Shown here piece by piece: positions 1-64,000 of a stretch of DNA of 64,000 nt. The position numbers and the translations under genes are program-made. The notes under the pieces are model-generated. The model saw only the letters and a list, made by a program, of their open reading frames with translations, made no database searches and was not told where the DNA came from. How positions within the stretch are numbered: the first letter of the stretch is position 1; each line of letters begins with the position of its first letter. The DNA lies in the NCBI RefSeq assembly GCF_003569045.1, contig NZ_BFCB01000002.1:620001-684000 (forward strand), in the 5' to 3' direction. The DNA is from Aggregatilinea lenta. GTDB taxonomy: Bacteria; Chloroflexota; Anaerolineae; Aggregatilineales; Aggregatilineaceae.

Positions 1-36
1 TTGCCCCCGTGCGCATGGGCAGCGGTTCGCGGACGC

Positions 37-45
37 TGTTATAGT
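37..45 (+). promoter_or_regulatory. possible extended -10 promoter for the cytochrome gene
   Basis: TG-T-TATAGT reads as an extended -10 element about 105 bp upstream of the chosen start of the cytochrome lipoprotein gene. No convincing -35 hexamer lies 17 bp upstream, so this is a weak call from sequence alone. The remaining bases between it and the gene show no other signal. Confidence 0.3.
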
Positions 46-149
46 CTACTTTGTTACACCCTTCACATCACGCCATCAAGGAGAGTACGTGGAAGCGGCT
101 CCCCGCGCGAGCCGCCATATCGAGAACACGAGCAGAAAGGAAACCCATC

Positions 150-806
150 ATGAAACGACATTGGACGATTATCCTGTTAACGATGTTGGCCGTGCTCAGC
201 CTGGCGCTGGCCGCCTGTGGCGGCGATGACGACGATGGAGATAACGACAACGAAGTCGCGCCAATCGTCACCGAAGTACAGGGTGAGCTAGAGGATCTGG
301 CGACGGAAGCTGCCACCGCCGTCGACGAGACGGGTGACATGCTCGAAGGCGCAGCGACCGAAGCTTCGGACGCGCTGGAGGCCGCTGCTACCGAAGCCTC
401 AGGTGAAATCGAAGCGATGGCGACTGAGGCCGCCGGTGCGATGGACGAGGCTCAGGGCGAGCTTGAAGAGGCCGGGACCGAAGTCGCGCAGGCCGTCAGC
501 GAGGACGATATTGCGAACGCCGACGCCGCGCACGGCGACGAGCTGTTCCAGGCCAGCTGCGCGAGCTGCCATGCCATCGACTCCGACGAGGTGATCGTCG
601 GGCCGTCGCTGCAGAACATCGCCAACGAGGCGGGCGAGATGGAAGAAGGCATGGATGCCGTGGCGTACCTGCACGAATCGTTGGTGGATCCCGGCGCGTT
701 CGTAGTCGAGGGTTACGAGAACATCATGCCCAGCTTCGACGACTGGCCGGAAAGCGACATCAACGACACGATTGCGTTCCTGATGACGCTGGACGGCGGA
801 TCGTAG
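150..806 (+). CDS. c-type cytochrome lipoprotein with a hendecad-repeat stalk
   Basis: Secreted, membrane-anchored monohaem cytochrome c, 218 aa; probably an electron carrier on the outer face of the cytoplasmic membrane. The ATG at 150 is preferred over an upstream in-frame ATG at 51 because AGAAAGGA lies just ahead and it opens directly into a signal peptide ending in lipobox LAAC (Cys23). Residues about 45-116 form an Ala/Glu-rich helical stalk of 11- and 18-residue repeats (LEGAATEASDA, LEAAATEASGE and relatives). The haem motif CASCH is at 137-141 and Met193 (ENIMPSF) is the likely distal ligand. The family and haem binding are clear; the redox partner is unknown, since the neighbours are not respiratory genes. 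A strong terminator follows, so the gene is probably monocistronic. Confidence 0.9.
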   Translation: MKRHWTIILLTMLAVLSLALAACGGDDDDGDNDNEVAPIVTEVQGELEDLATEAATAVDETGDMLEGAATEASDALEAAATEASGEIEAMATEAAGAMDEAQGELEEAGTEVAQAVSEDDIANADAAHGDELFQASCASCHAIDSDEVIVGPSLQNIANEAGEMEEGMDAVAYLHESLVDPGAFVVEGYENIMPSFDDWPESDINDTIAFLMTLDGGS

Positions 807-840
807 TCGGCGCCCGAACAGACTGCACGTTAACCGTGTC

Positions 841-874
841 GCCGGGGTCTGCCACACACAGCCCCGGCTTTTTT
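841..874 (+). terminator. Rho-independent terminator after the cytochrome gene
   Basis: GCCGGGG (841-847) pairs perfectly with CCCCGGC (862-868) and is followed by six T residues (869-874), 34 bp after the cytochrome stop codon. Confidence 0.85.
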
Positions 875-920
875 ACGCCTACGGGCCACTCGCGCGCCGC
901 CCTCCTGTGAAACGTTCCAA

Positions 921-949
921 TTGGCAAAACGCACGCCGCCTGCTATGCT
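921..949 (+). promoter_or_regulatory. sigma70-type promoter for glgP
   Basis: TTGGCA (921-926), a 17 bp spacer and TATGCT (944-949), with TGC directly before the -10 giving an extended -10 context. It lies about 90 bp upstream of the phosphorylase start and just after the previous gene's terminator. This is one of the best promoter matches in the window. Confidence 0.7.
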
Positions 950-1038
950 AAACACGCATTTTCCGACCCCTGGAACCGTTTCCTAATGCCGCGCGCGCGG
1001 CACCTCAGGGGCCGCCTGTATTCACAGGAGAGCTTAAC

Positions 1039-3621
1039 ATGATCAAACCCGTAGCGACGGTAGATGTCTCGCCGAATCTACCCCCGAGTCTTGAGCGTCT
1101 CCGCGAGCTAGCCTATAACCTGCACTGGTCCTGGGATCACGAAGCGATGGCCTTGCTCCGCCGCCTGGACCGTGACCTGTGGGAAGAGACCGAACATAAC
1201 CCTGTGTGGCAGCTTGGCCTGATCGGCCAGGAGGCCCTTGAAGCCGCCGCCCACGACGAAGCGTTCATGGCCCACCTCGACCGGGTATGCAGCCGCTTCG
1301 ACGCCTACATGAGCAATGAAGCTCGGACGTGGTACCGCCGCCAGTATGGTGAGTTCGACCAGCCATACATCGCCTACTTCTCGATGGAATATGGCCTGAC
1401 CGAGTGCCTGCGCAACTATTCCGGCGGACTGGGCGTGCTCTCCGGCGACCATCTGAAAAGCGCCTCGGACCTGGGCCTGCCGCTGGTCGGCATCGGCCTG
1501 CTGTACGAAGAGGGCTACTTTCACCAGTACCTCAACGCGGACGGTTACCAGCAGCAGTCATATCCGATCAACGACTACTCGAACCTGCCGGTGCAGCAGG
1601 TCCACAACGCCGACGGCACGCCGCTGATCGTGGAAGTGCCGATCGCCGAGGTCATGGCGAAAGTCTGCGTGTGGAAGGTCCAGGTCGGGCGCGTGCCGCT
1701 TTACCTGCTGGACACCAACCATACCGACAACCCCGACGACGTCCGCGACCTGACCGACCGGCTGTACGGCGGCGACAAGCGCACCCGCATCCGCCAGGAG
1801 ATCCTGCTCGGCATCGGCGGGATGCGCCTGCTCGAAGCGCTGAACATCCGCCCGATGGTCTGCCACATGAACGAGGGCCACAGCGCCTTTCTCGCGCTGG
1901 AACGCGTGCGCGTCATGATGCAGGAAAACCCCGGTCTGGACTTCTGGGAAGCAGCGGACATCTGCGCGGCGGGCAACCTGTTCACCACGCATACGCCCGT
2001 GCCCGCCGGGCTGGAGCGCTTCGGCTACGACCTGATCGACGAGCACTTCCCGTATTTGTGGGAGGCGCTCGGCCTGACGCGTGAGGAATTCCACGACTTG
2101 GGCCGCGAGAACATGGGCGGCTTCGACCTGTTCAGCATGCCCGTGCTGGCGCTCAAGCTGTGTCACGCCACCAACGCGGTCAGCCAGCTTCATGGCGCGG
2201 TCAGCCGCACGATGTGGCAGTGGGTCTACCCCGAAGTACCGGAGCACGAGATCCCGCTGGGCGCGATCACCAACGGCATCCACATCGAAAGCTGGCTCAG
2301 CGGCGAGATGACCGGCCTCTATGACCGCTATCTCGACCCGGCCTGGCGCGACGAGCCGGACAACGCGGCGATCTGGGCCGACGTGGAGCGCATCCCCGAC
2401 GCGGAGCTGTGGCGCACCCACGAGCGGCGGCGCGAGCGCCTCGTCTCATTGGCGCGGCGCAAGCTGCGCGCGCAGCTTCAGGCGCGCGCAGCAACCCAGG
2501 CCGAGATCGAAGGCGCGCGAGAGGTGCTCAACCCCGACGCGCTGACCATCGGCTTCGCGCGGCGCTTCGCCACCTACAAGCGCGCGACGCTCATCCTGCG
2601 CGACAAGGAACGCCTCGCCAGGCTGGTCAACGATCCGGACCGCCCGGTGCAGTTCATCTTCGCTGGCAAGGCCCACCCGCACGATCATCCCGGCAAGGAG
2701 CTGATCAAGGAGATCGTGAAGACGGCGGAGCTGCCGGAATTCCGGCACAGCATGGTCTTCCTCGAAAACTACGATATGTCCGTCGCGCGCTATATGACCC
2801 AGGGCGTCGACGTGTGGCTGAACACCCCGCGCCGCCCGAAGGAAGCCAGCGGCACCAGCGGCATGAAGGTCATCTACAACGGCGGCCTGAACGCCAGCAT
2901 CCTCGACGGCTGGTGGGCGGAAGCCTACGATCCGTCGCTGGGCTGGGCCATCGGCAGCGGCGAGGAATACGATCAGGAAGAATGGGATCTGCAGGACTAC
3001 ATCGAGGCGCAGGCGCTGTATAACCTGCTCGAAGACGACCTGATCCCGTCCTTCTACACGCGTGGGCGCGACGGCCTGCCCCGTGACTGGATTGGGCGCG
3101 TGAAGTCCAGCGTGAAGAAGCTCGCGCCGTTCTTCAACACGTACCGCATGGTGCGCGAGTACACCGAAGAGTACTATATGCCCTCGCACGCGCGCTTCCA
3201 GGCGCTCGTCCAGCCGGACATCGCGCGCGGCAAAGCCTTCGCCGACTGGCAGAACACGGTGCGTGCGCAGTGGGCCAAGGTCGCCATCGTGAACGTCGAG
3301 GTCAAGCCGGAGCAGATCAAGGTCAACGAAGACCTTAACGTGCAGGCATGGGTCAACCTGGGCGCCCTGAAACCGGAAGACGTCGAAGTGCAGGTCTACT
3401 ATGGCCCGCTCGACAGCCGGGGCCAGATCGTCGCCGGGGAAGCGCTCGACATGCAGTACTGCGGCCCGGACGGCAACGGGCGCAAGAACGTGCACGAGTT
3501 CTCGACCTCCCTGGCCTATGCGAACACCGGGCGGCGCGGCCTGTCGGTGCGCGTCCTGCCCCACCACGAGGACCTGGCCGACCCGATTCACACCGGCCTG
3601 ATCACGTGGGCGAACAAGTAA
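1039..3621 (+). CDS. glgP: alpha-glucan phosphorylase (GT35)
   Basis: Cytoplasmic, PLP-dependent phosphorolysis of glycogen or maltodextrin to glucose-1-phosphate; 860 aa, the long bacterial GlgP form. The N-terminus (YNLHWSWDHEA, residues about 28-38) is the DUF3417 domain that precedes the catalytic core in this subfamily. The PLP lysine is Lys610 in the family signature EASGTSGMK. The last ~100 residues (VNVEVKPEQIKVNEDLNV onward) form the C-terminal beta domain usual for the subfamily. The start is preceded by ACAGGAG. The gene has its own promoter and terminator, so it is probably transcribed alone, far from the rest of the glycogen genes at 48-58 kb. Maltodextrin specificity cannot be separated from glycogen specificity by eye. 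Confidence 0.95.
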   Translation: MIKPVATVDVSPNLPPSLERLRELAYNLHWSWDHEAMALLRRLDRDLWEETEHNPVWQLGLIGQEALEAAAHDEAFMAHLDRVCSRFDAYMSNEARTWYRRQYGEFDQPYIAYFSMEYGLTECLRNYSGGLGVLSGDHLKSASDLGLPLVGIGLLYEEGYFHQYLNADGYQQQSYPINDYSNLPVQQVHNADGTPLIVEVPIAEVMAKVCVWKVQVGRVPLYLLDTNHTDNPDDVRDLTDRLYGGDKRTRIRQEILLGIGGMRLLEALNIRPMVCHMNEGHSAFLALERVRVMMQENPGLDFWEAADICAAGNLFTTHTPVPAGLERFGYDLIDEHFPYLWEALGLTREEFHDLGRENMGGFDLFSMPVLALKLCHATNAVSQLHGAVSRTMWQWVYPEVPEHEIPLGAITNGIHIESWLSGEMTGLYDRYLDPAWRDEPDNAAIWADVERIPDAELWRTHERRRERLVSLARRKLRAQLQARAATQAEIEGAREVLNPDALTIGFARRFATYKRATLILRDKERLARLVNDPDRPVQFIFAGKAHPHDHPGKELIKEIVKTAELPEFRHSMVFLENYDMSVARYMTQGVDVWLNTPRRPKEASGTSGMKVIYNGGLNASILDGWWAEAYDPSLGWAIGSGEEYDQEEWDLQDYIEAQALYNLLEDDLIPSFYTRGRDGLPRDWIGRVKSSVKKLAPFFNTYRMVREYTEEYYMPSHARFQALVQPDIARGKAFADWQNTVRAQWAKVAIVNVEVKPEQIKVNEDLNVQAWVNLGALKPEDVEVQVYYGPLDSRGQIVAGEALDMQYCGPDGNGRKNVHEFSTSLAYANTGRRGLSVRVLPHHEDLADPIHTGLITWANK

Positions 3622-3655
3622 CCAGGACGCCGGCTTACAGCGGACTGCCATCTTA

Positions 3656-3702
3656 CCCGCGCTGCTCGACTCATTCGACCGGGCAGTGCGGGTTTTTGTT
3701 TT
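3656..3702 (+). terminator. Rho-independent terminator after glgP
   Basis: CCCGCGCTGC (3656-3665) pairs with GCAGTGCGGG (3683-3692), ten pairs including one G-U, followed by TTTTTGTTTT. It lies 35 bp after the glgP stop codon. Confidence 0.8.
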
Positions 3703-3883
3703 CCGCTTACTCCTGCCTGAGCTGGCTGACGGCCCGGTGCGGCAGTGTGATATTTTTCGTTTCGGATCGAGGGACGTCAGGAGCGCCAGATGGCCTGAAA
3801 TCGCCGCAAACGTTGCGACCCGCCACCGAATCGCTTAATATTTTGGTCTTGAAGCATCGATCCAACGCAAAGGAACAAGCTGG

Positions 3884-5110
3884 ATGACCGACGCATCAAA
3901 CGGACCGACCGCTACCCCGCCCGAAACGATCCGCATGTACGGCGCAGCCTGGTGCCCGGACTGCCGCCGCGCCAAGACATTCTTTGGCGAGCAGCGCATC
4001 CATTACGAGTACATCGACATTGAGCAGCACCCCGAAGCCATCACCGATGTGGAACGCATCAACAACGGCATGCGTAGCATCCCCACGATCCTGTTCCCCG
4101 ACGGCACGATCCTGGTCGAGCCGAGCGACGACGAGTTGGCCGCCAAGCTGGAGCTGCACCTGGAAGCCAGCCAGGGCTTCTACGACATCATTATCATCGG
4201 CAGCGGCCCCGCAGGGCTGACCGCCGGGATCTACACCAGCCGCGAGGGCCTCTCGACCCTGGTGATCGAAAAGAGCGGCGTCGGTGGGCAGGTCGGGCTG
4301 ACGCGCCAGATGGACAACTTCCCCGGCTTCGACGAGGGCGTGAACGGCGCGGACCTCGCCAACCGGCTGCGGCGGCAGGCGGAGCGTTTCGGCGTCGAGA
4401 TTTTGCAGGCGCAGAAGGTCGTTGGACTGGACGACGACGGCGCGTATCGCATCGTGCGCACCGCCAACGGACGCGAATACTGCGCCAACGCGGTGCTGCT
4501 CGCCACGGGCAGCCACTACCGGCGGCTCGGCGTGCGCGGCGAATCAAAGCTGATCGGCATCAACGTGCACTTCTGCGCCACGTGCGACGCGCCGTTTTAC
4601 AAGGGCAAGTCGGTGTACGTGTTCGGCGGCGGCAACAGCGGCTTTCAGGAGTCGCTGCACATCTGCCAGTTCGCGGACCGTGTGACCATCCTCGAATATG
4701 ACGCGGAGCCCCACGCCAGCCTCGCCTTGCAGCAGAAGGTGCACGACTGCGCCGCAATCGAAATCCTCACTAACCAGGAAGTGCGCGAGCTGCTGGTCAC
4801 GCCGGACCGCAAGCTGGCGGGCGTGCGCATCGTGGACCGGCTGACGGGCGAGGAGCGCATCGATCACCCGGATGGCGTGTTCGTGCTGACCGGCATGGAG
4901 CCGAACAGCGAGCCGTTCAAGGATCGCGTGGAAACGAACCAGTGGGGCTTCATCGTGACGGACGAGACGCTGGAGACGAGCATGGAAGGCGTCTTTGCGG
5001 CGGGCGATGTGCGCGCGGGCAGCACCAAACAGGCGGCCTCGGCGGCAGGCGAAGGCGCGACCGCCGCGTTGATGATGCGCCAGTATCTCGCGCAATTGGT
5101 GAAGGTCTAA
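3884..5110 (+). CDS. glutaredoxin-thioredoxin reductase fusion
   Basis: FAD/NADPH thiol-disulfide reductase of 408 aa with its own glutaredoxin-type donor domain. Residues about 15-90 are a glutaredoxin/mycoredoxin-like thioredoxin fold with active site WCPDC (Cys24, Cys27). Residues about 95-405 are a low-molecular-weight thioredoxin reductase: FAD motif IIIGSGPAGLTAGIY, redox disulfide CATC (Cys231, Cys234), NADPH motif GGGNSG and the C-terminal FAD motif GVFAAGDVR. Both redox centres are intact, so internal electron transfer NADPH-FAD-CATC-CPDC is inferred. The ATG at 3884 follows AAAGGAAC. It could serve peroxidases or ribonucleotide reductase elsewhere; no substrate gene is adjacent. Confidence 0.9.
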   Translation: MTDASNGPTATPPETIRMYGAAWCPDCRRAKTFFGEQRIHYEYIDIEQHPEAITDVERINNGMRSIPTILFPDGTILVEPSDDELAAKLELHLEASQGFYDIIIIGSGPAGLTAGIYTSREGLSTLVIEKSGVGGQVGLTRQMDNFPGFDEGVNGADLANRLRRQAERFGVEILQAQKVVGLDDDGAYRIVRTANGREYCANAVLLATGSHYRRLGVRGESKLIGINVHFCATCDAPFYKGKSVYVFGGGNSGFQESLHICQFADRVTILEYDAEPHASLALQQKVHDCAAIEILTNQEVRELLVTPDRKLAGVRIVDRLTGEERIDHPDGVFVLTGMEPNSEPFKDRVETNQWGFIVTDETLETSMEGVFAAGDVRAGSTKQAASAAGEGATAALMMRQYLAQLVKV

Positions 5111-5163
5111 GCGGCTGGCAATCTGGCAAAAAGGCGGCGTTGAAGCTCGCCGATTTTTCGTCT

Positions 5164-5210
5164 GTCTCCCCTCTCCAATCAAGTTGGAGGCGGCTGGTGG
5201 TGAGGTCTGC
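5164..5210. repeat. CTCTCCAA-palindrome intergenic repeat, degenerate copy
   Basis: A dispersed element with core CTCCAA-TCAAG-TTGGAG followed by a GC tract and TGAGGTCTGC. Other copies lie near 11921, 14611, 26680 and 59196. This copy sits between two convergent genes, where the hairpin could act as a bidirectional terminator; that role is inferred. Confidence 0.7.
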
Positions 5211-5248
5211 TTTTTCCCCTCACTACCCCCCGCGACTCCGTATTTCCC

Positions 5249-5827
5249 TCAAATCGTCAGCATATCGTGCGTCAGGTGCGGGATGTAGTTGACGCCGCGC
5301 AGATCCCACAGCCCTTCCTGCCACGTCAGGTAGTGCATGGCCGTGTGGTGCATCCACACATGCATGTGATGGCAGCGCAGCAGCATGCGCACGATGGTCG
5401 CGGCGATGCCCGTCTCGCACACGACGACCACGGTGTTAATCGACGAGGGATTTTCGAGCAGGCGGTTCACAACGCGCCGGGTCTGTTCGGCAAAGCGCTG
5501 GTAGTAGTTGTCGTGCGGCAGAATGTAGTAGTGCGGTCCGATGTCGGCGGGATGCACCAGGCGCGGCAGCTCCATCAGCAGGTGCCGGTCGGTGTCGCGC
5601 AGGTCGTCGTCCACGCTGACCGGCATGGAGACGTAGCGGTTAAGAATCGATGTCGTCTCGCGCGTGCAGCGCGCCGGACTACTTACGAGGGATGTAATTC
5701 CCGGCTCGTAGGCCCGCAGCCATTGTCCCAGCAGCTCCGCCTGCTTCTTGCCCAGTTCGGACAGGCCGTTGTCTTCCCCCTGGCTGCTGTTCTGCGATTG
5801 CCCATTACGGACTAGAATTAAACGCAT
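5249..5827 (-). CDS. histidine-phosphatase-fold protein lacking catalytic histidines
   Basis: 192 aa, phosphoglycerate mutase-like (histidine phosphatase) fold. The start at 5827 is chosen because MRLILVR is the usual family N-terminus and GAGG lies 8 nt ahead; a longer start at 5869 is possible. The family signature RHG near the N-terminus reads RNG here (LVRNGQSQN, Asn8; codon AAT), and the second catalytic histidine, normally in a SHGG-like motif, reads VVVCETG. The fold-defining segments SSPARCTRETT and the C-terminal strands remain. Loss of both histidines predicts no phosphatase or mutase activity by the usual phospho-histidine route; a binding or regulatory role is inferred. The reading frame is intact and shows no sign of decay. 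Confidence 0.8.
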   Translation of the reverse strand: MRLILVRNGQSQNSSQGEDNGLSELGKKQAELLGQWLRAYEPGITSLVSSPARCTRETTSILNRYVSMPVSVDDDLRDTDRHLLMELPRLVHPADIGPHYYILPHDNYYQRFAEQTRRVVNRLLENPSSINTVVVVCETGIAATIVRMLLRCHHMHVWMHHTAMHYLTWQEGLWDLRGVNYIPHLTHDMLTI

Positions 5828-5895
5828 ACGATCCTCACTTTTTGCTGGGTAGCCATTAGCGATGCCCACAAAAGTGATATTTTGGGTGTCACAAA

Positions 5896-5901
5896 ATTAT
5901 A
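5896..5901 (-). promoter_or_regulatory. possible -10 element for the phosphatase-like gene
   Basis: TATAAT on the minus strand in a locally AT-rich patch about 70 bp upstream of the start at 5827. No clear -35 element lies at the expected distance. Confidence 0.35.
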
Positions 5902-6369
5902 CTTTCGGCAAGCTCGGTGGCAGGCATTTATACCGCACGATCCGGTCCTGGAGCCACATGCAAACGTTACCAAAACGCGCGACAGGATGATCGGGGTATG
6001 GCAGCGTCGCCGCCTACCGCCCGATCGACCCCCGCTCCCACCCCGCAGCAGGGTCCGGTGCAGCGCCCGTCGAACAGGCTCCAAACGCTCCCCGGCCACG
6101 CTCAGAGTGGGTTCATGAGCGCGCCGGAATGCTGCGCACCATGATACCCCAACCGCCCTCGCCAGAGGTAACCGGAGCGGCGTGCCCGGTGTTTGGCCCC
6201 GTCCGCGAATTATAGGAGAGGGCGCACAATCGGGCAACGCGCGCCGCGAGATTGGCCCCTGTCAGCCAAATGTCAGGCGAATGGCCTGCGCGGGTCCTGC
6301 ACAAAACTGCGTTTCGTCGCATAATGGAGACGATTGCGGATGACACACGACCTGGCAAGGGGGATGTCT
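5902..6369. other. intergenic stretch without a recognisable gene
   Basis: About 470 bp between divergent genes. Open frames exist on both strands but their translations are Arg/Pro-rich, lack a ribosome binding site and match no family I recognise. No structured RNA or repeat was seen. It must hold the promoter of the membrane protein gene at 6370. Confidence 0.5.
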
Positions 6370-7215
6370 ATGATTGCACGACTGTATAACAGTTGGGCGC
6401 TGGTCAAGGCCAGCGCGGCGGTTTTGCGCTCCGACAAGGAACTGATTCTCTTCCCGCTGGTGTCGCTCATCGCCAGCGTGATCATCACGATCACCTTCGC
6501 GGTGCCGATGGCGCTGGCGGGCCTGTTCGACGAGGCCAGCACCGGCGGCGATTTCGGCCCGGCGGGCATCGTGATCGGCTTCCTGTTCTATTTCGTGATG
6601 TACACCGTGGTGATCTTCACCAACACGGCCCTGGTCGGCGCGTCCTTGATCCGGCTGCGCGGCGGTGACCCCACCTTGCGCGACGGGTACGACATCGCCA
6701 TGTCGCACCTGTCCCAGATCCTCGGCTACGCAGCGATCTCGGCGACGGTCGGCGTCATCCTGCGCGCCATCAGCGAGCGCGGGGGGATCGTGGGCCGGAT
6801 CGTGGCGTCGCTGGTCGGCTTTGGCTGGAATCTGGCGACCTTTCTGGTCGTGCCGATCCTGGTTGTGGAGGATATCGGCCCGGTGGAGGCCATCAAGCGC
6901 AGCAGCAGTCTGCTCAAGCGCACCTGGGGCGAGCAGATCGCGGGGAACTTCAGCATCGGGCTGATCTTCGGGTTGCTCGGCCTTGCGATCATTGTGGTAA
7001 CTGCTCCCCTGATCGCGGCGGCAGCCTCGGCGGGCGCGGCCTTCGCCGTCGTGATGCTGGTCGGGCTGCTGGTAGTGGTCCTGGTCGGGCTGGGACTGGT
7101 CAGCTCCGCCCTGAACGGCATTTACGTCGCGGCGCTGTACCGCTACGCGGTCGAGGGCGAGGTCAGCGAGCAGTTCGGCTCGGAACTGATCGTGACGGCC
7201 TTCCGCCCGAAGTAA
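6370..7215 (+). CDS. DUF6159-like integral membrane protein
   Basis: 281 aa cytoplasmic membrane protein with about six transmembrane segments. The N-terminal stretch SWALVKASAAVLRSDKELIL followed by FPLVS matches the pattern I associate with DUF6159; the function of that family is not established. The start at 6370 is preferred over 6334 and 6364 because AAGGGGG lies at the proper distance of about 7 nt. The second half alternates hydrophobic helices with a short conserved-looking loop (EDIGPVEAIKRSSSLLKRTWGE). Its 3' end overlaps the convergent transposase gene by about 50 bp. It is probably a single-gene unit. Confidence 0.75.
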   Translation: MIARLYNSWALVKASAAVLRSDKELILFPLVSLIASVIITITFAVPMALAGLFDEASTGGDFGPAGIVIGFLFYFVMYTVVIFTNTALVGASLIRLRGGDPTLRDGYDIAMSHLSQILGYAAISATVGVILRAISERGGIVGRIVASLVGFGWNLATFLVVPILVVEDIGPVEAIKRSSSLLKRTWGEQIAGNFSIGLIFGLLGLAIIVVTAPLIAAAASAGAAFAVVMLVGLLVVVLVGLGLVSSALNGIYVAALYRYAVEGEVSEQFGSELIVTAFRPK

Positions 7216-7816
7216 CACCCTGCTCTGCCGTACCATCCAAGAGGCTCCCGTTTGGGAGCCTCTCTTTGTGTGATGCGGGGTTTTCCCGGTCCAGCGCCCA
7301 GTGCCGCGGGTTGAGCGCGATATAAGCGCGAATGCGGCCCAGATCGTCGTCGCCCCGGATGATGTGCTCGTAATAATTACGCTGCCACACCGGAGCGCCA
7401 GGCATGAGGCGCGTGCGGTTGATTTGTTTGGACGCATTCATTTTGAAATACCCGACAACCAGGGGCAATGTCATGGTACGGCGCCGGTAGCGAGTGTTCG
7501 GTAGGGGCAATTCATGAATTGCCCCTACGGGGCGTTCGCCGTCCTCAATCATAATGATGCCATGCACATGGTTCGGCATGATGACAAACGCATCCAGGGT
7601 GATCTGCGGGTAGCGTCCTGGCAAAGACTCCCAGGTGGTCATCACAATGCACCCCAACGCGTTCAATTCCACGTCATCATCGACCACGTCACCAAATAGG
7701 CACGCGCGTCGGTGCGTGCACATCGTGACGAAATAGGCTCCGGCCTGGCTGTAATCGTAATCACGCAGCCGGATGGAGCGGCGGTTGAAGGTTTCAAAAT
7801 GAGGCTCAGGCTCCAT
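7163..7816 (-). CDS. REP-associated tyrosine transposase (RAYT, IS200-like Y1)
   Basis: 217 aa single-strand DNA transposase of the TnpREP/RAYT branch, which in other bacteria mobilises short palindromic REP/REPIN repeats. The HUH motif is NHVHG (His83, His85), preceded by the strand AYFVTMCT; the catalytic tyrosine is in QRNYYEHIIR (Tyr148 or Tyr149). Residues 97-105 (VGAIHELPL) are encoded by a perfect 28 bp palindrome of the same family as the repeats dispersed through the window, which ties the enzyme to them. The last ~45 residues run through the neighbour's terminator hairpin and 3' end and look non-family, so the stop codon may be supplied by flanking DNA. Its start overlaps the previous gene's stop by 11 bp. 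Confidence 0.9.
   Translation of the reverse strand: MEPEPHFETFNRRSIRLRDYDYSQAGAYFVTMCTHRRACLFGDVVDDDVELNALGCIVMTTWESLPGRYPQITLDAFVIMPNHVHGIIMIEDGERPVGAIHELPLPNTRYRRRTMTLPLVVGYFKMNASKQINRTRLMPGAPVWQRNYYEHIIRGDDDLGRIRAYIALNPRHWALDRENPASHKERLPNGSLLDGTAEQGVTSGGRPSRSVPSRTAR
7241..7266. terminator. hairpin terminator between convergent genes
   Basis: GAGGCTCCC (7241-7249), loop GTTT and GGGAGCCTC (7254-7262) form a perfect 9 bp stem followed by TCTTT, 25 bp after the membrane protein stop codon. The hairpin lies inside the 3' coding end of the minus-strand transposase gene. Confidence 0.75.
7501..7528. repeat. REP palindrome inside the RAYT gene
   Basis: A perfect 28 bp palindrome with arms GTAGGGGCAATTCA and its complement, the only family member in the window with no mismatch across the whole length. 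It reads in frame as VGAIHELPL in the transposase. Confidence 0.9.
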
Positions 7817-8636
7817 ATCGATCCCGTTCCTCCTCCCCCGCCCCGGCGCGGAACGCGGCCCACAGCGCGCGCCAGAACCGACTCTCGAACCGCGCGGACG
7901 TCCCGATCCCCTGGCGCGGCAGCAGCCACGCCGCCGCGACGCCCGTGATCACCGCCCATACCAGGATCACGGACCCCACGCCGATCGCCACCGCCGCGAA
8001 CACGGCGTCGTAATCCAGCAGGCCGTAATGACCGAGCAGATTCCACCAGTCGTGGTGATCTTTGCCGAGGCCGAACAGCAGTGGCAGGTCACGCGTGCTG
8101 GCGTCGCCAATGTACGGGGCCATGTTCAGGAAGCTGTGACCGGCGAGCGCCCAGAACAGCAGCGACGTACTGATCTGGCGGCGCACGGCGAAGGCAAACA
8201 CGGCGGGCAGCACAAAGATCAGCACCTGCCAGATCGAGCCGCCCGCGAATTGCAGCGTCCAGCCGAACGGCGCGCAGATCAGGTGTCCGGCCTCGTGCGG
8301 CACGATGGTCAACGCCCACACCATCTGCGCCGTCAGGCCGGATCGCGGCGCGCGCAGGTGATCGATCCACGTCCCGGCAACCAGCAGCCAGAAGCCGGTT
8401 TCGAGCACGGCCAGCGCGGGCGCGGGATGGTTGAGGATCGCGGTGCGCAGGCCAGACGACAGCGTACCGGGCAGACGCGGCACGGACGGCGGGACGGGAT
8501 CTGGCGGTACACTGATCTCTTCCGCGAAAGTCACCAGCGCAGGCCGCCGTCTTCGCCGCGCGCGGACCTCCGTCCAGGCCCCGACTCCGATCAGCGCCAG
8601 GGCTGCCGCGATGCTCACTGCCAAAACGATGCCCAT
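7806..8636 (-). CDS. membrane protein with an HEAGH metalloprotease-like motif
   Basis: 276 aa membrane protein with about six hydrophobic segments: residues 1-22, 75-92, a helix carrying HEAGH at 114-118, then about 135-155, 160-175 and 215-240. HEAGH in a membrane helix (IVPHEAGHLI) is the zinc-binding motif type of M50-like intramembrane peptidases. A second aspartate motif typical of M50 (such as NxxPxxxxDG) is not evident, so catalytic activity is uncertain. It may be a member of a related non-proteolytic family. It ends 11 bp inside the start of the RAYT gene and is divergent from pfkA. Confidence 0.6.
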   Translation of the reverse strand: MGIVLAVSIAAALALIGVGAWTEVRARRRRRPALVTFAEEISVPPDPVPPSVPRLPGTLSSGLRTAILNHPAPALAVLETGFWLLVAGTWIDHLRAPRSGLTAQMVWALTIVPHEAGHLICAPFGWTLQFAGGSIWQVLIFVLPAVFAFAVRRQISTSLLFWALAGHSFLNMAPYIGDASTRDLPLLFGLGKDHHDWWNLLGHYGLLDYDAVFAAVAIGVGSVILVWAVITGVAAAWLLPRQGIGTSARFESRFWRALWAAFRAGAGEEERDRYGA

Positions 8637-8728
8637 CGATCCCTCTTTTTTCCGAGCGATACGCGATCATTGTGCATGGTCCCGGCACGCGGCGCAACCT
8701 GGCTCAGCAGCGACAGATCGCGCGAGCA

Positions 8729-8737
8729 TGTTAAAAT
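8729..8737 (+). promoter_or_regulatory. extended -10 promoter for pfkA
   Basis: TG-T-TAAAAT, an extended -10, about 110 bp upstream of the phosphofructokinase start. No clear -35 hexamer is present, which is common for extended -10 promoters. Confidence 0.4.
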
Positions 8738-8847
8738 CTCCGTGTGGGACCGCATCCTGGCGTGCGGAATTGCGTATAGTACTCAGGACGGCAGCCAGCA
8801 GTGTGGTTCCGCCTGGCAGCGTGGTTGGCAGCGAGGGGAGAAAAATC

Positions 8848-9819
8848 ATGAAACGTATAGCGGTCCTCACCAGTGGCGGCGACGCCCCCGGCATGAACGC
8901 CGCGATCCGCGCCGTGGTGCGCACCGGCATCGACCGGGGCTGGGACGTGTACGGCGTGCATCACGGATACAAGGGCCTGATGACGGGTGACTTTCACCTG
9001 CTGGGCGCGCGCGATGTAGGCGGCATCATCCAATTGGGCGGTACGGTGCTGGGCAGCGCCCGCGCACCGGAATTCAAGACCGCGGACGGGCGGCGCGAAG
9101 CCCTGCGCGAGCTGAATCAGCGCGGCATCGAGGCGCTGGTCGTCATCGGCGGCAACGGCTCGCAGACCGGGGCATACGAGCTGCACCAGCTGGGCTTCCC
9201 GGTGGTCGGCATCGGCTCCACCATCGACAACGACTTGTTCGGCGCGGACATCACCATCGGCGTGGACACGGCGCTCAACATTGCGCTGGAGGCCATCGAC
9301 CGCCTGAAGGTCACGGCATCGTCGCACCAGCGCGCGTTCCTGGTCGAGACGATGGGGCGCAACAGCGGTTACCTCGCGCTGATGGCAGGCATCGCAGGCG
9401 GCGCGGAAGCGGTCGTGCTGCCGGAGTTCAAGACCGAGCCGGAACTGCTGGCCGACGAGATCCGGCAGGCCTACGAGCGCGGCAAGGCGCACGCGATCAT
9501 CGTCGTGGCCGAAGGCGCAAGCCTCGACGCGAACGAACTGGCGCACTATTTCGCAGAACACGAGGAGAAGCTCGGTTTCTCGCTGCGCGTGACGCAGTTG
9601 GGGCACGTCCAGCGCGGCGGTATGCCCGGCGCATTCGACCGCACGTTGGCGACGCGGCTGGGTGCAAAAGCGGTCGCCTGCCTGGACGCGGGCGACAGCG
9701 GCGTGATCGCCGTGCAGCGCGCGGGCGAGATCACGACCGTCACGCACGAGGACGCCGTCGGCAAGCCCAAGCCGCTGGATGCGGAGCTGTACGAGCTGGC
9801 GCGCGTGCTGGCAAAGTAG
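8848..9819 (+). CDS. pfkA: 6-phosphofructokinase, group with Asn103
   Basis: Cytoplasmic glycolytic kinase, fructose-6-phosphate to fructose-1,6-bisphosphate, 323 aa, the usual bacterial length. The start at 8848 follows GAGGGGAG and gives the standard N-terminus MKRIAVLTSGGDAPGMNAAI. Numbering matches E. coli PfkA: catalytic Asp127 in TIDND, the MGR/NSGY segment near 170 and a C-terminal GHVQRGG motif. Two positions differ. The GGDGS motif reads GGNGS (Asn103 for the Mg-binding Asp), and residue 124 before TIDND is Ser, neither the Gly usual in ATP enzymes nor the Lys of pyrophosphate enzymes. Phosphoryl donor choice therefore deserves a test. It is probably monocistronic. Confidence 0.92.
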   Translation: MKRIAVLTSGGDAPGMNAAIRAVVRTGIDRGWDVYGVHHGYKGLMTGDFHLLGARDVGGIIQLGGTVLGSARAPEFKTADGRREALRELNQRGIEALVVIGGNGSQTGAYELHQLGFPVVGIGSTIDNDLFGADITIGVDTALNIALEAIDRLKVTASSHQRAFLVETMGRNSGYLALMAGIAGGAEAVVLPEFKTEPELLADEIRQAYERGKAHAIIVVAEGASLDANELAHYFAEHEEKLGFSLRVTQLGHVQRGGMPGAFDRTLATRLGAKAVACLDAGDSGVIAVQRAGEITTVTHEDAVGKPKPLDAELYELARVLAK

Positions 9820-9927
9820 CGAAAAAGCAGGGATCAGGGATTGGGATTAGGAAATAGGAAATTCGCCTGGACCCGGTCCGTAGCAATCAAAGCGGTCAAT
9901 CGCGAATTCTGTAAGGCGGTCCGTGAC

Positions 9928-9997
9928 CCATACGTATTAAGTTAAGCTTCCGAGGGGAACACAGCCTTTCGTAGGGGCGGGGCAGGCCTACCCCTAC
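9928..9997. repeat. REP palindrome with conserved 5' flank
   Basis: The palindrome 9971-9997 (arms GTAGGGG/CCCCTAC) is preceded by a flank (9928-9970, including TTAAGTTAAGC and CCGAGGGGAACACAGCC) that recurs in opposite orientation at 41368-41412 and more loosely at 29067-29121. The rest of the 380 bp gap between pfkA and the next gene holds a short degenerate repeat but no gene. Confidence 0.8.
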
Positions 9998-10201
9998 GGT
10001 TACCACCGTTCGCGCTGCGCATCAACGCCAGGGGAAACAGTCGCAGTTGCCCCGTTAGCTTAGTGCCTATGGGTCGGTGACCCGCCCCGAACATTGTTAG
10101 GGAAAAAAGCAGGGCAGGGTTGAATCCTGCCCTCTACAAGATTTGTCAATTATTCGCCTGTCGCCGGGGCCGGGAGGTGCTTTTTCCCGCTTCCCCAATC
10201 C

Positions 10202-11773
10202 CTACTCCGGCCCGATGAGTTGATCGCGCGACATCCACCCGGTCATGCCCATGCAGTCCACCTCGTAGTAATCCACGCCGTCCAGGCTGCCCGCGCGCAG
10301 GACCGTCACCTGCGTCCCGGCGAAGCACGACGCGTTCGAGAGCACGTACGGACCGGGATCCTCGTACAGCGGTGACATGAACGGGGTGGACGGCAGGATG
10401 AGGGTGTCGCCTTCCGCGATGCTCGTGTCCAGCGGCGGCTCCAGCGCGGACGCCGGATCGATGTCCGCCAGGGTCAGTGCGGGGAAGCCCAGATAGACGC
10501 GCCACTCGTTTTCGACGTCCAGAAACGGCTTGCCCGTCGCCTCTTCCACCGCGTCATACACCGACCCGCCCAGGCGCATCTGCTCCGCGATTTGGCGGTG
10601 CGTCTCCATGCCGCCGTAATTCGTCAGCAGGAAGTTGATGAACGACACGCCCATGTCGTACGCCAGCGCGTAACACCCGTCCGACTCGATGCGCGTCCAG
10701 CCAATTTCGCCCGTCAGCGAGGGCATATCTTGCAGCGGCCCCAACGCGCGCAGCCGCTCGTCGTAGTTGCCGGGCGCGAGCGAGAACCAATCCGCCTGTC
10801 CTTCCGACCACCACTGCGGCCCCAACGATCCGCCCAGCACGTCGAACTGGTACAGGTGCGTGACCTCGTGCGTGGTCACGCTGAAAATCGTGTTGATGCG
10901 GCGCTCCATCGTCCAGTCTTCGGGCCTGGTCGCCCAGACGCAGTTCTCGTTGCCCGGCGCGTAATTCGTGCCGCGGAGTACCTGGATGCTCATGCCCCAT
11001 GCCGTGCTGGTAATGCCCGCGAACCGGTCGCTGACCGCCCCGCTGCCGACCGTCTCCGCCAGGGATTCGCGGTCGGGGTAAATCACGGCAACCGGCTTAT
11101 AGCTCAGCGCGCGGCCAAAACCCTCCACGCGGCGCGGGTGCGTCGCGGCCATCGCGTCGGCCATCGTCTGCGCGACCTCATCGGGATCGTCTTCCCCGAA
11201 GCCGAACCAGTACAGCACGACGTGCTCGCTTTCCATGCGGAACCACTCGCGGTCCGTGTCCGCGTAGACCACCGGCTGCGGCTCGGTATCGATGGAGTTG
11301 CCCGCCGCGTCGCGCACGCGCCAGTAGACCGAGATCGGCGTCCAGGCGGGCTGCATGTTGCCCGTCTCCCAGATCCGTGCGACCCAGTCCTGCGCCTCGG
11401 CGTCCCACTCCGCGACGGCGCGGTTGCCCGTGCCGTGCACCAGGGTCACGAACAGGATCACGTCCTGAATCGCGCCCCCATCTGAGTCCGCCGTGACGCG
11501 GAACTCCATGCCGCGCGGGTAGTCGGAGATGGCGGTCGTCTCGCCCAGGCGGAAGCCGTCCTGCTCGACGGTAGGGAGCGTCAGTGTCGCGTCCTGCCCG
11601 CCGACGACTTCCAGCGTATAGGGTGTGTTTTCCGCCGGATAGGGCGTCGGCGTGGGGAGATCCTGCGCGGTGGGTGCCGCGCCCGCCGGAATCGCCAGCG
11701 CCAGGATCGTAATCGCGGCCAGCGCGGTGATCAGCAGGCCGGAAGCCAGGGTAAATCGCTGTTTCCTGTTCAT
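10202..11773 (-). CDS. secreted gluzincin-type metallopeptidase
   Basis: 523 aa exported protein. The start at 11773 is chosen because GGAAAGG precedes it and it opens straight into a signal peptide (hydrophobic to about residue 30, cleavage near AGAAPTAQ). The mature protein starts with a Thr/Pro linker and a beta-rich domain to about residue 160. A peptidase MA-like core follows, with zinc motif HEVTH and, about 25 residues later, WWSEGQADW, which supplies the third Glu ligand. The C-terminus (last ~60 residues, VTVLRAGSLDGVDYYEV) looks like an SH3b domain for wall binding. Both zinc motifs are intact, so activity is likely; the substrate is unknown. It is flanked by repeat-containing gaps and so is probably transcribed alone. 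Confidence 0.8.
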   Translation of the reverse strand: MNRKQRFTLASGLLITALAAITILALAIPAGAAPTAQDLPTPTPYPAENTPYTLEVVGGQDATLTLPTVEQDGFRLGETTAISDYPRGMEFRVTADSDGGAIQDVILFVTLVHGTGNRAVAEWDAEAQDWVARIWETGNMQPAWTPISVYWRVRDAAGNSIDTEPQPVVYADTDREWFRMESEHVVLYWFGFGEDDPDEVAQTMADAMAATHPRRVEGFGRALSYKPVAVIYPDRESLAETVGSGAVSDRFAGITSTAWGMSIQVLRGTNYAPGNENCVWATRPEDWTMERRINTIFSVTTHEVTHLYQFDVLGGSLGPQWWSEGQADWFSLAPGNYDERLRALGPLQDMPSLTGEIGWTRIESDGCYALAYDMGVSFINFLLTNYGGMETHRQIAEQMRLGGSVYDAVEEATGKPFLDVENEWRVYLGFPALTLADIDPASALEPPLDTSIAEGDTLILPSTPFMSPLYEDPGPYVLSNASCFAGTQVTVLRAGSLDGVDYYEVDCMGMTGWMSRDQLIGPE

Positions 11774-11837
11774 GCGCGCCCTTTCCATTCAGCGAATAGC
11801 CAAATCCGACGGTATTAAGCCACCTGCGCTGCGTTTC

Positions 11838-11899
11838 GTAGGGGGAGGGCTTGCCCTACTGGCTTTTTCGCCAACGGGCGGAGCAAGCTCCGCCCCTAC
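11838..11899. repeat. REPIN: two REP palindromes in inverted arrangement
   Basis: GTAGGGGGAGGGCTTGCCC at 11838 and a GGGCGGAGC...CCGCCCCTAC unit ending at 11899 flank a 16 bp spacer. The outer ends GTAGGGG/CCCCTAC are complementary, so the whole unit can fold as one long hairpin. Confidence 0.8.
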
Positions 11900-11920
11900 C
11901 GATCACGCGTAATTGTGCTT

Positions 11921-11966
11921 GTCTCCCCTCTCCAAGCTAGGTTGGAGAGGGGCCGGGGGTGAGGTG
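11921..11966. repeat. CTCTCCAA-palindrome intergenic repeat
   Basis: CCCCTCTCCAA, a short loop and TTGGAGAGGGG, then CCGGGGGTGAGGTG. It stands directly beside the preceding REPIN and next to the 3' end of the oxidoreductase gene. Confidence 0.75.
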
Positions 11967-11977
11967 CTTTACACCTT

Positions 11978-13078
11978 TTACACTATCTCCACCCGCCGCC
12001 CTTCGGCGCTGGACTGCCGCGCCGCGTCGAGCACGCGCTGCACGATCAACCCGTCCTCGAACGTCGGCGGCTGCACCACCGCGTGCCCGTGAATCGCGTC
12101 CACCATCAGCCCGGCCAGCTTGGCGAACGGGCCGAGATTCAAGACACCCTCAGGGACCCACATCGGCGGCTCGTACTCCGGCGGGATCGGGATCTCGTGC
12201 AGCGCTTCGTCGCCCCGGCGGCCCAGCAGCCGCAGCTCATCCTCGACCACCAGCGCGCCCTCGGTCCCGTGCACGGCCAGCCGCCGGGACTCACCCGCCG
12301 CAACCGCGCACAGGTTGATCACGCCGCGCAGCCCGCTCGCATACTCGATCGTCACCACAGCGCTGTCGTCCGCCGTGACGGGCAGCGTGCCGTTACCATC
12401 CGGCGCGGGCCGGGTCGCGTAGCGCGGCGACGTGCTCAGCATTGCCGTCACCGCACGCGGATCGCGCCCACGCAGCCAGTGAAATGCGTCCACGTAATGC
12501 GAGCCAATCGCGCCCCATAGCCCACCGCCCTGCGCCGCGTCGTACCACCACGTCCACGGGTGTGCCGGGTTCCAGCGCACAGGTGACATGAACGTCGCTT
12601 CGAGCAGCACCGGCTGGCCCACGTAGCCCTGATCGACCAGCACGCGCTGGTAGTAGCGCGCGGGAAAGTAGCGGAACTCGTGATCGACCACGTGCACCCG
12701 GTTCCGGCGTTGGGCCGCGTCCAGCATCTGCTGCACTTCGGCGGCGTTCATAGCCAGGGGTTTTTCGCACAGGACGTGCGCGCCCGCCTCAAACGCCGCC
12801 AGCGTCATCTCCGCGTGCAGCACGGGCGGCGTCACAATGCTCACGATATCCGGCTTCACTTCGTCCAGCATGCGCCGGTAGTCCGTGTATGCGCCCGGCA
12901 CGCCGTGCTCGTCCGCGATGCGCTGCGTCTTTTCGGCGGACCGGCCACACAGCGCCGCGACGGACGTCCCGGCCAGCCCCATGAACGCGGGAAGCTGTAC
13001 GCGCGCGCCGAAACCGGTGCCCACCAGCGCGACGCGCAGCACGTCCCCTCGGCTTTGATCGCCCATGCGCATCCCCAC
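11978..13078 (-). CDS. Gfo/Idh/MocA-family NAD(P)-dependent oxidoreductase
   Basis: 366 aa cytoplasmic sugar or inositol dehydrogenase-type enzyme. The Rossmann fold starts at about residue 15 (RVALVGTGFGARVQ) and the family's catalytic lysine motif is EKPLAMN; the C-terminal half is the alpha/beta substrate domain. The GTG at 13078 directly abuts the stop codon of the upstream gene. An ATG at 13066 with GGGG 6 nt ahead is an equally good start, so the first 4 residues are uncertain. Adjacency suggests translational coupling to the PPIC-like lipoprotein gene, although the two proteins act in different compartments. The substrate cannot be read from the sequence. Confidence 0.85.
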   Translation of the reverse strand: MGMRMGDQSRGDVLRVALVGTGFGARVQLPAFMGLAGTSVAALCGRSAEKTQRIADEHGVPGAYTDYRRMLDEVKPDIVSIVTPPVLHAEMTLAAFEAGAHVLCEKPLAMNAAEVQQMLDAAQRRNRVHVVDHEFRYFPARYYQRVLVDQGYVGQPVLLEATFMSPVRWNPAHPWTWWYDAAQGGGLWGAIGSHYVDAFHWLRGRDPRAVTAMLSTSPRYATRPAPDGNGTLPVTADDSAVVTIEYASGLRGVINLCAVAAGESRRLAVHGTEGALVVEDELRLLGRRGDEALHEIPIPPEYEPPMWVPEGVLNLGPFAKLAGLMVDAIHGHAVVQPPTFEDGLIVQRVLDAARQSSAEGRRVEIV

Positions 13079-14452
13079 TTACCGGGCCGCTTCTGTCGCG
13101 GCGGCGGTCGCATCTGCCATCGTCTCAGGCGCAGCCGCTGTGCCAACCGGCGTCTCGATGGCGTCCATCTCCGCGTCGAGCTGCGGATCGGCGAGGCCCA
13201 GATCTTCAGTCGTGCTCGACGACGCGGGCAGGACCATGTTTTCCTCGCTCAGCAGCGGCGACACATCACGCGGCAGCGGCTCCTGCGGCGTATATTCGAC
13301 CCAGTTGTCGTAATCGACCGTATAGTCAGGATCGTCCATCTGCGCCTCGACCCAGTCAAGGAAATGCTGCTGGCGCATCGCGTCGAGGTCTTCCGGCTGC
13401 GGCACGTCGAACACTGGCTGCCCGACCTTCGCCACATACCAGCCCTCGGACAGCTCGAACGGCCCGATGATGTCGCCGGGGTCCGCGCTGAAGACCGTAT
13501 TCCGCACGTCCCTGGGCAGCGTCGAATCGTCGGTGCGGATCGTGCGCGACGAGGCACCGCTCGACGAGGTCAACCCGAACGATTCCGCGATGTCGGTCAT
13601 TGTGTCCCCGGCCTGCAAGCGCGCGATCACCTGTTCCGCGTCCGCTTCGCTGCCGACCAGGATGTCTTCCACGTTCACGCCCACGTTAACCTGATCGGAC
13701 TGCACCGCACCCGGCTCCTGGCTAATGATGAACTTCAGCTCGTCATAGAGCGTTTGCGCGCGCACGAGATGCCGGAAGTCTTCCTCGGTCATGCCCGTGT
13801 ACGTCTTCATCTCGTCGAGGAAGGCCGCGTATGCCTCGTCGAACTCCGGCGGAAGCTGCCCGCCGTCACCCACCTGCAAGCCCAGATAGAGCGCCATCTT
13901 GGCGTCATACTGCGTCGGGTCGATCTCCACCCCGCGCCGGATCGCTTCCTGCGTGGCGATCGCCTCGATCACCAGGATGCGCTGCACCTGTACGCCGAAG
14001 CTGTAGCTGTCGGCCAGGGTCGCGAACAACGCGAGTGTGTTCTGGTTGTCGGCCAGCGTCAGGTCGAGCGTCTGCTCGATGCCCTGCGTCTCCACCTGAT
14101 GCGCCAGGCGGCGCAGTGGCAGCCAGCGCTCAAAGCGCACGCGTTCCTGGTACTCTTCCAGCGTGATCTCTTCGGAACCGACGCGTGTGATCGCCTGTGT
14201 GGTATCCACGTCCGGCGCGGTGGTCGGCATCGTATACGGCGTTGGCGTCAGCGACGCGGTGGGCGACGGCCCGGCGGTGACCGTCGGATGCTGCTGCGCC
14301 CAGGCCGTCTGCGCGACGAGCGTTTCGTCCGCGCCGTCTTCGATCAATACCACGCCCGAATCTTCAGGACTCGTCGAGCCACACGCGGCCAGCAGCGCCA
14401 CCAACAGCACCACGACCGGGATCGCTCCCCACATTCCAAAACGACGTCTCAT
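13079..14452 (-). CDS. PPIC-type peptidyl-prolyl isomerase/foldase lipoprotein
   Basis: 457 aa lipoprotein of the SurA/PrsA type that probably assists folding of exported proteins. The start at 14452 has GAGGAG ahead and gives a signal peptide with lipobox LLAAC; an upstream ATG at 14476 lacks both. After a Thr/Pro linker, residues about 95-250 are the helical SurA-N-like domain. Residues about 255-360 match a parvulin domain (DILVGSEADAEQVIARLQAG, then DIIGPFELSEGWYVAKV). The C-terminus is acidic and low in complexity. It is the upstream partner of the Gfo/Idh gene, with no gap between them. Confidence 0.8.
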   Translation of the reverse strand: MRRRFGMWGAIPVVVLLVALLAACGSTSPEDSGVVLIEDGADETLVAQTAWAQQHPTVTAGPSPTASLTPTPYTMPTTAPDVDTTQAITRVGSEEITLEEYQERVRFERWLPLRRLAHQVETQGIEQTLDLTLADNQNTLALFATLADSYSFGVQVQRILVIEAIATQEAIRRGVEIDPTQYDAKMALYLGLQVGDGGQLPPEFDEAYAAFLDEMKTYTGMTEEDFRHLVRAQTLYDELKFIISQEPGAVQSDQVNVGVNVEDILVGSEADAEQVIARLQAGDTMTDIAESFGLTSSSGASSRTIRTDDSTLPRDVRNTVFSADPGDIIGPFELSEGWYVAKVGQPVFDVPQPEDLDAMRQQHFLDWVEAQMDDPDYTVDYDNWVEYTPQEPLPRDVSPLLSEENMVLPASSSTTEDLGLADPQLDAEMDAIETPVGTAAAPETMADATAAATEAAR

Positions 14453-14610
14453 GCAATCTCCTCGAAAAAGCGGCAATCAGCCCTTAGCGGCTAGCGGCCA
14501 GCCAAAAGCAAAGGTAAAGGCAAAAACGAAAAGCGAATCAGATCGCGTGCGACGGCCCGCCCCCCTCGCTCCATTCGGCGCTGGAGCGGTCAGCTCGGAG
14601 TCAGGTTCGC

Positions 14611-14654
14611 TCCCCTCTCCAATCAAGTTGGAGAGGGGCCAGGGGTGTGGTCTG
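14611..14654. repeat. CTCTCCAA-palindrome intergenic repeat
   Basis: CCCCTCTCCAA-TCAAG-TTGGAGAGGGG (perfect arms), then CCAGGGGTGTGGTCTGC. It lies between the GH57 stop codon and the start of the foldase gene, two genes on the same strand, and could terminate GH57 transcription. Confidence 0.75.
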
Positions 14655-14664
14655 CTCGATCTTC

Positions 14665-16830
14665 CTACCCCTCAACCGCGCGCACGCTCTGTGTGATCGT
14701 ACCCTGCCACGTGCCGTCCGGTTCAAGATGCAGCGGCCAGACGTGCAAAGTCACCGTGCCCTGGTAGCCGCGCTCGAACCCGGCCTCGCTCATCGTCACC
14801 GTTTCGAGCGGCACGACCCACAGCGCACATGGATCGCTCAGTTCGGTTGTAACTGCGACCTTGCGCAGCATACTGGTGGTCGTGTGGCGCGTCACATCCT
14901 TATACGCAGCCACCGCCGCCAGCGACTTGTGCTCCTCGTCCTCGTTCACCGTCAAATGCGCGAAGTCCAGCAACTGTCCACCGTCGAAGCCCGTCGCCGT
15001 CTCGACCGCGAAACGCACGTCCACGGGCGCGTCCGACAGGTTGCGCACGGTATAAATGCACCGGAACGTGTCGCTGCCCTGCTGGAAGCTGAACGCCTTT
15101 GTCACGCGCATGGCCCGGTGATAGTCGCCCACCCAGGCGTGCCCGTCCCGCGTGAAGGTGACGGTCGTTTCTTTGCCGCCGCCCTGCACCTCGACATCGT
15201 AGGCCAGATTCACGAAATCGCCCTGCTCACCGTACCACATGCGGTAAAACGCGTCGAGCGTAGCGTCTGGTCGCAGAAAATGATCGATGAACGCGCCGCG
15301 CCGGTACCAGTCGGTCAGCAAATACTGTTCGATCCCCGGCTCCTTGACACGCACCATGTTGTGCTCGTCGTACCACACGCCCGCCTCGGCCATGTCCGGC
15401 GTGTAATAGCGGCCCTCGTGCGCCGCCGCGCGGATTTCGTCGTGATAACCTTCCTCGCGGCGCGTCATGACGTTGAGCAGGTTCACGCGCGCTGGGCGGT
15501 AATCCAGCTCCAGCAGCGCCCCGCCTGTGCTCGGCTTCCAGATGGCGTTGAAGTGCCCGCCCGTCATGACGACTTCCGGCAGGCTGTCCTTGTCGAAGTC
15601 GAACTCACGCACGGCGATCAGCGGATTTTCACCCTCGGCCAGCGCTTCAGCCTCGATCAGGTTAGCGTAGTTGGCAATGCGGAAGTTGAACAGGTACACG
15701 CCGCCGAACAACCCGTGCCAGTAGGCGTCGTTGGCCTGGGCGCGCCACAGCAAGTCCAGCGCGCTGTCGCGGGCCGGACCGGGCGGCATGGCGTGGACTT
15801 TTTCCGCCACGACCAGCATGCGCTTGTGCATCTGGTTTACTTCGTCGTACTTCACCATAAAGTTGCGCCAGATGCTGCCGCGCAGGTAGCGCAGCACGTC
15901 CTCCCGGCTCTGGTCCTCGAACTCGCGCTTGATGCGCTTCAGCTCGCGAAAGCGCTCGGGCGGCAGCGACCACTGCCCCATCTCGAAGTAGCTCGCGGTG
16001 GGCAGGTAGACTCGACCCAGCGCGGGGTACTGATCGACGTAATCGCATGGGCGGATCGTTTCCAGCCAGTCGCCCGCTGCTTCCAGCGCGGAAAAGAGCG
16101 TCTCCATGTACTGCCCGCCGCCCCAGTTGTGTTCCCACGTGCCCGGCCACACGCCGAACTTCTCGCCGTCGTCGCCCATAAACGCGATGCGCGGCTGGGT
16201 GCCGGGCGCGGACTGCGCCGCCTGCGCCTGCAGCCACGCCATCAAGTTGGGCACGGAGTCCCAGGGGATCGCGTAGCGCAGGTAGCTGAGGGTCGGGAAG
16301 ACGCGCACCACGTCGCCCTGCTCCTCGCTGACGAAGTAGCCGAACAGGTCGCGTTCTTTGTTGTAGCCCGCTGCCTCGAAGTGCGTATCGTCGATGATCA
16401 CGTAGTCGATACCCGCGCGCGCGATCGGGCGCGCGAGGTGCGGCTCCCAGACGCGCTCGGCCAGCCACATGCCACGCGCCTTCATGCCGAAGACGTCCTC
16501 GACCGCCCGGCTCAGCTTGGTAATCTGGCCGAGCTTATCCTCGTCCGGCAGTGTGGCAAGGATCGGCTCGTAGTAGCCGCCGGACAGCACTTCGAGCTGC
16601 CCGCGCTCGACCAACGCCCGCACCCGCGCCAGCAACGGCTGCTGGTGCGCGACGAGGTAATCGAGCAGACTGCCCGTGAAGTGCACGCCGCACTTGATCG
16701 CCGGGTGGCGCTCCATCAACTCGACGAACGGCTCGTAGGCCATCCGCACCGAGTGCTCGTTGACGTGGTCAAACTGCCCAACGGGCTGGTGATTGTGGAA
16801 CACCAGGGAGAGGAAAAGTGAGGTCGCCAT
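14665..16830 (-). CDS. GH57 alpha-amylase or 4-alpha-glucanotransferase
   Basis: 721 aa, acting on alpha-1,4-glucans. GH57 motifs appear in order: HNHQP (12-16), GYYEP, WLAERVWEP with likely nucleophile Glu125, and GDDGEKFGVWP with acid/base Asp220 or Asp221. Residues from about 400 form the beta-sandwich DUF1925/DUF1926-type C-terminus (GGHFNAIWKPSTGG, then CIYTVRNLS) typical of the glucanotransferase/amylase subgroup rather than the branching enzymes. No signal peptide is visible, so it is probably cytoplasmic and works with glgP and the glycogen genes. AGGGGC precedes the start. Amylase and transferase cannot be told apart by eye. Confidence 0.9.
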   Translation of the reverse strand: MATSLFLSLVFHNHQPVGQFDHVNEHSVRMAYEPFVELMERHPAIKCGVHFTGSLLDYLVAHQQPLLARVRALVERGQLEVLSGGYYEPILATLPDEDKLGQITKLSRAVEDVFGMKARGMWLAERVWEPHLARPIARAGIDYVIIDDTHFEAAGYNKERDLFGYFVSEEQGDVVRVFPTLSYLRYAIPWDSVPNLMAWLQAQAAQSAPGTQPRIAFMGDDGEKFGVWPGTWEHNWGGGQYMETLFSALEAAGDWLETIRPCDYVDQYPALGRVYLPTASYFEMGQWSLPPERFRELKRIKREFEDQSREDVLRYLRGSIWRNFMVKYDEVNQMHKRMLVVAEKVHAMPPGPARDSALDLLWRAQANDAYWHGLFGGVYLFNFRIANYANLIEAEALAEGENPLIAVREFDFDKDSLPEVVMTGGHFNAIWKPSTGGALLELDYRPARVNLLNVMTRREEGYHDEIRAAAHEGRYYTPDMAEAGVWYDEHNMVRVKEPGIEQYLLTDWYRRGAFIDHFLRPDATLDAFYRMWYGEQGDFVNLAYDVEVQGGGKETTVTFTRDGHAWVGDYHRAMRVTKAFSFQQGSDTFRCIYTVRNLSDAPVDVRFAVETATGFDGGQLLDFAHLTVNEDEEHKSLAAVAAYKDVTRHTTTSMLRKVAVTTELSDPCALWVVPLETVTMSEAGFERGYQGTVTLHVWPLHLEPDGTWQGTITQSVRAVEG

Positions 16831-16998
16831 GCTTGCCCCTATCCATCACGTGCCGACGAGATGCCGAACGCCGAGATTGTAGCACAAACGTGGCGAAACT
16901 CGTGAGGGGGCCGGACGGGCCAAAAACAAGCGCCCTGACACGGTTCATCCGCGCGGGCGCAAGAAAGTCAACTCAAATTGGTGGAGCCAGACGTCAGT

Positions 16999-17241
16999 CT
17001 AGTCCTGGTTTCTCACCCGGATCGGCTGCGTCTGCTGCGGAAAAGGGAGCACGCGCGATGCTGTGGGACGGGCGAGCTTGGCCGCCTTGTGCAGCGCAAC
17101 GGCAGGCCGGGCAGCGTGCATGGCTGGCTCGGCTTGTTCATCCAAAGGGCGGCTGGCGCGCGAAAGCAGACGCCCCATTACCAGACCAACCGGGACTGAC
17201 GCAGCGAACCATCCTACAACGATAACCGCGAGTGTATTCAT
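16999..17241 (-). CDS. possible small single-span membrane protein
   Basis: 80 aa. Residues 1-26 (MNTLAVIVVGWFAASVPVGL onward) form one clear transmembrane helix with a small-residue face, followed by a basic, Ala/Pro-rich cytoplasmic tail without family resemblance. The start at 17241 has only a weak GGA ahead; a start at 17259 is also possible. Kept because of the well-formed membrane segment and the AT-rich promoter-like DNA upstream, but it could be fortuitous. Confidence 0.4.
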   Translation of the reverse strand: MNTLAVIVVGWFAASVPVGLVMGRLLSRASRPLDEQAEPAMHAARPAVALHKAAKLARPTASRVLPFPQQTQPIRVRNQD

Positions 17242-17556
17242 GTTACGTCCATTCATCATTTATCTTTCATCCATTAAAACACAGGTTCTCGCCGTTTGTC
17301 AACCATTTTGCAGGCCCAAATCTTTTATTTTAGTCTTGAAAATTTAAATAGGGAGTAGTAAGAGCGTAGCAGCGACTCGTTATTCGCACAACTTTCATAA
17401 AGCTAAAGAACCTGTGAAATTTTCCGCACTATGCCGCGCCGCCGCCGGGCGAGCCACTGGCCCGCAGGCGCCTATTCTTCCCTCAGTTGGGGCCAAAACC
17501 CGGCTCGCTGGCAAGATGGTCGGGGACTGGGGCACGGTTTCGATGCTTGCGGCCTA

Positions 17557-17565
17557 TGGTACAAT
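17557..17565 (+). promoter_or_regulatory. extended -10 promoter for the response regulator
   Basis: TG-G-TACAAT about 48 bp upstream of the receiver-protein start. The rest of the 17260-17556 gap is AT-rich at its left end and shows no gene. Confidence 0.4.
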
Positions 17566-17613
17566 GAAATCACATCTGACGCCTTCCTTAAGCCAACCCG
17601 AGATAACTGCTGC

Positions 17614-18054
17614 ATGCTCTATAATGTGTTGATTGTAGACGACGATCGTCGTACCGCTGAGAGTTTGGCCGCACAAGTCTGCGTGCTGGGGCATACCGTC
17701 GCCACCGCTTACGGCCCGCGTATGGCGATGCAGCATCTCAGCGAGGTCATCCCGGACGTGATCATGCTCGACCTCAACATGCCGGGCGTCAACGGCCTGG
17801 AAGTCGTGCGCTTCCTGCGCCGCGACCCGGCCACGGCGCGCGTTCCGGTCGTCATCGTGTCCGCCAGCGACGCCCAGGATACCATCCACCAGGCGCTCGC
17901 CAGCGGCGCGAACCACTACCTGATCAAACCGCCCACCGTGGAAGACATCGAGCAAGCGCTGGAAGTCGTCATGCGTAACAATCTACCGCCCCACCGCAAC
18001 GGTAACGGGAGCGGCAAGAATGGCAGCGCCACCTCTCGCAGCATAATCAGGTAA
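17614..18054 (+). CDS. single-domain response regulator (receiver only)
   Basis: 146 aa CheY-like receiver. The start at 17614 gives the standard MLYNVLIVDDD N-terminus; upstream in-frame sequence is not receiver-like. Acidic pocket Asp9-Asp11, phospho-acceptor Asp53 (MLDLNMPG), Ser83 (VIVSAS) and Lys105 (LIKPP) are all present, so it should be phosphorylated. No output domain follows; the last ~25 residues are an Asn/Gly/Ser-rich tail. No histidine kinase lies in the window, so the partner is an orphan elsewhere. Its 3' end overlaps the convergent secreted-protein gene by 8 bp. Confidence 0.88.
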   Translation: MLYNVLIVDDDRRTAESLAAQVCVLGHTVATAYGPRMAMQHLSEVIPDVIMLDLNMPGVNGLEVVRFLRRDPATARVPVVIVSASDAQDTIHQALASGANHYLIKPPTVEDIEQALEVVMRNNLPPHRNGNGSGKNGSATSRSIIR

Positions 18055-19594
18055 TATAAGCCCAACCGACCGCTCCATTGCCCACCACGCGGCCATTCGG
18101 CAGCGTCAGATAGAACAGGTACACCGGCGCTGGCTCGCGCGTGGTCGCGACCTGCTGGAACGTGACGGTATACGTCTGCTCCGGCGCGAGCGCCCACCCC
18201 AGCCGGTCCGCCACGCCCGGCGCGTTCTCCCAGATCTGCCCGATGCCGCCTGATGGACGGTAACGCTCCAGCGGGGGGGCTTCCTGCGGTTCCGCCGTGC
18301 CCGCGTCCGGCGACGTCGGGAAGCTGGACGAGAGGAAATACGCCGACGCGCCGCCGTTCACGCTGTCACCGTAGAAAATGTAGATCTCGCCCGTGTCCGG
18401 TCGCCAGACGATCGCACCGCCCTCGAATTCCTGGTACACCGCCTGCGTCTGGAACGCCTCGGACGCGGGGCAACCGTCGGCCTGCCCGAAGAAGAACGTA
18501 TTCGGGCAGTGTACCTCGACCTGCGCCTCGACGCTTTCGGCGCGGTCCGCCGTGTAGAGCCGGTACGTCACGCTGTAGAGCGCGTTGTCGGGCAGGTAAA
18601 CCGTGGCCGAGCCTTTAGGCGACTGTGCCGTGACGACCGTCTGCGACATCGACGTGCCGGGTACCGTTTCCTCGACGGACACGCCGCCCGTGCCGCGTAC
18701 CTCCCAGGAGATGGTCACCGGCGCGCTGGGATTCACCACCGTGGGCGAGACCGAAAACGCGACGATGTTCCCGCTGGGCGTGATCACGCTGCCGCCCGCG
18801 TCGGGCACGGTCGGCGGCGGTTGGATCTGCACGTCCGAGGACGGCAGCGTCGTGTCGCCGGTCACCGGGATCGTAATGCGCGCCTCGTCGTACACGCTGC
18901 CGGACACGACATTGATCACGCGCAGCCGCAGCGCGATCGCCTGATGATCCTGGCGCCACACCGGCGCGACGATGCCCGTGCCCGACGACGGCACCCATAA
19001 CACACTGCGCGGCAGCTCAACCGAAACCGCCGCCCCGTCCGAGAAGACCTGATCGAACACCAGATTCGAGCCTGGCACGCGGTTGGAGACGGTCCACGTC
19101 ACGGGAATCAGCACCTGACCCGCCGCGACCTGCGCCGCGTCCACGGTGACCGCGTCCGCCGTGAAGGAGTCGATCACCGGCGATACCGTGTCCAATGCGC
19201 TGTACGGAATGGTCAGGGTGCGCTGTTCCAGAATGCGCGAGTCCACATCCACGATGGACAGCAGATAGGTGGGCGGGCCGAAGGTCTGCGGATGCGCGAT
19301 CGTCACCCGGCGCGAGTCGTTGGATTCCAACGGGACACTGTTGTCCTGAAACACCGGCACCCAGCGGTTCTGCTGGTAAACGTGCAGCGTCAGGCGCGCG
19401 CCGCCGGTCACGCCGACCGTCGTCCAGGCCAGCTCCGTGGCGGCGCTGCCCGCTTCAAGGTCGGCCATGCTGATCGCGTCGAGCGAGCTGGTAAACGTGA
19501 TGATGGTGGGTATGGCTTGCTGCGCGCGCGCCACAGGGATACCCGTCAGAGCCAGCGCCAGCACCAGGAGACACACGAGCACAAGTCGTTTCAT
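18047..19594 (-). CDS. secreted Ig-like repeat protein
   Basis: 515 aa. The signal peptide covers about residues 1-24 (VLALALTGIPVARA). Two to three beta-sandwich domains follow, with Ig-like phrases PTIITFTSSLDAISM, SPVIDSFTADAVTVDAAQV and VAFSVSPTVVNPSAPVTISW, separated by Thr/Pro-poor linkers. The C-terminal ~130 residues contain CPNTFFFGQADGCP and GGAIVWRPDTGEIYIFYGD, which resembles an LGFP-type wall-binding repeat. The likely role is a cell-surface binding or structural protein; no catalytic motif is visible and no specific function can be assigned. Confidence 0.75.
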   Translation of the reverse strand: MKRLVLVCLLVLALALTGIPVARAQQAIPTIITFTSSLDAISMADLEAGSAATELAWTTVGVTGGARLTLHVYQQNRWVPVFQDNSVPLESNDSRRVTIAHPQTFGPPTYLLSIVDVDSRILEQRTLTIPYSALDTVSPVIDSFTADAVTVDAAQVAAGQVLIPVTWTVSNRVPGSNLVFDQVFSDGAAVSVELPRSVLWVPSSGTGIVAPVWRQDHQAIALRLRVINVVSGSVYDEARITIPVTGDTTLPSSDVQIQPPPTVPDAGGSVITPSGNIVAFSVSPTVVNPSAPVTISWEVRGTGGVSVEETVPGTSMSQTVVTAQSPKGSATVYLPDNALYSVTYRLYTADRAESVEAQVEVHCPNTFFFGQADGCPASEAFQTQAVYQEFEGGAIVWRPDTGEIYIFYGDSVNGGASAYFLSSSFPTSPDAGTAEPQEAPPLERYRPSGGIGQIWENAPGVADRLGWALAPEQTYTVTFQQVATTREPAPVYLFYLTLPNGRVVGNGAVGWAYIT

Positions 19595-19825
19595 CGCCTT
19601 CCCTCTCCACCTTGTTCCCGGATCGCCGCACGCCGCGCGCGGGCGGTCCCGTCCCGATACGCATATGCAAAAGGGTACAGCGGTGGGTGGAAAGCGGCAA
19701 GTTAGAGGGATCTTGTCAAGGTATTGCGCGAGGAGAATAAATCGATCCGGTTATGAGCAGTACTCATTCCCGGCCCTGATCCAATTAAGTTAGCAAAAGC
19801 AGAGAAGCACGATCACGCGTGATCC

Positions 19826-19888
19826 GTAGGGACGGGGCTTGCTCCGCCCGTTGAGAAAAAACCGGGTAGGGCAAACCCTACCCCCTAC
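19826..19888. repeat. REPIN in the gap after the GNAT array
   Basis: GTAGGGACGGGGCTTGCTCC at 19826 and a unit ending CCTACCCCCTAC at 19888 in inverted arrangement, separated by about 15 bp. The 380 bp gap at 19595-19975 holds only this and a short TTAAGTTAGC flank like that of the copy at 9928. Confidence 0.8.
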
Positions 19889-19975
19889 AAAAAACGGCAG
19901 GGAACGCCCAGGGAAAATCGCACTTGTTCTTTAGCGAGCAAAAATAGGAACGTAAATTCTCGCCTATTTCGCACC

Positions 19976-20554
19976 CTACTTTGGCCGGATGTTCAGCTTC
20001 TCCACCAGCGCGGCGCGGCCTGGCCACTCATCGCGCAGCAGGCCGTAGTTCAGGTTATCCTGCCACGCGCCATCCACGAACCACATCCCGCGACGGCGAA
20101 CCTCGTAGACGAAGCCCACTTTTTCCATCATGCGCTGCACGCGCACGTTGGGAGCCATCGTGCCGATGAAAATCCGGCGCAGATCCAGCCAGTTGAACAG
20201 ATAATCGACCAGCAGGATGAAGCCGTCCGTGCCATAGCCGCCACCCCAATACGCCGGCTCGCCGATCATCGCGCCCAGGTTCGCAAAGCGGTGCGTGTTG
20301 GACATCCAGTTGATCCCCATCTGTCCAATTGGCGTGCCATCTTTGGTCTGCACGCCAAACTCGATACGCTGCTCGCCGCGCTTATCGAGCGACTCTACCC
20401 ATTCCTGATACCACTGTTTCCCGGTTGCCTTGGAGAGGATCGGGCGGTCCCCCGCGCTGCCCCAATAAGCCGCGATGCTGTTTTCCCAACTCGGGAGGCA
20501 ATCAAAATACGTCTCTCCATAGGGAACTAGATCGACCAGGATACCCTCTAGCAT
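19976..20554 (-). CDS. GNAT acetyltransferase, array copy 1 (last in operon)
   Basis: 192 aa Acetyltransf_3/RimJ-type GNAT, expected to move acetyl from acetyl-CoA to an amine. Motif A is PAYWGGGYGTDGF (the loop binding the CoA pyrophosphate). The following helix NVRVQRMMEKVGF is the family's conserved Asn-containing segment, and the end is YGLLRDEWPGRAALVEKL. It is closest by eye to copy 2. The C-terminus stops at NIRPK, without the PEPEA-like tail of the upstream copies, as fits a terminal gene with no downstream start to serve. Its ribosome binding site GGAGG lies inside the last codons of copy 2. The substrate is unknown. Confidence 0.9.
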   Translation of the reverse strand: MLEGILVDLVPYGETYFDCLPSWENSIAAYWGSAGDRPILSKATGKQWYQEWVESLDKRGEQRIEFGVQTKDGTPIGQMGINWMSNTHRFANLGAMIGEPAYWGGGYGTDGFILLVDYLFNWLDLRRIFIGTMAPNVRVQRMMEKVGFVYEVRRRGMWFVDGAWQDNLNYGLLRDEWPGRAALVEKLNIRPK

Positions 20555-20558
20555 GATG

Positions 20559-21152
20559 TCATGCCTCCGGTTTTGGGCGTGCTTTCAGCCCCAGCTTCTC
20601 AACCAGCGCCGCGCGGCCCGGCCACTCGTCGCGCAGGATGCCGTAGATCAGGTCGTCCTGCCACGCGCCGTCCACGAGCCACAGGTCGCGGTGGCGACCT
20701 TCGTACACGAAGCCGACCTTCTCCATCATGCGCTGCACGCGCACGTTGCTTTCCATCGTGCCGATGTAGATCCGGCGTAAATCGAGCCAGTTGAACAGGT
20801 AATCGACCAGCAGGATAAACCCGTCCGTGCCGTACCCGCCGTTCCAGTAAGCGGGATCGCCGATCAGCGCGCCCAGGTTGGTGAAACGGTGCGTGCTCGA
20901 CATCCAGTTGATGCCCATCTGCCCGATCGGCGTGCCGTCTTTGGTCTGCACGCCGAACTCAACACGCTGGTCGCCGCGCTTGTCAAGCGACTCCACCCAC
21001 TCCTGGTGCCAGCGTTTCGCGGTCGCCTTCGACAGCAGCGGGCGATCCCCGGCGCTGCCCCAGTAGCCCGCAGGACCGTTTTCCCAGGCCGGAACGCACT
21101 CGAAATATGCGTTCCCATAGGGCACCAGATCGACCAGGATCCCCTCTAGCAT
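20559..21152 (-). CDS. GNAT acetyltransferase, array copy 2
   Basis: 197 aa, near-duplicate of copy 1 over its whole length (both have LSKAT, EWVESLDKRG, FGVQTKDGTPIGQMGINWMS). The CoA loop is PAYWNGGYGTDGF, with Asn replacing the first Gly. It ends RPKPEA, where the codons CCG GAG GCA form the GGAGG ribosome binding site for copy 1, 4 bp after the stop codon. Its variable patch, compared with copy 1, lies between residues 12 and 28 and around 150-162, which in GNATs line the acceptor side. Confidence 0.9.
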   Translation of the reverse strand: MLEGILVDLVPYGNAYFECVPAWENGPAGYWGSAGDRPLLSKATAKRWHQEWVESLDKRGDQRVEFGVQTKDGTPIGQMGINWMSSTHRFTNLGALIGDPAYWNGGYGTDGFILLVDYLFNWLDLRRIYIGTMESNVRVQRMMEKVGFVYEGRHRDLWLVDGAWQDDLIYGILRDEWPGRAALVEKLGLKARPKPEA

Positions 21153-21156
21153 TGCG

Positions 21157-21750
21157 TCATGCCTCCGGTTCTGGGCGGGGTTGCAGCCCCAGCTTCTCCA
21201 CCAAAGCGGCCCTGCCCGGCCACTCGTCCTGCAGCGCGCCGTAGATCAGCGCGTCCTGCCAGTCCCCATCCGCGTACCACATCTCGCGCTGGCGGCCTTC
21301 GAACGTAAACCCAATCTTATCCATCATGCGCTGGACGCGCACGTTGGATGCCATCGTCTCAGCATAAAGCCGCCGCAGATCGAGCCAGTTGAACAGGAAG
21401 TCGATCAGCAGGATGAATCCATCCGTGCCGTAGCCGCCGCCCCAATAGGCCGGGTTGCCGATCTGCACGCCCAGGTTGGCGCTGCGGTGCACCGTCAAGG
21501 CGAAGTTCACGCCCATCTGCCCGATCGGGGTGCCGCGTTTGGTCCGCACGCCGAACTGGATGCGGCGCACACCCTCGCGATCCAGCGGTTCCAGCCGGGC
21601 CCGGTACCAGCCCTCGGCCATCGAACGCGACACGATCGGACGGTCGCCCACCGTGCCCCAATACGCCGCCGGGCCGTTGAACCACGTCGCCATCTGCTCG
21701 CCAAACGCATGGCCGAGCGGCACCAGATCGACCAGGATACCCTCGAGCAT
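21157..21750 (-). CDS. GNAT acetyltransferase, array copy 3
   Basis: 197 aa. It shares the N-terminus MLEGILVDLVP and the loop NPAYWGGGYGTDGF with copies 1 and 2 but has a different segment 12-60 (HAFGEQMATWFNGPAAYW) and a more basic acceptor region (YRARLEPLDREGVRRIQF, VRTKRGTPIG). It ends PRPEPEA, whose codons supply GGAGG for copy 2. The next step of the pathway cannot be inferred from the sequence. Confidence 0.9.
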   Translation of the reverse strand: MLEGILVDLVPLGHAFGEQMATWFNGPAAYWGTVGDRPIVSRSMAEGWYRARLEPLDREGVRRIQFGVRTKRGTPIGQMGVNFALTVHRSANLGVQIGNPAYWGGGYGTDGFILLIDFLFNWLDLRRLYAETMASNVRVQRMMDKIGFTFEGRQREMWYADGDWQDALIYGALQDEWPGRAALVEKLGLQPRPEPEA

Positions 21751-21753
21751 CGC

Positions 21754-22338
21754 TTACGCCTCTGGTTCCGGGTGCGGCTTCAGCCCGATCTTCTCGACCA
21801 GCGCCGCCCGGCCCGGCCACTCCTCGCGCTGGATGCCATACACCAGCGTGTCGCTCCACGCGCCGTCCACGTACCAATACGCGGACCGGCGCACCTCGAA
21901 CGTAAAGCCGGTCCTGGCCATCTGGCGCTGCACGCGCTCGTTGAGCGCCATCGTCTCGACGATGATCCGGCGCAGGTCGAGCCACTCGAACGCGTACTCC
22001 GCGATCAGCAGCAGCGCGTCGGTCCCGTACCCACCGCCCCAATAGGCCGGATCGCCGAGGCTCAGCCCGATCTCGGTGGTGCGGTGGTGCGCGGACACCC
22101 AGTTCAGGCTGGCGTCGCCAATCGGCGTGCCCGCTTTGGTCTGCACGCCAAAGATCAGCGCGCCGCCGTTATCCGTTTCCTGGCGACGCTGCCGCCAGCG
22201 GTCCACCGAGGCGCGGCTGAGCACCATCACGTCGCCCGCGCTGGCCCAGACCGTCGATGGGCCGTTGACCCACACCTGATTCTTCGCCCAAAACCGATCC
22301 CCAAACGGCACCAGATCGACCAGAATGCCCTCCAACAT
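21754..22338 (-). CDS. GNAT acetyltransferase, array copy 4
   Basis: 194 aa. The start at 22338 (MLEGILVDLVPFG) is fixed by alignment with the other copies and by GGAGG in the codons ending copy 5; an upstream ATG at 22428 lies inside copy 5. Distinct features are RFWAKNQVWVNG, SRASVDRWRQRRQETDNG and LIAEYAFEWLDLRRIIVET. The CoA loop is PAYWGGGYGTDAL. It ends HPEPEA and leaves a 3 bp gap to copy 3. Confidence 0.9.
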   Translation of the reverse strand: MLEGILVDLVPFGDRFWAKNQVWVNGPSTVWASAGDVMVLSRASVDRWRQRRQETDNGGALIFGVQTKAGTPIGDASLNWVSAHHRTTEIGLSLGDPAYWGGGYGTDALLLIAEYAFEWLDLRRIIVETMALNERVQRQMARTGFTFEVRRSAYWYVDGAWSDTLVYGIQREEWPGRAALVEKIGLKPHPEPEA

Positions 22339-22342
22339 AGGC

Positions 22343-22936
22343 TCAGTCCTCCGGGTCCGGGCGCGGCTGCAAGCCCAGTTTCTCGACCATCGCCGCTCGA
22401 CCCGGCCATTCCTCGCGCAGCATGCCATAGCCCACCACGTCTACCCACTGGCCGTTGACCCAGGTCGCGTCACGCTGGCGGCCTTCGAGCGTGAAGCCTA
22501 CCTTGTCCATCTGGCGCAGCACGCGCTCGTTGGGCGCCATCGTCACCAGCCAGCAGCGGCGCAGGTCGAGCACGTCGAAGGCGTAGTCGAGCAGGAGCAG
22601 CACCGCATCCGTACCGTAGCCACCGCCCCAATAGGCCGGTTCGCTGATGACCGCGCCCAGGTTCGCCCAGCGATGTGCGGGCACCATCCAGTTAATGCCG
22701 ACGTACCCCAGCGGCTTGCCGCTCTTGGTCTGGATGCCGAACGGCACGCCCATGTCGCCGTCGTCCTCGTCGGACAGCCACTCGGCGTGGTCGCGGTCCA
22801 CGGCAGCCTGGGAGACGAAGCGGCGGTCGCCCATGCTGCCCCAAAAGCGCGACTCGTTGTTCCACCAGTCATGGTCGCGGTCCATAAATGCCTTGCCGTA
22901 TGGCACAAGATCGACCAACAATCCTCGAAGGATCAT
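22343..22936 (-). CDS. GNAT acetyltransferase, array copy 5
   Basis: 197 aa with a variant N-terminus MILRGLLVDLVPYG. Aromatic-rich acceptor segment DRDHDWWNNESRFW and an acidic loop EWLSDEDDGDMG not found in the neighbours; CoA loop EPAYWGGGYGTDAV. It ends RPDPED, where CCG GAG GAC carries the ribosome binding site of copy 4. It has its own GGGAG in the 13 bp gap before its start. Confidence 0.9.
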   Translation of the reverse strand: MILRGLLVDLVPYGKAFMDRDHDWWNNESRFWGSMGDRRFVSQAAVDRDHAEWLSDEDDGDMGVPFGIQTKSGKPLGYVGINWMVPAHRWANLGAVISEPAYWGGGYGTDAVLLLLDYAFDVLDLRRCWLVTMAPNERVLRQMDKVGFTLEGRQRDATWVNGQWVDVVGYGMLREEWPGRAAMVEKLGLQPRPDPED

Positions 22937-22949
22937 GTTATTCTCCCGT

Positions 22950-23525
22950 TCAGCGCGCTTCCAGCCCGATGCGCGCGATCACAGCCTCGCGGCCCGGCCA
23001 CTCGTCGCGCAGCAGGCCATAGGCCAGCAAGTCGGCCCAGTCGTTACTGGCCCACACCGCCTCGCGTTGGCGGCCTTCCAGCGTGAAGCCCACCTTGACC
23101 ATCTGGCGCTGCACGCGCTCGTTGAGGCTCATCGTCATCAGCCACAGCTTGTGTGCGTCGAGCCAGTTGAAGCCGAAGTCGACCAGCAGTGTCAGCGCGT
23201 CCGTGCCGTAGCCCCCGCCCCAATAGGCCGGGTCGCCGATGATCGCGGAGAGCATCAGCACGCGGTGATGCGGGTGCACGCGGTTGAACGCGAACATGCC
23301 GATCGGCGTGCCCTCTTTGGTCTGCACGCCGAAGGCCATGCGCAGATCGCCCTGCTCGACCTCTTCCAGCCGCTCCTTGCGCATCTCTTCTACTTCGCGG
23401 TGCGTGACGATCCAGCGCCCGCCCGTCGCCCAGAAATAAACGCCCTCGCCGTTGTGCCAGTCGTGCACGTGCTCCCAAAAGCGATCCCCATAGGGAACGA
23501 GATCCACCAGCAGACCTTCGAGCAC
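22950..23525 (-). CDS. GNAT acetyltransferase, array copy 6 (GTG start)
   Basis: 191 aa; the start codon at 23525 is GTG, required to keep the conserved MLEGLLVDLVPYG N-terminus. It belongs to the WLDAHKLWLM group with copies 7 and 8, and its end VIARIGLEAR lacks the Pro-Glu tail, matching the wider 13 bp gap to copy 5. Charged helix REVEEMRKERLEEVEQGD at about 44-61; CoA loop DPAYWGGGYGTDAL. Confidence 0.88.
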   Translation of the reverse strand: MLEGLLVDLVPYGDRFWEHVHDWHNGEGVYFWATGGRWIVTHREVEEMRKERLEEVEQGDLRMAFGVQTKEGTPIGMFAFNRVHPHHRVLMLSAIIGDPAYWGGGYGTDALTLLVDFGFNWLDAHKLWLMTMSLNERVQRQMVKVGFTLEGRQREAVWASNDWADLLAYGLLRDEWPGREAVIARIGLEAR

Positions 23526-23529
23526 CGGC

Positions 23530-24126
23530 CTACCCTGCCTCTGGCGCGGAGCGCGCCTTCAGCCCGATGCGCGCGATCACCGCCTCACGGCCCGGCCACT
23601 CCTCGCGCAGCAAGCCGTATTGCAGCTCGTCGGTCCACTGCCCGTTGGCATACATGCCCGCGCGCAGGCGCACTTCCAGCGTGAAGCCGACTTTCGCCAT
23701 CTGGCGCTGCACGCGCTCGTTGATGCCCATCGTGCCCAGCCACAGTTTGTGGAAATCCAGCCAGTCGAAGGCGTAGTCCACCAGCAGCAGCAGGGCATCC
23801 GTGCCGTAGCCGCCACCCCAGAACGCCGGCTCGCCGATCGCCGCGCCGAGCATCGCCAGCCGGTGATGCGGCACGACCCAGCCCATACCAATGTCGCCCA
23901 GCGGCTGGCCGTCCTTCGACTGGATGCCGAACATGATGCCCTGCCAGTGATGCTGCTCGGCGCGCTCGGCCCGCTCGCGCTGGCTGCGCTCCGAGTGCTC
24001 GCGCGACAGGAACCAGCGATCGCCAGCCGTCGCCCAGAACCACGCCTCGCTGTTGCGCCAATGATATTCCTGCCGCTTATAGGCATCGCCGTACGGCACC
24101 AGATCGACCAACAATCCTTCTAACAT
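23530..24126 (-). CDS. GNAT acetyltransferase, array copy 7
   Basis: 198 aa from the ATG at 24126 (MLEGLLVDLVPYGDAY), set by homology and by AGGAGAGGA about 13 nt ahead; longer in-frame starts run into copy 8. Helix SERSQRERAERAEQHHWQG is strongly charged; CoA loop EPAFWGGGYGTDAL. It ends SAPEAG-stop, 4 bp before the GTG of copy 6, with AGAGGCAGGG as a loose ribosome binding site. Confidence 0.88.
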   Translation of the reverse strand: MLEGLLVDLVPYGDAYKRQEYHWRNSEAWFWATAGDRWFLSREHSERSQRERAERAEQHHWQGIMFGIQSKDGQPLGDIGMGWVVPHHRLAMLGAAIGEPAFWGGGYGTDALLLLVDYAFDWLDFHKLWLGTMGINERVQRQMAKVGFTLEVRLRAGMYANGQWTDELQYGLLREEWPGREAVIARIGLKARSAPEAG

Positions 24127-24152
24127 CGGGATTCTTCCTCTCCTGCAGCGGT

Positions 24153-24731
24153 TCAGCGGCGAGCCTTCAGCCCGATGCGTTCGATCACGGTGGCGCGGCC
24201 CGGCCACTCGTCGCGCAGCAGGCCGTACAGCAGTCCGTCCGACCACACGCCGTCCATCAGCGACTCGGCGCGGCTGCGCGCTTCGAGCACGAAGCCCACT
24301 TTTTCCATCTGGCGCTGCACGCGCGCATTGGCGTCCGTCGTGCCCAGCCAGACTTTGTGCATGTCCAGCCAGCCGAACGCGTAATCGACCAGCAGCGTCA
24401 GCGCGTCTGTGCCATAGCCGCCGCCCCAGTAAGCCGGATCTCCGATGCGCGCGCCGAGCATCGCCAGCCGGTGATGCGGCACCAGCCAGTTGATGCTGAA
24501 GAAGCCGATCGGCGTGCCGTCCTTGGTCTGCACGCCAAACGTCACCCCGGCGTCGGGGCGATTCTGGTGTTCCGCCCGGCGCTCGAAGTGCGCCCGCATC
24601 TCCGCGCGGGTCACGATCGGTCGATCGCCCCCGCTGGACCAGTAGCTCGCCTCGTGGTTGCGCCACGTATGTTCCAGATCGTGATAGACCTGCCCATACG
24701 GAACCAGATCCACCAGCAGTCCTTGCAACAT
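24153..24731 (-). CDS. GNAT acetyltransferase, array copy 8
   Basis: 192 aa, N-terminus MLQGLLVDLVPYG. CoA loop DPAYWGGGYGTDALTLLVDY and group signature WLDMHKVWLGT. The conserved Asn segment is ANARVQRQMEKVGF. The end VIERIGLKARR has no Pro-Glu tail, and a 26 bp gap with its own ribosome binding site separates it from copy 7. Confidence 0.9.
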   Translation of the reverse strand: MLQGLLVDLVPYGQVYHDLEHTWRNHEASYWSSGGDRPIVTRAEMRAHFERRAEHQNRPDAGVTFGVQTKDGTPIGFFSINWLVPHHRLAMLGARIGDPAYWGGGYGTDALTLLVDYAFGWLDMHKVWLGTTDANARVQRQMEKVGFVLEARSRAESLMDGVWSDGLLYGLLRDEWPGRATVIERIGLKARR

Positions 24732-24734
24732 GCC

Positions 24735-25343
24735 CTATTCGACCTTTCCATACCGTGTCTCGGCGCGCTGGCGCAGATTGAGCTGTTCCACCAACGCGGC
24801 CCGGCCCGGCCACTCCTCGCGCAGAATGCCATATTCCAGCACGTCGACCGGCTGGCCGTCCACGAAAGTCGCCCCGCGCCGCCGCGCTTCCAGCCGGAAG
24901 CCGCAGTGCTCGACGTTCTGCTGGGCGCGCACGTTAGGCCCCATGGTGCCCAGGTCCAGCCGCCGCAGGTCGAGCCAGTCGAACGCGTACTCCATCAGCA
25001 GCAGCAGGGCGTCCGTGCCGTGCCCACCGGACCAGTAGGCCGGTTCCCCAATCCACGATCCCAGCGAAGCGGTCCGGCTCCACTGATTGACCCAGTTCAG
25101 GCCGGTCGAGCCGATGGTGTTGCCGTCGCGGGCGCGCATCATGAAATGCACGCCGGTGTAGCCGTGTGCCGCACCTTCGCGCCGGTGCTCGACGATGCGC
25201 TTGATCGACGCGCGTGAGATCGGCCCCCAGTCGCCCATGAACGCCCACTGGCGCGACTCGTTATTCCAGTACTGGACCATCTTGTCTTCATACGCGGCGT
25301 TCATCGGGACAAGATCGACCAGCAGCCCCTTGAGCATCGTCAT
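24735..25343 (-). CDS. GNAT acetyltransferase, array copy 9
   Basis: 202 aa. Start MTMLKGLLVDLVP at 25343 (ATG ACG ATG; a start at 25337 is equally possible), with GGGAG upstream. It is more divergent: CoA loop EPAYWSGGHGTDAL (His for Tyr) and GPNVRAQQNVEHCGF, with Cys instead of the usual Val before GF. A basic acceptor segment SRASIKRIVEHRREGA is present. It ends ETRYGKVE, where GGAAAGG acts as ribosome binding site for copy 8, 3 bp downstream. Confidence 0.88.
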   Translation of the reverse strand: MTMLKGLLVDLVPMNAAYEDKMVQYWNNESRQWAFMGDWGPISRASIKRIVEHRREGAAHGYTGVHFMMRARDGNTIGSTGLNWVNQWSRTASLGSWIGEPAYWSGGHGTDALLLLMEYAFDWLDLRRLDLGTMGPNVRAQQNVEHCGFRLEARRRGATFVDGQPVDVLEYGILREEWPGRAALVEQLNLRQRAETRYGKVE

Positions 25344-25380
25344 CGCCGCACGCTCCCTTGCCTGTGCGTCCCGCGTGCGA

Positions 25381-26019
25381 TCACTTCTTCTCGGCTTCCT
25401 TCTCGTCCTTCTTGTCCTCGGCCTTCTTTTCGGGCTTCGGCTTCGGTTCCAGGTTGCTCGGCTGCAGGTCCAGCGACTCAACCTTCGCCTCGTACCCCGG
25501 CCATTCGCTTTCGAGCAGGCCGAAGACTTCCGCGTCCACGTAGCCGCCGTCCCAGCGGATGTGCTGGCGCAGCGTGCCTTCGTGCACGAACCCGGCGCGT
25601 TCCAGCAGTGCCAGACGCGGCGCGTCGATCGCCAGCGCGGTCGCATCCAGACGGTGCATGTTGCGCACTTCGAAGCAGTAGCGCGCCAGCATCAGCACGC
25701 CGTCCAGGGCTTCGTCGCTGCCCTCGTAGCGCGCGTCGCCCACGAACCACGTCGCATCCACCTTGCGCACGCGGGTCCATTCGTGATCGTAGATCAGGCC
25801 GCCGATGGGATCACCATTCTTGGCCTGGAAGCCGATCAGCGCGCCGCGCTCGTTCTTTTCCATCTTTTCGATGTACTTCTTGACCACGTCTTCGGGATGC
25901 GGCTCGCGGCGCTCCCAGAACTGCGCCAGGAACCACGGTTCCTCGTTCATCCAGCTTTCAAAATAGGTGGCGAAATCGTCCTCGAACGGGACCAGATCGA
26001 CCAGCTTGCCTTCAATCAT
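25381..26019 (-). CDS. divergent GNAT-like protein, array copy 10 (first in operon)
   Basis: 212 aa, the promoter-proximal and most divergent member. MIEGKLVDLVPFEDDF keeps the array N-terminus, and WRERxx-type C-terminal features remain (RAGFVHEGTLRQ, LLESEWPGYEAKVESL). The glycine-rich CoA loop is degenerate: DARYEGSDEALDGVLML replaces PAYWGGGYGTDAL, so acetyl-CoA binding is doubtful. The last ~25 residues are a Lys/Glu-only tail (KKAEDKKDEKEAEKK). It may be a non-catalytic partner or simply an older relative. 37 bp separate it from copy 9. Confidence 0.82.
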   Translation of the reverse strand: MIEGKLVDLVPFEDDFATYFESWMNEEPWFLAQFWERREPHPEDVVKKYIEKMEKNERGALIGFQAKNGDPIGGLIYDHEWTRVRKVDATWFVGDARYEGSDEALDGVLMLARYCFEVRNMHRLDATALAIDAPRLALLERAGFVHEGTLRQHIRWDGGYVDAEVFGLLESEWPGYEAKVESLDLQPSNLEPKPKPEKKAEDKKDEKEAEKK

Positions 26020-26137
26020 GGTATCGTCTCTCCTCGGCTTTTCAGGGTCAGCCTGTGGGTGCCACGCAGCGCAAAGGGGAATGCAGAGGAAAACACACGA
26101 ACGGCCCCCTCGCCACGCCGCGCGCTCAACATAAAGT

Positions 26138-26143
26138 ATTGTA
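26138..26143 (-). promoter_or_regulatory. candidate -10 element for the GNAT operon
   Basis: TACAAT on the minus strand in the only AT-rich patch of the 206 bp gap ahead of the array, about 120 bp upstream of the first start. The -35 region is poor. Confidence 0.35.
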
Positions 26144-26225
26144 CGCTAGAGAAGCTGAAAGGTATCAGTGATGCCATTGTGCGGAGGGAGAATAGCCCAT
26201 GCGCCCCCGCGCGGCAACTTCCGGC

Positions 26226-26624
26226 TCAGCGCGCACGCTGCATGATCCAGCCGTTCGCCACCGGCTCGAAGCCGACACGCGGATAGTACGTCATGGCATC
26301 TGGCACGGAGAGCAGCAGCAGCATCACTTCGTCGCCCAGCTCGGCCCGCGTGCGATCGATCAGCGCCTGGCCAATGCCCTGCCGCTGATAGTCGGCTCCG
26401 ACAGCGAGGTCGGACAGGTAGCAGCAGTACGCGAAGTCGGTGATCGAGCGTGCGATGCCCGCCAGCCGGTCGCCGTCCCACGCGGTGACGATCAGGTCCG
26501 CGCCCTGGATCATGCGCCCGATGCGGTCGAGATCGTCCACGGGACGGCGCAGCCCGGCGCTGCGGAACAGGTCGGCCACCTGCTGCGCCGTGACCGGCGC
26601 GTTGACGCGGTAGGTAATCGTCAT
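26226..26624 (-). CDS. GNAT acetyltransferase, unrelated to the array
   Basis: 132 aa compact GNAT (Acetyltransf_1 type). Motif A is VGADYQRQGIGQALIDR (Q-x-x-G-x-G intact), followed by the C-terminal YYPRVGFEPVANGWIM segment. It lacks the LVDLVP N-terminus and is 60 residues shorter, so it is not an eleventh array copy, but it lies upstream on the same strand. GGAG precedes the start at about 9 nt. The substrate is not predictable. Confidence 0.85.
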   Translation of the reverse strand: MTITYRVNAPVTAQQVADLFRSAGLRRPVDDLDRIGRMIQGADLIVTAWDGDRLAGIARSITDFAYCCYLSDLAVGADYQRQGIGQALIDRTRAELGDEVMLLLLSVPDAMTYYPRVGFEPVANGWIMQRAR

Positions 26625-26679
26625 GAGCGGTTACTCCATACAGCGATTAAGTGAATCCTCGAAAGAGTTTAGCAAAAGC

Positions 26680-26750
26680 ACCTCACCCCTGGCCCCTCTC
26701 CAATCGGATTGGAGAGGGGAAAAGGGGCCGGGGGTTAAGGGGTGAGGTGA
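26680..26750. repeat. CTCTCCAA-palindrome repeat, long copy
   Basis: CCTCACCCCTGG leads into GGCCCCTCTCCAAT-CGG-ATTGGAGAGGGG, followed by GGGGCCGGGGGTTAAGGGGTGAGG. Here the flanks also form a second, outer inverted repeat (CCTCACCCC/GGGGTGAGG), making the longest copy in the window. Confidence 0.75.
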
Positions 26751-26852
26751 ATCACGCCAGATCTTTTCGACAAGTCACTTAGCCAGTAGCGGCCAGCGAT
26801 CAGCACAGGCAAAACCACTGCTACCGGGTATGGCGCTGCAGAACGGAGGTCG

Positions 26853-26876
26853 GTAGGGGCTATAGCTCGTCCCTAC
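26853..26876. repeat. REP palindrome, short copy
   Basis: GTAGGGGCTATAGCTCGTCC onward, ending CCCTAC. The arms are the family ends with an imperfect centre. It lies just beyond the 3' end of the methyltransferase gene. Confidence 0.65.
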
Positions 26877-26897
26877 GCCAATCTACAACCTTTGCGC

Positions 26898-27794
26898 TCA
26901 GTGACGCTTGTGCGCGAACAGCACCGGCGGCGGCCCGGACTCGCGCCCGGCGAGACGTTCGCCCAGATCCGATAGGCGCGCGCGCCATCCCCCGGCGCGC
27001 TGCGGCGGCTCGGCCAGGTCCAGCCCGGCGGCGTTTAGTGCGGCGCGCAGCACGCCATGATCGTGCTCGCCCAGCGCATCCATCACGGCCAGCGCCCCGC
27101 CCGACCTCAGCGCGCGCACGGCGCGTTCCAATCCGACCGGATCGGCCAGATCCAGCCCATTCTGGTAAATCAGCAGGTCGAACGCGGCGGGCGCCAACGG
27201 GGGCCGCGCCGGATCGGCCTGCACGCGGAAATAGCGCGCGATCGGGTACACGCCCAGTCCGAACTGCTCTCCGGCGCACACGTCCAGCGCGACGGTGGCG
27301 TATCCGGCCACGTCCAGCCCGTACGCCAGCCAGCCCATGCCCGCGCCGATGACCGCCGCCTCCCCCGCCGGGCCGACCGGCAGGCCACCGCTGCGCAGCC
27401 GCATCATCTCCACGTAGCGCCACAGCAGCGCCGTCGCGGCGGCCTGCTGTTCCCAGTAATCTTCCGGCGCGCCGGGCAGCGGCGTCTGCGGCAATCTCTT
27501 GAACGCGCCCTCGTCCGGCACGTGCCAGCCCGCCGCCGCGTAGTCGTCCTCGCAGGCCACCGAGCGCGCTTCGACATCCGGGGCGTGCTCCGGCGGGAAC
27601 AGCCGTGCGATGCCGTCCACTAACGAATAGACGTGCGCCGGATCGTCGGCGCAATGCAGCGCGCCCTCCCGCTGGATCAGCACGGCGTGATCGATCGGGC
27701 AGGCCAGCAGCGAGGCGTAGTGACGCCCCCGGCCCTTGAACGCGCCGTTGGTGTGCGCGCTGCGCTCGAAGCCGTTGGAGTGTGGCAGGTGCAC
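26898..27794 (-). CDS. SAM-dependent methyltransferase with Trm112-like N-terminus
   Basis: 298 aa. Residues about 28-70 (LLACPIDHAVLIQREGALHC) resemble a Trm112/zinc-ribbon head, but only two of the usual four cysteines are present. A class I methyltransferase core follows: motif I AVIGAGMGWLAYGLDVAG near 147 and an acidic motif II ALDVC. The GTG start at 27794 overlaps the stop codon of the preceding methyltransferase by one base (TAGTG), so the two are translationally coupled. The substrate is unknown; the pair plus the small membrane protein upstream form a three-gene operon. Confidence 0.8.
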   Translation of the reverse strand: MHLPHSNGFERSAHTNGAFKGRGRHYASLLACPIDHAVLIQREGALHCADDPAHVYSLVDGIARLFPPEHAPDVEARSVACEDDYAAAGWHVPDEGAFKRLPQTPLPGAPEDYWEQQAAATALLWRYVEMMRLRSGGLPVGPAGEAAVIGAGMGWLAYGLDVAGYATVALDVCAGEQFGLGVYPIARYFRVQADPARPPLAPAAFDLLIYQNGLDLADPVGLERAVRALRSGGALAVMDALGEHDHGVLRAALNAAGLDLAEPPQRAGGWRARLSDLGERLAGRESGPPPVLFAHKRH

Positions 27795-28711
27795 TAAGGG
27801 AGCGCCTCCTCGTCCGGCGCGGCGGTGATCGTCTCAGGGCCGAGCGCCGGAATAGCTGCGTTGTGCCGCAGCACCATCAGGAAGTGATCGCCCCAGGCGC
27901 GGAAGCCGGGCCACGTCCGCATGCGGCGATCCCAGTTTTCGAGCCGGGTGTAATGCGCCTGCCGCTGGCGATACTGCTCGTGCAGGTGCACCGGCGGCAG
28001 CCACAGCGGCAGCGCCTGCACCGACTCGACCGTGAAATAGGGCGCGACGGCAGCCGCGAACGCGCGCGGCGAATAAAACTTGACGGGCGCTTCGACGCCG
28101 CCCACGCCCGCGCGGGTCTCGTGCCAATCCGGGCCGCGCCGCAGGATCTGCCCCGGCTTGAAGCGCCGCAGGTAGTGCAGAATTTCGTAGGCGCAGTGGC
28201 GACTCATGACCGTCACCACGAACGCCGCGCCCGGCACCAGCAGCGCGTGCAGCGCTCGCGCCATCGCGCCCAGATCCGGCTCGGTGTTGAGCGCCCCCAG
28301 ACTGGCGTACGCCCCCTGGAACGGCCCGCGCTCGTCCAGCGCCGCCAGCCGCCCGGCGGGTAGCGTGCGGAAGGTCACGCTGCGGCTGTACCCGTGCACG
28401 GCGGCTTTCGTCTGCGCCTGCCGCACCATGCCGGGACTGACGTCGATGCCGAGCACGCTGTAGCCTTCACGGGCCAGTATCAGGGCCTCTTCGCCCGTCG
28501 CGCAGCCGATCTCCAGCAGCAGCGCCTGCTCTGGCATGACCTTGCGCAGCGCGGCCAGATGCTGCGTGCGCAGCCAGCCGAGCAGCAGGTTTCCGTGCCC
28601 TTGTCCGTCAGGCTGGCCGTACGTCGCGTCGTACAGCTTGGCCGCCCGGTCGAACCGTACTTCCAGCGTCTTATACTGCTGGAGCGTTTCTGCGTTGACG
28701 TTCTGGCTCAT
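27794..28711 (-). CDS. class I SAM-dependent methyltransferase
   Basis: 305 aa. The start at 28711 (MSQNVNAETLQQYKTLEVRF) lies 4 bp inside the end of the small membrane protein gene (ATGA overlap); longer in-frame starts run into that gene. Motif I LLEIGCATGEEALILARE, motif II LGIDVSPGMVRQA and a post-I segment are intact, and the 3' half carries an added substrate-binding region (PAAPYFTVESVQALPLW-like, with WLPPVHLHEQYRQRQ). It could act on lipids, quinones or glycans. Confidence 0.85.
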   Translation of the reverse strand: MSQNVNAETLQQYKTLEVRFDRAAKLYDATYGQPDGQGHGNLLLGWLRTQHLAALRKVMPEQALLLEIGCATGEEALILAREGYSVLGIDVSPGMVRQAQTKAAVHGYSRSVTFRTLPAGRLAALDERGPFQGAYASLGALNTEPDLGAMARALHALLVPGAAFVVTVMSRHCAYEILHYLRRFKPGQILRRGPDWHETRAGVGGVEAPVKFYSPRAFAAAVAPYFTVESVQALPLWLPPVHLHEQYRQRQAHYTRLENWDRRMRTWPGFRAWGDHFLMVLRHNAAIPALGPETITAAPDEEALP

Positions 28712-28974
28712 TCTGCGTCCCCACTTCTGTGCCGATCGGTCCCCGCCAATGCGTTTTTGCCCCGCAACAACCACCACCCCGCGATCACGCCGAGTCCCAG
28801 CACCGGCCCGATGCACATCGCGGCCAGCGCGCGCGCCTGCGCCTCCCACCCGACCAGCCCCATCGCCAGCCACAGGATCAGCGTCGCGCCAAACAACACC
28901 GCGACCAGCCGCAGGCCCAACTGGCCGCCGCGCCGCCACGTCTCCCATCCCATCGGACTATTCGGATCGTTCAT
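28708..28974 (-). CDS. small two-span membrane protein
   Basis: 88 aa with two hydrophobic segments (about 21-43 and 47-70, LGLRLVAVLFGATLILWLAM and AALAAMCIGPVLGLGVIAGW). No known motif. It is the first gene of the methyltransferase operon, overlapping the next gene by 4 bp, which supports its being real and co-translated. The function is unknown; a membrane tether for the methyltransferases is only a guess. Confidence 0.6.
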   Translation of the reverse strand: MNDPNSPMGWETWRRGGQLGLRLVAVLFGATLILWLAMGLVGWEAQARALAAMCIGPVLGLGVIAGWWLLRGKNALAGTDRHRSGDAE

Positions 28975-29002
28975 CGTCTCAATGCCAGAAGCAGCTAATA
29001 GC

Positions 29003-29066
29003 GGTAGGGGTAGGGCTTGCCCTACCCGGCTTTCCTCTTAACGGGCGGGGCTTGCCCCGCCCCTAC
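29003..29066. repeat. REPIN
   Basis: GTAGGGGTAGGGCTTGCCCT at 29003 and a GGGCGGGGCTTGCCCC...CCTAC unit ending at 29066, in inverted arrangement. Directly beyond lies a flank with CTCGGAATACTTAACTTGG, a variant of the flanks at 9928 and 41368. Confidence 0.8.
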
Positions 29067-29115
29067 GAAGAACAGCGACGCCCACCGCCCTCTCGGAATA
29101 CTTAACTTGGTGCGC

Positions 29116-29142
29116 ATGGGGCAACTCGTGCATTGCCCCTAC
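29116..29142. repeat. REP palindrome with CAATGCA-type centre
   Basis: ATGGGGCAACTCGTGCATTG onward, ending CCCCTAC. One arm starts ATGGGG instead of GTAGGGG. It resembles the copy inside the RAYT gene in its GGGGCAA/TTGCCCC shoulders. Confidence 0.65.
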
Positions 29143-29201
29143 CTGTCACCACATACAAGGATCACTGTTGCCGCGTTTGCCTGAAGCAACACAACCACCC
29201 T

Positions 29202-30851
29202 CTACGATCCATCATCTTCCAGCGGCCACACCCACAGGTCGATGAAGAAGCAGTCGGTGCCCACGTCCTCGTAATTCAGCATCGCCGTGCCGACGCGTCC
29301 CGCACTCGCCTCGACCTGTTCTTCCGTGACGAGCGCGCCGTTGATGTACAGCCCCACGCGGTCGCCGTGCGCCACCACGAGCAGCACGTTCGACTCCGCG
29401 ACGACCATCTGGCTGTTCGCGTAGACGTTGAGCGTCAGCTCGTCGTCGACAGCCTGCGTCAGCCCGAAGCCGCCGGACGTGTCCGCGTAGGCCACGCTCA
29501 AATTGTGCTCGTCCACATAGCGGAAGGTCAGGCCGCACGCAACGCTCTCGCCGGTGGTGGCGATGTTAAACGTGCCGCCCAGCACGAAGTCGCCGTAAAG
29601 TGACTGGTCGGTGCCGAGCAGCTCGAAATACGAGAGCCTATCCAGCGCGCTCATCACCGCGTTGGGCACAAACAGCGTGCGCGCAGGTGCGGGCGCGATC
29701 TCGCCCGACGCGGCGATCTCGGCCACGATGCGCTGCGGATCGCGCGAGGCCCAGGTCGAAAGCACCAGCGGCAGCCCGCGATAAGTGGTCACCAGCCGCG
29801 TGGTGACGATCACGTTGTCGAACAGCACCGTCGCCGGGTCGAGCTGGTCCGCCGCCGTCGCGGCCACCACGCCGATGTACCCCGGATCGGGACGCTGGTT
29901 GTTGCTCAGCGTGCCCAGCAGCGCACCGTTGGCCCGAAACGAGAAGGCCCCGCCGCGCGCCAGCACCGCCAACGTCCAGTCCTCCGCCCCGATCAGCGCA
30001 TTGTTGGCGGTCCAGTCTTGCAGAATGCTCACCGTCGTGCCATCGTCCACGCTGACGAGCCATTGGCCCTCGGTGTTGACCTTAAACGTGTAGGCCGGGA
30101 TACGCGCACCAGCGGTTTGCGCCGCACGGAACACCAGCCCGAACTCGGCGTAGGACTGCGCACCGAACAGGTCGGCATCCACCTGCACATAAAAATCGTC
30201 CAGGGCGCTGGCGTCGCTCGGAATGGCCACGATCTGCCCGCCCGTGCGCTCCGCGCGCAGCCGCAGCCCGCCCTGCGCCAGTGACGCGAGACTCGCGCCG
30301 GGAATGATCCACGGTGATTCCGCCTCGTCGAACGTCTCGCGCCGGACCACCTGCCCGAAGCCGGGCGTCACGCTCAGCTCGTACTCGCCGGTGGTCGTGC
30401 CGTCCTCGCCCTGGTAGCGCTCGACGCGCAGCGTATACGTCCCGGCGACCGGCAGCGCGAGCGCCTCCAGCCCGGCGTCGGTCACCAGCGAATCGCGGTC
30501 GTCGTTCTGGGCGATCAGCTCGCCGCTCGGCCCCAGCACGGTCAGCGCCGGGTCGAGGTCGCCGGACACGGTGCGCGCCAGGATCGAGACGACCTCGCCC
30601 GCCTGCGCGTCAAACGTCCAGTCGTTGCCCGGCATACGGTCGGAGAGCGTACCGCGTACCGGCTCGAACAGCGCCACGTCGCCCGACGACGCCTGGGCCT
30701 GTACCAGAGACGCCGCCGGAGCCAGGACAAGCGCTCCCAGCCACGCCAGCATCAGCGCCAGTCGTGCTGCGCGACGTAGGGGCGCCGCGCCGTGCGCCCC
30801 TACGCGTGTGATGTGGAAAGCCTTCCCACTATGGTTCGTCCGTCTGTTCAT
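29202..30851 (-). CDS. secreted PPC/concanavalin-like protein with REP-coded N-terminus
   Basis: 549 aa exported protein. The signal peptide is unusually late, about residues 28-53 (LALMLAWLGALVLAPAASLV), after an N-terminal extension of which residues 17-25 (VGAHGAAPL) are encoded by a REP palindrome. The true start may be downstream, and the repeat may have inserted into the 5' end. Residues about 57-165 resemble a pre-peptidase C-terminal (PPC) beta domain (TLTVLGPSGELIAQNDD-like, GTYTLRVERYQGED). Two concanavalin-like jelly-roll domains follow (about 170-350 and 370-545). No catalytic motif is seen, so surface or glycan binding is inferred. The gene downstream of 30896 codes for a related protein on the same strand. 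Confidence 0.75.
   Translation of the reverse strand: MNRRTNHSGKAFHITRVGAHGAAPLRRAARLALMLAWLGALVLAPAASLVQAQASSGDVALFEPVRGTLSDRMPGNDWTFDAQAGEVVSILARTVSGDLDPALTVLGPSGELIAQNDDRDSLVTDAGLEALALPVAGTYTLRVERYQGEDGTTTGEYELSVTPGFGQVVRRETFDEAESPWIIPGASLASLAQGGLRLRAERTGGQIVAIPSDASALDDFYVQVDADLFGAQSYAEFGLVFRAAQTAGARIPAYTFKVNTEGQWLVSVDDGTTVSILQDWTANNALIGAEDWTLAVLARGGAFSFRANGALLGTLSNNQRPDPGYIGVVAATAADQLDPATVLFDNVIVTTRLVTTYRGLPLVLSTWASRDPQRIVAEIAASGEIAPAPARTLFVPNAVMSALDRLSYFELLGTDQSLYGDFVLGGTFNIATTGESVACGLTFRYVDEHNLSVAYADTSGGFGLTQAVDDELTLNVYANSQMVVAESNVLLVVAHGDRVGLYINGALVTEEQVEASAGRVGTAMLNYEDVGTDCFFIDLWVWPLEDDGS
30776..30803. repeat. REP palindrome within a coding sequence
   Basis: 28 bp, arms GTAGGGGCGC and GCGCCCCTAC perfect, centre imperfect. 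It reads VGAHGAAPL, the same phase as VGAIHELPL in the RAYT gene. Confidence 0.8.
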
Positions 30852-30895
30852 AAATCCGTTCGGTTACAATCCTTACGGGCCCGGTTCCGGGCAGA

Positions 30896-32140
30896 TTACG
30901 GCGTCGCGGTCGGGATAAACAGGCCACCCGTCAGGCCGCCTTCAGTCGGTTCGGGCACGGGCGTCGAGGTCGACAGATCCAGGCCACCGGACGGCGTTGC
31001 GGTCGCGCTGCTGCCGAACGGCAGGCCGGCGGTCGGCGTTGGCTCGACGACGCCCTGCTGCGTGGCCTCGGCGTTGCCGAACAGCGTGGACGGGTCGAGG
31101 CCCTCCAGGCCGCCCTGATCTTCGGAATCGCCGGGCTGCAGCGGGCCGGTCACGACGAGGTTGTCGAAGCTGCCCGTCAGCTCGTCCGGCTGGTCCTGAA
31201 TCGTGGACAGCGAAATACCAATCGTGCCCTCGCTGGCGGTCTGCTCCGGGTCGGTCACTTCGCCGACGTACTGGTCATTGAAGAAGACCTGGAACGTGTA
31301 GCCGGTGAGCAGAACCGCGACACGCGGGCTGGTATCCGCGCCGTCAATCACGGGCGAGACGGTCCACGGCTGGATCTCGACCCAGTCTACGCCGTCATAA
31401 TAGTACAGGCTCCAGTCGCCGTCGCTGCTGATCGCCAGCGAATAGAACGTGCCCGCATCCCAATCCAGGCGCAGCACGAAGCCGTACTCATAGTAGCTCG
31501 GCTGGCCCTGGATCTCCACGTCGGCCTCGATGTACAGGTCCGACCACGACACGTCCTCGTCCGGTGACTGGTAGGTCCAGATGCCGGGTTCGAAGACGTG
31601 CATTTGGTACGCGCCATCGATCACGTCGCCTTCGCTGGAATTCGCCGTGAACGATGACCATGTCAGGTTAAAGTCGGGATCCCCGGACTCGAAGTCATCC
31701 CACACATCCAGGTAGGCATACCCGGTGAGCAGCCCCAGCGTCATGTCGCCGGAGCTGTCGCCCACCCGCTCCACCGTGACGGTGTATATCCCCGCTTCGG
31801 GCGCGACCGCCGCCTCGACGATCGTTGCCGTCTCGTCAGTGGCGCTGGGCGACGCCTGCGCCGCCACCTTGCCGCTGGGGCTGGTGACGGTCACGGTGGT
31901 GGTCAGGTCGCCGGAGTCCCGGTAAGCAACCACCGAATACGGAAATGACTCCTCCAGGTAGAACGTCGCGCTGACCTGCGGCGTCGTCGCGTCGAGCGTA
32001 GTGCTCAACGTGCCGAGCAGGAGCAGCTCGTTGTCGTCGCCCTGCGCGCTCGCACGCGGCGCTCCGGCGATCCCCACCGCGAGCGCCGCCAGCAGCAGCG
32101 CCCCCACGATACCCCTTACCCCCTGCCTGATTCTCCTCAT
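30896..32140 (-). CDS. secreted PPC/concanavalin-like protein with Thr/Pro tail
   Basis: 414 aa. Signal peptide 1-32 (GIVGALLLAALAVGIAGAPR), preceded by AAGGAGA. Residues about 38-135 are a PPC-like domain (YSVVAYRDSGDLTTTVTVTS, EAGIYTVTVERVGDSSGDM). Residues about 145-320 are a LamG/concanavalin-like domain rich in aromatic residues and with EADVEIQ, YGFVLRLDW and TFQVFFNDQYVG, the pattern of a 3-keto-disaccharide hydrolase-like jelly roll. The last ~80 residues are a Thr/Pro/Gly tail of wall-spanning type. It is a shorter relative of the downstream gene. Confidence 0.78.
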   Translation of the reverse strand: MRRIRQGVRGIVGALLLAALAVGIAGAPRASAQGDDNELLLLGTLSTTLDATTPQVSATFYLEESFPYSVVAYRDSGDLTTTVTVTSPSGKVAAQASPSATDETATIVEAAVAPEAGIYTVTVERVGDSSGDMTLGLLTGYAYLDVWDDFESGDPDFNLTWSSFTANSSEGDVIDGAYQMHVFEPGIWTYQSPDEDVSWSDLYIEADVEIQGQPSYYEYGFVLRLDWDAGTFYSLAISSDGDWSLYYYDGVDWVEIQPWTVSPVIDGADTSPRVAVLLTGYTFQVFFNDQYVGEVTDPEQTASEGTIGISLSTIQDQPDELTGSFDNLVVTGPLQPGDSEDQGGLEGLDPSTLFGNAEATQQGVVEPTPTAGLPFGSSATATPSGGLDLSTSTPVPEPTEGGLTGGLFIPTATP

Positions 32141-32211
32141 GCCTGCGTCTCCTTGTGTTTTCCTCGTGCGTGTGCGTTGTCCTTATGCGGTCCTTGTGCG
32201 GTTTTTCCGTT

Positions 32212-32904
32212 TTAGCGCCACCCTGGCACATGCTCACCCAGTGCCGCCACCAGCGCATCAAAATCGTCGGCGGTAATTTCGGCCCCGTCCCGCCAGCGCG
32301 CATCTTCCAGCTTCAGCAGGCGGCGCTGTTCCGCCGCCGTGTGCAGGTCGGCGGCTTTTTCCGTCTCCCGGCGCGGACGGAGCCGCGCGAACTGGTCGGA
32401 GCCGGGCATTGTCTCGACGGCGGCGGGGGATTTGAACGTGTAAAAGATCACGTCTACGTCGTCTTGCAAGAGCTGGATCGCCACACAGAACCAACCCTTC
32501 GGCACGCGCGCCCGCCGCCGGATCGCAAAACGCCACGCCATCGTGTTGACTTTGCGGTTCCAGTCGATCTCGGTGACCTGGGGCGGCTGCGTGCGCTCGT
32601 CGGTGACCACCAGCCGGTCGTGGCCCAGCGTCGCGTAGCGGCGGCTGGGGATCGTACGCTTCAGCAGGCGTTCCACGACGTAGCCCGTGCCCAGCAGCAC
32701 GGGGATGTCGAGCGCGACGACCACGCAGGCCGGATCGACACCCTCGAACACGCCGTCCATCAGCCGCAGCGCGACGATGTGAAACAGAACCGTCACGCCG
32801 ATCATCACGACCGGCACCAGAAAGCGAACCGAAAAATGCTCCGTATCGATGGAGATCACCCGGCCCGCAGGCTCAGGTGCAGACATGGTAAGCTCAGATG
32901 ACAT
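32212..32904 (-). CDS. two-span membrane protein of unknown function
   Basis: 230 aa. Two transmembrane segments at about 28-50 (FLVPVVMIGVTVLFHIVALR) and 60-78 precede a soluble ~150 aa domain with a basic start (RRYATLGHDRLVVTDERTQP) resembling a PH-like or bPH membrane-adjacent domain, which is only a guess. The C-terminus is helical and acidic. A start six residues downstream is possible; no ribosome binding site is strong. It lies 35 bp upstream of the response regulator start on the same strand. Confidence 0.6.
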   Translation of the reverse strand: MSSELTMSAPEPAGRVISIDTEHFSVRFLVPVVMIGVTVLFHIVALRLMDGVFEGVDPACVVVALDIPVLLGTGYVVERLLKRTIPSRRYATLGHDRLVVTDERTQPPQVTEIDWNRKVNTMAWRFAIRRRARVPKGWFCVAIQLLQDDVDVIFYTFKSPAAVETMPGSDQFARLRPRRETEKAADLHTAAEQRRLLKLEDARWRDGAEITADDFDALVAALGEHVPGWR

Positions 32905-32939
32905 GGTAATTCTTTTTCCCAGCGTGCAGGCACGGCGCG

Positions 32940-33368
32940 TTAGCTGTCCGGGTCAAGCCCAGGCGCAAGTGAGGGGCCAGTCGGCTTCCACAAGCTGGAC
33001 TGGCCTAACAAACGTGAGATCTGACGACGCAGCGTCACCGTATCGAACGGCTTCAGCATGTACAGGTCGCACTCTTGACTGCTGACGCGCTTCATCCGTT
33101 CGGCATGGGGCGGCACGACGGTCAGAATGATCACCGGCATCGTGTTATACGCCGGGTCGTCCCGGATCGTGCGGTAGACGTCCCAGCCGTCCAGATGACC
33201 CGGCAGCATCAGGTCCAGCAGAACGAGCTGCGGGCGCACCCGGTCAATCGTCGCCAGCCCATCCGCGCCGGTGACCGCGTAGTGCAGCCGGATCTGATCG
33301 TGCTTCAACACGATGCCCAGCAGATCGTTGATCTCAGGCTCGTCTTCGACCAGCACGATATCGAACAT
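32940..33368 (-). CDS. single-domain response regulator
   Basis: 142 aa receiver. The start at 33368 (MFDIVLVEDEP) is chosen by homology and GAGAGCG; an upstream start at 33416 adds 16 non-family residues. Acidic pair in VEDEP, phospho-Asp in LVLLDLMLPG, Thr in ILTVV and Lys in LKPFD are all present. No output domain. It is the second stand-alone receiver in the window (the other is at 17614) and shares no kinase neighbour. It is divergent from the carboxylate-amine ligase gene. Confidence 0.87.
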   Translation of the reverse strand: MFDIVLVEDEPEINDLLGIVLKHDQIRLHYAVTGADGLATIDRVRPQLVLLDLMLPGHLDGWDVYRTIRDDPAYNTMPVIILTVVPPHAERMKRVSSQECDLYMLKPFDTVTLRRQISRLLGQSSLWKPTGPSLAPGLDPDS

Positions 33369-33550
33369 AGCGCGCTCTCGTCGGCCCCGTACACACGGTC
33401 GTATGGTGTCAAGCATAACACGTTTGACTTCCGGTGAGAACTGACCATCACGCGACGCACCTGTAAAAAGAATGTTTCAAGTTTAAGGCGAGCGCGCTAT
33501 AGTTGACGGTGTTCGCCACCCCCACGCGCAAAACCGCCGGAGAAAGCCTT

Positions 33551-34738
33551 ATGTTCGTCGCACCGCTCACCATAGGCATTGAAGAAGAGTACCAAATTGT
33601 CGATCCCCAGACGCGCGAGCTGACCTCTTACGTGCAGCAGATGATGAACCGGGGTCACGTCGTGTTGGGCAAACAGCTCAAGCCCGAATTTATGCAGTCC
33701 CAGATCGAGGTCGGCAGCCACATTTGCAGCGACATCAAAGACGCCCGCGCCGAGATCGTGCGCCTGCGGCAGTCGGTGTGCGAGGTCGCCGCAGACGCGG
33801 GCGCGGCCATCATCGCGGCGGCCACGCATCCCTTTTCGCACTGGCAGGATCAGCGCATCAGCGAAGGTGAGCGCTACGACGACCTGGCGACCGAGATGCG
33901 CGACGCGGCCCGACGGCTGCTGATCTTCGGCATGCACGTGCACCTGGGCTTCGGGCAGTCCGATGAAGCAATGAACCTTGTGGTCGATATCCTCAACCAG
34001 CTGCGCTACTTTTTGCCGCACATTCTGGCCCTGACCACCTCGTCGCCGTTCTGGCACGGGCGCGACAGCGGCCTGAAAAGCTACCGCAGCCTCGTGTTCG
34101 AGAATATGCCGCGCTCCGGCATTCCGCCGCAGTTCTACAGCTACACCGAATACAACGACTACGTGAACGTGATGGGCAAGGTCGGCTCGTTGGGCCGCCG
34201 TGGCGGGACGCGCAAGGAAACCAGCAACCGCATCGCCATCGGCGACCCGACCAAGATCTGGTGGGACGCCCGCCCCCACCCGGACCTGGGCACGCTGGAA
34301 GTGCGCATCTGCGACATGTGCACCGATGTGAACGACGCCATCTCCGTCGCGGCCCTGATCCAGGCGCTGGTCGCCAAGCTGATCAAGCTGCGCAACCAGA
34401 ACCAGTCCTGGCGCACCTACCGGGGCATGTTCATCGATGAGAACAAGTGGCGCGCCGTGCGCTATGGCATCCAGGGCAAGCTGATCGACTTCGGCATCGG
34501 TGAAGAAGTGCCGCTGCGCGCGCTGATGGACGAGCTGATCGAGATCGTGGACGACGTGGTAGACGACCTGAACTCGCGCGACGAAGTGGCCCACATCCGC
34601 ACCATCGCGGAACGCGGCACCAGCGCCGACCGCCAGTTGGCGATCTATCACAGCGCGCTGAAAGGCGGCGCGAGCGAAAAAGAAGCGCTGTTCGCGGTTG
34701 TCGATCACCTGATCATGGAAACTAACTCCGGGTGGTAA
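33551..34738 (+). CDS. YbdK-type carboxylate-amine ligase (GCS2 family)
   Basis: 395 aa cytoplasmic ATP-dependent ligase of the glutamate-cysteine ligase 2 fold, probably making a gamma-glutamyl-type amide bond. The start at 33551 has GGAGA ahead and opens into LTIGIEEEYQIVD, the family's metal-binding N-terminal motif. FGMHVHLGFG and WWDARPHPDLGTLEVRICD are further conserved segments. Most YbdK proteins show weak ligase activity and unknown natural substrates; here nothing in the context fixes the substrate. It overlaps the downstream methyltransferase by 7 bp, so the two genes form one operon. Confidence 0.85.
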   Translation: MFVAPLTIGIEEEYQIVDPQTRELTSYVQQMMNRGHVVLGKQLKPEFMQSQIEVGSHICSDIKDARAEIVRLRQSVCEVAADAGAAIIAAATHPFSHWQDQRISEGERYDDLATEMRDAARRLLIFGMHVHLGFGQSDEAMNLVVDILNQLRYFLPHILALTTSSPFWHGRDSGLKSYRSLVFENMPRSGIPPQFYSYTEYNDYVNVMGKVGSLGRRGGTRKETSNRIAIGDPTKIWWDARPHPDLGTLEVRICDMCTDVNDAISVAALIQALVAKLIKLRNQNQSWRTYRGMFIDENKWRAVRYGIQGKLIDFGIGEEVPLRALMDELIEIVDDVVDDLNSRDEVAHIRTIAERGTSADRQLAIYHSALKGGASEKEALFAVVDHLIMETNSGW

Positions 34739-35595
34739 ACCTCCCGAACGGCGGCGAGCAGTCGGAGAGCAGCGCCGCGCTGGTGCGGCACCTGTTCGGC
34801 GCGGCGGCAGCGGATTACGCCCGCTTCGTCGCGCCCCGGCAGGCCCGGCTCGTCGCGGATTTTCTGGCCTTTGCCCGCCCACGTCCCGGCGATCTCGCGC
34901 TCGACGTGGGCGCGGGCACCGGCATTGCCGCCGCCGCGCTGGCCCGCCAGGGATACGTCGCGGCGGCGCTGGATCTGTCGGACACGATGCTGCGCCGCGC
35001 TGACCCGCTCCCACACCTTCTGCCCGTCTGCGGCGACCTGCTGCACGCGCCCTTTGCGGCACACCGGTTCGCGCTGGTGGTCGCCTCGTTTGGCCTCAAC
35101 ACGACTCGCCCCGACCAAAGTCTGCCCGCGCTGCGCCACCTGCTCGTGCCCGGCGGACGGCTGGCGATCCAGGAATGGGGGCCGATCACCGCGCTGGACG
35201 CCGCACTCGACGACTTGCTGGCCAACGCCACCGTCGAGGAGCCGGACCCGCCGCTGGCCGCGCTGCGCGCGTGGCTGGGCGACGACGACCTGCGCTGGCA
35301 GAACCGGCTGCAAGATCCCGACGATTATCACGAGTGGCTGGACGATTTCGGTTTTACGGTCGAGGACGCGAGCGAAAACGCGCCCGTAAGCGTGCGGTTC
35401 GAGTCGGTGGGGGATTACCTGACGTTCTGGGCCGCGTCGCCGGGCCGTCGCGCCGAACTCATCGCCCTGGACCCCAACGCGCGGGCCGCCGTGCTGCGCG
35501 ACGCGGAAGCGATCATCGCGCAAAGCGCCACCCTGGACGGCGCGATCCTCTGGCAGCCGTCCCTGCTGCGCGCCGTGGCGCAGCGCGCGCGGTAA
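34732..35595 (+). CDS. SAM-dependent methyltransferase (GTG start)
   Basis: 287 aa. The GTG at 34732 overlaps the ligase stop by 7 bp, so translation is coupled. Motif I is ALDVGAGTGIAAAAL at residues 56-70, followed by AAALDLSDTML and the post-I motif LVVASFGLNTT. The C-terminal region (GGRLAIQEWG, then a ~120 aa substrate cap) is like small-molecule methyltransferases. The ligase-methyltransferase pair could make and cap a gamma-glutamyl or other amide metabolite; this is an inference from adjacency alone. Confidence 0.82.
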   Translation: MVNLPNGGEQSESSAALVRHLFGAAAADYARFVAPRQARLVADFLAFARPRPGDLALDVGAGTGIAAAALARQGYVAAALDLSDTMLRRADPLPHLLPVCGDLLHAPFAAHRFALVVASFGLNTTRPDQSLPALRHLLVPGGRLAIQEWGPITALDAALDDLLANATVEEPDPPLAALRAWLGDDDLRWQNRLQDPDDYHEWLDDFGFTVEDASENAPVSVRFESVGDYLTFWAASPGRRAELIALDPNARAAVLRDAEAIIAQSATLDGAILWQPSLLRAVAQRAR

Positions 35596-35675
35596 CCGCA
35601 TCCCTGACCAGGCAAAACGAGCGGAGCAAGCCCTGCCACTGCACTGGCTAACCGCTAACCACGACTCGCTGCCTT

Positions 35676-36305
35676 TCACTCCTCAAGCTGGTACGGCCCA
35701 AAACCGTGCCACGCGAAATTCGGTACGTAGTAGATCGCGCCCATCGTGTCCGGTTCCTCCACCACCACGTCGAACGTGATCACCGGATCGTCCGGCGAGA
35801 GGAACTCCCAGGGCTGCCCGCCCCAGTGACGCGCCACGGACACGCGCAGATGCCGCTCCGGGTACGATAGCACCAGCGAGCCTGCGGCGAAGATCACGCG
35901 GCGCGGCGGGCCGAGCGCCGCGATCACGTCGCCCATATGCAGCGCGGGACCGGTGGGACTGGAAGCAAATACGAAACTGTACATGTAGGGAAACCAGTAC
36001 ATCATCACATTAATCGCGTTGAATTGGCGCGCCCCGTACTGAAAATAGACAATCCTGTAATCACCGGTGAGGGGTTCGTTGGGCACGCGGACGCTGGCAG
36101 AGGGCACGCTGGGCAGGGCTTCCAACGCCAGCCGCGCGCCGGTGAAGCCGCGTCCGTCAAGGAAGCAAATCGACTGCCAGCAGCCGTGTTCGTCGGGCAG
36201 CGGCAGTCCCGTGGGGCCACGCTGCATCCCCACCCAGCGCAGGCCGCCCGCCAGAATCGCTGCGGTCACCAGCAGCGCCAGCGTCGCCGTCGTCAGCAGC
36301 CGCAC
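35676..36305 (-). CDS. membrane-anchored protein of unknown function
   Basis: 209 aa with one N-terminal membrane anchor (about 5-25, TATLALLVTAAILAGGLRW) and a ~180 aa extracytoplasmic domain rich in aromatic residues (VMMYWFPYMYSFVFASS). It contains a pair of Cys residues in HGCWQSICF that could form a disulfide. No family recognised. It is 4 bp downstream of the ABC-2-like permease gene, so the two are probably in one operon. Confidence 0.6.
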   Translation of the reverse strand: MRLLTTATLALLVTAAILAGGLRWVGMQRGPTGLPLPDEHGCWQSICFLDGRGFTGARLALEALPSVPSASVRVPNEPLTGDYRIVYFQYGARQFNAINVMMYWFPYMYSFVFASSPTGPALHMGDVIAALGPPRRVIFAAGSLVLSYPERHLRVSVARHWGGQPWEFLSPDDPVITFDVVVEEPDTMGAIYYVPNFAWHGFGPYQLEE

Positions 36306-36309
36306 GCGC

Positions 36310-37326
36310 TCACTCCTGTGAAGGACGCGCCGCGCGCCGCGCCGCCCATTCGAGCATGCCGTTGGTGAAGATGGCTTGCAGACCCATCAGGATCAGGATT
36401 CCGACGCTCAGAAAAACGCCGTACTCCACGCCGGGCCACGTCTCCAAAAAGGTGCGCAGATCCATCAGACGCAGGCCGTGATCGCCCACGCCCGCCATCA
36501 GCAGCAGGCTGGTCCAGCGTTCCAGTGTGGTCTGCCCGGTCAGCGACGCATAGCCCGGCTCCTGGTCCAGCACACTGAGGCCCGCCGCGAGCGACAGCCC
36601 GAACACGACGGCCTGCGCCAGCAGCGCCAGCACTTGAACCAGCAGCGCCATCTGCTGGCTGCGGAACACGGTCGAAATGAGCAGGCCGATCGCCGCGTTG
36701 AGGCCCACCGCCACCAGCAGTTGCAGCAGCGCCGCCGTCACGAACGCGGCCAGCATCAGCACGCCGATCTCGACCGGCAGATCCGGCGTGATACCCATCA
36801 TGTACAGATCGAGGTGGTGGCCCTGGTAATCGGTCAGATCGATTAGCATTTGCCCGGCAAACAACAGGCGTGGCACCAGCAGAATCACAAGCGGCCACCG
36901 CAGTTGGTAAAACACCGCTGCCCAGCGCGCGCGCATCGCCATTTCTGCGCCGTGGCTGGTGATCTTCAGTGGCTCCCACGTCCCGCGCTGCTGCTCGTGC
37001 GGCAGCATGCTCGACGTGAGCAGCAGCGCCCACATCAGCATCAGCAGTTGTGCCAGCAGCAGCGGCGAGTAGAAGATCGCAAACAGCGCGGACATATTCG
37101 TCTGGCTAACCAGCAGCGCCGATCCGTTCTCGTAGGCGCGGTAGCTGATCGCCAGCGCTCCGGCGAGCGTCAGCGCCAGCAGCAGCCGCGCCAGCCACCG
37201 CGTCAGGGGTCGCCGCGCGCGCCGCCGCCCGAACCGCTGCAAGGTGTAGCGCAGCACCGGGTTTTCGGGCCGTGCCCAGATAGGAATCTGCGCGATCAGG
37301 TAGCGTTGCAGCATCGACTCAATCAT
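36310..37326 (-). CDS. ABC-2-type integral membrane protein
   Basis: 338 aa with about seven hydrophobic segments. The basic N-terminus (RYTLQRFGRRRARRPLTRWL), the first pair of helices with LPHEQQRGTWEPLKIT between them and the later GLLISTVFRSQQMALLVQ resemble ABC-2 permeases, in which E-x-x-x-G-T-W is the coupling helix region. No ATPase gene is adjacent, so it may pair with an ATPase elsewhere. The ATG at 37326 is preferred over the TTG one codon earlier. It lies 34 bp after addA on the same strand. Confidence 0.65.
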   Translation of the reverse strand: MIESMLQRYLIAQIPIWARPENPVLRYTLQRFGRRRARRPLTRWLARLLLALTLAGALAISYRAYENGSALLVSQTNMSALFAIFYSPLLLAQLLMLMWALLLTSSMLPHEQQRGTWEPLKITSHGAEMAMRARWAAVFYQLRWPLVILLVPRLLFAGQMLIDLTDYQGHHLDLYMMGITPDLPVEIGVLMLAAFVTAALLQLLVAVGLNAAIGLLISTVFRSQQMALLVQVLALLAQAVVFGLSLAAGLSVLDQEPGYASLTGQTTLERWTSLLLMAGVGDHGLRLMDLRTFLETWPGVEYGVFLSVGILILMGLQAIFTNGMLEWAARRAARPSQE

Positions 37327-37363
37327 CAAATTTCAAGCAACAGCGGTCGAACGGGCCAGCCCG

Positions 37364-40300
37364 TCACGTCAGCGCGGCGAGCACGTCGTCGTCCAGGCGC
37401 GCCAGGACCGGCTGCCACCATTCGGACTTCACATACACCAGCGTGGCGGGATGAATATAGTATAAATAGGTTTCGGGGATCTGCCCCGTTCGCGCCGCGA
37501 CCGCCTCCGCGTACGCGCCGATTTGCAGGTAATACTGCGCGGCGTTCTTGTGCGCGCCCGCACGCGACACGCGCGCCGTCTTGTAATCGAGCACGTGCCA
37601 CTGGCCGCCCTTGTGTCCGCCCGGCGTATGGTACAGCAGGTCGATCACGCCGTGAATCGTGTGCTTGCCCCGGTGGAATACGAACGGCAGCTCGCGGTAA
37701 ACCTGATCCGCCTTCTTCAAGCGCCGCACGACCTCGCTATCCTCGAAGCGTCGCAGCAGATCCAGCGCCGCGTCCGCTGCCGCCTCGACCTCCTCGGTGC
37801 TGGTCAGGTTCTGCGCCCAGGCATAGCTCTGCAGCCGCTCTAATAGGGCCGCCTCGCCCATTTCGCCTGGCATCAGCCACTGGCGCAACGCGCGGTGCAC
37901 CACGTCCCCGACGATCCGCTGGCGGACCCCCGGCGCATCCGGCGCGGGCAGCGGACGGACCGGCTCCGGGGCGTCGTGCAGCACGGAATGCCGGAAGGCG
38001 TCGCGGCCCTTGTCCGGCGGGGCGTAAAACGGCGCGCGGCCCAGCTTGGCGATCTGCGTCGCGGTCAGCACGCGGGCGGGTGCGGTCGAATCGACCGGAA
38101 CCGGCTCCAGCAGCAGCGGCAGCACCGGCTCGATCCCCGCGATGGGCACGCCCTGCACGACCTGCGGTACGTCCCATGCCGAGGCGTCTGCCGGGCGTGG
38201 CGCCAGATCCGCGTGCGAGGGCGGGAACGCGGGCACGTGGATCGCGCACGCCACCCCGTCCACATCAGTCGTCCACGACTCCGACGACGGGGCGAGATCG
38301 GCCTTGTCCACGCCCAGCGCATCGAGCCACTGCCCCAGCCACGTTTCTGCCCCGCAGCGGCTCAGCGATCCGCTGACGATCAGCAGGTCCTGCGCGCGCG
38401 TTGCGCCCACGTAGAGCAGGCGGCGGCGCTCGGCCTGATCGCGCCGATCCGCCAGCAGCCCGGCGTGCGCCCACGCAAACGGGACGGGATCTTTTTCGGT
38501 CCCTTCCTGCGGCAGCTTACACGCTGCGCCGATCTCCGCGTCCAGCGTGAACACCGCTTGGCCGCTGTTCCGGCGGCTCCACGACGCATCCGCCAGCACC
38601 ACGACCGGGAATTCCAGCCCTTTGCTGTTGTGCACGGACATTAACTTGACCGCGTTTTCGGCGGCGACAGCGACTTCGCCTTCGCGCACTTCGCGGGCGG
38701 TCAGGTCGCGGGCGTAGGCGTTGAACGCGCCCAGCGAGATCCGGCCCGATGCGCGCGCCAGCGCCAGCAGCTTCTCGACGTTACCGCGCCGCCGCGCGCC
38801 GTCCACCAGTCCGGTCAGCGCCGCGAGGTAGCCGGTCAAATCGAGCGCGCGTGCCAACAGCTCCGCGATCGAAGCGCGCCCGGCGACGCCGCGCAGTTCG
38901 TCCAGCACGGCGACTGTAAACTCACGTGCGGGCTGCTCCGCCGCCGGGAACAGCGGCACGCCCTCCGGCTGGTGCAGCACGTCCCACAATGGCAGCGGCG
39001 TTTCGCTCTCGTCCGTGACCAGCCGCAGCGCCAGCAGCGCGTCGTCGCTGAATGCGAACAGCGGCGAGCGTAGTGTCACCGCCAGCGCGAGATCGTCCGC
39101 CGGGTTGTGCAGCGCGCGCAGCAAATGCAGCAGGTCCCACACCTCAGCCCGGTCGAAATAACCCTTGCCCGCCACGGTCACATAATCCAGATTCGCCGCC
39201 TTGAACACCTCCTCGTACAGCGGCGCGCGCGTCATCGCCTGGAACAGGATCGCCACGTCGCCGTAGCCTATCGCGCGGTACGCGCCGCGCCCATCACCCC
39301 GTGCGAAAACCGGAACAGTTGCGCCCGGCGGCAGGTCGTCGTGCGGCAGATCGCGGTCCCACACCAGCGTCCCGCGCTCCACGAGATCGTGAATGTGCCG
39401 CGCCAGTTCCCACGCTTCCCAGCGGCGGCTCTCCTCGGCAGATTCTTTCTCCAGTTTCGGCACGGCGATCACCGTCAACGGGCAGGCGTGCGCCGGGATC
39501 GTCTCCGGCTCGCACGGTCGTGCCGCTTCCATGTGTTTGCCCAACTCGACGGCGTAAGGCGAGGCCGCGCCGCCGCTCAGGATGCGCTCGAACAGGGTAT
39601 TGAATGCCTCGACCAGCGCCGAATGCGTGCGGAACGACCTCGACAGCGGCAGTTCGTCCCCGTTGTGAGCTAATAGATCGTCGCGCACTGCGCCAAACAC
39701 GGTCACGTCCGCACCGCGAAAGGCATAAATGCTCTGCTTGGGATCGCCCACCACGAACAGCCGCCCGCCCGTGTTCTCGCCTTCACGGATGCCTGCCACC
39801 GCGTACACGATGTCACGCTGCGCGTCGTTCGTGTCCTGGAACTCGTCCACCATCACGTGCCGGATCGTCGCCCCAGTGCGCTGTGCGGCGTCCGCGTTCG
39901 TCGTCAGCAGTTCGTGCGCGCGGCTTTCCAGATCGTCGAAGTCCAACGCGCGCCGCAGCTGCTTCAGGCTCGCGTACGCCTCGCCCACCGCCGCGATGCC
40001 GTCCGCCCAGCACGCCAGCCATACCGCCGCCTGATCGTCACGCTCGCACAACGCGGGCGGCATCTCCTTCAGCGCGGTCCGTGCCCGCTCGCGGATCGCC
40101 TTGAGCACGGCTTTGCACTCGGCCAGGGCCTCCTTGCCGCCCCACACCGCCGCCGCGCCTACATTGACCTTGATCCCGCTGCTGAGCGCTTCCAACGCCG
40201 CCGTGACCGCTTCGAAATCCCCCGCCCACAGCGCATCGCGCTGGGCGTGCACGTCCGCCCACACCAGCGACAGCTTATCCCCGGCGGGCAGATCGTCCAG

Positions 40301-40990
40301 CGCGAATGTGTCTAGGTCTTTCCAAAACGCCCCGTCCGCGCGCAGGCTCTGCATCACCGCCGCAATCGCGCTGTCCCACAGATCCCGCCACGCCGCCAGC
40401 ATCGCATCCGGCGAGTGGTCCAGCGCGCGCAGCGCCGCCTGCGCCTTGCTGTGATCGGCATACGCGCGCAGCGTCTCGCGCACGGACAGCGATCCGTACG
40501 CCGGGATCAGCGCTGCGCCGGGGCGATCCTCGCTGCCCAGCCGCGCCAGCGCCAGATCGACCGCGTCCTCGCGCACGATACCCGCTTCGGCCTCGTCCAG
40601 CACCTCGAACCGCGGATCGAGGCCGCATTCGGCGGCGTTGGCGCGCAGGATGCGCGTGCACAGGCTGTGAATCGTGCCGATGCGCGCGCTGTCGAGCGCG
40701 GCGCGGCACTCCGCCCACCGAGTGCGCGCCCCATCGTCACCTGCCGTGTCCGCCGCCAAGATGCGATCCTCCACGGCGGCTCGGATGCGATCGTTCATTT
40801 CGCGCGCGGCCTTCTCCGTGAACGTGATCGCCACCACCTCCGGCAGTGCCCAATCTTCGTGCGTGTCGAGCAGGCGGATGAAGCGCTCCACCAGCACGCG
40901 CGTCTTGCCGCTGCCCGCGCCCGCCGTCACGATCAGGTTGCGGTCGTGCTGCGTGATCGCCGCCAGTTGTTCCGCTGTAAAATTCGCCAC
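37364..40990 (-). CDS. addA: AddA-type UvrD helicase-nuclease
   Basis: 1208 aa subunit of an AddAB double-strand-break resection enzyme. Walker A VTAGAGSGKTRVL (Lys29), motif II VDEFQDTNDAQ and motif V/VI (SVHNSKGLEFPVVVL, LYVGATRAQDLL) define a superfamily 1A helicase. The C-terminus carries a PD-(D/E)xK nuclease: HGVIDLLYHTP, then HVLDYKTARV. The length matches the family. Its partner addB lies upstream (higher coordinates), separated by a tiny membrane protein gene, a REPIN and a second tiny gene, so the pair is not overlapping as it usually is. Confidence 0.92.
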   Translation of the reverse strand: MANFTAEQLAAITQHDRNLIVTAGAGSGKTRVLVERFIRLLDTHEDWALPEVVAITFTEKAAREMNDRIRAAVEDRILAADTAGDDGARTRWAECRAALDSARIGTIHSLCTRILRANAAECGLDPRFEVLDEAEAGIVREDAVDLALARLGSEDRPGAALIPAYGSLSVRETLRAYADHSKAQAALRALDHSPDAMLAAWRDLWDSAIAAVMQSLRADGAFWKDLDTFALDDLPAGDKLSLVWADVHAQRDALWAGDFEAVTAALEALSSGIKVNVGAAAVWGGKEALAECKAVLKAIRERARTALKEMPPALCERDDQAAVWLACWADGIAAVGEAYASLKQLRRALDFDDLESRAHELLTTNADAAQRTGATIRHVMVDEFQDTNDAQRDIVYAVAGIREGENTGGRLFVVGDPKQSIYAFRGADVTVFGAVRDDLLAHNGDELPLSRSFRTHSALVEAFNTLFERILSGGAASPYAVELGKHMEAARPCEPETIPAHACPLTVIAVPKLEKESAEESRRWEAWELARHIHDLVERGTLVWDRDLPHDDLPPGATVPVFARGDGRGAYRAIGYGDVAILFQAMTRAPLYEEVFKAANLDYVTVAGKGYFDRAEVWDLLHLLRALHNPADDLALAVTLRSPLFAFSDDALLALRLVTDESETPLPLWDVLHQPEGVPLFPAAEQPAREFTVAVLDELRGVAGRASIAELLARALDLTGYLAALTGLVDGARRRGNVEKLLALARASGRISLGAFNAYARDLTAREVREGEVAVAAENAVKLMSVHNSKGLEFPVVVLADASWSRRNSGQAVFTLDAEIGAACKLPQEGTEKDPVPFAWAHAGLLADRRDQAERRRLLYVGATRAQDLLIVSGSLSRCGAETWLGQWLDALGVDKADLAPSSESWTTDVDGVACAIHVPAFPPSHADLAPRPADASAWDVPQVVQGVPIAGIEPVLPLLLEPVPVDSTAPARVLTATQIAKLGRAPFYAPPDKGRDAFRHSVLHDAPEPVRPLPAPDAPGVRQRIVGDVVHRALRQWLMPGEMGEAALLERLQSYAWAQNLTSTEEVEAAADAALDLLRRFEDSEVVRRLKKADQVYRELPFVFHRGKHTIHGVIDLLYHTPGGHKGGQWHVLDYKTARVSRAGAHKNAAQYYLQIGAYAEAVAARTGQIPETYLYYIHPATLVYVKSEWWQPVLARLDDDVLAALT

Positions 40991-41008
40991 CCTATCCCGT
41001 CCTCCCGC

Positions 41009-41263
41009 TTACAACGCCGCGACCAGCCGCACGACCACGATCCCCAGCGCAGCCAGCATCAGCAGCGCCGCCGCGCAATTGCGCGGCGATCCGCCGATCT
41101 CCCGCAAGCTAAAACCAGGGACTGGCTGGTAGAGCCATGCCGCGCCCGCCAGCAGCACCCACACCGCCCCGCCGACCCAATCGCCGCTGAGCAGGTTAAC
41201 CAGTCCCAGCGCCAGCACCGCCAGCGCTAAAATCTGCACGCGCCGCATGCGTGTAATTTTCAT
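41009..41263 (-). CDS. tiny membrane protein A between addA and addB
   Basis: 84 aa with three hydrophobic segments (VQILALAVLALGLVNLL, WVGGAVWVLLAGAAWLY and AALLMLAALGIVVVRLVAAL). The start follows AGAAGGA. By eye it is related to the protein at 41495: both have LAL-x(6-8)-L, GG-VW-LL and a three-helix layout. It ends 18 bp before addA, so it is probably co-transcribed with addA. Function unknown. Confidence 0.6.
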   Translation of the reverse strand: MKITRMRRVQILALAVLALGLVNLLSGDWVGGAVWVLLAGAAWLYQPVPGFSLREIGGSPRNCAAALLMLAALGIVVVRLVAAL

Positions 41264-41302
41264 CGCGCGTTCCTTCTCACAACCAGCCGTCTGCTTTCAA
41301 GG

Positions 41303-41367
41303 TAGGGGGTAGGGCTTGCCCTACCCGGCTTTTCGCTCGGCGGGCGGGGCAAGCCCTGCCCCCTACG
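41303..41367. repeat. REPIN with conserved flank, between addA and addB
   Basis: Inverted pair of REP units (starting GTAGGGGGTAGGGCTTGCCC at 41303, ending GCCCCCTAC at 41367). Its right flank (41368-41412, CCGTGTTCCCCTCGGAAATG...TTAACTTAATGCG) is the reverse complement of the flank at 9928-9970. A degenerate CTCTCCAA-family tail (GGGGCCGGGGGATGAGGTCC) follows at about 41411. Confidence 0.8.
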
Positions 41368-41494
41368 AAAGGCCGTGTTCCCCTCGGAAATGCTTAACTT
41401 AATGCGTATGGGGCCGGGGGATGAGGTCCGCTCTGCTTTTCCCTATTCCCTGCCCCCGCCTTGCTGAAAACTGACCACTGACAACTTCTTTGGA

Positions 41495-41725
41495 CTACAC
41501 GAAATCAATGACCAGCAGCACCAGCGCCAGGGCCAGCGCGACCGTCGCCGCGATGACGCGTGGGCTGCGCCGTGACGGCGGTTCGCCCCGGTATGGGTTC
41601 GAGAGCAAAATGCTCACGCCCAGCAGCGCCCACACCCCGCCAAGCAGCACGTCCGCCGTCAGGATACTCATAATCCCCAGCGCCAGGAAGATCCCGCCCG
41701 TAATTTGCGCCGACCACTTCAACAT
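41495..41725 (-). CDS. tiny membrane protein B behind addB
   Basis: 76 aa, three hydrophobic segments. The start at 41725 (MLKWSAQITGGIFLALGIMS) is chosen because AAGGAG, which overlaps the addB stop codon, lies 6 nt ahead; upstream in-frame starts overlap addB. It is related by eye to the 84 aa protein at 41009. The ribosome binding site within the addB stop region indicates co-expression with addB. Function unknown. Confidence 0.65.
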   Translation of the reverse strand: MLKWSAQITGGIFLALGIMSILTADVLLGGVWALLGVSILLSNPYRGEPPSRRSPRVIAATVALALALVLLVIDFV

Positions 41726-41735
41726 ACCCCGCTCC

Positions 41736-44700
41736 TTAGTCATCGTCCGGCGTCTCGCCGTCCGGTGAAAACGCGATCTCACCCGCGCCCGGCTTGCGGA
41801 ACGCGGCGCGCGTCAGGCGGCACAGCCTGCCGAACTCGCAGTACGTCGTGCACAGCCCGCCCGTCACCGTGCCGGGCCGCACCGGGAAGCGCCCCTCCCG
41901 CGCCGATTCGACGTTCGCGTGCACGGCCAGCACAGCGTCGGGGATCGCACCGTCCGACGCCACAAGTTCGCCCGATGTCTCCGCATTCTGCAAATGCCAG
42001 AACGCCCCGCCACCGACCGCCAACGCTTCGCCGCGCGCGCGCATCAGTTCCTGCGCCGCCAGCACGTACAGCACCATCTGCACCTCGCGCCCGGCACGCA
42101 TATCGCCCACTTTGCGTTTGGTCGATCCAGTCTTGTAATCGACCAGCCACACCCGATCTCCCGCCGCGTCGATCCGGTCGATGAAGCCGCGCGCGCGCAG
42201 TTGCCCCGCCGGGCCGTCGAGCCTGACTTCGACTTCTTTCCCCGGCCCGAATGCGATCTCCTGGGCATACGGCGTGCGCGGTTCGCCCGCCAGCTTGTCG
42301 AGCGGCCCCGCGCCGCTGAAATCGAGCATCACCAGCCGCCGCAGCCGCCCCACGATCTCCGCGCGCTCCTGCATCCACACCGGGCCGAGCCGGAAGCCGT
42401 ACGCCTGCGGCGCGTCGCGGAACACCGCGTCGGCGCTCTCGTCCAGGATCGCCAGCGCGCGATCCGCGCAGTCCGGCGTAATGCTCAGTCCTTCCGCCCC
42501 GGCGCGGCGATACGTTTCTTCGAGGATGGCGTGATTGATCGATCCGCGCTGGAGCACGTCCAGGCCCTCTTCCGGCTCCTTGAGTTCCTCCAGCTTCAGC
42601 AGCCGCCGCGCGAAGAATTTGTACGCGCACTGCCCGATCTCGTTGAGCTGGCTGGCGCTCCATACGCGGTCCAGGCCCAACCTGTCGCGCACCACGTCGC
42701 GCAGCGCCTCGCCGCCGAGCACGCCGGTATAGCCGTCGAAGGGCCGCGCGCCATCTTCGCGCCCGGTCTCGACCGCGCGCCCGCGCAACGCCGCCTGCCA
42801 CGCTCCGCGTTCGATCAGCGCGTTGTACACGCCCCACACCGCCGAGTCCGCGCCGTCCGGGCGCTCGCCGCTGAAGGCCGCCGCCAGGGCAACCGCCGCC
42901 TCACCCACCGTCGCCGCGTCGGCCAGCACAGGCGCGGCCCCGATCACCATGCGCTCGACGTCTTCGTCCGGGTCCACCGCCGCGCACACCGCGCGCCAGT
43001 ACGGCGACGGCTCCAACAGCGCGCCCTTGTCGTCCACCGTGGCCCGGCTGAGCGTCAGCGTCACGCGCGCCTGCCCCACGACCTGATAAAACAGGCTCAT
43101 GTCGTCGGCGCGTTCCGCCGCCAGCGGCAGCGGGATGCCGTGCGCGGCCAGCTCGGCGCGTTCGGCTTCCTGTACCAGCGCGTCGTCCGCGACGGGCGCG
43201 GGAAATTCGCCCTGGGCCATACCCAGCACGAAGACGTGCGCGTGTGGCAGCCCGCGCAGCTCGAAGACGTCTGTCGCCAGCACGCGCCCCAGGCGGCTCA
43301 GCCCGCCCGTCGGCGTGACCGTCGCGCCCTGAATCGCCAGATCCAGCTCGGTGCGGAAGGCGCGCCAGGACATCACGACCGGCTCGGCGTCGCCGTCCAC
43401 CAGATCGTGCGCCGCACAGATTCCGGCCAGCACGTTGCGCAGCACGCCGAGCGCCGCCACGTCCCGTGCGGCACGTTCCGCGTCCGGGGCGGATCGCGCG
43501 CAGGCCAGCACGTCGAAATGATCGCGCGGCTCATCCGCCGGGAGCGCCGCGTCTTCACCGTCCGCGATCTCGTCGTCGGCCTCGGCGGGGTCGGGACCCA
43601 TCAGCGCCATGATCCAGCCTGCCAACGCGCGCACCGTGCCCTCGCGTGGCGGCGTGATGCGGTCGAAGTGCCGCGCCACCGCCTCAGCCAATGCGCCTGC
43701 CGCCAGCAGATCGCCCGCGTCGGGTGGCGTTTCGCCCTCGTCGTCGCGTAGGGTGACGGTCGCTGCTTCGAACGCGTCCAGCCACGTCTCGCGCCCGCGC
43801 ACGACGACCTGCCGGAAGCTGATGCGCTCCACCACCGCGATCTGCTCGTCGCTCAGGTCGGGCGCGTCCAGATAGGGGCTGCGCAGGCTGTCGATGGTTT
43901 CGCGCCGGGGGAAGCCTGCCTCGGCCAGCGCGATCAATTCCAGCACCGCCGCCACCGCCGGATTTTCGCGCAGCGGCGTTTCCTCACGCACGACGAGCGG
44001 CAGGTCATACGCGCGCGCCGTCTCGCGCAGCGCGCCGCCATAGCGCACCATGTCCCGCGCCACGACTGCCACCTCGTCCGGCGCGGTCCCGTCCAGCAGC
44101 AGGCGCTTGACCCGCCGCAGCACCATCTGCACCTCGCGCACGGGATCGGGCGCTTCGATCAGGCGCACCGCGCCCTGCCCCGGTACGCAGTCGGCGCGCA
44201 TGCGGAACAGCGACTCCATCAGGTGCTCGAGCGCGGGCGGACGCTCCAATCCGCAGCCGTCCAGCGACTCGTGCCGCCACAGGTCCGGCGCGGCCTGCTC
44301 CATGCGCCGCCACGCCTGATCGAGCCGGGCGAAGTGGCGGCCCGGCGCAGGCCCGGTACGCGTCAGGGTCAGCACAGTGCGCCCCACCTGCCGCGCCAGC
44401 CCGGACACCAGCCGCGCGTGCAGCGCGTTAAACTGGTCGAAGCCGTCTATCACCAGCAGCCGCACGTGCGATGCCAGCGCCGGGTCGCGCTCGACGTGTT
44501 CCAGCGCCAGCCAGCCCGCCCCGTGCCGGTCGACGAGTTGGTGCTGCAGCAGAAATTCCTGGTATCTGGCGTAAATACGCGCCAGATCCCGGTCGCGCGC
44601 GGCGCGCGAGCCGGACGCCGCCGCGAACGTTTCCGGCGTGACGAGGCCCTGTTTCAGCTCCGAGATCAGGCTGCCGATCTCCGCGACGAAGCCGGGCAGG

Positions 44701-45101
44701 TGCGCGATCTGCCCGAACACCTCCAGCCCGTCGCGATCGCGCAGGTCTTCGCCCACCGCCCTCAGCACGTGATGCCGCGCCGACTCGTCGAGCTGCCGCT
44801 GCGGATCGCCCGCCAGATCCAGCAGGCGCGCATAGAGCGTGTAGAAGTCGAAGATCTCCACGCCGAACTGCACCGCGTCCTCGCTGCGCGCCACCAATCG
44901 CTCGCGAAAGGCGTTGCGCTGCAAGCCCGTCGCCAGCAGCACCCAGATCGCGCCGAACGCCGAGCCGAACGTGCGGGCGCGCAGCACCTCGTCCAGCGCG
45001 CGCTCGGTTTTTCCGCAGCCCACCGGCCCCGCGATCAGCGTCGCGTCGGGCGGCACCTCGTGAGGCATCATCGCAAAGAGATCCAACTGCTCAAGGCCCA
45101 T
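41736..45101 (-). CDS. addB: AddB-type helicase-like nuclease with iron-sulfur cysteines
   Basis: 1121 aa. The start at 45101 (MGLEQLDLFAMMPHEV) has GTGAGG ahead. Walker A-like IAGPVGCGKTERA (Lys31) at the N-terminus. The C-terminal PD-(D/E)xK nuclease has VWLVDYKTGSTK and is framed by Cys825 (IGQCAYKFF) and Cys1084, Cys1088 and Cys1094 (CTTYCEFGRLC), the four-cysteine layout of the Fe-S cluster in AddB. Spacing is C-x3-C-x5-C rather than the C-x2-C-x5-C of Bacillus AddB as I remember it. It works with AddA in RecBCD-like end resection. Its 3' end overlaps the ribosome binding site of the next gene. Confidence 0.88.
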   Translation of the reverse strand: MGLEQLDLFAMMPHEVPPDATLIAGPVGCGKTERALDEVLRARTFGSAFGAIWVLLATGLQRNAFRERLVARSEDAVQFGVEIFDFYTLYARLLDLAGDPQRQLDESARHHVLRAVGEDLRDRDGLEVFGQIAHLPGFVAEIGSLISELKQGLVTPETFAAASGSRAARDRDLARIYARYQEFLLQHQLVDRHGAGWLALEHVERDPALASHVRLLVIDGFDQFNALHARLVSGLARQVGRTVLTLTRTGPAPGRHFARLDQAWRRMEQAAPDLWRHESLDGCGLERPPALEHLMESLFRMRADCVPGQGAVRLIEAPDPVREVQMVLRRVKRLLLDGTAPDEVAVVARDMVRYGGALRETARAYDLPLVVREETPLRENPAVAAVLELIALAEAGFPRRETIDSLRSPYLDAPDLSDEQIAVVERISFRQVVVRGRETWLDAFEAATVTLRDDEGETPPDAGDLLAAGALAEAVARHFDRITPPREGTVRALAGWIMALMGPDPAEADDEIADGEDAALPADEPRDHFDVLACARSAPDAERAARDVAALGVLRNVLAGICAAHDLVDGDAEPVVMSWRAFRTELDLAIQGATVTPTGGLSRLGRVLATDVFELRGLPHAHVFVLGMAQGEFPAPVADDALVQEAERAELAAHGIPLPLAAERADDMSLFYQVVGQARVTLTLSRATVDDKGALLEPSPYWRAVCAAVDPDEDVERMVIGAAPVLADAATVGEAAVALAAAFSGERPDGADSAVWGVYNALIERGAWQAALRGRAVETGREDGARPFDGYTGVLGGEALRDVVRDRLGLDRVWSASQLNEIGQCAYKFFARRLLKLEELKEPEEGLDVLQRGSINHAILEETYRRAGAEGLSITPDCADRALAILDESADAVFRDAPQAYGFRLGPVWMQERAEIVGRLRRLVMLDFSGAGPLDKLAGEPRTPYAQEIAFGPGKEVEVRLDGPAGQLRARGFIDRIDAAGDRVWLVDYKTGSTKRKVGDMRAGREVQMVLYVLAAQELMRARGEALAVGGGAFWHLQNAETSGELVASDGAIPDAVLAVHANVESAREGRFPVRPGTVTGGLCTTYCEFGRLCRLTRAAFRKPGAGEIAFSPDGETPDDD

Positions 45102-45304
45102 AATCCTCACCGCTCCTTCTGCCGCGAGTGTAGTGCCGGAGGGGGCAAACGGCAAGAAGGCTAAAGGCAGGTTTAAGTTTTTGGTCGTTAGTAATTAGCC
45201 CAAAATACGCGCTCGCAAATGCTGTCCGTCCGAGGCATTGGAACGCGACTTCTGAACAAGCCGGAGCGCAGAACGTCCCTTACCCCGGCGCGCTCATCGA
45301 GTCC

Positions 45305-45328
45305 GTAGGGGCGGGGCTTGCTCCGCCC
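45305..45328. repeat. REP palindrome upstream of mgtE
   Basis: GTAGGGGCGGGGCTTGCTCC, ending CGCCC; one of the unpaired REP copies, almost identical to the one at 59145. The surrounding 45160-45450 has no gene; it also contains a microsatellite-like ACCACTAAAAACTAACGACT patch at about 45402. Confidence 0.75.
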
Positions 45329-45450
45329 GTTTTTGCCTTGATACCCTGCCCGCCGTTTGTGTGGCCGCGCAGCAACCAGGCGAAGGAGAGCCTTGAGCTA
45401 ACCACTAAAAACTAACGACTAAAAACTGCTTTTTCTGCCTTTATCGTATC

Positions 45451-45479
45451 TTGACGTTTTGGTCATGCGGGCGGAAAAT
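45451..45479 (+). promoter_or_regulatory. promoter for the mgtE leader
   Basis: TTGACG (45451-45456), a 17 bp spacer and GAAAAT (45474-45479). The -35 is 5/6 and the -10 is 4/6 of consensus. It would start a transcript near 45486 with a leader of about 170 nt. Confidence 0.5.
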
Positions 45480-45543
45480 AGCAGGTGCATCTGCAAACCG
45501 TTCGAGTTGTGAGTGAGATGAAAGACGACACGTACTTACCCAG

Positions 45544-45650
45544 TCTGAGACCCCTGTCTCAGATCCCAAACTTCAACCGAATAGCGTAACCCTCGGAAGT
45601 TTGGTCTCGTCCCGTACGTCTCCTCACCCTCCGGGGGCTTAACCCGGAGG
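45544..45650 (+). promoter_or_regulatory. structured leader RNA of mgtE with sequestered ribosome binding site
   Basis: Three perfect hairpins in tandem. H1: TCTGAGAC (45544-45551), loop CCCT, GTCTCAGA (45556-45563). H2: CCAAACTTC (45566-45574), 21 nt loop, GAAGTTTGG (45596-45604). H3: CCTCCGGG (45628-45635), loop GGCTTAA, CCCGGAGG (45643-45650). H3 buries GGAGG, the ribosome binding site of mgtE. No poly-U run follows H3, so it should act on translation, not transcription. I could not match it to the M-box (ykoK) pattern I remember. A metal-responsive switch is inferred from the downstream gene only. Confidence 0.6.
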
Positions 45651-45655
45651 TGCTC

Positions 45656-47005
45656 GTGGAAACTCCTATCCTGGATGATATCCTCGCCCGCGTGCGTGAC
45701 GCGCTGGAACGAGACGACATCGCCGACGCCGTGAACGTGCTGGAAGGGATGCGTCCCCCCGACCAGGCGGAGCTGTTCGCCGAGTTGGAAGACGATCACC
45801 AGCTCGCCCTGCTGCCGGAACTGGATCCCACCGACTCGGCGGACATCCTCGAAAAGCTCGACGAAGCCGAAGCTGCCGAGCTGGCCTCGGCCCTGTCGAC
45901 CGAAACCCTGGCCCACATCATCGACGAAATGGAGCCGGACGAAGCCGCCGACCTGCTGGGCGACATCGATCCCGACCAGGCGCGTGACGTGCTGGCCGCA
46001 ATGGACGACAGCGACGAGATCCACCCGCTGATGCTGCACGCCGACGACAGCGCGGGCGGCCTGATGACCTCGGACTTCCTCGCGCTGCGCCGCCGCATGA
46101 CCGCCGGGGAAGCGCTCCAGGCGATCCGCGACTGGCAGCCCGAAAGCGAGTCGATCTACCACCTGTTCGTGGTGGACGCGCAGAACACGCTGGTCGGCGT
46201 GGTCAGCCTGCGCCAGTTGATCCTGGCCGGGCCGACGACTCCGCTCACCGACCTGATGGACTCGGACGTGATCTCGGTCACCGTCGGGACCGACCAGGAA
46301 GAGTGCGCGCGCGTCATGTCGCGCTACGACCTCGTCGCGCTGCCGGTGGTGGACGCGCAGCGTAAGCTGGTCGGCGTGGTCACCATCGACGACGTGGTGG
46401 ACGTGCTGGTCGACGAGGCGACCGAAGACATTCAGCGCATGGGCGGCGCGCAGCCGCTGAACCGCTCCTACCTGGAAAGCAGCGTTACCCGCGTGATGCG
46501 CACGCGCATTAGCTGGCTGCTGATGCTGTTCGTGACCGAAAGTCTGACCGGCACCGTGCTGCGCCACTTCGAGGGCGAGCTGTCGCAAGTCGTGGCGCTG
46601 TCATTCTTCGTGCCGCTGCTGATCGGCACAGGCGGCAATGCCGGGTCACAGACCACCAGCACGATCATCCGCGCGCTGGCCGTCGGCGAGCTGAAGTGGA
46701 GCGACGCGATGCACGCGCTGTGGCACGAGCTGCGGGTCGGCATCCTGCTTGGCCTGGGCATGGCGATCGTCGCGTACGTGCGTGCGCTGACGTGGGGCAC
46801 GTCGTCCGACCTGGCGCTGACGATCTCGCTGACGATCTTCACCATCGTCGTGTGGGCCAACGGGCTTGGCTCGCTGCTGCCCATGCTCGCCACCCGGCTG
46901 CACATCGATCCGACGGTCGTGTCCGGCCCGGTGATGAGCACGCTGGTAGACGCCACCGGCCTGTTTATCTACTTTTCAATTGCCCGTATAATCATGGGGT
47001 TGTAG
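45656..47005 (+). CDS. mgtE: MgtE magnesium transporter
   Basis: 449 aa inner-membrane Mg2+ channel. The cytosolic N domain (residues about 1-120) is a string of acidic helical motifs (LPELDPTDSADILEKLDEAE). Two CBS domains follow (about 125-250; VGVVSLRQLI and VGVVTIDDVVDVLVDE), then five transmembrane segments with the pore motif GTGGNAGSQ. The GTG at 45656 is chosen because GGAGG lies 5 nt ahead; the GTG at 45650 lies within the ribosome binding site itself. CBS and N domains gate the channel by Mg2+ in the family, so the transporter itself senses Mg2+ in addition to any leader control. Confidence 0.9.
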   Translation: METPILDDILARVRDALERDDIADAVNVLEGMRPPDQAELFAELEDDHQLALLPELDPTDSADILEKLDEAEAAELASALSTETLAHIIDEMEPDEAADLLGDIDPDQARDVLAAMDDSDEIHPLMLHADDSAGGLMTSDFLALRRRMTAGEALQAIRDWQPESESIYHLFVVDAQNTLVGVVSLRQLILAGPTTPLTDLMDSDVISVTVGTDQEECARVMSRYDLVALPVVDAQRKLVGVVTIDDVVDVLVDEATEDIQRMGGAQPLNRSYLESSVTRVMRTRISWLLMLFVTESLTGTVLRHFEGELSQVVALSFFVPLLIGTGGNAGSQTTSTIIRALAVGELKWSDAMHALWHELRVGILLGLGMAIVAYVRALTWGTSSDLALTISLTIFTIVVWANGLGSLLPMLATRLHIDPTVVSGPVMSTLVDATGLFIYFSIARIIMGL

Positions 47006-47010
47006 CAGCC

Positions 47011-47028
47011 GTGCGGCGTGTGCCGCAC
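47011..47028 (+). other. stem-loop between mgtE and the M23 gene
   Basis: GTGCGGC, loop GTGT, GCCGCAC: a perfect 7 bp stem 5 bp after the mgtE stop codon, directly followed by AGGAGA but with no T run. It could be a weak attenuator or an RNA-stability element. Confidence 0.5.
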
Positions 47029-47050
47029 CAGGAGACACCCTAACGTAATC

Positions 47051-48025
47051 ATGTTCTCACCCCGCTCCAACCCGGTCCGGCAGCGCCTCGCGCTTGCCGC
47101 GTTGGCCCTGGTGGCGAGCGGGGTGACGTTTGCGCTGGTGATACTGGCCGCCAGGTGGCCGTTGGGTCGCCACGCCGAAACGAGCGTGCCCGCCCTCAGC
47201 GTCGCCTATGCGACCAGCCTGCCCACGCCGATCGCGCTGTACGCCGCCATCGATCCGGCACTGATTCCGGCCTACGAGGCGGCTCGCCAGGGCGACCGTG
47301 AAGTCGGCTTTCTCTCGCGCGAGATCGCCCCGGTCGGTGTCTACCTGCCAGCGGGCAACACGCTGGCGTTCGAGCTGCCGACTTCAACGCCCTCCTCCAC
47401 GCCAACCCAGACGCCCACCGTCACCCCTTCGCCTACGATCACGCCCACTGCGACCGCAACGCCGACCATTACCCCTTCCCCGACCAAGGGGCACAGTCCC
47501 GCCGTGGCCGCGCCCACCGACCTGCCCCCCAGCGCCACGCCCTCCGCGACGATCACCGCGATCCCGTCGCCCACGCCGCATCCCACCGCGACGCCGCTCG
47601 CCAGCTTCACGCCTGCGCCGGTCGCGCTGCTGTCGCCGCCCGGTGTGACCTGCGCGCCGACCGGCTGGCCCGCCGCCGGCCTGCTGACGCAGAGCTTTTC
47701 ACGCTGGCACGGCGGGATCGATATCGCCGTCGATAACGGCACGATGGTCCATGCCACGCACAGCGGCAGCGTGATCTTCGCGGGCTGGCGCACGGATGGT
47801 TACGGCAACCTGATCGTCGTGCAAAACGGGCGCTTCATCACCTACTACGGCCACCTGCGCGACATCGCCGTGCATCAGGGCGACTGGGTAGCGCGCGGCG
47901 CGATCATCGGGGAGGCAGGCAGCACCGGCAACAGCAGCGGCCCGCACGTGCATTACGAAATCCGCCTCGACGACGTGCCAATCGATCCACAGACGTTCGA
48001 TAAGCGCGGCTTCACGCCGTGCTAG
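47051..48025 (+). CDS. M23/LytM peptidase with Thr/Pro linker
   Basis: 324 aa membrane-anchored or secreted wall hydrolase. The start at 47051 is uncertain; AGGAGA lies 17 nt ahead, and a GTG at 47018 is an alternative. One hydrophobic N-terminal segment (about 10-32), a long low-complexity Thr/Pro/Ser linker at about 110-195, then a LytM domain (about 205-320): WHGGIDIAVDNG, GNLIVVQNGRFITYYGHL and GPHVHYEIR. H-x3-D and H-x-H zinc ligands are present. It should cut peptidoglycan cross-links or act as an activator. Transcription may continue from mgtE. Confidence 0.85.
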   Translation: MFSPRSNPVRQRLALAALALVASGVTFALVILAARWPLGRHAETSVPALSVAYATSLPTPIALYAAIDPALIPAYEAARQGDREVGFLSREIAPVGVYLPAGNTLAFELPTSTPSSTPTQTPTVTPSPTITPTATATPTITPSPTKGHSPAVAAPTDLPPSATPSATITAIPSPTPHPTATPLASFTPAPVALLSPPGVTCAPTGWPAAGLLTQSFSRWHGGIDIAVDNGTMVHATHSGSVIFAGWRTDGYGNLIVVQNGRFITYYGHLRDIAVHQGDWVARGAIIGEAGSTGNSSGPHVHYEIRLDDVPIDPQTFDKRGFTPC

Positions 48026-48087
48026 TCCCACCCGGTCAAGCCCCAGTTATTGGGAGCGTGTGTCCGCCCCATGCATCCTGGGAAAAA

Positions 48088-48096
48088 TGATAAAAT
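48088..48096 (+). promoter_or_regulatory. extended -10 promoter for the CBM48 gene
   Basis: TGA-TAAAAT, an extended -10 about 35 bp upstream of the CBM48 start. No good -35. Confidence 0.4.
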
Positions 48097-48130
48097 AGAA
48101 GCAGCGATCCGCTCACACAGGAGAAACTCG

Positions 48131-48448
48131 ATGCTGAAAAAGCGTTACCTGAAAAATGGCCCGGTAAAAGTAGATTTTGTGCTGCCAGACGCCGTCGCCC
48201 AGATGGCAAAAACAGTTTTTCTGGTGGGCGATTTCAATAACTGGGACGAGCAGGCCACGCCGATGAATCAGACGAAGGGCGGTTCATTTAAGGTCACGCT
48301 CGACCTCGAGCCGGACCGGAATTATCAGTTTCGCTATCTGGTGAACGGCAACCAGTGGCACAACGATTGGGACGCGGACGCCTACGCACCAAACCCGTTC
48401 AGCGGCGACAATTCCGTGCTCTCGACACACCGGACCGACGGCAGTTAA
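48131..48448 (+). CDS. stand-alone CBM48 (glycogen-binding) protein
   Basis: 105 aa consisting of a single CBM48/AMPK-beta-type glucan-binding domain: VFLVGDFNNWDEQATPM, then FRYLVNGNQWHNDW. These are the strand pairs and Trp residues that hold alpha-glucan in this family. The start is preceded by CAGGAG. It has no catalytic domain and sits 156 bp upstream of the debranching enzyme on the same strand, so it may target a glycogen enzyme to the granule; this is inferred. Confidence 0.88.
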   Translation: MLKKRYLKNGPVKVDFVLPDAVAQMAKTVFLVGDFNNWDEQATPMNQTKGGSFKVTLDLEPDRNYQFRYLVNGNQWHNDWDADAYAPNPFSGDNSVLSTHRTDGS

Positions 48449-48604
48449 CGCCGGATATTCGACCTCACCGCCACGCGATGCGGCGCTAACGCTCTGGTGC
48501 GGCAGCCATATGTCTGCCGTCAACCGGCCTTATCTTCCGCCCGTACCCCGGTTCCCACCCGTACGGGCGGACGTTTGCCACGCACTGAAGGAGATGCCCT
48601 GCCC

Positions 48605-50644
48605 ATGATCCATTTTGGACGCGAAGTCACCGGCCATCTGGAAACCGTGCTGCGCCGTGAATGGCTGGTCACCAACGGGATTGGCGGCTATGCCATGGGC
48701 GCGGTCGGAGGCGCACGCACGCGCCGCTATCACAGCCTGCTCACTGCTTCGCTCCAACCCCCGACGCGCCGCACGGTGATGGTCGGCAGCCTGGATGCGT
48801 GGGTCGAGATCAACGGGCGGCGCTCGCCGCTGGTCACGCACGAATGGGCCGCCGGGGTCGTGCTGCCCGACGGCTACCGCCACCTGGAGAGTTTCACGCT
48901 GGACGGCGCGATCCCGACCTTCACGTGGTCCCTGGGCGACGTGCAGCTCGTGCAGCGCATCTGGATGGCACACGGGCAGAACACGACTTACATCACCTAC
49001 ACCTACACGCGCGGATCGTCCAATATCCGTCTTCTCCTCAAGCCGCTGTGCACCTACCGCGACCACCATAAGGTGACCAAGGGCGGCTTCCGCGTGGATA
49101 TCAACCCGGTCACGTCGCCGTGGGTGGAAGGTCGCGCGCTGGCCGTGCAGGTCTACCCGGAACGCGCGCACGGTCCGGCGCAGCCGTTCCGCATCCTCGC
49201 CAACCAGGGCAAGTTTGAGCCGGGGCCGGAATGGTGGTGGTCCTTCCACCTGGCGCGCGAAGAAGACAGCGGTCTGGACGACCAGGAAGACCTGTTCGCG
49301 GCGGGCACGCTGGTGGCGGACGTGAAACCCGGCGCCACGCTGGCGATGGCCTTCACCGCCGCCGCTACCGATCCGGTCCCGTGGAAAGAGGCATACGAGG
49401 GCGAGCAGCAGCGGCAGATCCGGCTGGTCGGGCGCGCGGACGCCACCGACGCGCCGGACTGGATCCGGCAGCTCGTGCTGGCCGCCGACCAGTTCATCGT
49501 CACGCGCGACATCGAAGGCGAGACGGGCACCAGCATCCTGGCCGGATATCCCTGGTTCAGTGATTGGGGCCGCGACGCGATGATCGCGCTGCCGGGGCTG
49601 ACCCTGGTCACCGGGCGCTATGAGGACGGCGCGCGCATCCTGCGCACCTTCGCGCGCTACGTGGATCACGGCATGTTGCCCAACCGCTTTCCCGACGCCG
49701 GGGACGCGCCCGAATACAACACCGTGGACGCGGCGCTGTGGTATTTCCAGGCCGCCTATGCCTATTATCAGGCGTGCGGCCAGTCGCACCCGCTGATCCG
49801 CGAGCTGTATCCGGCCCTGCTCGACATCCTCAACTGGTATCAAAAGGGCACGCGCTTCAGCATCCACCAGGACCCGGAAGACGGTCTGCTCTACGCGGGC
49901 GAAGGGGGCACGCAGCTTACCTGGATGGACGTAAAAATCGACGACTGGGTGGTGACGCCGCGCGTCGGCAAGCCGGTCGAGATCAATGCGCTGTGGTACA
50001 ACGCGCTGCGCATCACCGCCGAGCTGGCGTCCGCGCTGGGCAATGACGCCGACGCCGCACGCTTCACGCAGGACGCGGACCGGGTCTACGCCAGCTTCAA
50101 CGACCGCTTCTGGTACAGCGGCGGCTACCTCTACGACGTGGTGGATAGCCCCGACGGCGACGATCCCACGCTGCGCCCCAACCAGATCTTCGCCGTGTCG
50201 CTGCCGTTCCCGCTGCTCGAAAGCGAGCACGCCCGCGCCGTGGTGAGCATCTGCGCGGGCGAGTTGGTAACGTCCTATGGGCTGCGCAGCCTGCCGCCCG
50301 ACGAAAACGATTACGTAGGCCATTACGGCGGGGATCGCGTGCAGCGCGACGTGAGCTATCACCAGGGCACGGCGTGGAGCTGGCTGCTCGGCCCGTTCGT
50401 CAGCGCTCACTACCGCGCCTACGGGGACGCGCGCGCCGCCTTCAGCTATTTGGAGCCGCTGGCCGATCACCTACGCGATCACGGCCTGGGCACGATCAGC
50501 GAGATTTTCGACGCCGATCCGTCGCACGCGCCGCGCGGGTGCGTCGCGCAAGCATGGAGCGTGGGCGAAGTGCTGCGCGCGTGGCACGCGCTGCGGCCCA
50601 TGCTCCAGCCGGACTCGCCCGGCCACCCGAACGGCTGCGCGTAG
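48605..50644 (+). CDS. glycogen debranching enzyme (amylo-alpha-1,6-glucosidase, GH133-type)
   Basis: 679 aa. The N-terminal GDE_N-type beta domain covers about residues 1-270 (EWLVTNGIGGYAMGAVGGAR, RYHSLLTASLQPP). The C-terminal (alpha/alpha)6 barrel has the conserved segment GYPWFSDWGRDAMIALPG with Asp320 and Asp324 as likely catalytic or metal residues. The start at 48605 follows GGAG at about 10 nt. It hydrolyses alpha-1,6 branch stubs left by phosphorylase, so it links the CBM48 protein and GlgP functionally. Confidence 0.9.
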   Translation: MIHFGREVTGHLETVLRREWLVTNGIGGYAMGAVGGARTRRYHSLLTASLQPPTRRTVMVGSLDAWVEINGRRSPLVTHEWAAGVVLPDGYRHLESFTLDGAIPTFTWSLGDVQLVQRIWMAHGQNTTYITYTYTRGSSNIRLLLKPLCTYRDHHKVTKGGFRVDINPVTSPWVEGRALAVQVYPERAHGPAQPFRILANQGKFEPGPEWWWSFHLAREEDSGLDDQEDLFAAGTLVADVKPGATLAMAFTAAATDPVPWKEAYEGEQQRQIRLVGRADATDAPDWIRQLVLAADQFIVTRDIEGETGTSILAGYPWFSDWGRDAMIALPGLTLVTGRYEDGARILRTFARYVDHGMLPNRFPDAGDAPEYNTVDAALWYFQAAYAYYQACGQSHPLIRELYPALLDILNWYQKGTRFSIHQDPEDGLLYAGEGGTQLTWMDVKIDDWVVTPRVGKPVEINALWYNALRITAELASALGNDADAARFTQDADRVYASFNDRFWYSGGYLYDVVDSPDGDDPTLRPNQIFAVSLPFPLLESEHARAVVSICAGELVTSYGLRSLPPDENDYVGHYGGDRVQRDVSYHQGTAWSWLLGPFVSAHYRAYGDARAAFSYLEPLADHLRDHGLGTISEIFDADPSHAPRGCVAQAWSVGEVLRAWHALRPMLQPDSPGHPNGCA

Positions 50645-50697
50645 CAGCAGGCGATTAGCGGTTAGCGATCAGCCAAAAGCGACACATCCGAGAACCG

Positions 50698-50722
50698 GTA
50701 GGGGCGTATAGCAATACGCCCC
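50698..50722. repeat. REP palindrome between convergent genes
   Basis: GTAGGGGCGTATAGCAATAC, ending GCCCC. The CGTATAGCAATACG centre is shared with the copy at 63932. It could serve as a bidirectional terminator here. Confidence 0.7.
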
Positions 50723-50726
50723 ATCA

Positions 50727-51215
50727 TCAGGGTTCCCGCATGGCCGCGATCCGCGAGAGCAGATCGAGCGCCAGCGGGCCGTGTGACTGGAACGAATCGG
50801 GGGTCAGGGCATGAATATCCACCCACAGCGGGCGATCCAGCCCTTCCTCTACAGGGTACTCCAGGCTGCCAAGTTGGGTGTCACGCGGGTAGCCCTGGTA
50901 ATAAAACATAAACCCGTGGAACGCCTGATCGAGCGGATCGTAATAAAGGAAGTCGGTTTCAAAATGCAAAAACGGTCCCACCTCGACGTACAGACCGGTC
51001 TCCTCCGCGACTTCGCGTACCAGGGCGGCCTGAATGTCCTCGCCCGGCTCGATTCCGCCGCCGGGCAGTACGTATTTGTGCGTGCAGCTCGCTTCCGCCA
51101 CCAGCAGCCGCCCCTCGTAAACGATCAGTCCGTACACCGAGGGCCGCTGGATCAGGGTATCGGCAGGCACGAGACGGGTTTCATTGTATAGTGTCCGGCA
51201 TGGAATGAGCGTCAT
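50727..51215 (-). CDS. Nudix hydrolase
   Basis: 162 aa. The start at 51215 has GGGAGG 7 nt ahead; a frame start at 51338 adds a non-family extension. The Nudix box is complete (GGGIEPGED near residue 50, then REVAEETGL), so the metal-binding Glu residues are intact. The family cleaves nucleoside diphosphates linked to other moieties. Its location beside glgC suggests, but does not show, a role with ADP-glucose or related sugar nucleotides. Confidence 0.88.
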   Translation of the reverse strand: MTLIPCRTLYNETRLVPADTLIQRPSVYGLIVYEGRLLVAEASCTHKYVLPGGGIEPGEDIQAALVREVAEETGLYVEVGPFLHFETDFLYYDPLDQAFHGFMFYYQGYPRDTQLGSLEYPVEEGLDRPLWVDIHALTPDSFQSHGPLALDLLSRIAAMREP

Positions 51216-51413
51216 CAGGTCCTCCCTGAAGTAATACACCGCCAGAGGGTCGATTGCTCGCCTGCTGGCCCTGTGCTGAAACAGCGCAACGAAAAAGAGC
51301 GGAGAGTCGCCCCTCCGCCCTTCCGGTTTCAGTCCCATGTCGTCAGCCGATCACGAACGGCTTTTGCCGTTCAACCACTCACTGAAAACTGACGACTGAC
51401 AACTGCTTTTGCT

Positions 51414-52679
51414 CTAGTGCCGCGACCGGAGCTTGACCTGCTCCCCGGAATGGATCACGCCCTGCGGGTACTGTTCCAGAATGTCCGCCGCATCGAGATC
51501 CGTGCCGACCACCGCGCTGCGCTCCACGACGAAGTTCGGAGGCACGGTCGTGTTCTTGCCCACGCACGCAATCGCCAGATCGCCCACGTCAGCGGCCTCG
51601 CCCACGCGCGCGCCGTAACTCACCACGACGCCCTTATCGATCACCGAACGCTCGATGCGCGCGCCCTTCTCGATGTAGCTGTCGGTGAGGATCACGCTTT
51701 CGTACACGTAGGCGTCCGGGCCGACGTACACACCCGGCGAGATCACACTGCGCACCACGTGCGCCCCTGCGGAGATCACCGCGCCGTCCGTGATCATGCT
51801 GTCCTCGATGATCGCGCCCGCTTCGATGCGGACCGGGGGACGCTCTTCACTGCGGGTATGGATGATCCACGAGCGGTCGTTGAGGTCCAGCGAGGGCGGC
51901 GCATCGAGCAGATCCATGTGCGCTTCCCAGTACGCGTCGATGGTCCCCACGTCGATCCAGTAGCCGCCGAACGGGTAGGCGATGACCTTCATACCCTTGG
52001 CGATCATGCTGGGAATGATGTTATAGCCGAAGTCGTGGCGCGAATCGTCCTTCAGCGCATCTTCCATCAGCATCTCGTCGAGCACGCCCGTCTTGAAGAC
52101 GTACACGCCCATGTTCGCCAGATCGCCGGGCGGCTCGGCGGGCTTCTCGACGAAGTCCACGATGTGGTTGTGCTCGTTGACGGCCATGATGCCGTAACGC
52201 GAGGCCTCATCCATCGGCACGCGGATCACACACACGGTCGCGTCGGCATTGTTTTCCTCGTGGAAGTCGATCAACATGTCGTAATCCATCTCGTAGATGT
52301 GGTCACCGGAGAGGATCACCGTATTGCGCGGATGACTCCGCCGCACGAAGTTCAGGTTCTGCGTGACGGCGTCCGCCGTGCCAGCGTACCAGTCCGTGTC
52401 GAAGCGCCCCTGGTAGGGCTGGAGCAGCTTCACGCCGCCGGTAAACGAGCGGTCCAGGTCCCACGGGCGGCCCAGCGCAATGTGCTCGTTCAGGCTGTGG
52501 GGCCGGTATTGGGTCAGCACCAGCACGTCGAAGATGCCGGAGTTCACACAGTTGCTGAGGACGAAGTCGATGATGCGGTACTTCCCGGCAAACGGCACGG
52601 CGGGCTTGGCGCGCTTAGCGGTCAGAACCCCCAGGCGGCTACCTTCTCCTCCGGCCAAAATCACAGCTCTGGCTCGCAT
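51414..52679 (-). CDS. glgC: glucose-1-phosphate adenylyltransferase
   Basis: 421 aa, makes ADP-glucose from glucose-1-phosphate and ATP, the committed step of glycogen synthesis. The N-terminus [20 protein letters not shown] has the pyrophosphorylase motif GGxGxRL, and [15 protein letters not shown] is the fructose-bisphosphate and substrate site region. The C-terminus is a left-handed beta-helix ([20 protein letters not shown]). GAGGAG precedes the start. It shares strand with glgA but is separated from it by an AT-rich HNH gene. Confidence 0.93.
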
Positions 52680-52728
52680 AGATAGATGTGCTCCTCACAT
52701 GACGAAAATCGGCAATAAGTCAGTTCTA

Positions 52729-53847
52729 TTATCGCAAATCTGTGTCATCTCGATCACTTTTCCCCAGATTACATAGACTGCAAAGAGTCTGGAAATTATC
52801 CAGCGAATCTTGGCCACCCTTTGAGCGCGGCACAATATGATCGAGATGCAGTATAACCCCATCTGTCTTGCTACTTCTACCGCACGCAACACACTTCCAA
52901 CCGTCTCGCTGGAAAACCTGCCAACGAAGGCTTACCATCGGTCGAACCCGTTCAGAAGCAAGTAATCGAGCTTTCTCAATAATATCGGGCGATTCAAATG
53001 GTTGTGGGTAAGTTATATCCATATAGAAATGTGCCGGGTTATATCCAGCATTTAGAGAATCTATCAACTCTTGTATCCGAACTGCCTGCCCTTTGGCAAT
53101 CTGAATATAGGAGTCGTACACAGGAAAGAACACTACAAAACGATATATAAGTTCTGCAACTGCATGGATAGAGATCGGGTAACTAGCTGGGCGTAGATAA
53201 AAATCGTTATCGAATACTCGGTTATCAACCATCCATTGGTAATGTTCAGTAAATGTTGAAAATGGTTCACAGTCCTTTCCCCACTGTAAAACGGGCAATA
53301 TACCCGAACGATAACACAATGAGTGGATTATATCCGCATGTTCAAGATGGAAACGCATCAATTTCGAATAGGATGCGTCCGACATTCCTGTCATCCAGAA
53401 GTTCTTTAGCCGGATAGAAGCGCCGTCCGGCGTCAATCCGAATTCGTAGAGGAAGGGCAGAACCTGAACCGACGAACCATCCTTCCTTTCAAAACCATCC
53501 CAAAGCCCTTTAGCTCGTTTTCCTGATAAGCCAACCGTCGCCCATGTATAGTCCAGAGCGAACTCCTGCTTGCGCCCCCGCCGAAAATTGGGCGACTGCG
53601 TTACATGAGAATCTTCGAAAATATTAATGGCATAGATTTCCCTTATCATAGCGATCGCATGATTAATCACAATGTGCATTCGAGGCAAGATAGACTGCCG
53701 AATAGCATCTGCCTTTAGTTGGAAATCATCGATAACGAAAAGACTCTGATCGTCTTCATCAAAGGCCACATCGCCGAGATCGTGTAATGTATTGAGCTTT
53801 TGCTGACTAGATACGTGGGATAGCTTGTTCATTGAAGAAACCCACAT
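52729..53847 (-). CDS. HNH endonuclease in an AT-rich island
   Basis: 372 aa protein with a C-terminal HNH nuclease: WKCVACGRSS, LHLDHIVPRSKGG, then CSLCN. The zinc cysteines and the His-Asn-His ligands are present. The N-terminal ~280 residues match no domain I recognise (HIVINHAIAMIREIYAINIF). Base composition is strikingly AT-rich against the surrounding GC-rich genes from about 52740 to 53935, a sign of recent transfer. The start is uncertain: the ATG at 53847 lies 14 nt after TATACT with no Shine-Dalgarno; 53832 is an alternative. No partner methylase or integrase is adjacent, so defence or homing is unproven. Confidence 0.75.
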   Translation of the reverse strand: MWVSSMNKLSHVSSQQKLNTLHDLGDVAFDEDDQSLFVIDDFQLKADAIRQSILPRMHIVINHAIAMIREIYAINIFEDSHVTQSPNFRRGRKQEFALDYTWATVGLSGKRAKGLWDGFERKDGSSVQVLPFLYEFGLTPDGASIRLKNFWMTGMSDASYSKLMRFHLEHADIIHSLCYRSGILPVLQWGKDCEPFSTFTEHYQWMVDNRVFDNDFYLRPASYPISIHAVAELIYRFVVFFPVYDSYIQIAKGQAVRIQELIDSLNAGYNPAHFYMDITYPQPFESPDIIEKARLLASERVRPMVSLRWQVFQRDGWKCVACGRSSKTDGVILHLDHIVPRSKGGQDSLDNFQTLCSLCNLGKSDRDDTDLR

Positions 53848-53940
53848 TAACTGTGTCTGCAAGTATAAGTTTTGCTAACCGTAAATTGAGTATAGCACAG
53901 CCTCACTCACACATAAGTTGTCAATTACAACGATTCAAAC

Positions 53941-54459
53941 TCACCGCACCTGCCCCGGCGTCACGTAGAGCTTGCGCCGCACCCACCGGCCCATATCCTC
54001 CGTCGCGCGGCGCAGCGCCCGCCACCGGATCGAGAACCCGATCAGCAGCAGCAAAAACACCGGCAGCGACACGAAAAATCCCTCCGCGCGCAGCCGCAAA
54101 AAGAATAGCGCGGTGATCAGGAAAAACGCGAAGAACAGCAGCATCCCTTCGACCAGCACCTGATTGGACGCGTCGTGCGTAACCGCGCCGTGCACCCACG
54201 TCCCGCCCGTTTTGGCGTCCGTGTCCAGCTCGCCCACCAGCCGCAGCGGGTGCATCGCGCCGGGATAGCGCCGCTCGATGGTGAAGGTGCGCACGTCGCC
54301 CAGGGACACGCGCTGCTCGATGGGGGCCATCATCGCGCCCAGCCCGCGTGTCGCCGGGTCGGGCGCGGCGCGATCCAGCCGCCGCACGCACTCGTCCACC
54401 GGCAGCGCCGTCACGAAATCAACTCCGTACAGCGGGAGCTTGCGTTTTTCCTCGGCCAT
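53941..54459 (-). CDS. two-span membrane protein downstream of glgA
   Basis: 172 aa. A soluble N-terminal ~100 residues is followed by two adjacent transmembrane segments (about 104-122, LLFFAFFLITALFFLRL; and 128-143, FFVSLPVFLLLLIGFSI) and a basic tail. No known motif. It lies 35 bp after glgA on the same strand, so co-transcription is likely. Function unknown. Confidence 0.6.
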   Translation of the reverse strand: MAEEKRKLPLYGVDFVTALPVDECVRRLDRAAPDPATRGLGAMMAPIEQRVSLGDVRTFTIERRYPGAMHPLRLVGELDTDAKTGGTWVHGAVTHDASNQVLVEGMLLFFAFFLITALFFLRLRAEGFFVSLPVFLLLLIGFSIRWRALRRATEDMGRWVRRKLYVTPGQVR

Positions 54460-54494
54460 CGTCCGTCCTTACCGGAATCCAACTGCCCAACCTG

Positions 54495-55970
54495 CTACTT
54501 GCGCCGGGCTGCGAGCGCCTGCTCGTACATCGCCACATACTGCTGCGCGGGCTTGTCCCAGCTCCAGTCGAGGCGCATCGCGCGCTCCTGCATGCGCTCG
54601 AACGCCGCGCGGCGGCCCCGGAACGTGTCGATCGCCCAGCGCAGCGTGCCGCGCACGGCCTGATCCTCTTCCCATAGGAAGGTGAAGCCCGTGCCCCGGT
54701 CGGCAGGCCCGCCGTCGTAGTTCTCGACCGTGTCCGCCAGCCCGCCCGTCTCGCGCACGACGGGCAGCGCGCCGTAGCGCATCGCCATGAGCTGCGTCAG
54801 GCCGCACGGCTCGTAGCGGCTGGGCACCAGTACGAGGTCCGCCCCGGCGTAGATCCGCATCGACAGCGCGGGATTGTAGCCGATCATCACGCGTGCCTTC
54901 CAGTTGAAGTCCCACTCCAGCGTGCGCAGGTGCGTTTCCAGGTCAGGATCGCCCGCCCCCAGCGCGACCAACTGCGCGCCGGTTTCGGCCAGGATCAGGC
55001 GCAGGCCGGGGATGGCGAAGTCGAAGCCCTTCTGATCGACCAGACGGCTGACGATGCCGATCACGGGCAGGTTGTCGTCCTGCTCCAGGCCGAGCGCGTT
55101 TTGCAGCGCGCGCTTGTTCTGCACACGCCCGGCGCGGAAGTTCGTCGCGTCGTAGCAGTGATTGATGACCGGGTCGGCGGCGGGATCAAAGTGCTGCATG
55201 TCGAGGCCGTTCAGAATGCCGCTGAAGTCGGCGTCGCGGGCGCGGATCAGCCCCTCCAGCCCTTCGCCAAAGCGCCGGTCATGCAGCTCGACAGCGTGTC
55301 GCGGGCTGACGGTATTCAGCTTGTCGGCGTAGGCGATGCCGATGCCCAGCAGGTTATCGGTTTTGTCCAGGTAGACGAGATTCGGTTCGTGGCGTCCGGG
55401 CACGCCCGCCGCCCACAGATAACCGCCCGCTTCCCAGCCCTGGTAGCCCATGTTGTGAATCGTCAGCACGCTGGCGACGTCCTGCCATTCCGGTGCATGT
55501 CGCGCCTCGTGCAGCAAAAACGGGACCAGCCCCGTGTGCCAGTCGTGCGCGTGCAGCACGTCCGGGAACCAGCCCTCGCCGCCGTCGCGCCCCAGGCCCA
55601 GTTCCCATGCCAGCGCCATCGCCGCCTGCGAGAAAAACACGAAGCGCTCGCGATCCCAGTTCAGGTCGGTGTAGATGTATTCGCCGCCGCTGAAGAACGG
55701 CCAGCTTTCGAGGAAATAGACCGGCACGCCGTCCTGTTCCAGCGTGTGGACGTGCACATCCGCCGTGCCGCTGCGCCGCGAGAACTGGTACGTGAACAGG
55801 TGGCGTAGATCGTCGCCGTAGCGCGCCTGGACCGGGCCGTAGAGCGGGATCACCACCCGCGCGTCGATGCCTTTCGCCCGCAGCGCGCGCGGCAGGCTGC
55901 TCGCCACGTCGCCCAGCCCGCCCGTCTTGGCAAACGGGGCCATCTCCGCCGAGACAAACAGCACGTTCAT
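54495..55970 (-). CDS. glgA: glycogen synthase (GT5)
   Basis: 491 aa, elongates alpha-1,4-glucan from ADP-glucose. The N-terminal KTGGL motif (15-19) that contacts ADP-glucose is intact, and the C-terminal GT-B half has RYEPCGLTQLMAMRYGALPV. It is 75 bp downstream of the GH57 branching enzyme on the same strand, but a strong terminator lies between them. Confidence 0.93.
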   Translation of the reverse strand: MNVLFVSAEMAPFAKTGGLGDVASSLPRALRAKGIDARVVIPLYGPVQARYGDDLRHLFTYQFSRRSGTADVHVHTLEQDGVPVYFLESWPFFSGGEYIYTDLNWDRERFVFFSQAAMALAWELGLGRDGGEGWFPDVLHAHDWHTGLVPFLLHEARHAPEWQDVASVLTIHNMGYQGWEAGGYLWAAGVPGRHEPNLVYLDKTDNLLGIGIAYADKLNTVSPRHAVELHDRRFGEGLEGLIRARDADFSGILNGLDMQHFDPAADPVINHCYDATNFRAGRVQNKRALQNALGLEQDDNLPVIGIVSRLVDQKGFDFAIPGLRLILAETGAQLVALGAGDPDLETHLRTLEWDFNWKARVMIGYNPALSMRIYAGADLVLVPSRYEPCGLTQLMAMRYGALPVVRETGGLADTVENYDGGPADRGTGFTFLWEEDQAVRGTLRWAIDTFRGRRAAFERMQERAMRLDWSWDKPAQQYVAMYEQALAARRK

Positions 55971-55993
55971 AGTCGGGTCACTTTCCGCTTGGT

Positions 55994-56032
55994 GAAAATA
56001 AAAAGCAGGGGCAGCGTGAGCTTACCCCTGCT
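55994..56032 (-). terminator. Rho-independent terminator of the branching enzyme gene
   Basis: On the minus strand AGCAGGGG pairs with CCCCTGCT (8 bp stem, 56004-56011 and 56025-56032), followed by TTTTATTTT. It falls between the branching enzyme stop codon and the glgA start, so glgA probably uses its own promoter or read-through. Confidence 0.75.
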
Positions 56033-56045
56033 AGTTGCCGCGCTG

Positions 56046-57944
56046 CTACCGCGTCGTCCACCAGCGGTAGTCAATATCGGGGAAGAGTCGGTCGCGCTCC
56101 CACAGCCGCGCCGCGAGCGCGCCGTCGGGATTGCCGTACTCCACGCTGTCCGCCAGATCGTTGAAGCGCTCGACGTGCTGGCTGAAGCGCTGCACCGCGT
56201 ACTGCCGCGCCTGCCCGGTTGTGACCAGGAACGGCCAGTCGGAGCTTTCGAGCAGCAGCAGCTCGCGCGCCATCTGGTTCATTACGCCGCGCAGGTGCTC
56301 GTCGCTGTCGTAACGATCCGCATACTGGTTCGCCAGCCGCTCCATGCGCTGCTCCGCCTCGCGGATCGGCGTCCACATCCAGTGCGTGTCGTTATTGTCC
56401 CAGGTAAAGTGCGTGCCCCCCGCGCCCCAACTGCCCTCCGGCAAATGGATGATCTGCTCCGGCGGGTGCTGCTCGACGTAATCGCTGGCCGTGGTCAGGT
56501 CCACGATCTCGCTCTTCGCGAGCAGACGCAGCACCTGTTTGAGCCACTCGACGCCCTCGAACCACCAGTGCCCGAACAGCTCCGTGTCGTAGTTTGACGC
56601 GATGATGCCGTAGCCCAGGCCGCCGTCCCACTGGCCCTGCACGATGCGCTCCACCAGCCCGGCGAAGTCTTGCGCGTGCATGCGCACCTTGTTCGCCGCC
56701 CAATCCGGGTGATAGAAGTCCTTAGCGCCCAGATCCACGCGCGCACCGGTCACGCGCCAGTATTGCAGCCCGCTGATGCCGTCCTTGCGGTGGAACTCGC
56801 GGTAATCGAAATCGCCGGGATAGCCCCAGTCCGCCGACCATACGCGCTGCCCCGTCTCGTTGTTGCGCCCGATCACCGCGACGCCGCTGTGTTCTTCGGC
56901 ACGGGACCCGGCGGTGCTGTCGCTGACGTAGTAGGCGCGGAACGTCGTCAGAGGATTATCCGGCATCGGTTGTGGCGACATCGGCACGAGATAGCGGCGC
57001 TTGATCTCGCCGTACGGGCCGATCGCTTCGCCCGCCGCGACGCCGACCGGCACGCCGCCGGTGATCAGGTGCGTCTCGCTGAAGAAGACCTCGATGTCCT
57101 TCTGCCCCAGGAAATACTCGATGCCGGGGCGGATGCGGCCATCTTCGGCGTAATACGCGGGCCGGTAGGCGCACTCCGGCAGCCAGATTCCGCGCGGATC
57201 GCGCCCGAAGAAGCGCCGATAGCTCTGAATGCCCGCCGAGAGCTGGCCCCAGATCGCGCTGTCCCGCGCCAGCAGCGGCAGGTAGCCGTGCGTCGCGGCG
57301 CTGGTCGTGATCTCGATGTAGCCTTCGTCCTGCAGCAGCTTAAACGCGCCCAGCAGGTCGCGGTTGTACCTGCGGTCGAATGCGTCCTTGATGTCCTCGA
57401 AATACGTCTGGTAGAACCCGGCGAGGTATTCCAGGTGCTTGTTGCCCACCCACCAGGGTTTTTCGGGCATGTCACCCGTCACGGCGGACCCCGGCTGGCG
57501 ATGCTCGTCCTCGACGGGCAGGTCCTGCTCCGCCGCACCTGCCGCCTGATTCGCCCGTTCGAGCGCCTCCCCGACTGCGACGCGATCCACGACGGGCAGA
57601 TCGCCCTCCTCGGCTTGCTCGCGCGGCACGGCGACCGCTTCATCCTCACCCCGGAAGCGCAGCACGTCCTGCTTGGCGCGCGCGATCTTGTCTTCGAGGT
57701 ATTCGTCCAGGTGATCCTTCACGTCTTCGTCGGCGAGCTGCTCGGCCAGCACCGGCGTGATGCCGATCGTGATCTTATACTTGACGCCTTCTTCCCGCAG
57801 ATCGTAGAGCGCGTTCAACAGCGGGATATACGTCTCGCTCGCAGCCTCATGAATCCATTCCTCGCCGTGGGGCCAGCGACCCGCCAGCCGCGCATATGGC
57901 AGGTGGCTGTGCAATACAAACGTGAATGCGCCAAGTCCACTCAT
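56046..57944 (-). CDS. GH57 alpha-1,4-glucan branching enzyme (DUF1957 type)
   Basis: 632 aa. The start at 57944 follows GAGAGGAAAG. GH57 motifs: LHSHLPYARL (His12, His14), GIWLPECAYRP with nucleophile Glu257, and DTELFGHWWFEG with acid/base Asp453. WFEG and the following helical C-terminus place it with the branching subgroup, not with the amylase at 14665. Residues about 98-164 are a low-complexity acidic insertion (EDEAVAVPREQAEEGD, VEDEHRQPGSAVTG) not needed for the fold. It completes the glgC-glgA-branching set. Confidence 0.88.
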   Translation of the reverse strand: MSGLGAFTFVLHSHLPYARLAGRWPHGEEWIHEAASETYIPLLNALYDLREEGVKYKITIGITPVLAEQLADEDVKDHLDEYLEDKIARAKQDVLRFRGEDEAVAVPREQAEEGDLPVVDRVAVGEALERANQAAGAAEQDLPVEDEHRQPGSAVTGDMPEKPWWVGNKHLEYLAGFYQTYFEDIKDAFDRRYNRDLLGAFKLLQDEGYIEITTSAATHGYLPLLARDSAIWGQLSAGIQSYRRFFGRDPRGIWLPECAYRPAYYAEDGRIRPGIEYFLGQKDIEVFFSETHLITGGVPVGVAAGEAIGPYGEIKRRYLVPMSPQPMPDNPLTTFRAYYVSDSTAGSRAEEHSGVAVIGRNNETGQRVWSADWGYPGDFDYREFHRKDGISGLQYWRVTGARVDLGAKDFYHPDWAANKVRMHAQDFAGLVERIVQGQWDGGLGYGIIASNYDTELFGHWWFEGVEWLKQVLRLLAKSEIVDLTTASDYVEQHPPEQIIHLPEGSWGAGGTHFTWDNNDTHWMWTPIREAEQRMERLANQYADRYDSDEHLRGVMNQMARELLLLESSDWPFLVTTGQARQYAVQRFSQHVERFNDLADSVEYGNPDGALAARLWERDRLFPDIDYRWWTTR

Positions 57945-58168
57945 GCTCTTTCCTCTCGTGTGCAAGCCGGTCGCGCCGAACCAGGGTAGTGGTGGGGATG
58001 TGTCAACGTCACCTACATTTTAACGATAAGCAGGCCGAAACCCCAAACCCGCCGTCCGGCGCGATTTCGATTTTGTGGTACAGTAAGCGTCCGTGCGCCT
58101 ACCGCCGCCCTTCCCCATCTCCGGCGCGCCTGTCATCGCACTGCACAACGTACAGGACACCATTCTTC

Positions 58169-59119
58169 ATGGATCAAACGACCGAAATCGTCAATCGCGT
58201 GCTGCCAATCCTGTTCCTGATCGGGCTGGGCGCCTGGATTCGCTGGCGGCAGTTTCTGCCGGAGTGCACCATCGACGACCTGCGCAAGATCGCGGCCAAC
58301 CTTGCGCTACCGTCCGTGCTGTTCCTCTCGTTTCTGAACACCGATCTGCAAACCAAATATATCGCTATCTTCATTACCATGATCCTGCTCTGCGCCGCAA
58401 TGCTCGCCTCCTCGCGGGCCGCGCAGCGGCGCTGGTCTCTGCCCCACCTCTACTTCCCATTCCTCATGACCGGCTTCGAGTACGGCATGATCGGCGTGGC
58501 GCTGTTCGGTAGCGCTTACGGCCTGGACCGCATCGGCCCGCTGGCCGTCATGGACCTCGGCCACGAGCTGTTCATCTGGTTCGTGTTCCTGACCTATATG
58601 CTCAGCATCCGCGACGGCGCGCAGCGGCCTGCCCAGCTCGCGCGGACCTTTTTCAGCTCGCCGGTCGTGGTCGGCATTCTGGCCGGGATCGTGCTCAACC
58701 TGCTCGGCGCGCAGTCGTTCCTTTACGACCGCCCGGTGATCGGCGCGAGCATGCGCATGCTGGAGTTTCTGGGCGACCTGCTGATCCCGCTGATCCTGAT
58801 CATCGTGGGCTATGGCATCCGGCTCGACCGCGCGGGCCTGCGTGACGCCGCGCTGGTGATCGTCGTGCGTTTGAGCATCCTGATCCCGCTGGCGCTGATC
58901 CTCAGCCGCCTGCTGATCCGCGACCTGCTCGATCTCGACGCCTCGTTCGAGGCGGCGCTGTTCACCATGCTGATCCTGCCGCCGCCGTTCATCATCCCGC
59001 TCTATATGCGCACCGACCTGCCCGACGAGCGGCGCTACGTGAACAACGTGCTGACGTTGTACACGCTCGCGTCGGTCGCGGTCTTTGCGGTGTACGCCGT
59101 CCTGGGACCGCAGTTCTAG
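58169..59119 (+). CDS. AEC-family permease (auxin-efflux-carrier-like)
   Basis: 316 aa with about ten transmembrane segments and the inverted-repeat layout of the Mem_trans family (FLIGLGAWIRWR near residue 16; PLILIIVGYGIRLDR near residue 215). The start at 58169 (MDQTTEIVNRV) is set by homology. Family members export small organic anions or amino acids; no substrate can be read here. Confidence 0.8.
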   Translation: MDQTTEIVNRVLPILFLIGLGAWIRWRQFLPECTIDDLRKIAANLALPSVLFLSFLNTDLQTKYIAIFITMILLCAAMLASSRAAQRRWSLPHLYFPFLMTGFEYGMIGVALFGSAYGLDRIGPLAVMDLGHELFIWFVFLTYMLSIRDGAQRPAQLARTFFSSPVVVGILAGIVLNLLGAQSFLYDRPVIGASMRMLEFLGDLLIPLILIIVGYGIRLDRAGLRDAALVIVVRLSILIPLALILSRLLIRDLLDLDASFEAALFTMLILPPPFIIPLYMRTDLPDERRYVNNVLTLYTLASVAVFAVYAVLGPQF

Positions 59120-59144
59120 ACGGTCGGCCATCAAACGTGTCTTC

Positions 59145-59168
59145 GTAGGGGCGGGGCTTGCTCCGCCC
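59145..59168. repeat. REP palindrome
   Basis: GTAGGGGCGGGGCTTGCTCC, ending CGCCC, nearly identical to the copy at 45305. It lies just after the permease stop codon. Confidence 0.75.
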
Positions 59169-59195
59169 GTTTTTAAGAGGCCGGTTTTTTTCGCT

Positions 59196-59244
59196 TGTCT
59201 CCCCTCTCCAATCAAGTTGGAGAGGGGCCGACGTGAGGTCTGCT
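59196..59244. repeat. CTCTCCAA-palindrome intergenic repeat
   Basis: CCCCTCTCCAA-TCAAG-TTGGAGAGGGG with perfect arms, then CCGACGTGAGGTCTGC. Together with the REP just before it, this fills most of the gap at 59120-59440. Confidence 0.75.
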
Positions 59245-59383
59245 TGCGACCGGATCAATCTGCCAGTCCGTACTGAATCTGTCCTGCCCTCGATTTTGAT
59301 TCTGCCCTTGCCGATCACCGAAAACCGGCCACTGCCAACTGGTTACTTCGACCAATCCGCTTCGCGCGCAGGCTATCCGACGC

Positions 59384-59389
59384 TATAAT
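59384..59389 (+). promoter_or_regulatory. -10 element for the SH3 protein gene
   Basis: Perfect TATAAT 52 bp upstream of the start. The -35 region (TTCGCG) matches only 3 of 6 bases. Confidence 0.45.
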
Positions 59390-59440
59390 GAATAACGTGT
59401 CACATTACGCTCCCCTGTATGATTATTTTGGAGGCGTCCG

Positions 59441-60049
59441 ATGAGTATTTGGTCCCGTCGCCTGTCCTGGGTCTGGCTGGCCGCCGTCGCAGCGGCCTTT
59501 GTGCTGGGGTTGACGATCCACCCGGATAGAACCACGCTCGCAAACGAGCACGGCGACGGGTTCCAGAACCGCGTGCTAGAGGTCACCGCCAGCGGCGCGG
59601 GCCTCAACGTGCGCACCGCGCCGAGCCAATCCGCCGACGTTGTTGATACACTCTATTGGGGCGACCGCGTGCTGTGGACGGGGCAGTCCACCGACGCCGA
59701 AACGTATCGCTGGCTGAAGGTGGGCCTCGGCACTGGCACAACCGGCTGGATCGTGGACAGCGACGGCTGGTTGATCCAGATGGACCCGGTTTACACGACG
59801 CCCGGCATGGGTCTGAACGCGGTCGTGCAGATCACCCAGATGGGCGACGAATCGCACTGCCGCGCCGTGCCGTCTGCCTCGGCAGAAGAAGCGCAGACCA
59901 TGCAGGCGGGCGACCAGGCCGTGGTCATCGGCGGGCCATACCAGGCCGAATATTGGGTCTGGTGGCAGTACGAGCTGGCCAGCGGATATCACTGCTGGAT
60001 CGTGGACATTCCGGGCTGGTTTAACGTCAGCACGGCGGGCACATTCTAA
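59441..60049 (+). CDS. secreted double SH3b-domain protein
   Basis: 202 aa with an N-terminal membrane segment (about 10-26, VWLAAVAAAFVLGLTIH) and two SH3b-like domains. The first runs about 46-108 (GLNVRTAPSQSADVV, WLKVGLGTGTTGWI), the second about 122-190 (HCRAVPSASAEEAQTM, WWQYELASGYHCWI), with a Cys pair in the second. GGAGG precedes the start. It probably binds cell-wall glycans or peptides; no catalytic domain is attached. Confidence 0.8.
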   Translation: MSIWSRRLSWVWLAAVAAAFVLGLTIHPDRTTLANEHGDGFQNRVLEVTASGAGLNVRTAPSQSADVVDTLYWGDRVLWTGQSTDAETYRWLKVGLGTGTTGWIVDSDGWLIQMDPVYTTPGMGLNAVVQITQMGDESHCRAVPSASAEEAQTMQAGDQAVVIGGPYQAEYWVWWQYELASGYHCWIVDIPGWFNVSTAGTF

Positions 60050-60118
60050 GCGGGGCACAGCGCGCTCGACCGGGAGCGATTTTACGCCGTTTTTGCAACC
60101 TCGACTTGTTGCGCCTCG

Positions 60119-60124
60119 TATAAT
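60119..60124 (+). promoter_or_regulatory. -10 element for the ABC exporter operon
   Basis: TATAAT about 80 bp upstream of the ATPase gene. A TTGCAA lies at an overlong spacing of 20 bp, so the -35 is uncertain. Confidence 0.45.
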
Positions 60125-60202
60125 AATGTGGCGAACACGCTATTTTCCACGCCTATCCCCGGTTTCTGAGTCGCTATAAGGCGTTACCGAAGGAGCAACA
60201 CC

Positions 60203-61150
60203 ATGGCCCCTAGTTCGAGCTATGCAGTATCCGTGCGGGGGATCTCAAAACGCTACGGAACCTTCACCGCAGTCGACGACCTCACCTTCGACGTGCACAG
60301 TGGCGAGATCTTCGCGGTGCTTGGACCGAACGGCGCAGGCAAGACCACGACGATCCGCATGATCCTCGACATTCTCAAGCCCGATACCGGCAGCATTGCG
60401 GTGCTGGGCGACCGGATCTCGGACGCGACCAAAGAGCGCATCGGCTATATGCCGGAAGAGCGCGGCCTCTACCGCAACGTGCCGGTCATCGACGTCCTGA
60501 CCTATCTCGGCCAGCTCAAGGGCATGGCGCGCAGCGACGCGCAGACGCGCGCCACGAGCATGCTGGAGCAGATGGACCTGGGCGCAAACATCAAGAGCAA
60601 GGTCAGCGAGCTGAGCAAGGGTATGCAGCAGAAGGTGCAGATTATCGCCACTGTGCTGCACCACCCGGACCTGATCATCATCGACGAGCCGTTTTCGGGG
60701 CTGGACCCGGTCAACACGCAGGTGATCAAAGACTTGCTGTACGGCCTCAACGACGATGGCGTGACGATCATGATGTCCACGCACCAGATGCAGCAGATCG
60801 AAGAAATGGCGAACCGCCTGCTGATGATCGACCACGGCCACCGCGTGCTGTATGGCAGCGTGCAGGACGTGCGCGATCGCTTTGCGGAAAACGCCATCAT
60901 CGTGGAAGGCGACGGTGACTGGAACGCCCTGCCCGGCATTGCCTCGGTGGAAAACGCCGAGAACGGGCGCGAGGTCGTGCTGCACCTGGCGAGCGGCATC
61001 ACGCCGGACAACATCATGCAGGAAATGGCCGCCAGCCAGAATTACCGCGTGCGCCGCTTCGAGCTGGCCGTGCCCAGCCTGAACGAGATCTTCATCCAGG
61101 TGGCGGGCGGCAACCATACACAGCCCAACGACCTGCCGGTACGGAGCTAA
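60203..61150 (+). CDS. ABC transporter ATPase (NatA-like)
   Basis: 315 aa cytoplasmic nucleotide-binding subunit. Walker A GPNGAGKTT, signature LSKGMQQKVQ (the NatA/ABC-2 variant) and Walker B LIIIDEP are complete, and a C-terminal ~80 residue extension follows the core. AAGGAG precedes the start. It is the first gene of a three-gene operon with two ABC-2 permeases, the layout of Na+ (NatAB) or drug/antibiotic exporters; the substrate is not predictable. Confidence 0.92.
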   Translation: MAPSSSYAVSVRGISKRYGTFTAVDDLTFDVHSGEIFAVLGPNGAGKTTTIRMILDILKPDTGSIAVLGDRISDATKERIGYMPEERGLYRNVPVIDVLTYLGQLKGMARSDAQTRATSMLEQMDLGANIKSKVSELSKGMQQKVQIIATVLHHPDLIIIDEPFSGLDPVNTQVIKDLLYGLNDDGVTIMMSTHQMQQIEEMANRLLMIDHGHRVLYGSVQDVRDRFAENAIIVEGDGDWNALPGIASVENAENGREVVLHLASGITPDNIMQEMAASQNYRVRRFELAVPSLNEIFIQVAGGNHTQPNDLPVRS

Positions 61151-61154
61151 TCTC

Positions 61155-62510
61155 ATGGCCTGGAACAAAGTAAAACTCGTGCTCCTGCGCGAGTACCTCT
61201 TCAACTTCAAACGGCCCAGCTTCCTGTTCACGGCGTTTGGCGTTCCGGCCCTGACGCTGGTGGCGATGTTTTTCATCATCCAGTTCACGGCCAATCGCGA
61301 AACCAACACCGACGCCTTCCAGAAGGTGGGCTACATCGACCGGTCGGGCATCATCACCGAAGCCGCGCCGGGCTTCGAGACGTTCGCCCCGGTCACCGAC
61401 GTGGACGTGGAGGTGCCCGGCGAGAACGCGACCCCGGACGAGATCGCGGACTACTCCGACACGTTGCAACAACGCGCCGAGCAGCAGCTTGGCAGCGGCG
61501 TGCTCGACGCCTACTTCGTCGTACCCGACAACTACGTGCTGACCGGGCTGGTCGATTTGTACGCTGACCAGAACATCCCCGAAGCGCTGCAAAACGATGT
61601 GGAAGACTTCATGCGCGCGCAGATCGCGGCCCGCGCGCCGGACGATCTGGCCGTCTCCGCCGACCGTCTCGCCGATCCGGTAGACGTGGTCCTGCGCGAC
61701 ATCGACACGGACGACGAGCTGGGCGAGTACGCCGTCATTGGGCGCATTCTGCTGCCGTTCCTGTTCGCGTTCCTGTACTTCATGGCGACCAATACCACCG
61801 CACAGTTCCTGATGAACGGCGTCGTGGAAGAAAAAGAAAATCGCCTGATGGAGATCCTGGCGACCAGCCTGCGGCCCATCGAGCTGCTGTGGGGCAAGCT
61901 GCTGGGCCTGGGCGCGCTGGCGCTCACGCAGATCGTGCTGTGGGTGGTGGCGGGTATCGCCATCGCCAGCCAGTTCGACGAGGCACGCGAGTTCATCGGC
62001 GGCGGCGCGCTCGACGCGCCCATGCTGCTGCTGTTCCTGGTCGTGTTCGTGCTGAACTTCGCGCTGTTCTCCGCGATTATGCTCGGCATCGGCGCGGCGG
62101 TCACCGCCGAGGCGGAAAGCCGCCAGTTCGCAAGCATCGTGACGCTGATCAACGTCCTGCCCATCATGCTGTTGTCGCTCTACTTCGTCAACCCTGACGG
62201 GGTTGTGCCCGTGTTCTTCATGTTCTTCCCGCTGACGGCGGGCGTCGGCCTGATCATGCGCATCGGCCTGACCGACATTCCCCTGTGGCAGATCGGGATC
62301 AGCCTGGTGATCCAGGTGGTTGCGACGATCGTCATCATGTGGCTGGCGGCAAAGGTCTTCCGCCTGGGCATGCTGATGTACGGCAAGCGCCTGACGCCGC
62401 GCGCCCTGTGGGCCGCCCTGCGTGAAGGCAGTGTGACCCTGACCACGGCGACGCAGGAAATGGACGTTCTCCCGGCGGGGAAGCAGAAAAGGAGCATGTT
62501 CCGTCGATGA
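61155..62510 (+). CDS. ABC-2 permease subunit 1 (NatB-like)
   Basis: 451 aa. One transmembrane segment near the N-terminus (FLFTAFGVPALTLVAMFF) is followed by a large extracytoplasmic loop of about 170 residues and then five membrane segments. NGVVEEKENRLMEILATSLR is the coupling helix of the NatB/ABC-2 family. It starts 4 bp after the ATPase and overlaps the next permease by 4 bp (ATGA). Confidence 0.88.
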   Translation: MAWNKVKLVLLREYLFNFKRPSFLFTAFGVPALTLVAMFFIIQFTANRETNTDAFQKVGYIDRSGIITEAAPGFETFAPVTDVDVEVPGENATPDEIADYSDTLQQRAEQQLGSGVLDAYFVVPDNYVLTGLVDLYADQNIPEALQNDVEDFMRAQIAARAPDDLAVSADRLADPVDVVLRDIDTDDELGEYAVIGRILLPFLFAFLYFMATNTTAQFLMNGVVEEKENRLMEILATSLRPIELLWGKLLGLGALALTQIVLWVVAGIAIASQFDEAREFIGGGALDAPMLLLFLVVFVLNFALFSAIMLGIGAAVTAEAESRQFASIVTLINVLPIMLLSLYFVNPDGVVPVFFMFFPLTAGVGLIMRIGLTDIPLWQIGISLVIQVVATIVIMWLAAKVFRLGMLMYGKRLTPRALWAALREGSVTLTTATQEMDVLPAGKQKRSMFRR

Positions 62511-63853
62511 CTCACTGGTTTGATGTCTTTCTGTACGAGCTGCGGCAGCAGGTTCGCCGCAAGTCGTATTTGTTCGTTACGTTCGGCATCCCGCTCCTGG
62601 TTGCCGTCGCGTTCATGGGCTATCAGGCCTACCAGGACGCCAACGATTCCGGCGACGAGGCCGAGCAGCCGTCGTCGTCGCTTACCGAGGAGATCAATGG
62701 GACCGATCAGGTGATCGGACTCGTGGACCTGACGCCGGATCGCCTCTTCCCGCCGCCGGAGAGCTACAACGCGACGCCCGACATGTGCGACGCGTCGAAC
62801 GTCACCGCCCTGGCTCCGGCCATCGTCCAGCGCCTCACGTCGCCGGGCTGTATGACCGGCCTCATTCGCGGCTATGCCAGCGTCGAGCTTGGTAAAACAG
62901 CGCTGGAGGCGAATGAGATCGACGTGCTGTACGTCGTCGAGCCGGACTACGCGGACACCGGCGAAGTGTCGGAGTACATGACCGGCTTCAGTATGGATGC
63001 GGCCAACACGGACCAGTACGTCGAGAACTTCGTGCTGGCCAGTCTGCTCCAACACGCCGACCCGGATACGTACCAGACGCTGTACTTCCGGCTGCGCGCC
63101 CCGGCCACCGTGCAGGAGCATCGCCTCGACCAGACGGCTGCGACCAACGCCGAAAACGAGAATCAGAGCTTCGTGCTGGTCTACGCCTTCGGTATCATCC
63201 TGTCGATGTCGATTTTCTACGGCGGCGGCTACGTGATGCAGAGCGTTGTGCTGGAGAAAGAATCGCGCATCATCGAGATCATGCTGTCCTCGGTGCGTCC
63301 CCTGCCGCTGCTGGTCGGCAAGGTGCTGGCGATGGGCACGCTCTCACTGATCCAGGTCGTCACGCTGGCAGGTACGTTTATGGTGCTCGGCGGGCGGGCG
63401 GGCAGCGTGATCGAGAGCCTGGGCGACATCACCGTGCGCGCGGACGCGGTCGTGCTGCTGGTCGTATACTTCGTGCTCGGCTACCTGTTGTTCGGCTCCG
63501 CGATGGCAGCCATCGGCGCGATGAGCACCACCGCACGCGAAAGTCAGAACTACGTCACGTTCGTGACGCTGCCCGCGATGATCCCGTTCTTCGCGATGTC
63601 GGTCCTCGTGGAGGAGCCAAACGGCACGCTGGCGCGCGCCCTGTCGATGATTCCCCTCACCGCGCCGATGTCGATGGGCATGCGCGTGGCGGTGATCGAA
63701 GTGCCCGCCGTGCAGCTCATCATCAGCCTGTTGCTGCTGATCGTGAGCGTCGTGTTTATGTTCTGGGCGGCGGCGCGCATCTTCCGCGTGAACGTGCTGC
63801 TGTCAGGCAGCATGCCCAAGCTGCGCGACATCCCCAAGCTGATCCGGGGCTAA
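62507..63853 (+). CDS. ABC-2 permease subunit 2 (NatB-like)
   Basis: 448 aa, same architecture as subunit 1: first helix YLFVTFGIPLLVAVAFMGY, an extracytoplasmic domain of about 190 residues with two Cys (CDASNV, GCMTG), then about five membrane segments and coupling helix VVLEKESRIIEIMLSSVRPL. The two permeases are paralogues and should form a heterodimer with the ATPase. A strong terminator follows. Confidence 0.88.
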   Translation: MTHWFDVFLYELRQQVRRKSYLFVTFGIPLLVAVAFMGYQAYQDANDSGDEAEQPSSSLTEEINGTDQVIGLVDLTPDRLFPPPESYNATPDMCDASNVTALAPAIVQRLTSPGCMTGLIRGYASVELGKTALEANEIDVLYVVEPDYADTGEVSEYMTGFSMDAANTDQYVENFVLASLLQHADPDTYQTLYFRLRAPATVQEHRLDQTAATNAENENQSFVLVYAFGIILSMSIFYGGGYVMQSVVLEKESRIIEIMLSSVRPLPLLVGKVLAMGTLSLIQVVTLAGTFMVLGGRAGSVIESLGDITVRADAVVLLVVYFVLGYLLFGSAMAAIGAMSTTARESQNYVTFVTLPAMIPFFAMSVLVEEPNGTLARALSMIPLTAPMSMGMRVAVIEVPAVQLIISLLLLIVSVVFMFWAAARIFRVNVLLSGSMPKLRDIPKLIRG

Positions 63854-63864
63854 TCCGCACAACC

Positions 63865-63904
63865 AACCGGGGCGGGCCAATATGGTCCGCCCCGGTTTTT
63901 TTAT
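63865..63904 (+). terminator. Rho-independent terminator of the ABC operon
   Basis: AACCGGGGCGGGCC pairs with GGTCCGCCCCGGTT (14 bp stem with one G-U), loop AATAT, then seven T residues. Confidence 0.9.
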
Positions 63905-63931
63905 TGCTCTCAGAAATTCCAAAAGGCGCGC

Positions 63932-63956
63932 GTAGGGGCGTATGGCTATACGCCCC
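63932..63956. repeat. REP palindrome at the window end
   Basis: GTAGGGGCGTATGGCTATAC, ending GCCCC, with a centre like that of the copy at 50698. Beyond it the last ~45 bp show no gene. Confidence 0.7.
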
Positions 63957-64000
63957 AGTGGGCAAAGTTAATGGAAATCTGGCCCGTTTTGCGCGTCTTG

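Follow-up and report, generated by a model that had tools for sequence, protein, structure and literature searches.

The minus strand of the window, as we call the whole 64-kb stretch of DNA analysed here, carries at positions 7163–7816 an open reading frame of 217 amino acids encoding a RAYT/TnpAREP-like protein. The codons of its HUH motif (H83-V84-H85) lie at 7562–7570 and that of its catalytic tyrosine (Y165) at 7322–7324, both on the minus strand, and in an alignment of 54 sequences His 83, His 85, Gln 145 and Tyr 165 are invariant. Tyr 165 aligns with the tyrosine of the DYI motif of E. coli TnpAREP (PDB 4ER8), which we take to be the catalytic residue of that enzyme. The sole families matched by the protein are NCBIfam REP_Tyr_transpos (NF047646; E 8.5e-17, 61.4 bits) and Pfam Y1_Tnp (PF01797; 21.4 bits); both matches fall below the curated cut-offs of 80 and 23 bits, respectively, which counts against the assignment even though such cut-offs are score thresholds and no biological feature. 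An AlphaFold model built with the 54 sequences (mean pLDDT 79.8) finds its best PDB match by Foldseek in 4er8_A, TnpAREP bound to a REP hairpin (E 1e-6); the pLDDT drops below 50 at residues 96–104, and the linker that holds the palindrome described below is predicted to be disordered.

The NHVH and WQ sequences of the protein agree with the NH[IFV]H and WQ motifs of TnpAY1 subclass 2.4, which according to the main text of Quentin, Siguier, Chandler and Fichant (2018; PMC6006769) is scattered over many phyla, has a variable insertion between β3 and αC and is equated with RAYT group 4 of Bertels et al. (2017). Against membership counts the tyrosine motif, which reads YIALNP where YIxNNP is given for the subclass and is found in 29 of the 53 relatives. 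The open reading frame is nevertheless a RAYT/TnpAREP of the subclass 2.4 (RAYT group 4) kind, a slightly atypical new member. Only two of 72,556 plasmid records matched it, both at less than 40% identity, and plasmid carriage was rejected; a PHROGs search with the protein returned no family. Homology to most of the relatives stops near residue 182, the C-terminal tail beyond being unconserved, and this tail overlaps the 3′ end of a convergent open reading frame (6334–7215, plus strand). A terminator-like hairpin (7240–7263) lies behind the convergent frame, inside the unconserved 3′ part of the RAYT frame.

Between the HUH motif and Tyr 165 the gene contains a perfect 28-bp palindrome, GTAGGGGCAATTCATGAATTGCCCCTAC (7501–7528), a double-foot REP read in frame as VGAIHELPL (residues 97–105). 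An earlier note on this DNA had described this arrangement, and its account of the palindrome, of the encoded peptide and of the position between the two motifs is confirmed, as is the identification of the gene as a RAYT, which is borne out by the HUH and Tyr residues and the 4er8 fold. No other loop-free palindrome with a half-length above 10 is present in the window, and base composition predicts about 0.0007 palindromes with a half-length of at least 14, which rules out a chance origin. Within 6600–8700, with up to two mismatches allowed, no flanking REP is found; at this locus the internal copy is the only REP and REPtron-like flanks are absent, which counts against the main reading developed below. 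In-frame ‘double-foot' REPs at the same site of subclass 2.4 genes are described in the main text of Quentin et al. (2018; PMC6006769). The in-gene palindrome is thus an already published phenomenon, of which the window gene is a new member, sharing the in-frame double-foot REP between HUH and Tyr and differing in its YIALNP motif and in the absence of a flanking REP.

Dispersed palindromes in the window and the genome

Within the window there are 19 copies of the heptamer GTAGGGG/CCCCTAC, compared with 3.9 expected and a maximum of 9 in 100 shuffles. The earlier note had counted at least twelve other palindromes with these ends, some of them paired as REPIN-like units. The exact heptamer is indeed found at twelve places besides the RAYT palindrome, but at only two of them does a span of 28 bp take in both ends, namely a palindrome-like two-footed element of 27 bp (9971–9997) and a two-footed palindrome of 28 bp (30776–30803). 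Three of the twelve are REPIN-like pairs, units of 62–65 bp with two hairpins and outer feet (11838–11899, 29004–29066 and 41302–41366), and at the other seven just one of the ends is exact. The window also contains two GTATNGCNATAC-type palindromes without a 3′ foot (50698–50725 and 63932–63959) and a degenerate element like the RAYT-internal type, its 5′ foot absent (29118–29142). Another palindrome family, CCCCTCTCCAA...TTGGAGAGGGG around a short centre that varies, is represented in the window by four copies (11925–11952, 14612–14638, 26693–26719 and 59201–59227).

A genome-wide count, proposed in the earlier note with a profile and made here by exact pattern, finds 83 GTAGGGGC-N12-GCCCCTAC sites in the 6.2-Mb assembly (98% complete), a number of dispersed GTAG-footed copies that is characteristic of a GTAG REP family. 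Nineteen of these sites, among them the one in the RAYT gene, have the core pattern of the RAYT-internal type, RATTCRYGAATY, and 41 fit another core pattern, GTATNGCNATAC; near variants such as AGTTCATGAACT fit neither, and a single family for all repeats of the window is rejected in view of this split. The two types are called here AATTCATGAATT-type, for the RAYT-internal minority, and GTATTGCAATAC-type, for the larger, GTATNGCNATAC-core family. Among the titles listed in a literature search with GTAGGGGC as text, none concerns REPs.

The link drawn earlier between a single enzyme and the dispersed population holds for the AATTCATGAATT-type minority and not for the larger GTATTGCAATAC-type family, since no RAYT matching the latter was found in the assembly of the window genome. 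The other RAYT-like or IS200-like genes found there are three. L177, considered as a source of the GTATTGCAATAC-type family, has no HUH motif and no palindrome nearby and was rejected; L018 matches Pfam weakly (24.6 bits), within a long open frame; and L017 is a TnpA, its neighbour looking like TnpB. Equal abundance of the repeats in close relatives that lack a RAYT had been named as evidence that would undo the link. The internal type has no copy in the six scanned relatives of the same family without a match to the window RAYT (G001, G003, G005, G013, G015 and G017; G005 and G015 carry other RAYT-like genes), which favours the link, whereas the GTATTGCAATAC-type is present in four of them (2 copies in G003, 12 in G005, 14 in G015 and 1 in G017), which does not. 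The further possibility raised at the time, that the transposase segment is ancestral and unrelated to the repeats, fails, the segment being clearly related to them.

In three assemblies, those of the window genome, G005 and G015, the GTATTGCAATAC-type (41, 12 and 14 copies, respectively) occurs without a cognate RAYT being found, and a possible reading is that the family is orphaned or that its enzyme has been lost. The same three genomes, all of one family, encode a protein that resembles RAYTs and lacks the histidines of the HUH motif (L177, L176 in G005 and L227 in G015), possibly a domesticated and inactive relative. A Chamaesiphon MAG (G107) contains 15 AATTCATGAATT-type palindromes and a sole RAYT match (L109) with an empty linker, an observation that counts against the main reading.

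In-gene palindromes of other RAYT genes and their probable cognate repeats

Comparison of RAYT homologues, which the earlier note had also proposed, finds a double-foot palindrome at the same site in 89 of 207 distinct genes, the window gene included, although such shares are not unbiased because the window protein served as query for the named loci. The 207 genes are those left from 246 motif matches once cases with an in-frame stop between the anchors, cases with a short upstream part and duplicates had been dropped. Of the genes without a double-foot palindrome, 19 contain a REPIN-like arrangement (two hairpins with outer feet), 32 one long hairpin with incomplete feet and 20 a weak hairpin, and 47 lack a hairpin with an arm of at least 7 bp. 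All 49 internal two-footed palindromes of a first scan of 110 loci fall within 0.45–0.7 of the gene. In an even sample of 400 phylum genomes, 96 of them with a match, the 129 loci among the matches listed reduce to 85 distinct genes; 42 of these 85 have a hairpin with an arm of at least 9 bp between HUH and WQ, compared with 2 of 85 in control coding sequence of equal length upstream. The in-gene double-foot palindromes of the named loci come from 14 NCBI phyla, mainly from metagenome-assembled genomes, so that single phylum cases may be binning errors. To have ‘absorbed a copy', as the earlier note put it, suggests a local event in the window gene, yet its in-gene palindrome is an instance of this widespread subclass trait.

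A table of frames and cores retained 201 of the 207 genes, of which 86 have a tabulated core. These 86 genes contain 49 distinct cores, and their palindromes are read in frames 0, 1 and 2 in 62, 24 and 0 cases, respectively; frame 2, the only one unused, would place the TAG of GTAG in frame as a stop codon, and the open reading frame is thereby kept. Palindromic repeats are similarly tolerated in frame inside genes in the case of GTAG/intragenic REPs (Di Nocera et al., 2013; PMC3733652) and of Rickettsia palindromic elements. The host genes described in the accessible text of the former are other genes, many of them for replication or repair, whereas here the repeat lies in the gene of the very enzyme that has the matching determinants.

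A flanking palindrome is found within 800 bp of 41 of the 89 genes with an internal copy, some loci being shorter than that, and in 32 of these 41 testable genes the core of the internal copy is within 2 edits of that of a flanking palindrome (permuted mean 3.7, maximum 11 in 2000 permutations). Six RAYTs of one genome (G093) have both internal and flanking copies, with five different cores among them, and each matches its own flanks within 1 edit. The correspondence extends to the genome at large. Among 35 genomes, 24 have a classified external copy; the matched class is the most abundant in 19 of the 24 (tied once, in G078; permuted mean 5.3, maximum 14) and makes up 73% of the classified external copies on average, against 21.5% in permutations (maximum 57%). 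Another class is the most abundant in G085, G089, G092, G094 and the window genome itself, which counts against the correspondence. The test does not include G062, which has two RAYTs; G073, which has a variant foot and would give a match; G067 and G070, whose variant cores would give none; G064 and G077, which are variant or ambiguous; genomes that have other cores (e.g. G066, G088, G097, G100 and G102); and genomes that lack an internal palindrome.

These sequence comparisons indicate that the in-frame palindrome is most likely the cognate REP of the enzyme encoded by the same gene, and the earlier note was right in assigning it to the RAYT's own REP family. That each TnpAREP has its own, co-evolving REP family is known for flanking REPs (main text of PMC6006769; Nunvar et al., 2010, PMC2817692). 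The RAYT–REP co-evolution of the latter study is like that seen here, but its accessible text deals with flanking REPs only and contains no residue mapping.

Residues that vary with the palindrome core

Comparison of 76 of the 89 genes (those passing length filters), with the residues encoded by the palindrome masked, shows that the core changes together with two short regions of the protein, which should read the palindrome. The larger is the helix that follows the linker, the predicted REP-reading helix (residues 113–130; 7427–7480, minus strand), the sequence of which predicts the core; the other is a loop leading from helix to strand (residues 63–70, of which 64–70 are encoded at 7607–7627, minus strand), which also explains core similarity. 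The partial Mantel correlation between helix and core, given the rest of the protein, is 0.505 (permuted maximum 0.096), whereas that between the rest and the core, given the helix, is 0.052 and not significant. In a leave-one-out test with neighbours less than 70% identical elsewhere, the nearest helix yields a core within 2 edits for 76% of the 76 genes, compared with 9% when the neighbour is chosen by the rest of the protein and 10% for random pairs. The four helices nearest to that of the window enzyme (L048, L052, L050 and L049), all from other lineages, go with its own core type and with the same frame, while its closest relatives over the rest of the protein carry different cores.

Beyond these genes, the prediction was made for 25 of the 32 genes having a hairpin with incomplete feet, the core being recovered in 12 of 25 by the helix and in 1 of 25 by the rest (random 5%). 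It was weak for the 11 genes with flanking palindromes only, some of which are also among the 25: cores within 2 edits were found for 2 by the helix and for 1 by the rest, which counts against the main reading.

The two regions appear to attend to different parts of the hairpin, bases 10–12 (upper stem) going with residues 116, 119, 122 and 126–128 of the helix, and apex base 14 with residues 69, 65 and 68 of the loop. MAFFT aligns residue 122 with Lys 82 of TnpAEc, a residue in crystallographic contact with the bulge of the REP (PMC8266576). For group 3 enzymes, reading of the loop by this helix is put forward as speculation in the accessible text of that study, and protein contacts with perfectly palindromic REPs are thus a speculative matter in print. 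The E. coli TnpAREP (group 2; 4ER8) and the group 3 enzymes from S. maltophilia and Marinomonas treated there share with the window enzyme the HUH/Tyr fold, GTAG-tagged hairpin substrates and a DNA-binding helix, α3, at the position that co-varies here, and are said to have co-evolved with their REPs. Their REPs, however, are bulged (group 2) or short (group 3), that text mentions no in-gene REP, and cleavage has been measured for them, whereas for the window enzyme it is predicted.

In a first tree the core class appeared to follow RAYT phylogeny (25 changes; 53–65 when shuffled), but that tree contained the helix. With residues 60–72 and 108–130 included the core class requires 18 changes (shuffled 47–57), and without them 42 (shuffled 45–56); the link nearly vanishes, and inheritance of the core with the backbone is therefore not claimed. 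What appears to be new is that the core co-varies, beyond the overall identity of the proteins, with the post-linker helix (113–130) and the loop (63–70), which are probably the palindrome-reading parts; no report of this covariation was found in the main texts of the open-licence literature. The covariation names two short protein regions and predicts the palindrome read by a given enzyme, which makes swap experiments simple, and it may help to tell live REP families in a genome from orphaned ones.

Persistence of the in-gene palindrome

The palindrome is maintained at the level of DNA. Across 86 cores (49 distinct) 582 of 601 position pairs are complementary, compared with 190.5 expected by shuffling, and in the 28 distinct 28-bp copies, whose feet the search pattern prescribes, 99.1% of cells are paired and 3 cells are not. 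Cells changed on both sides number 65 in these 28-mers against 20.1 in shuffles, with no one-sided change. Two of five covariation measures are unremarkable, namely the pairs with both sides changed (13 of 500 shuffles as high) and the further pair types (474 of 500), and these count against the main reading. A comparison of silent sites covered 166 gene pairs, chosen regardless of core for helices at least 70% alike and 42–62% identity elsewhere. In 125 of these pairs the cores are within 2 edits, 62 of them identical (mean 1.96 edits); 41 pairs have cores more than 2 edits apart and count against the pattern. Where helices are less than 50% alike, cores within 2 edits occur in 8 of 1978 pairs (mean 7.8 edits). 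Codon sharing at identical residues of the alike-helix pairs is 0.41 in the helix and 0.43 in the rest, and by this comparison the palindrome DNA stays almost unchanged between genes of similar helix although their silent sites are saturated. Because the palindrome is kept under these circumstances, either selection or continual re-supply is required, and the data fit both. Neither this comparison nor that of internal with flanking cores was found for subclass 2.4 in the main text of PMC6006769.

We consider it probable that the window gene is a subclass 2.4 RAYT with a cognate in-frame REP, read by helix and loop, and that the in-gene copy is re-supplied and tolerated in the linker. Several other explanations have been weighed against this account. 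That the peptide VGAIHELPL itself is conserved, with the palindrome as a by-product, is scarcely credible and was rejected: the peptide recurs in near relatives, but it lies in a segment predicted to be disordered, and other relatives have unrelated peptides (VGAGFKPAPT, RGVLQYAPT and RGGSRTAPT) with other cores and another frame, while palindromy stays. That one of the repeats dispersed in this genome was inserted locally and recently, an event of the kind suggested by the earlier note, also seems unlikely. In its favour are the 19 genomic occurrences of the internal-type pattern, the copy in the gene among them, and the different cores of the genes nearest by the rest of the protein; however, the four helix-nearest genes, although of other lineages, share both core type and site with the window gene, all six genes of this core class use the same frame, and a tree that includes the helix places the window gene in a set of 8 rows with three other same-core genes (SH-aLRT 96).

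Equally improbable, in our estimate, is a specificity cassette of loop, linker REP and helix that is swapped by recombination between RAYT backbones. In its favour are the backbone tree, which hardly tracks core class once the co-varying regions are removed, and a pair such as L276 and L282, which are 85% identical and yet differ in helix, core and frame. On the other hand, the HUH strand (residues 72–90), situated between those regions, does not track the core (r 0.02), genes with alike helices share codons there no more often than in the rest of the protein, and the backbone segments inter-correlate weakly (0.14–0.31), so that the backbone tree may be poorly resolved. Selection of the in-gene REP as an autoregulatory hairpin, the enzyme binding its own site in gene or mRNA and limiting its own synthesis so that the gene always keeps a cognate site, is somewhat less remote, though still doubtful. 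The retention of palindrome DNA despite saturated silent sites and the maintenance of pairs by double changes are both in its favour, as is a hairpin predicted in single-stranded DNA (z −3.9) and also in the mRNA strand. The mRNA fold of the region, in contrast, is unexceptional (z −1.74, 14 of 200 shuffles as good), 47 of the 207 genes have no hairpin there with an arm of at least 7 bp, and its presence changes from one close relative to another, with disagreement in 67 of the 373 gene pairs that are at least 60% identical. In one case (L019/L175) the in-gene copy has decayed while both flanking copies are intact.

It is this turnover, together with the many relatives without a palindrome, that gives passive re-supply the edge. 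Under re-supply with tolerance in the linker, the enzyme would bind the single-stranded REP hairpin, recognise its GTAG and cut beside it, as characterised TnpAREPs do, with the apex and upper stem being read through loop and helix. Activity and mobility would likewise be those of the characterised relatives, and the enzyme may have spread the AATTCATGAATT-type copies of the window genome; its own REPs would be repeatedly re-supplied near the source gene, with the result that the in-gene copy persists. The linker would be the place in the gene that tolerates such copies, since it is flexible and off the core.

Because they carry their own cognate REP, many genes of the subclass would constitute ready-made enzyme–substrate pairs. 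More tentatively, and as a possibility that we do not favour, the gene may be a lock and key in one, with the REP followed by the helix that reads it and a learnable code relating the upper stem to residues 114–128 and the apex to residues 65–69. The REP would then be selected as a reference or autoregulatory site, so that horizontal transfer would carry the specificity along with its substrate and a new REP population could be founded in another host.

The linkers of some RAYT genes contain larger structures. Entire REPIN-like pairs stand in frame in L057, L062, L099, L207, L218 and others (the 19 of 207 noted above), and fit the remark in the main text of PMC6006769 that double-foot REPs may derive from inverted REP dimers by central deletion. 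In L258 the linker consists in part of 15 GAKN units in a row, closed by a perfect palindrome, and a neighbouring RAYT has three such units; the repeat looks as if one arm of an in-gene REP had been amplified.
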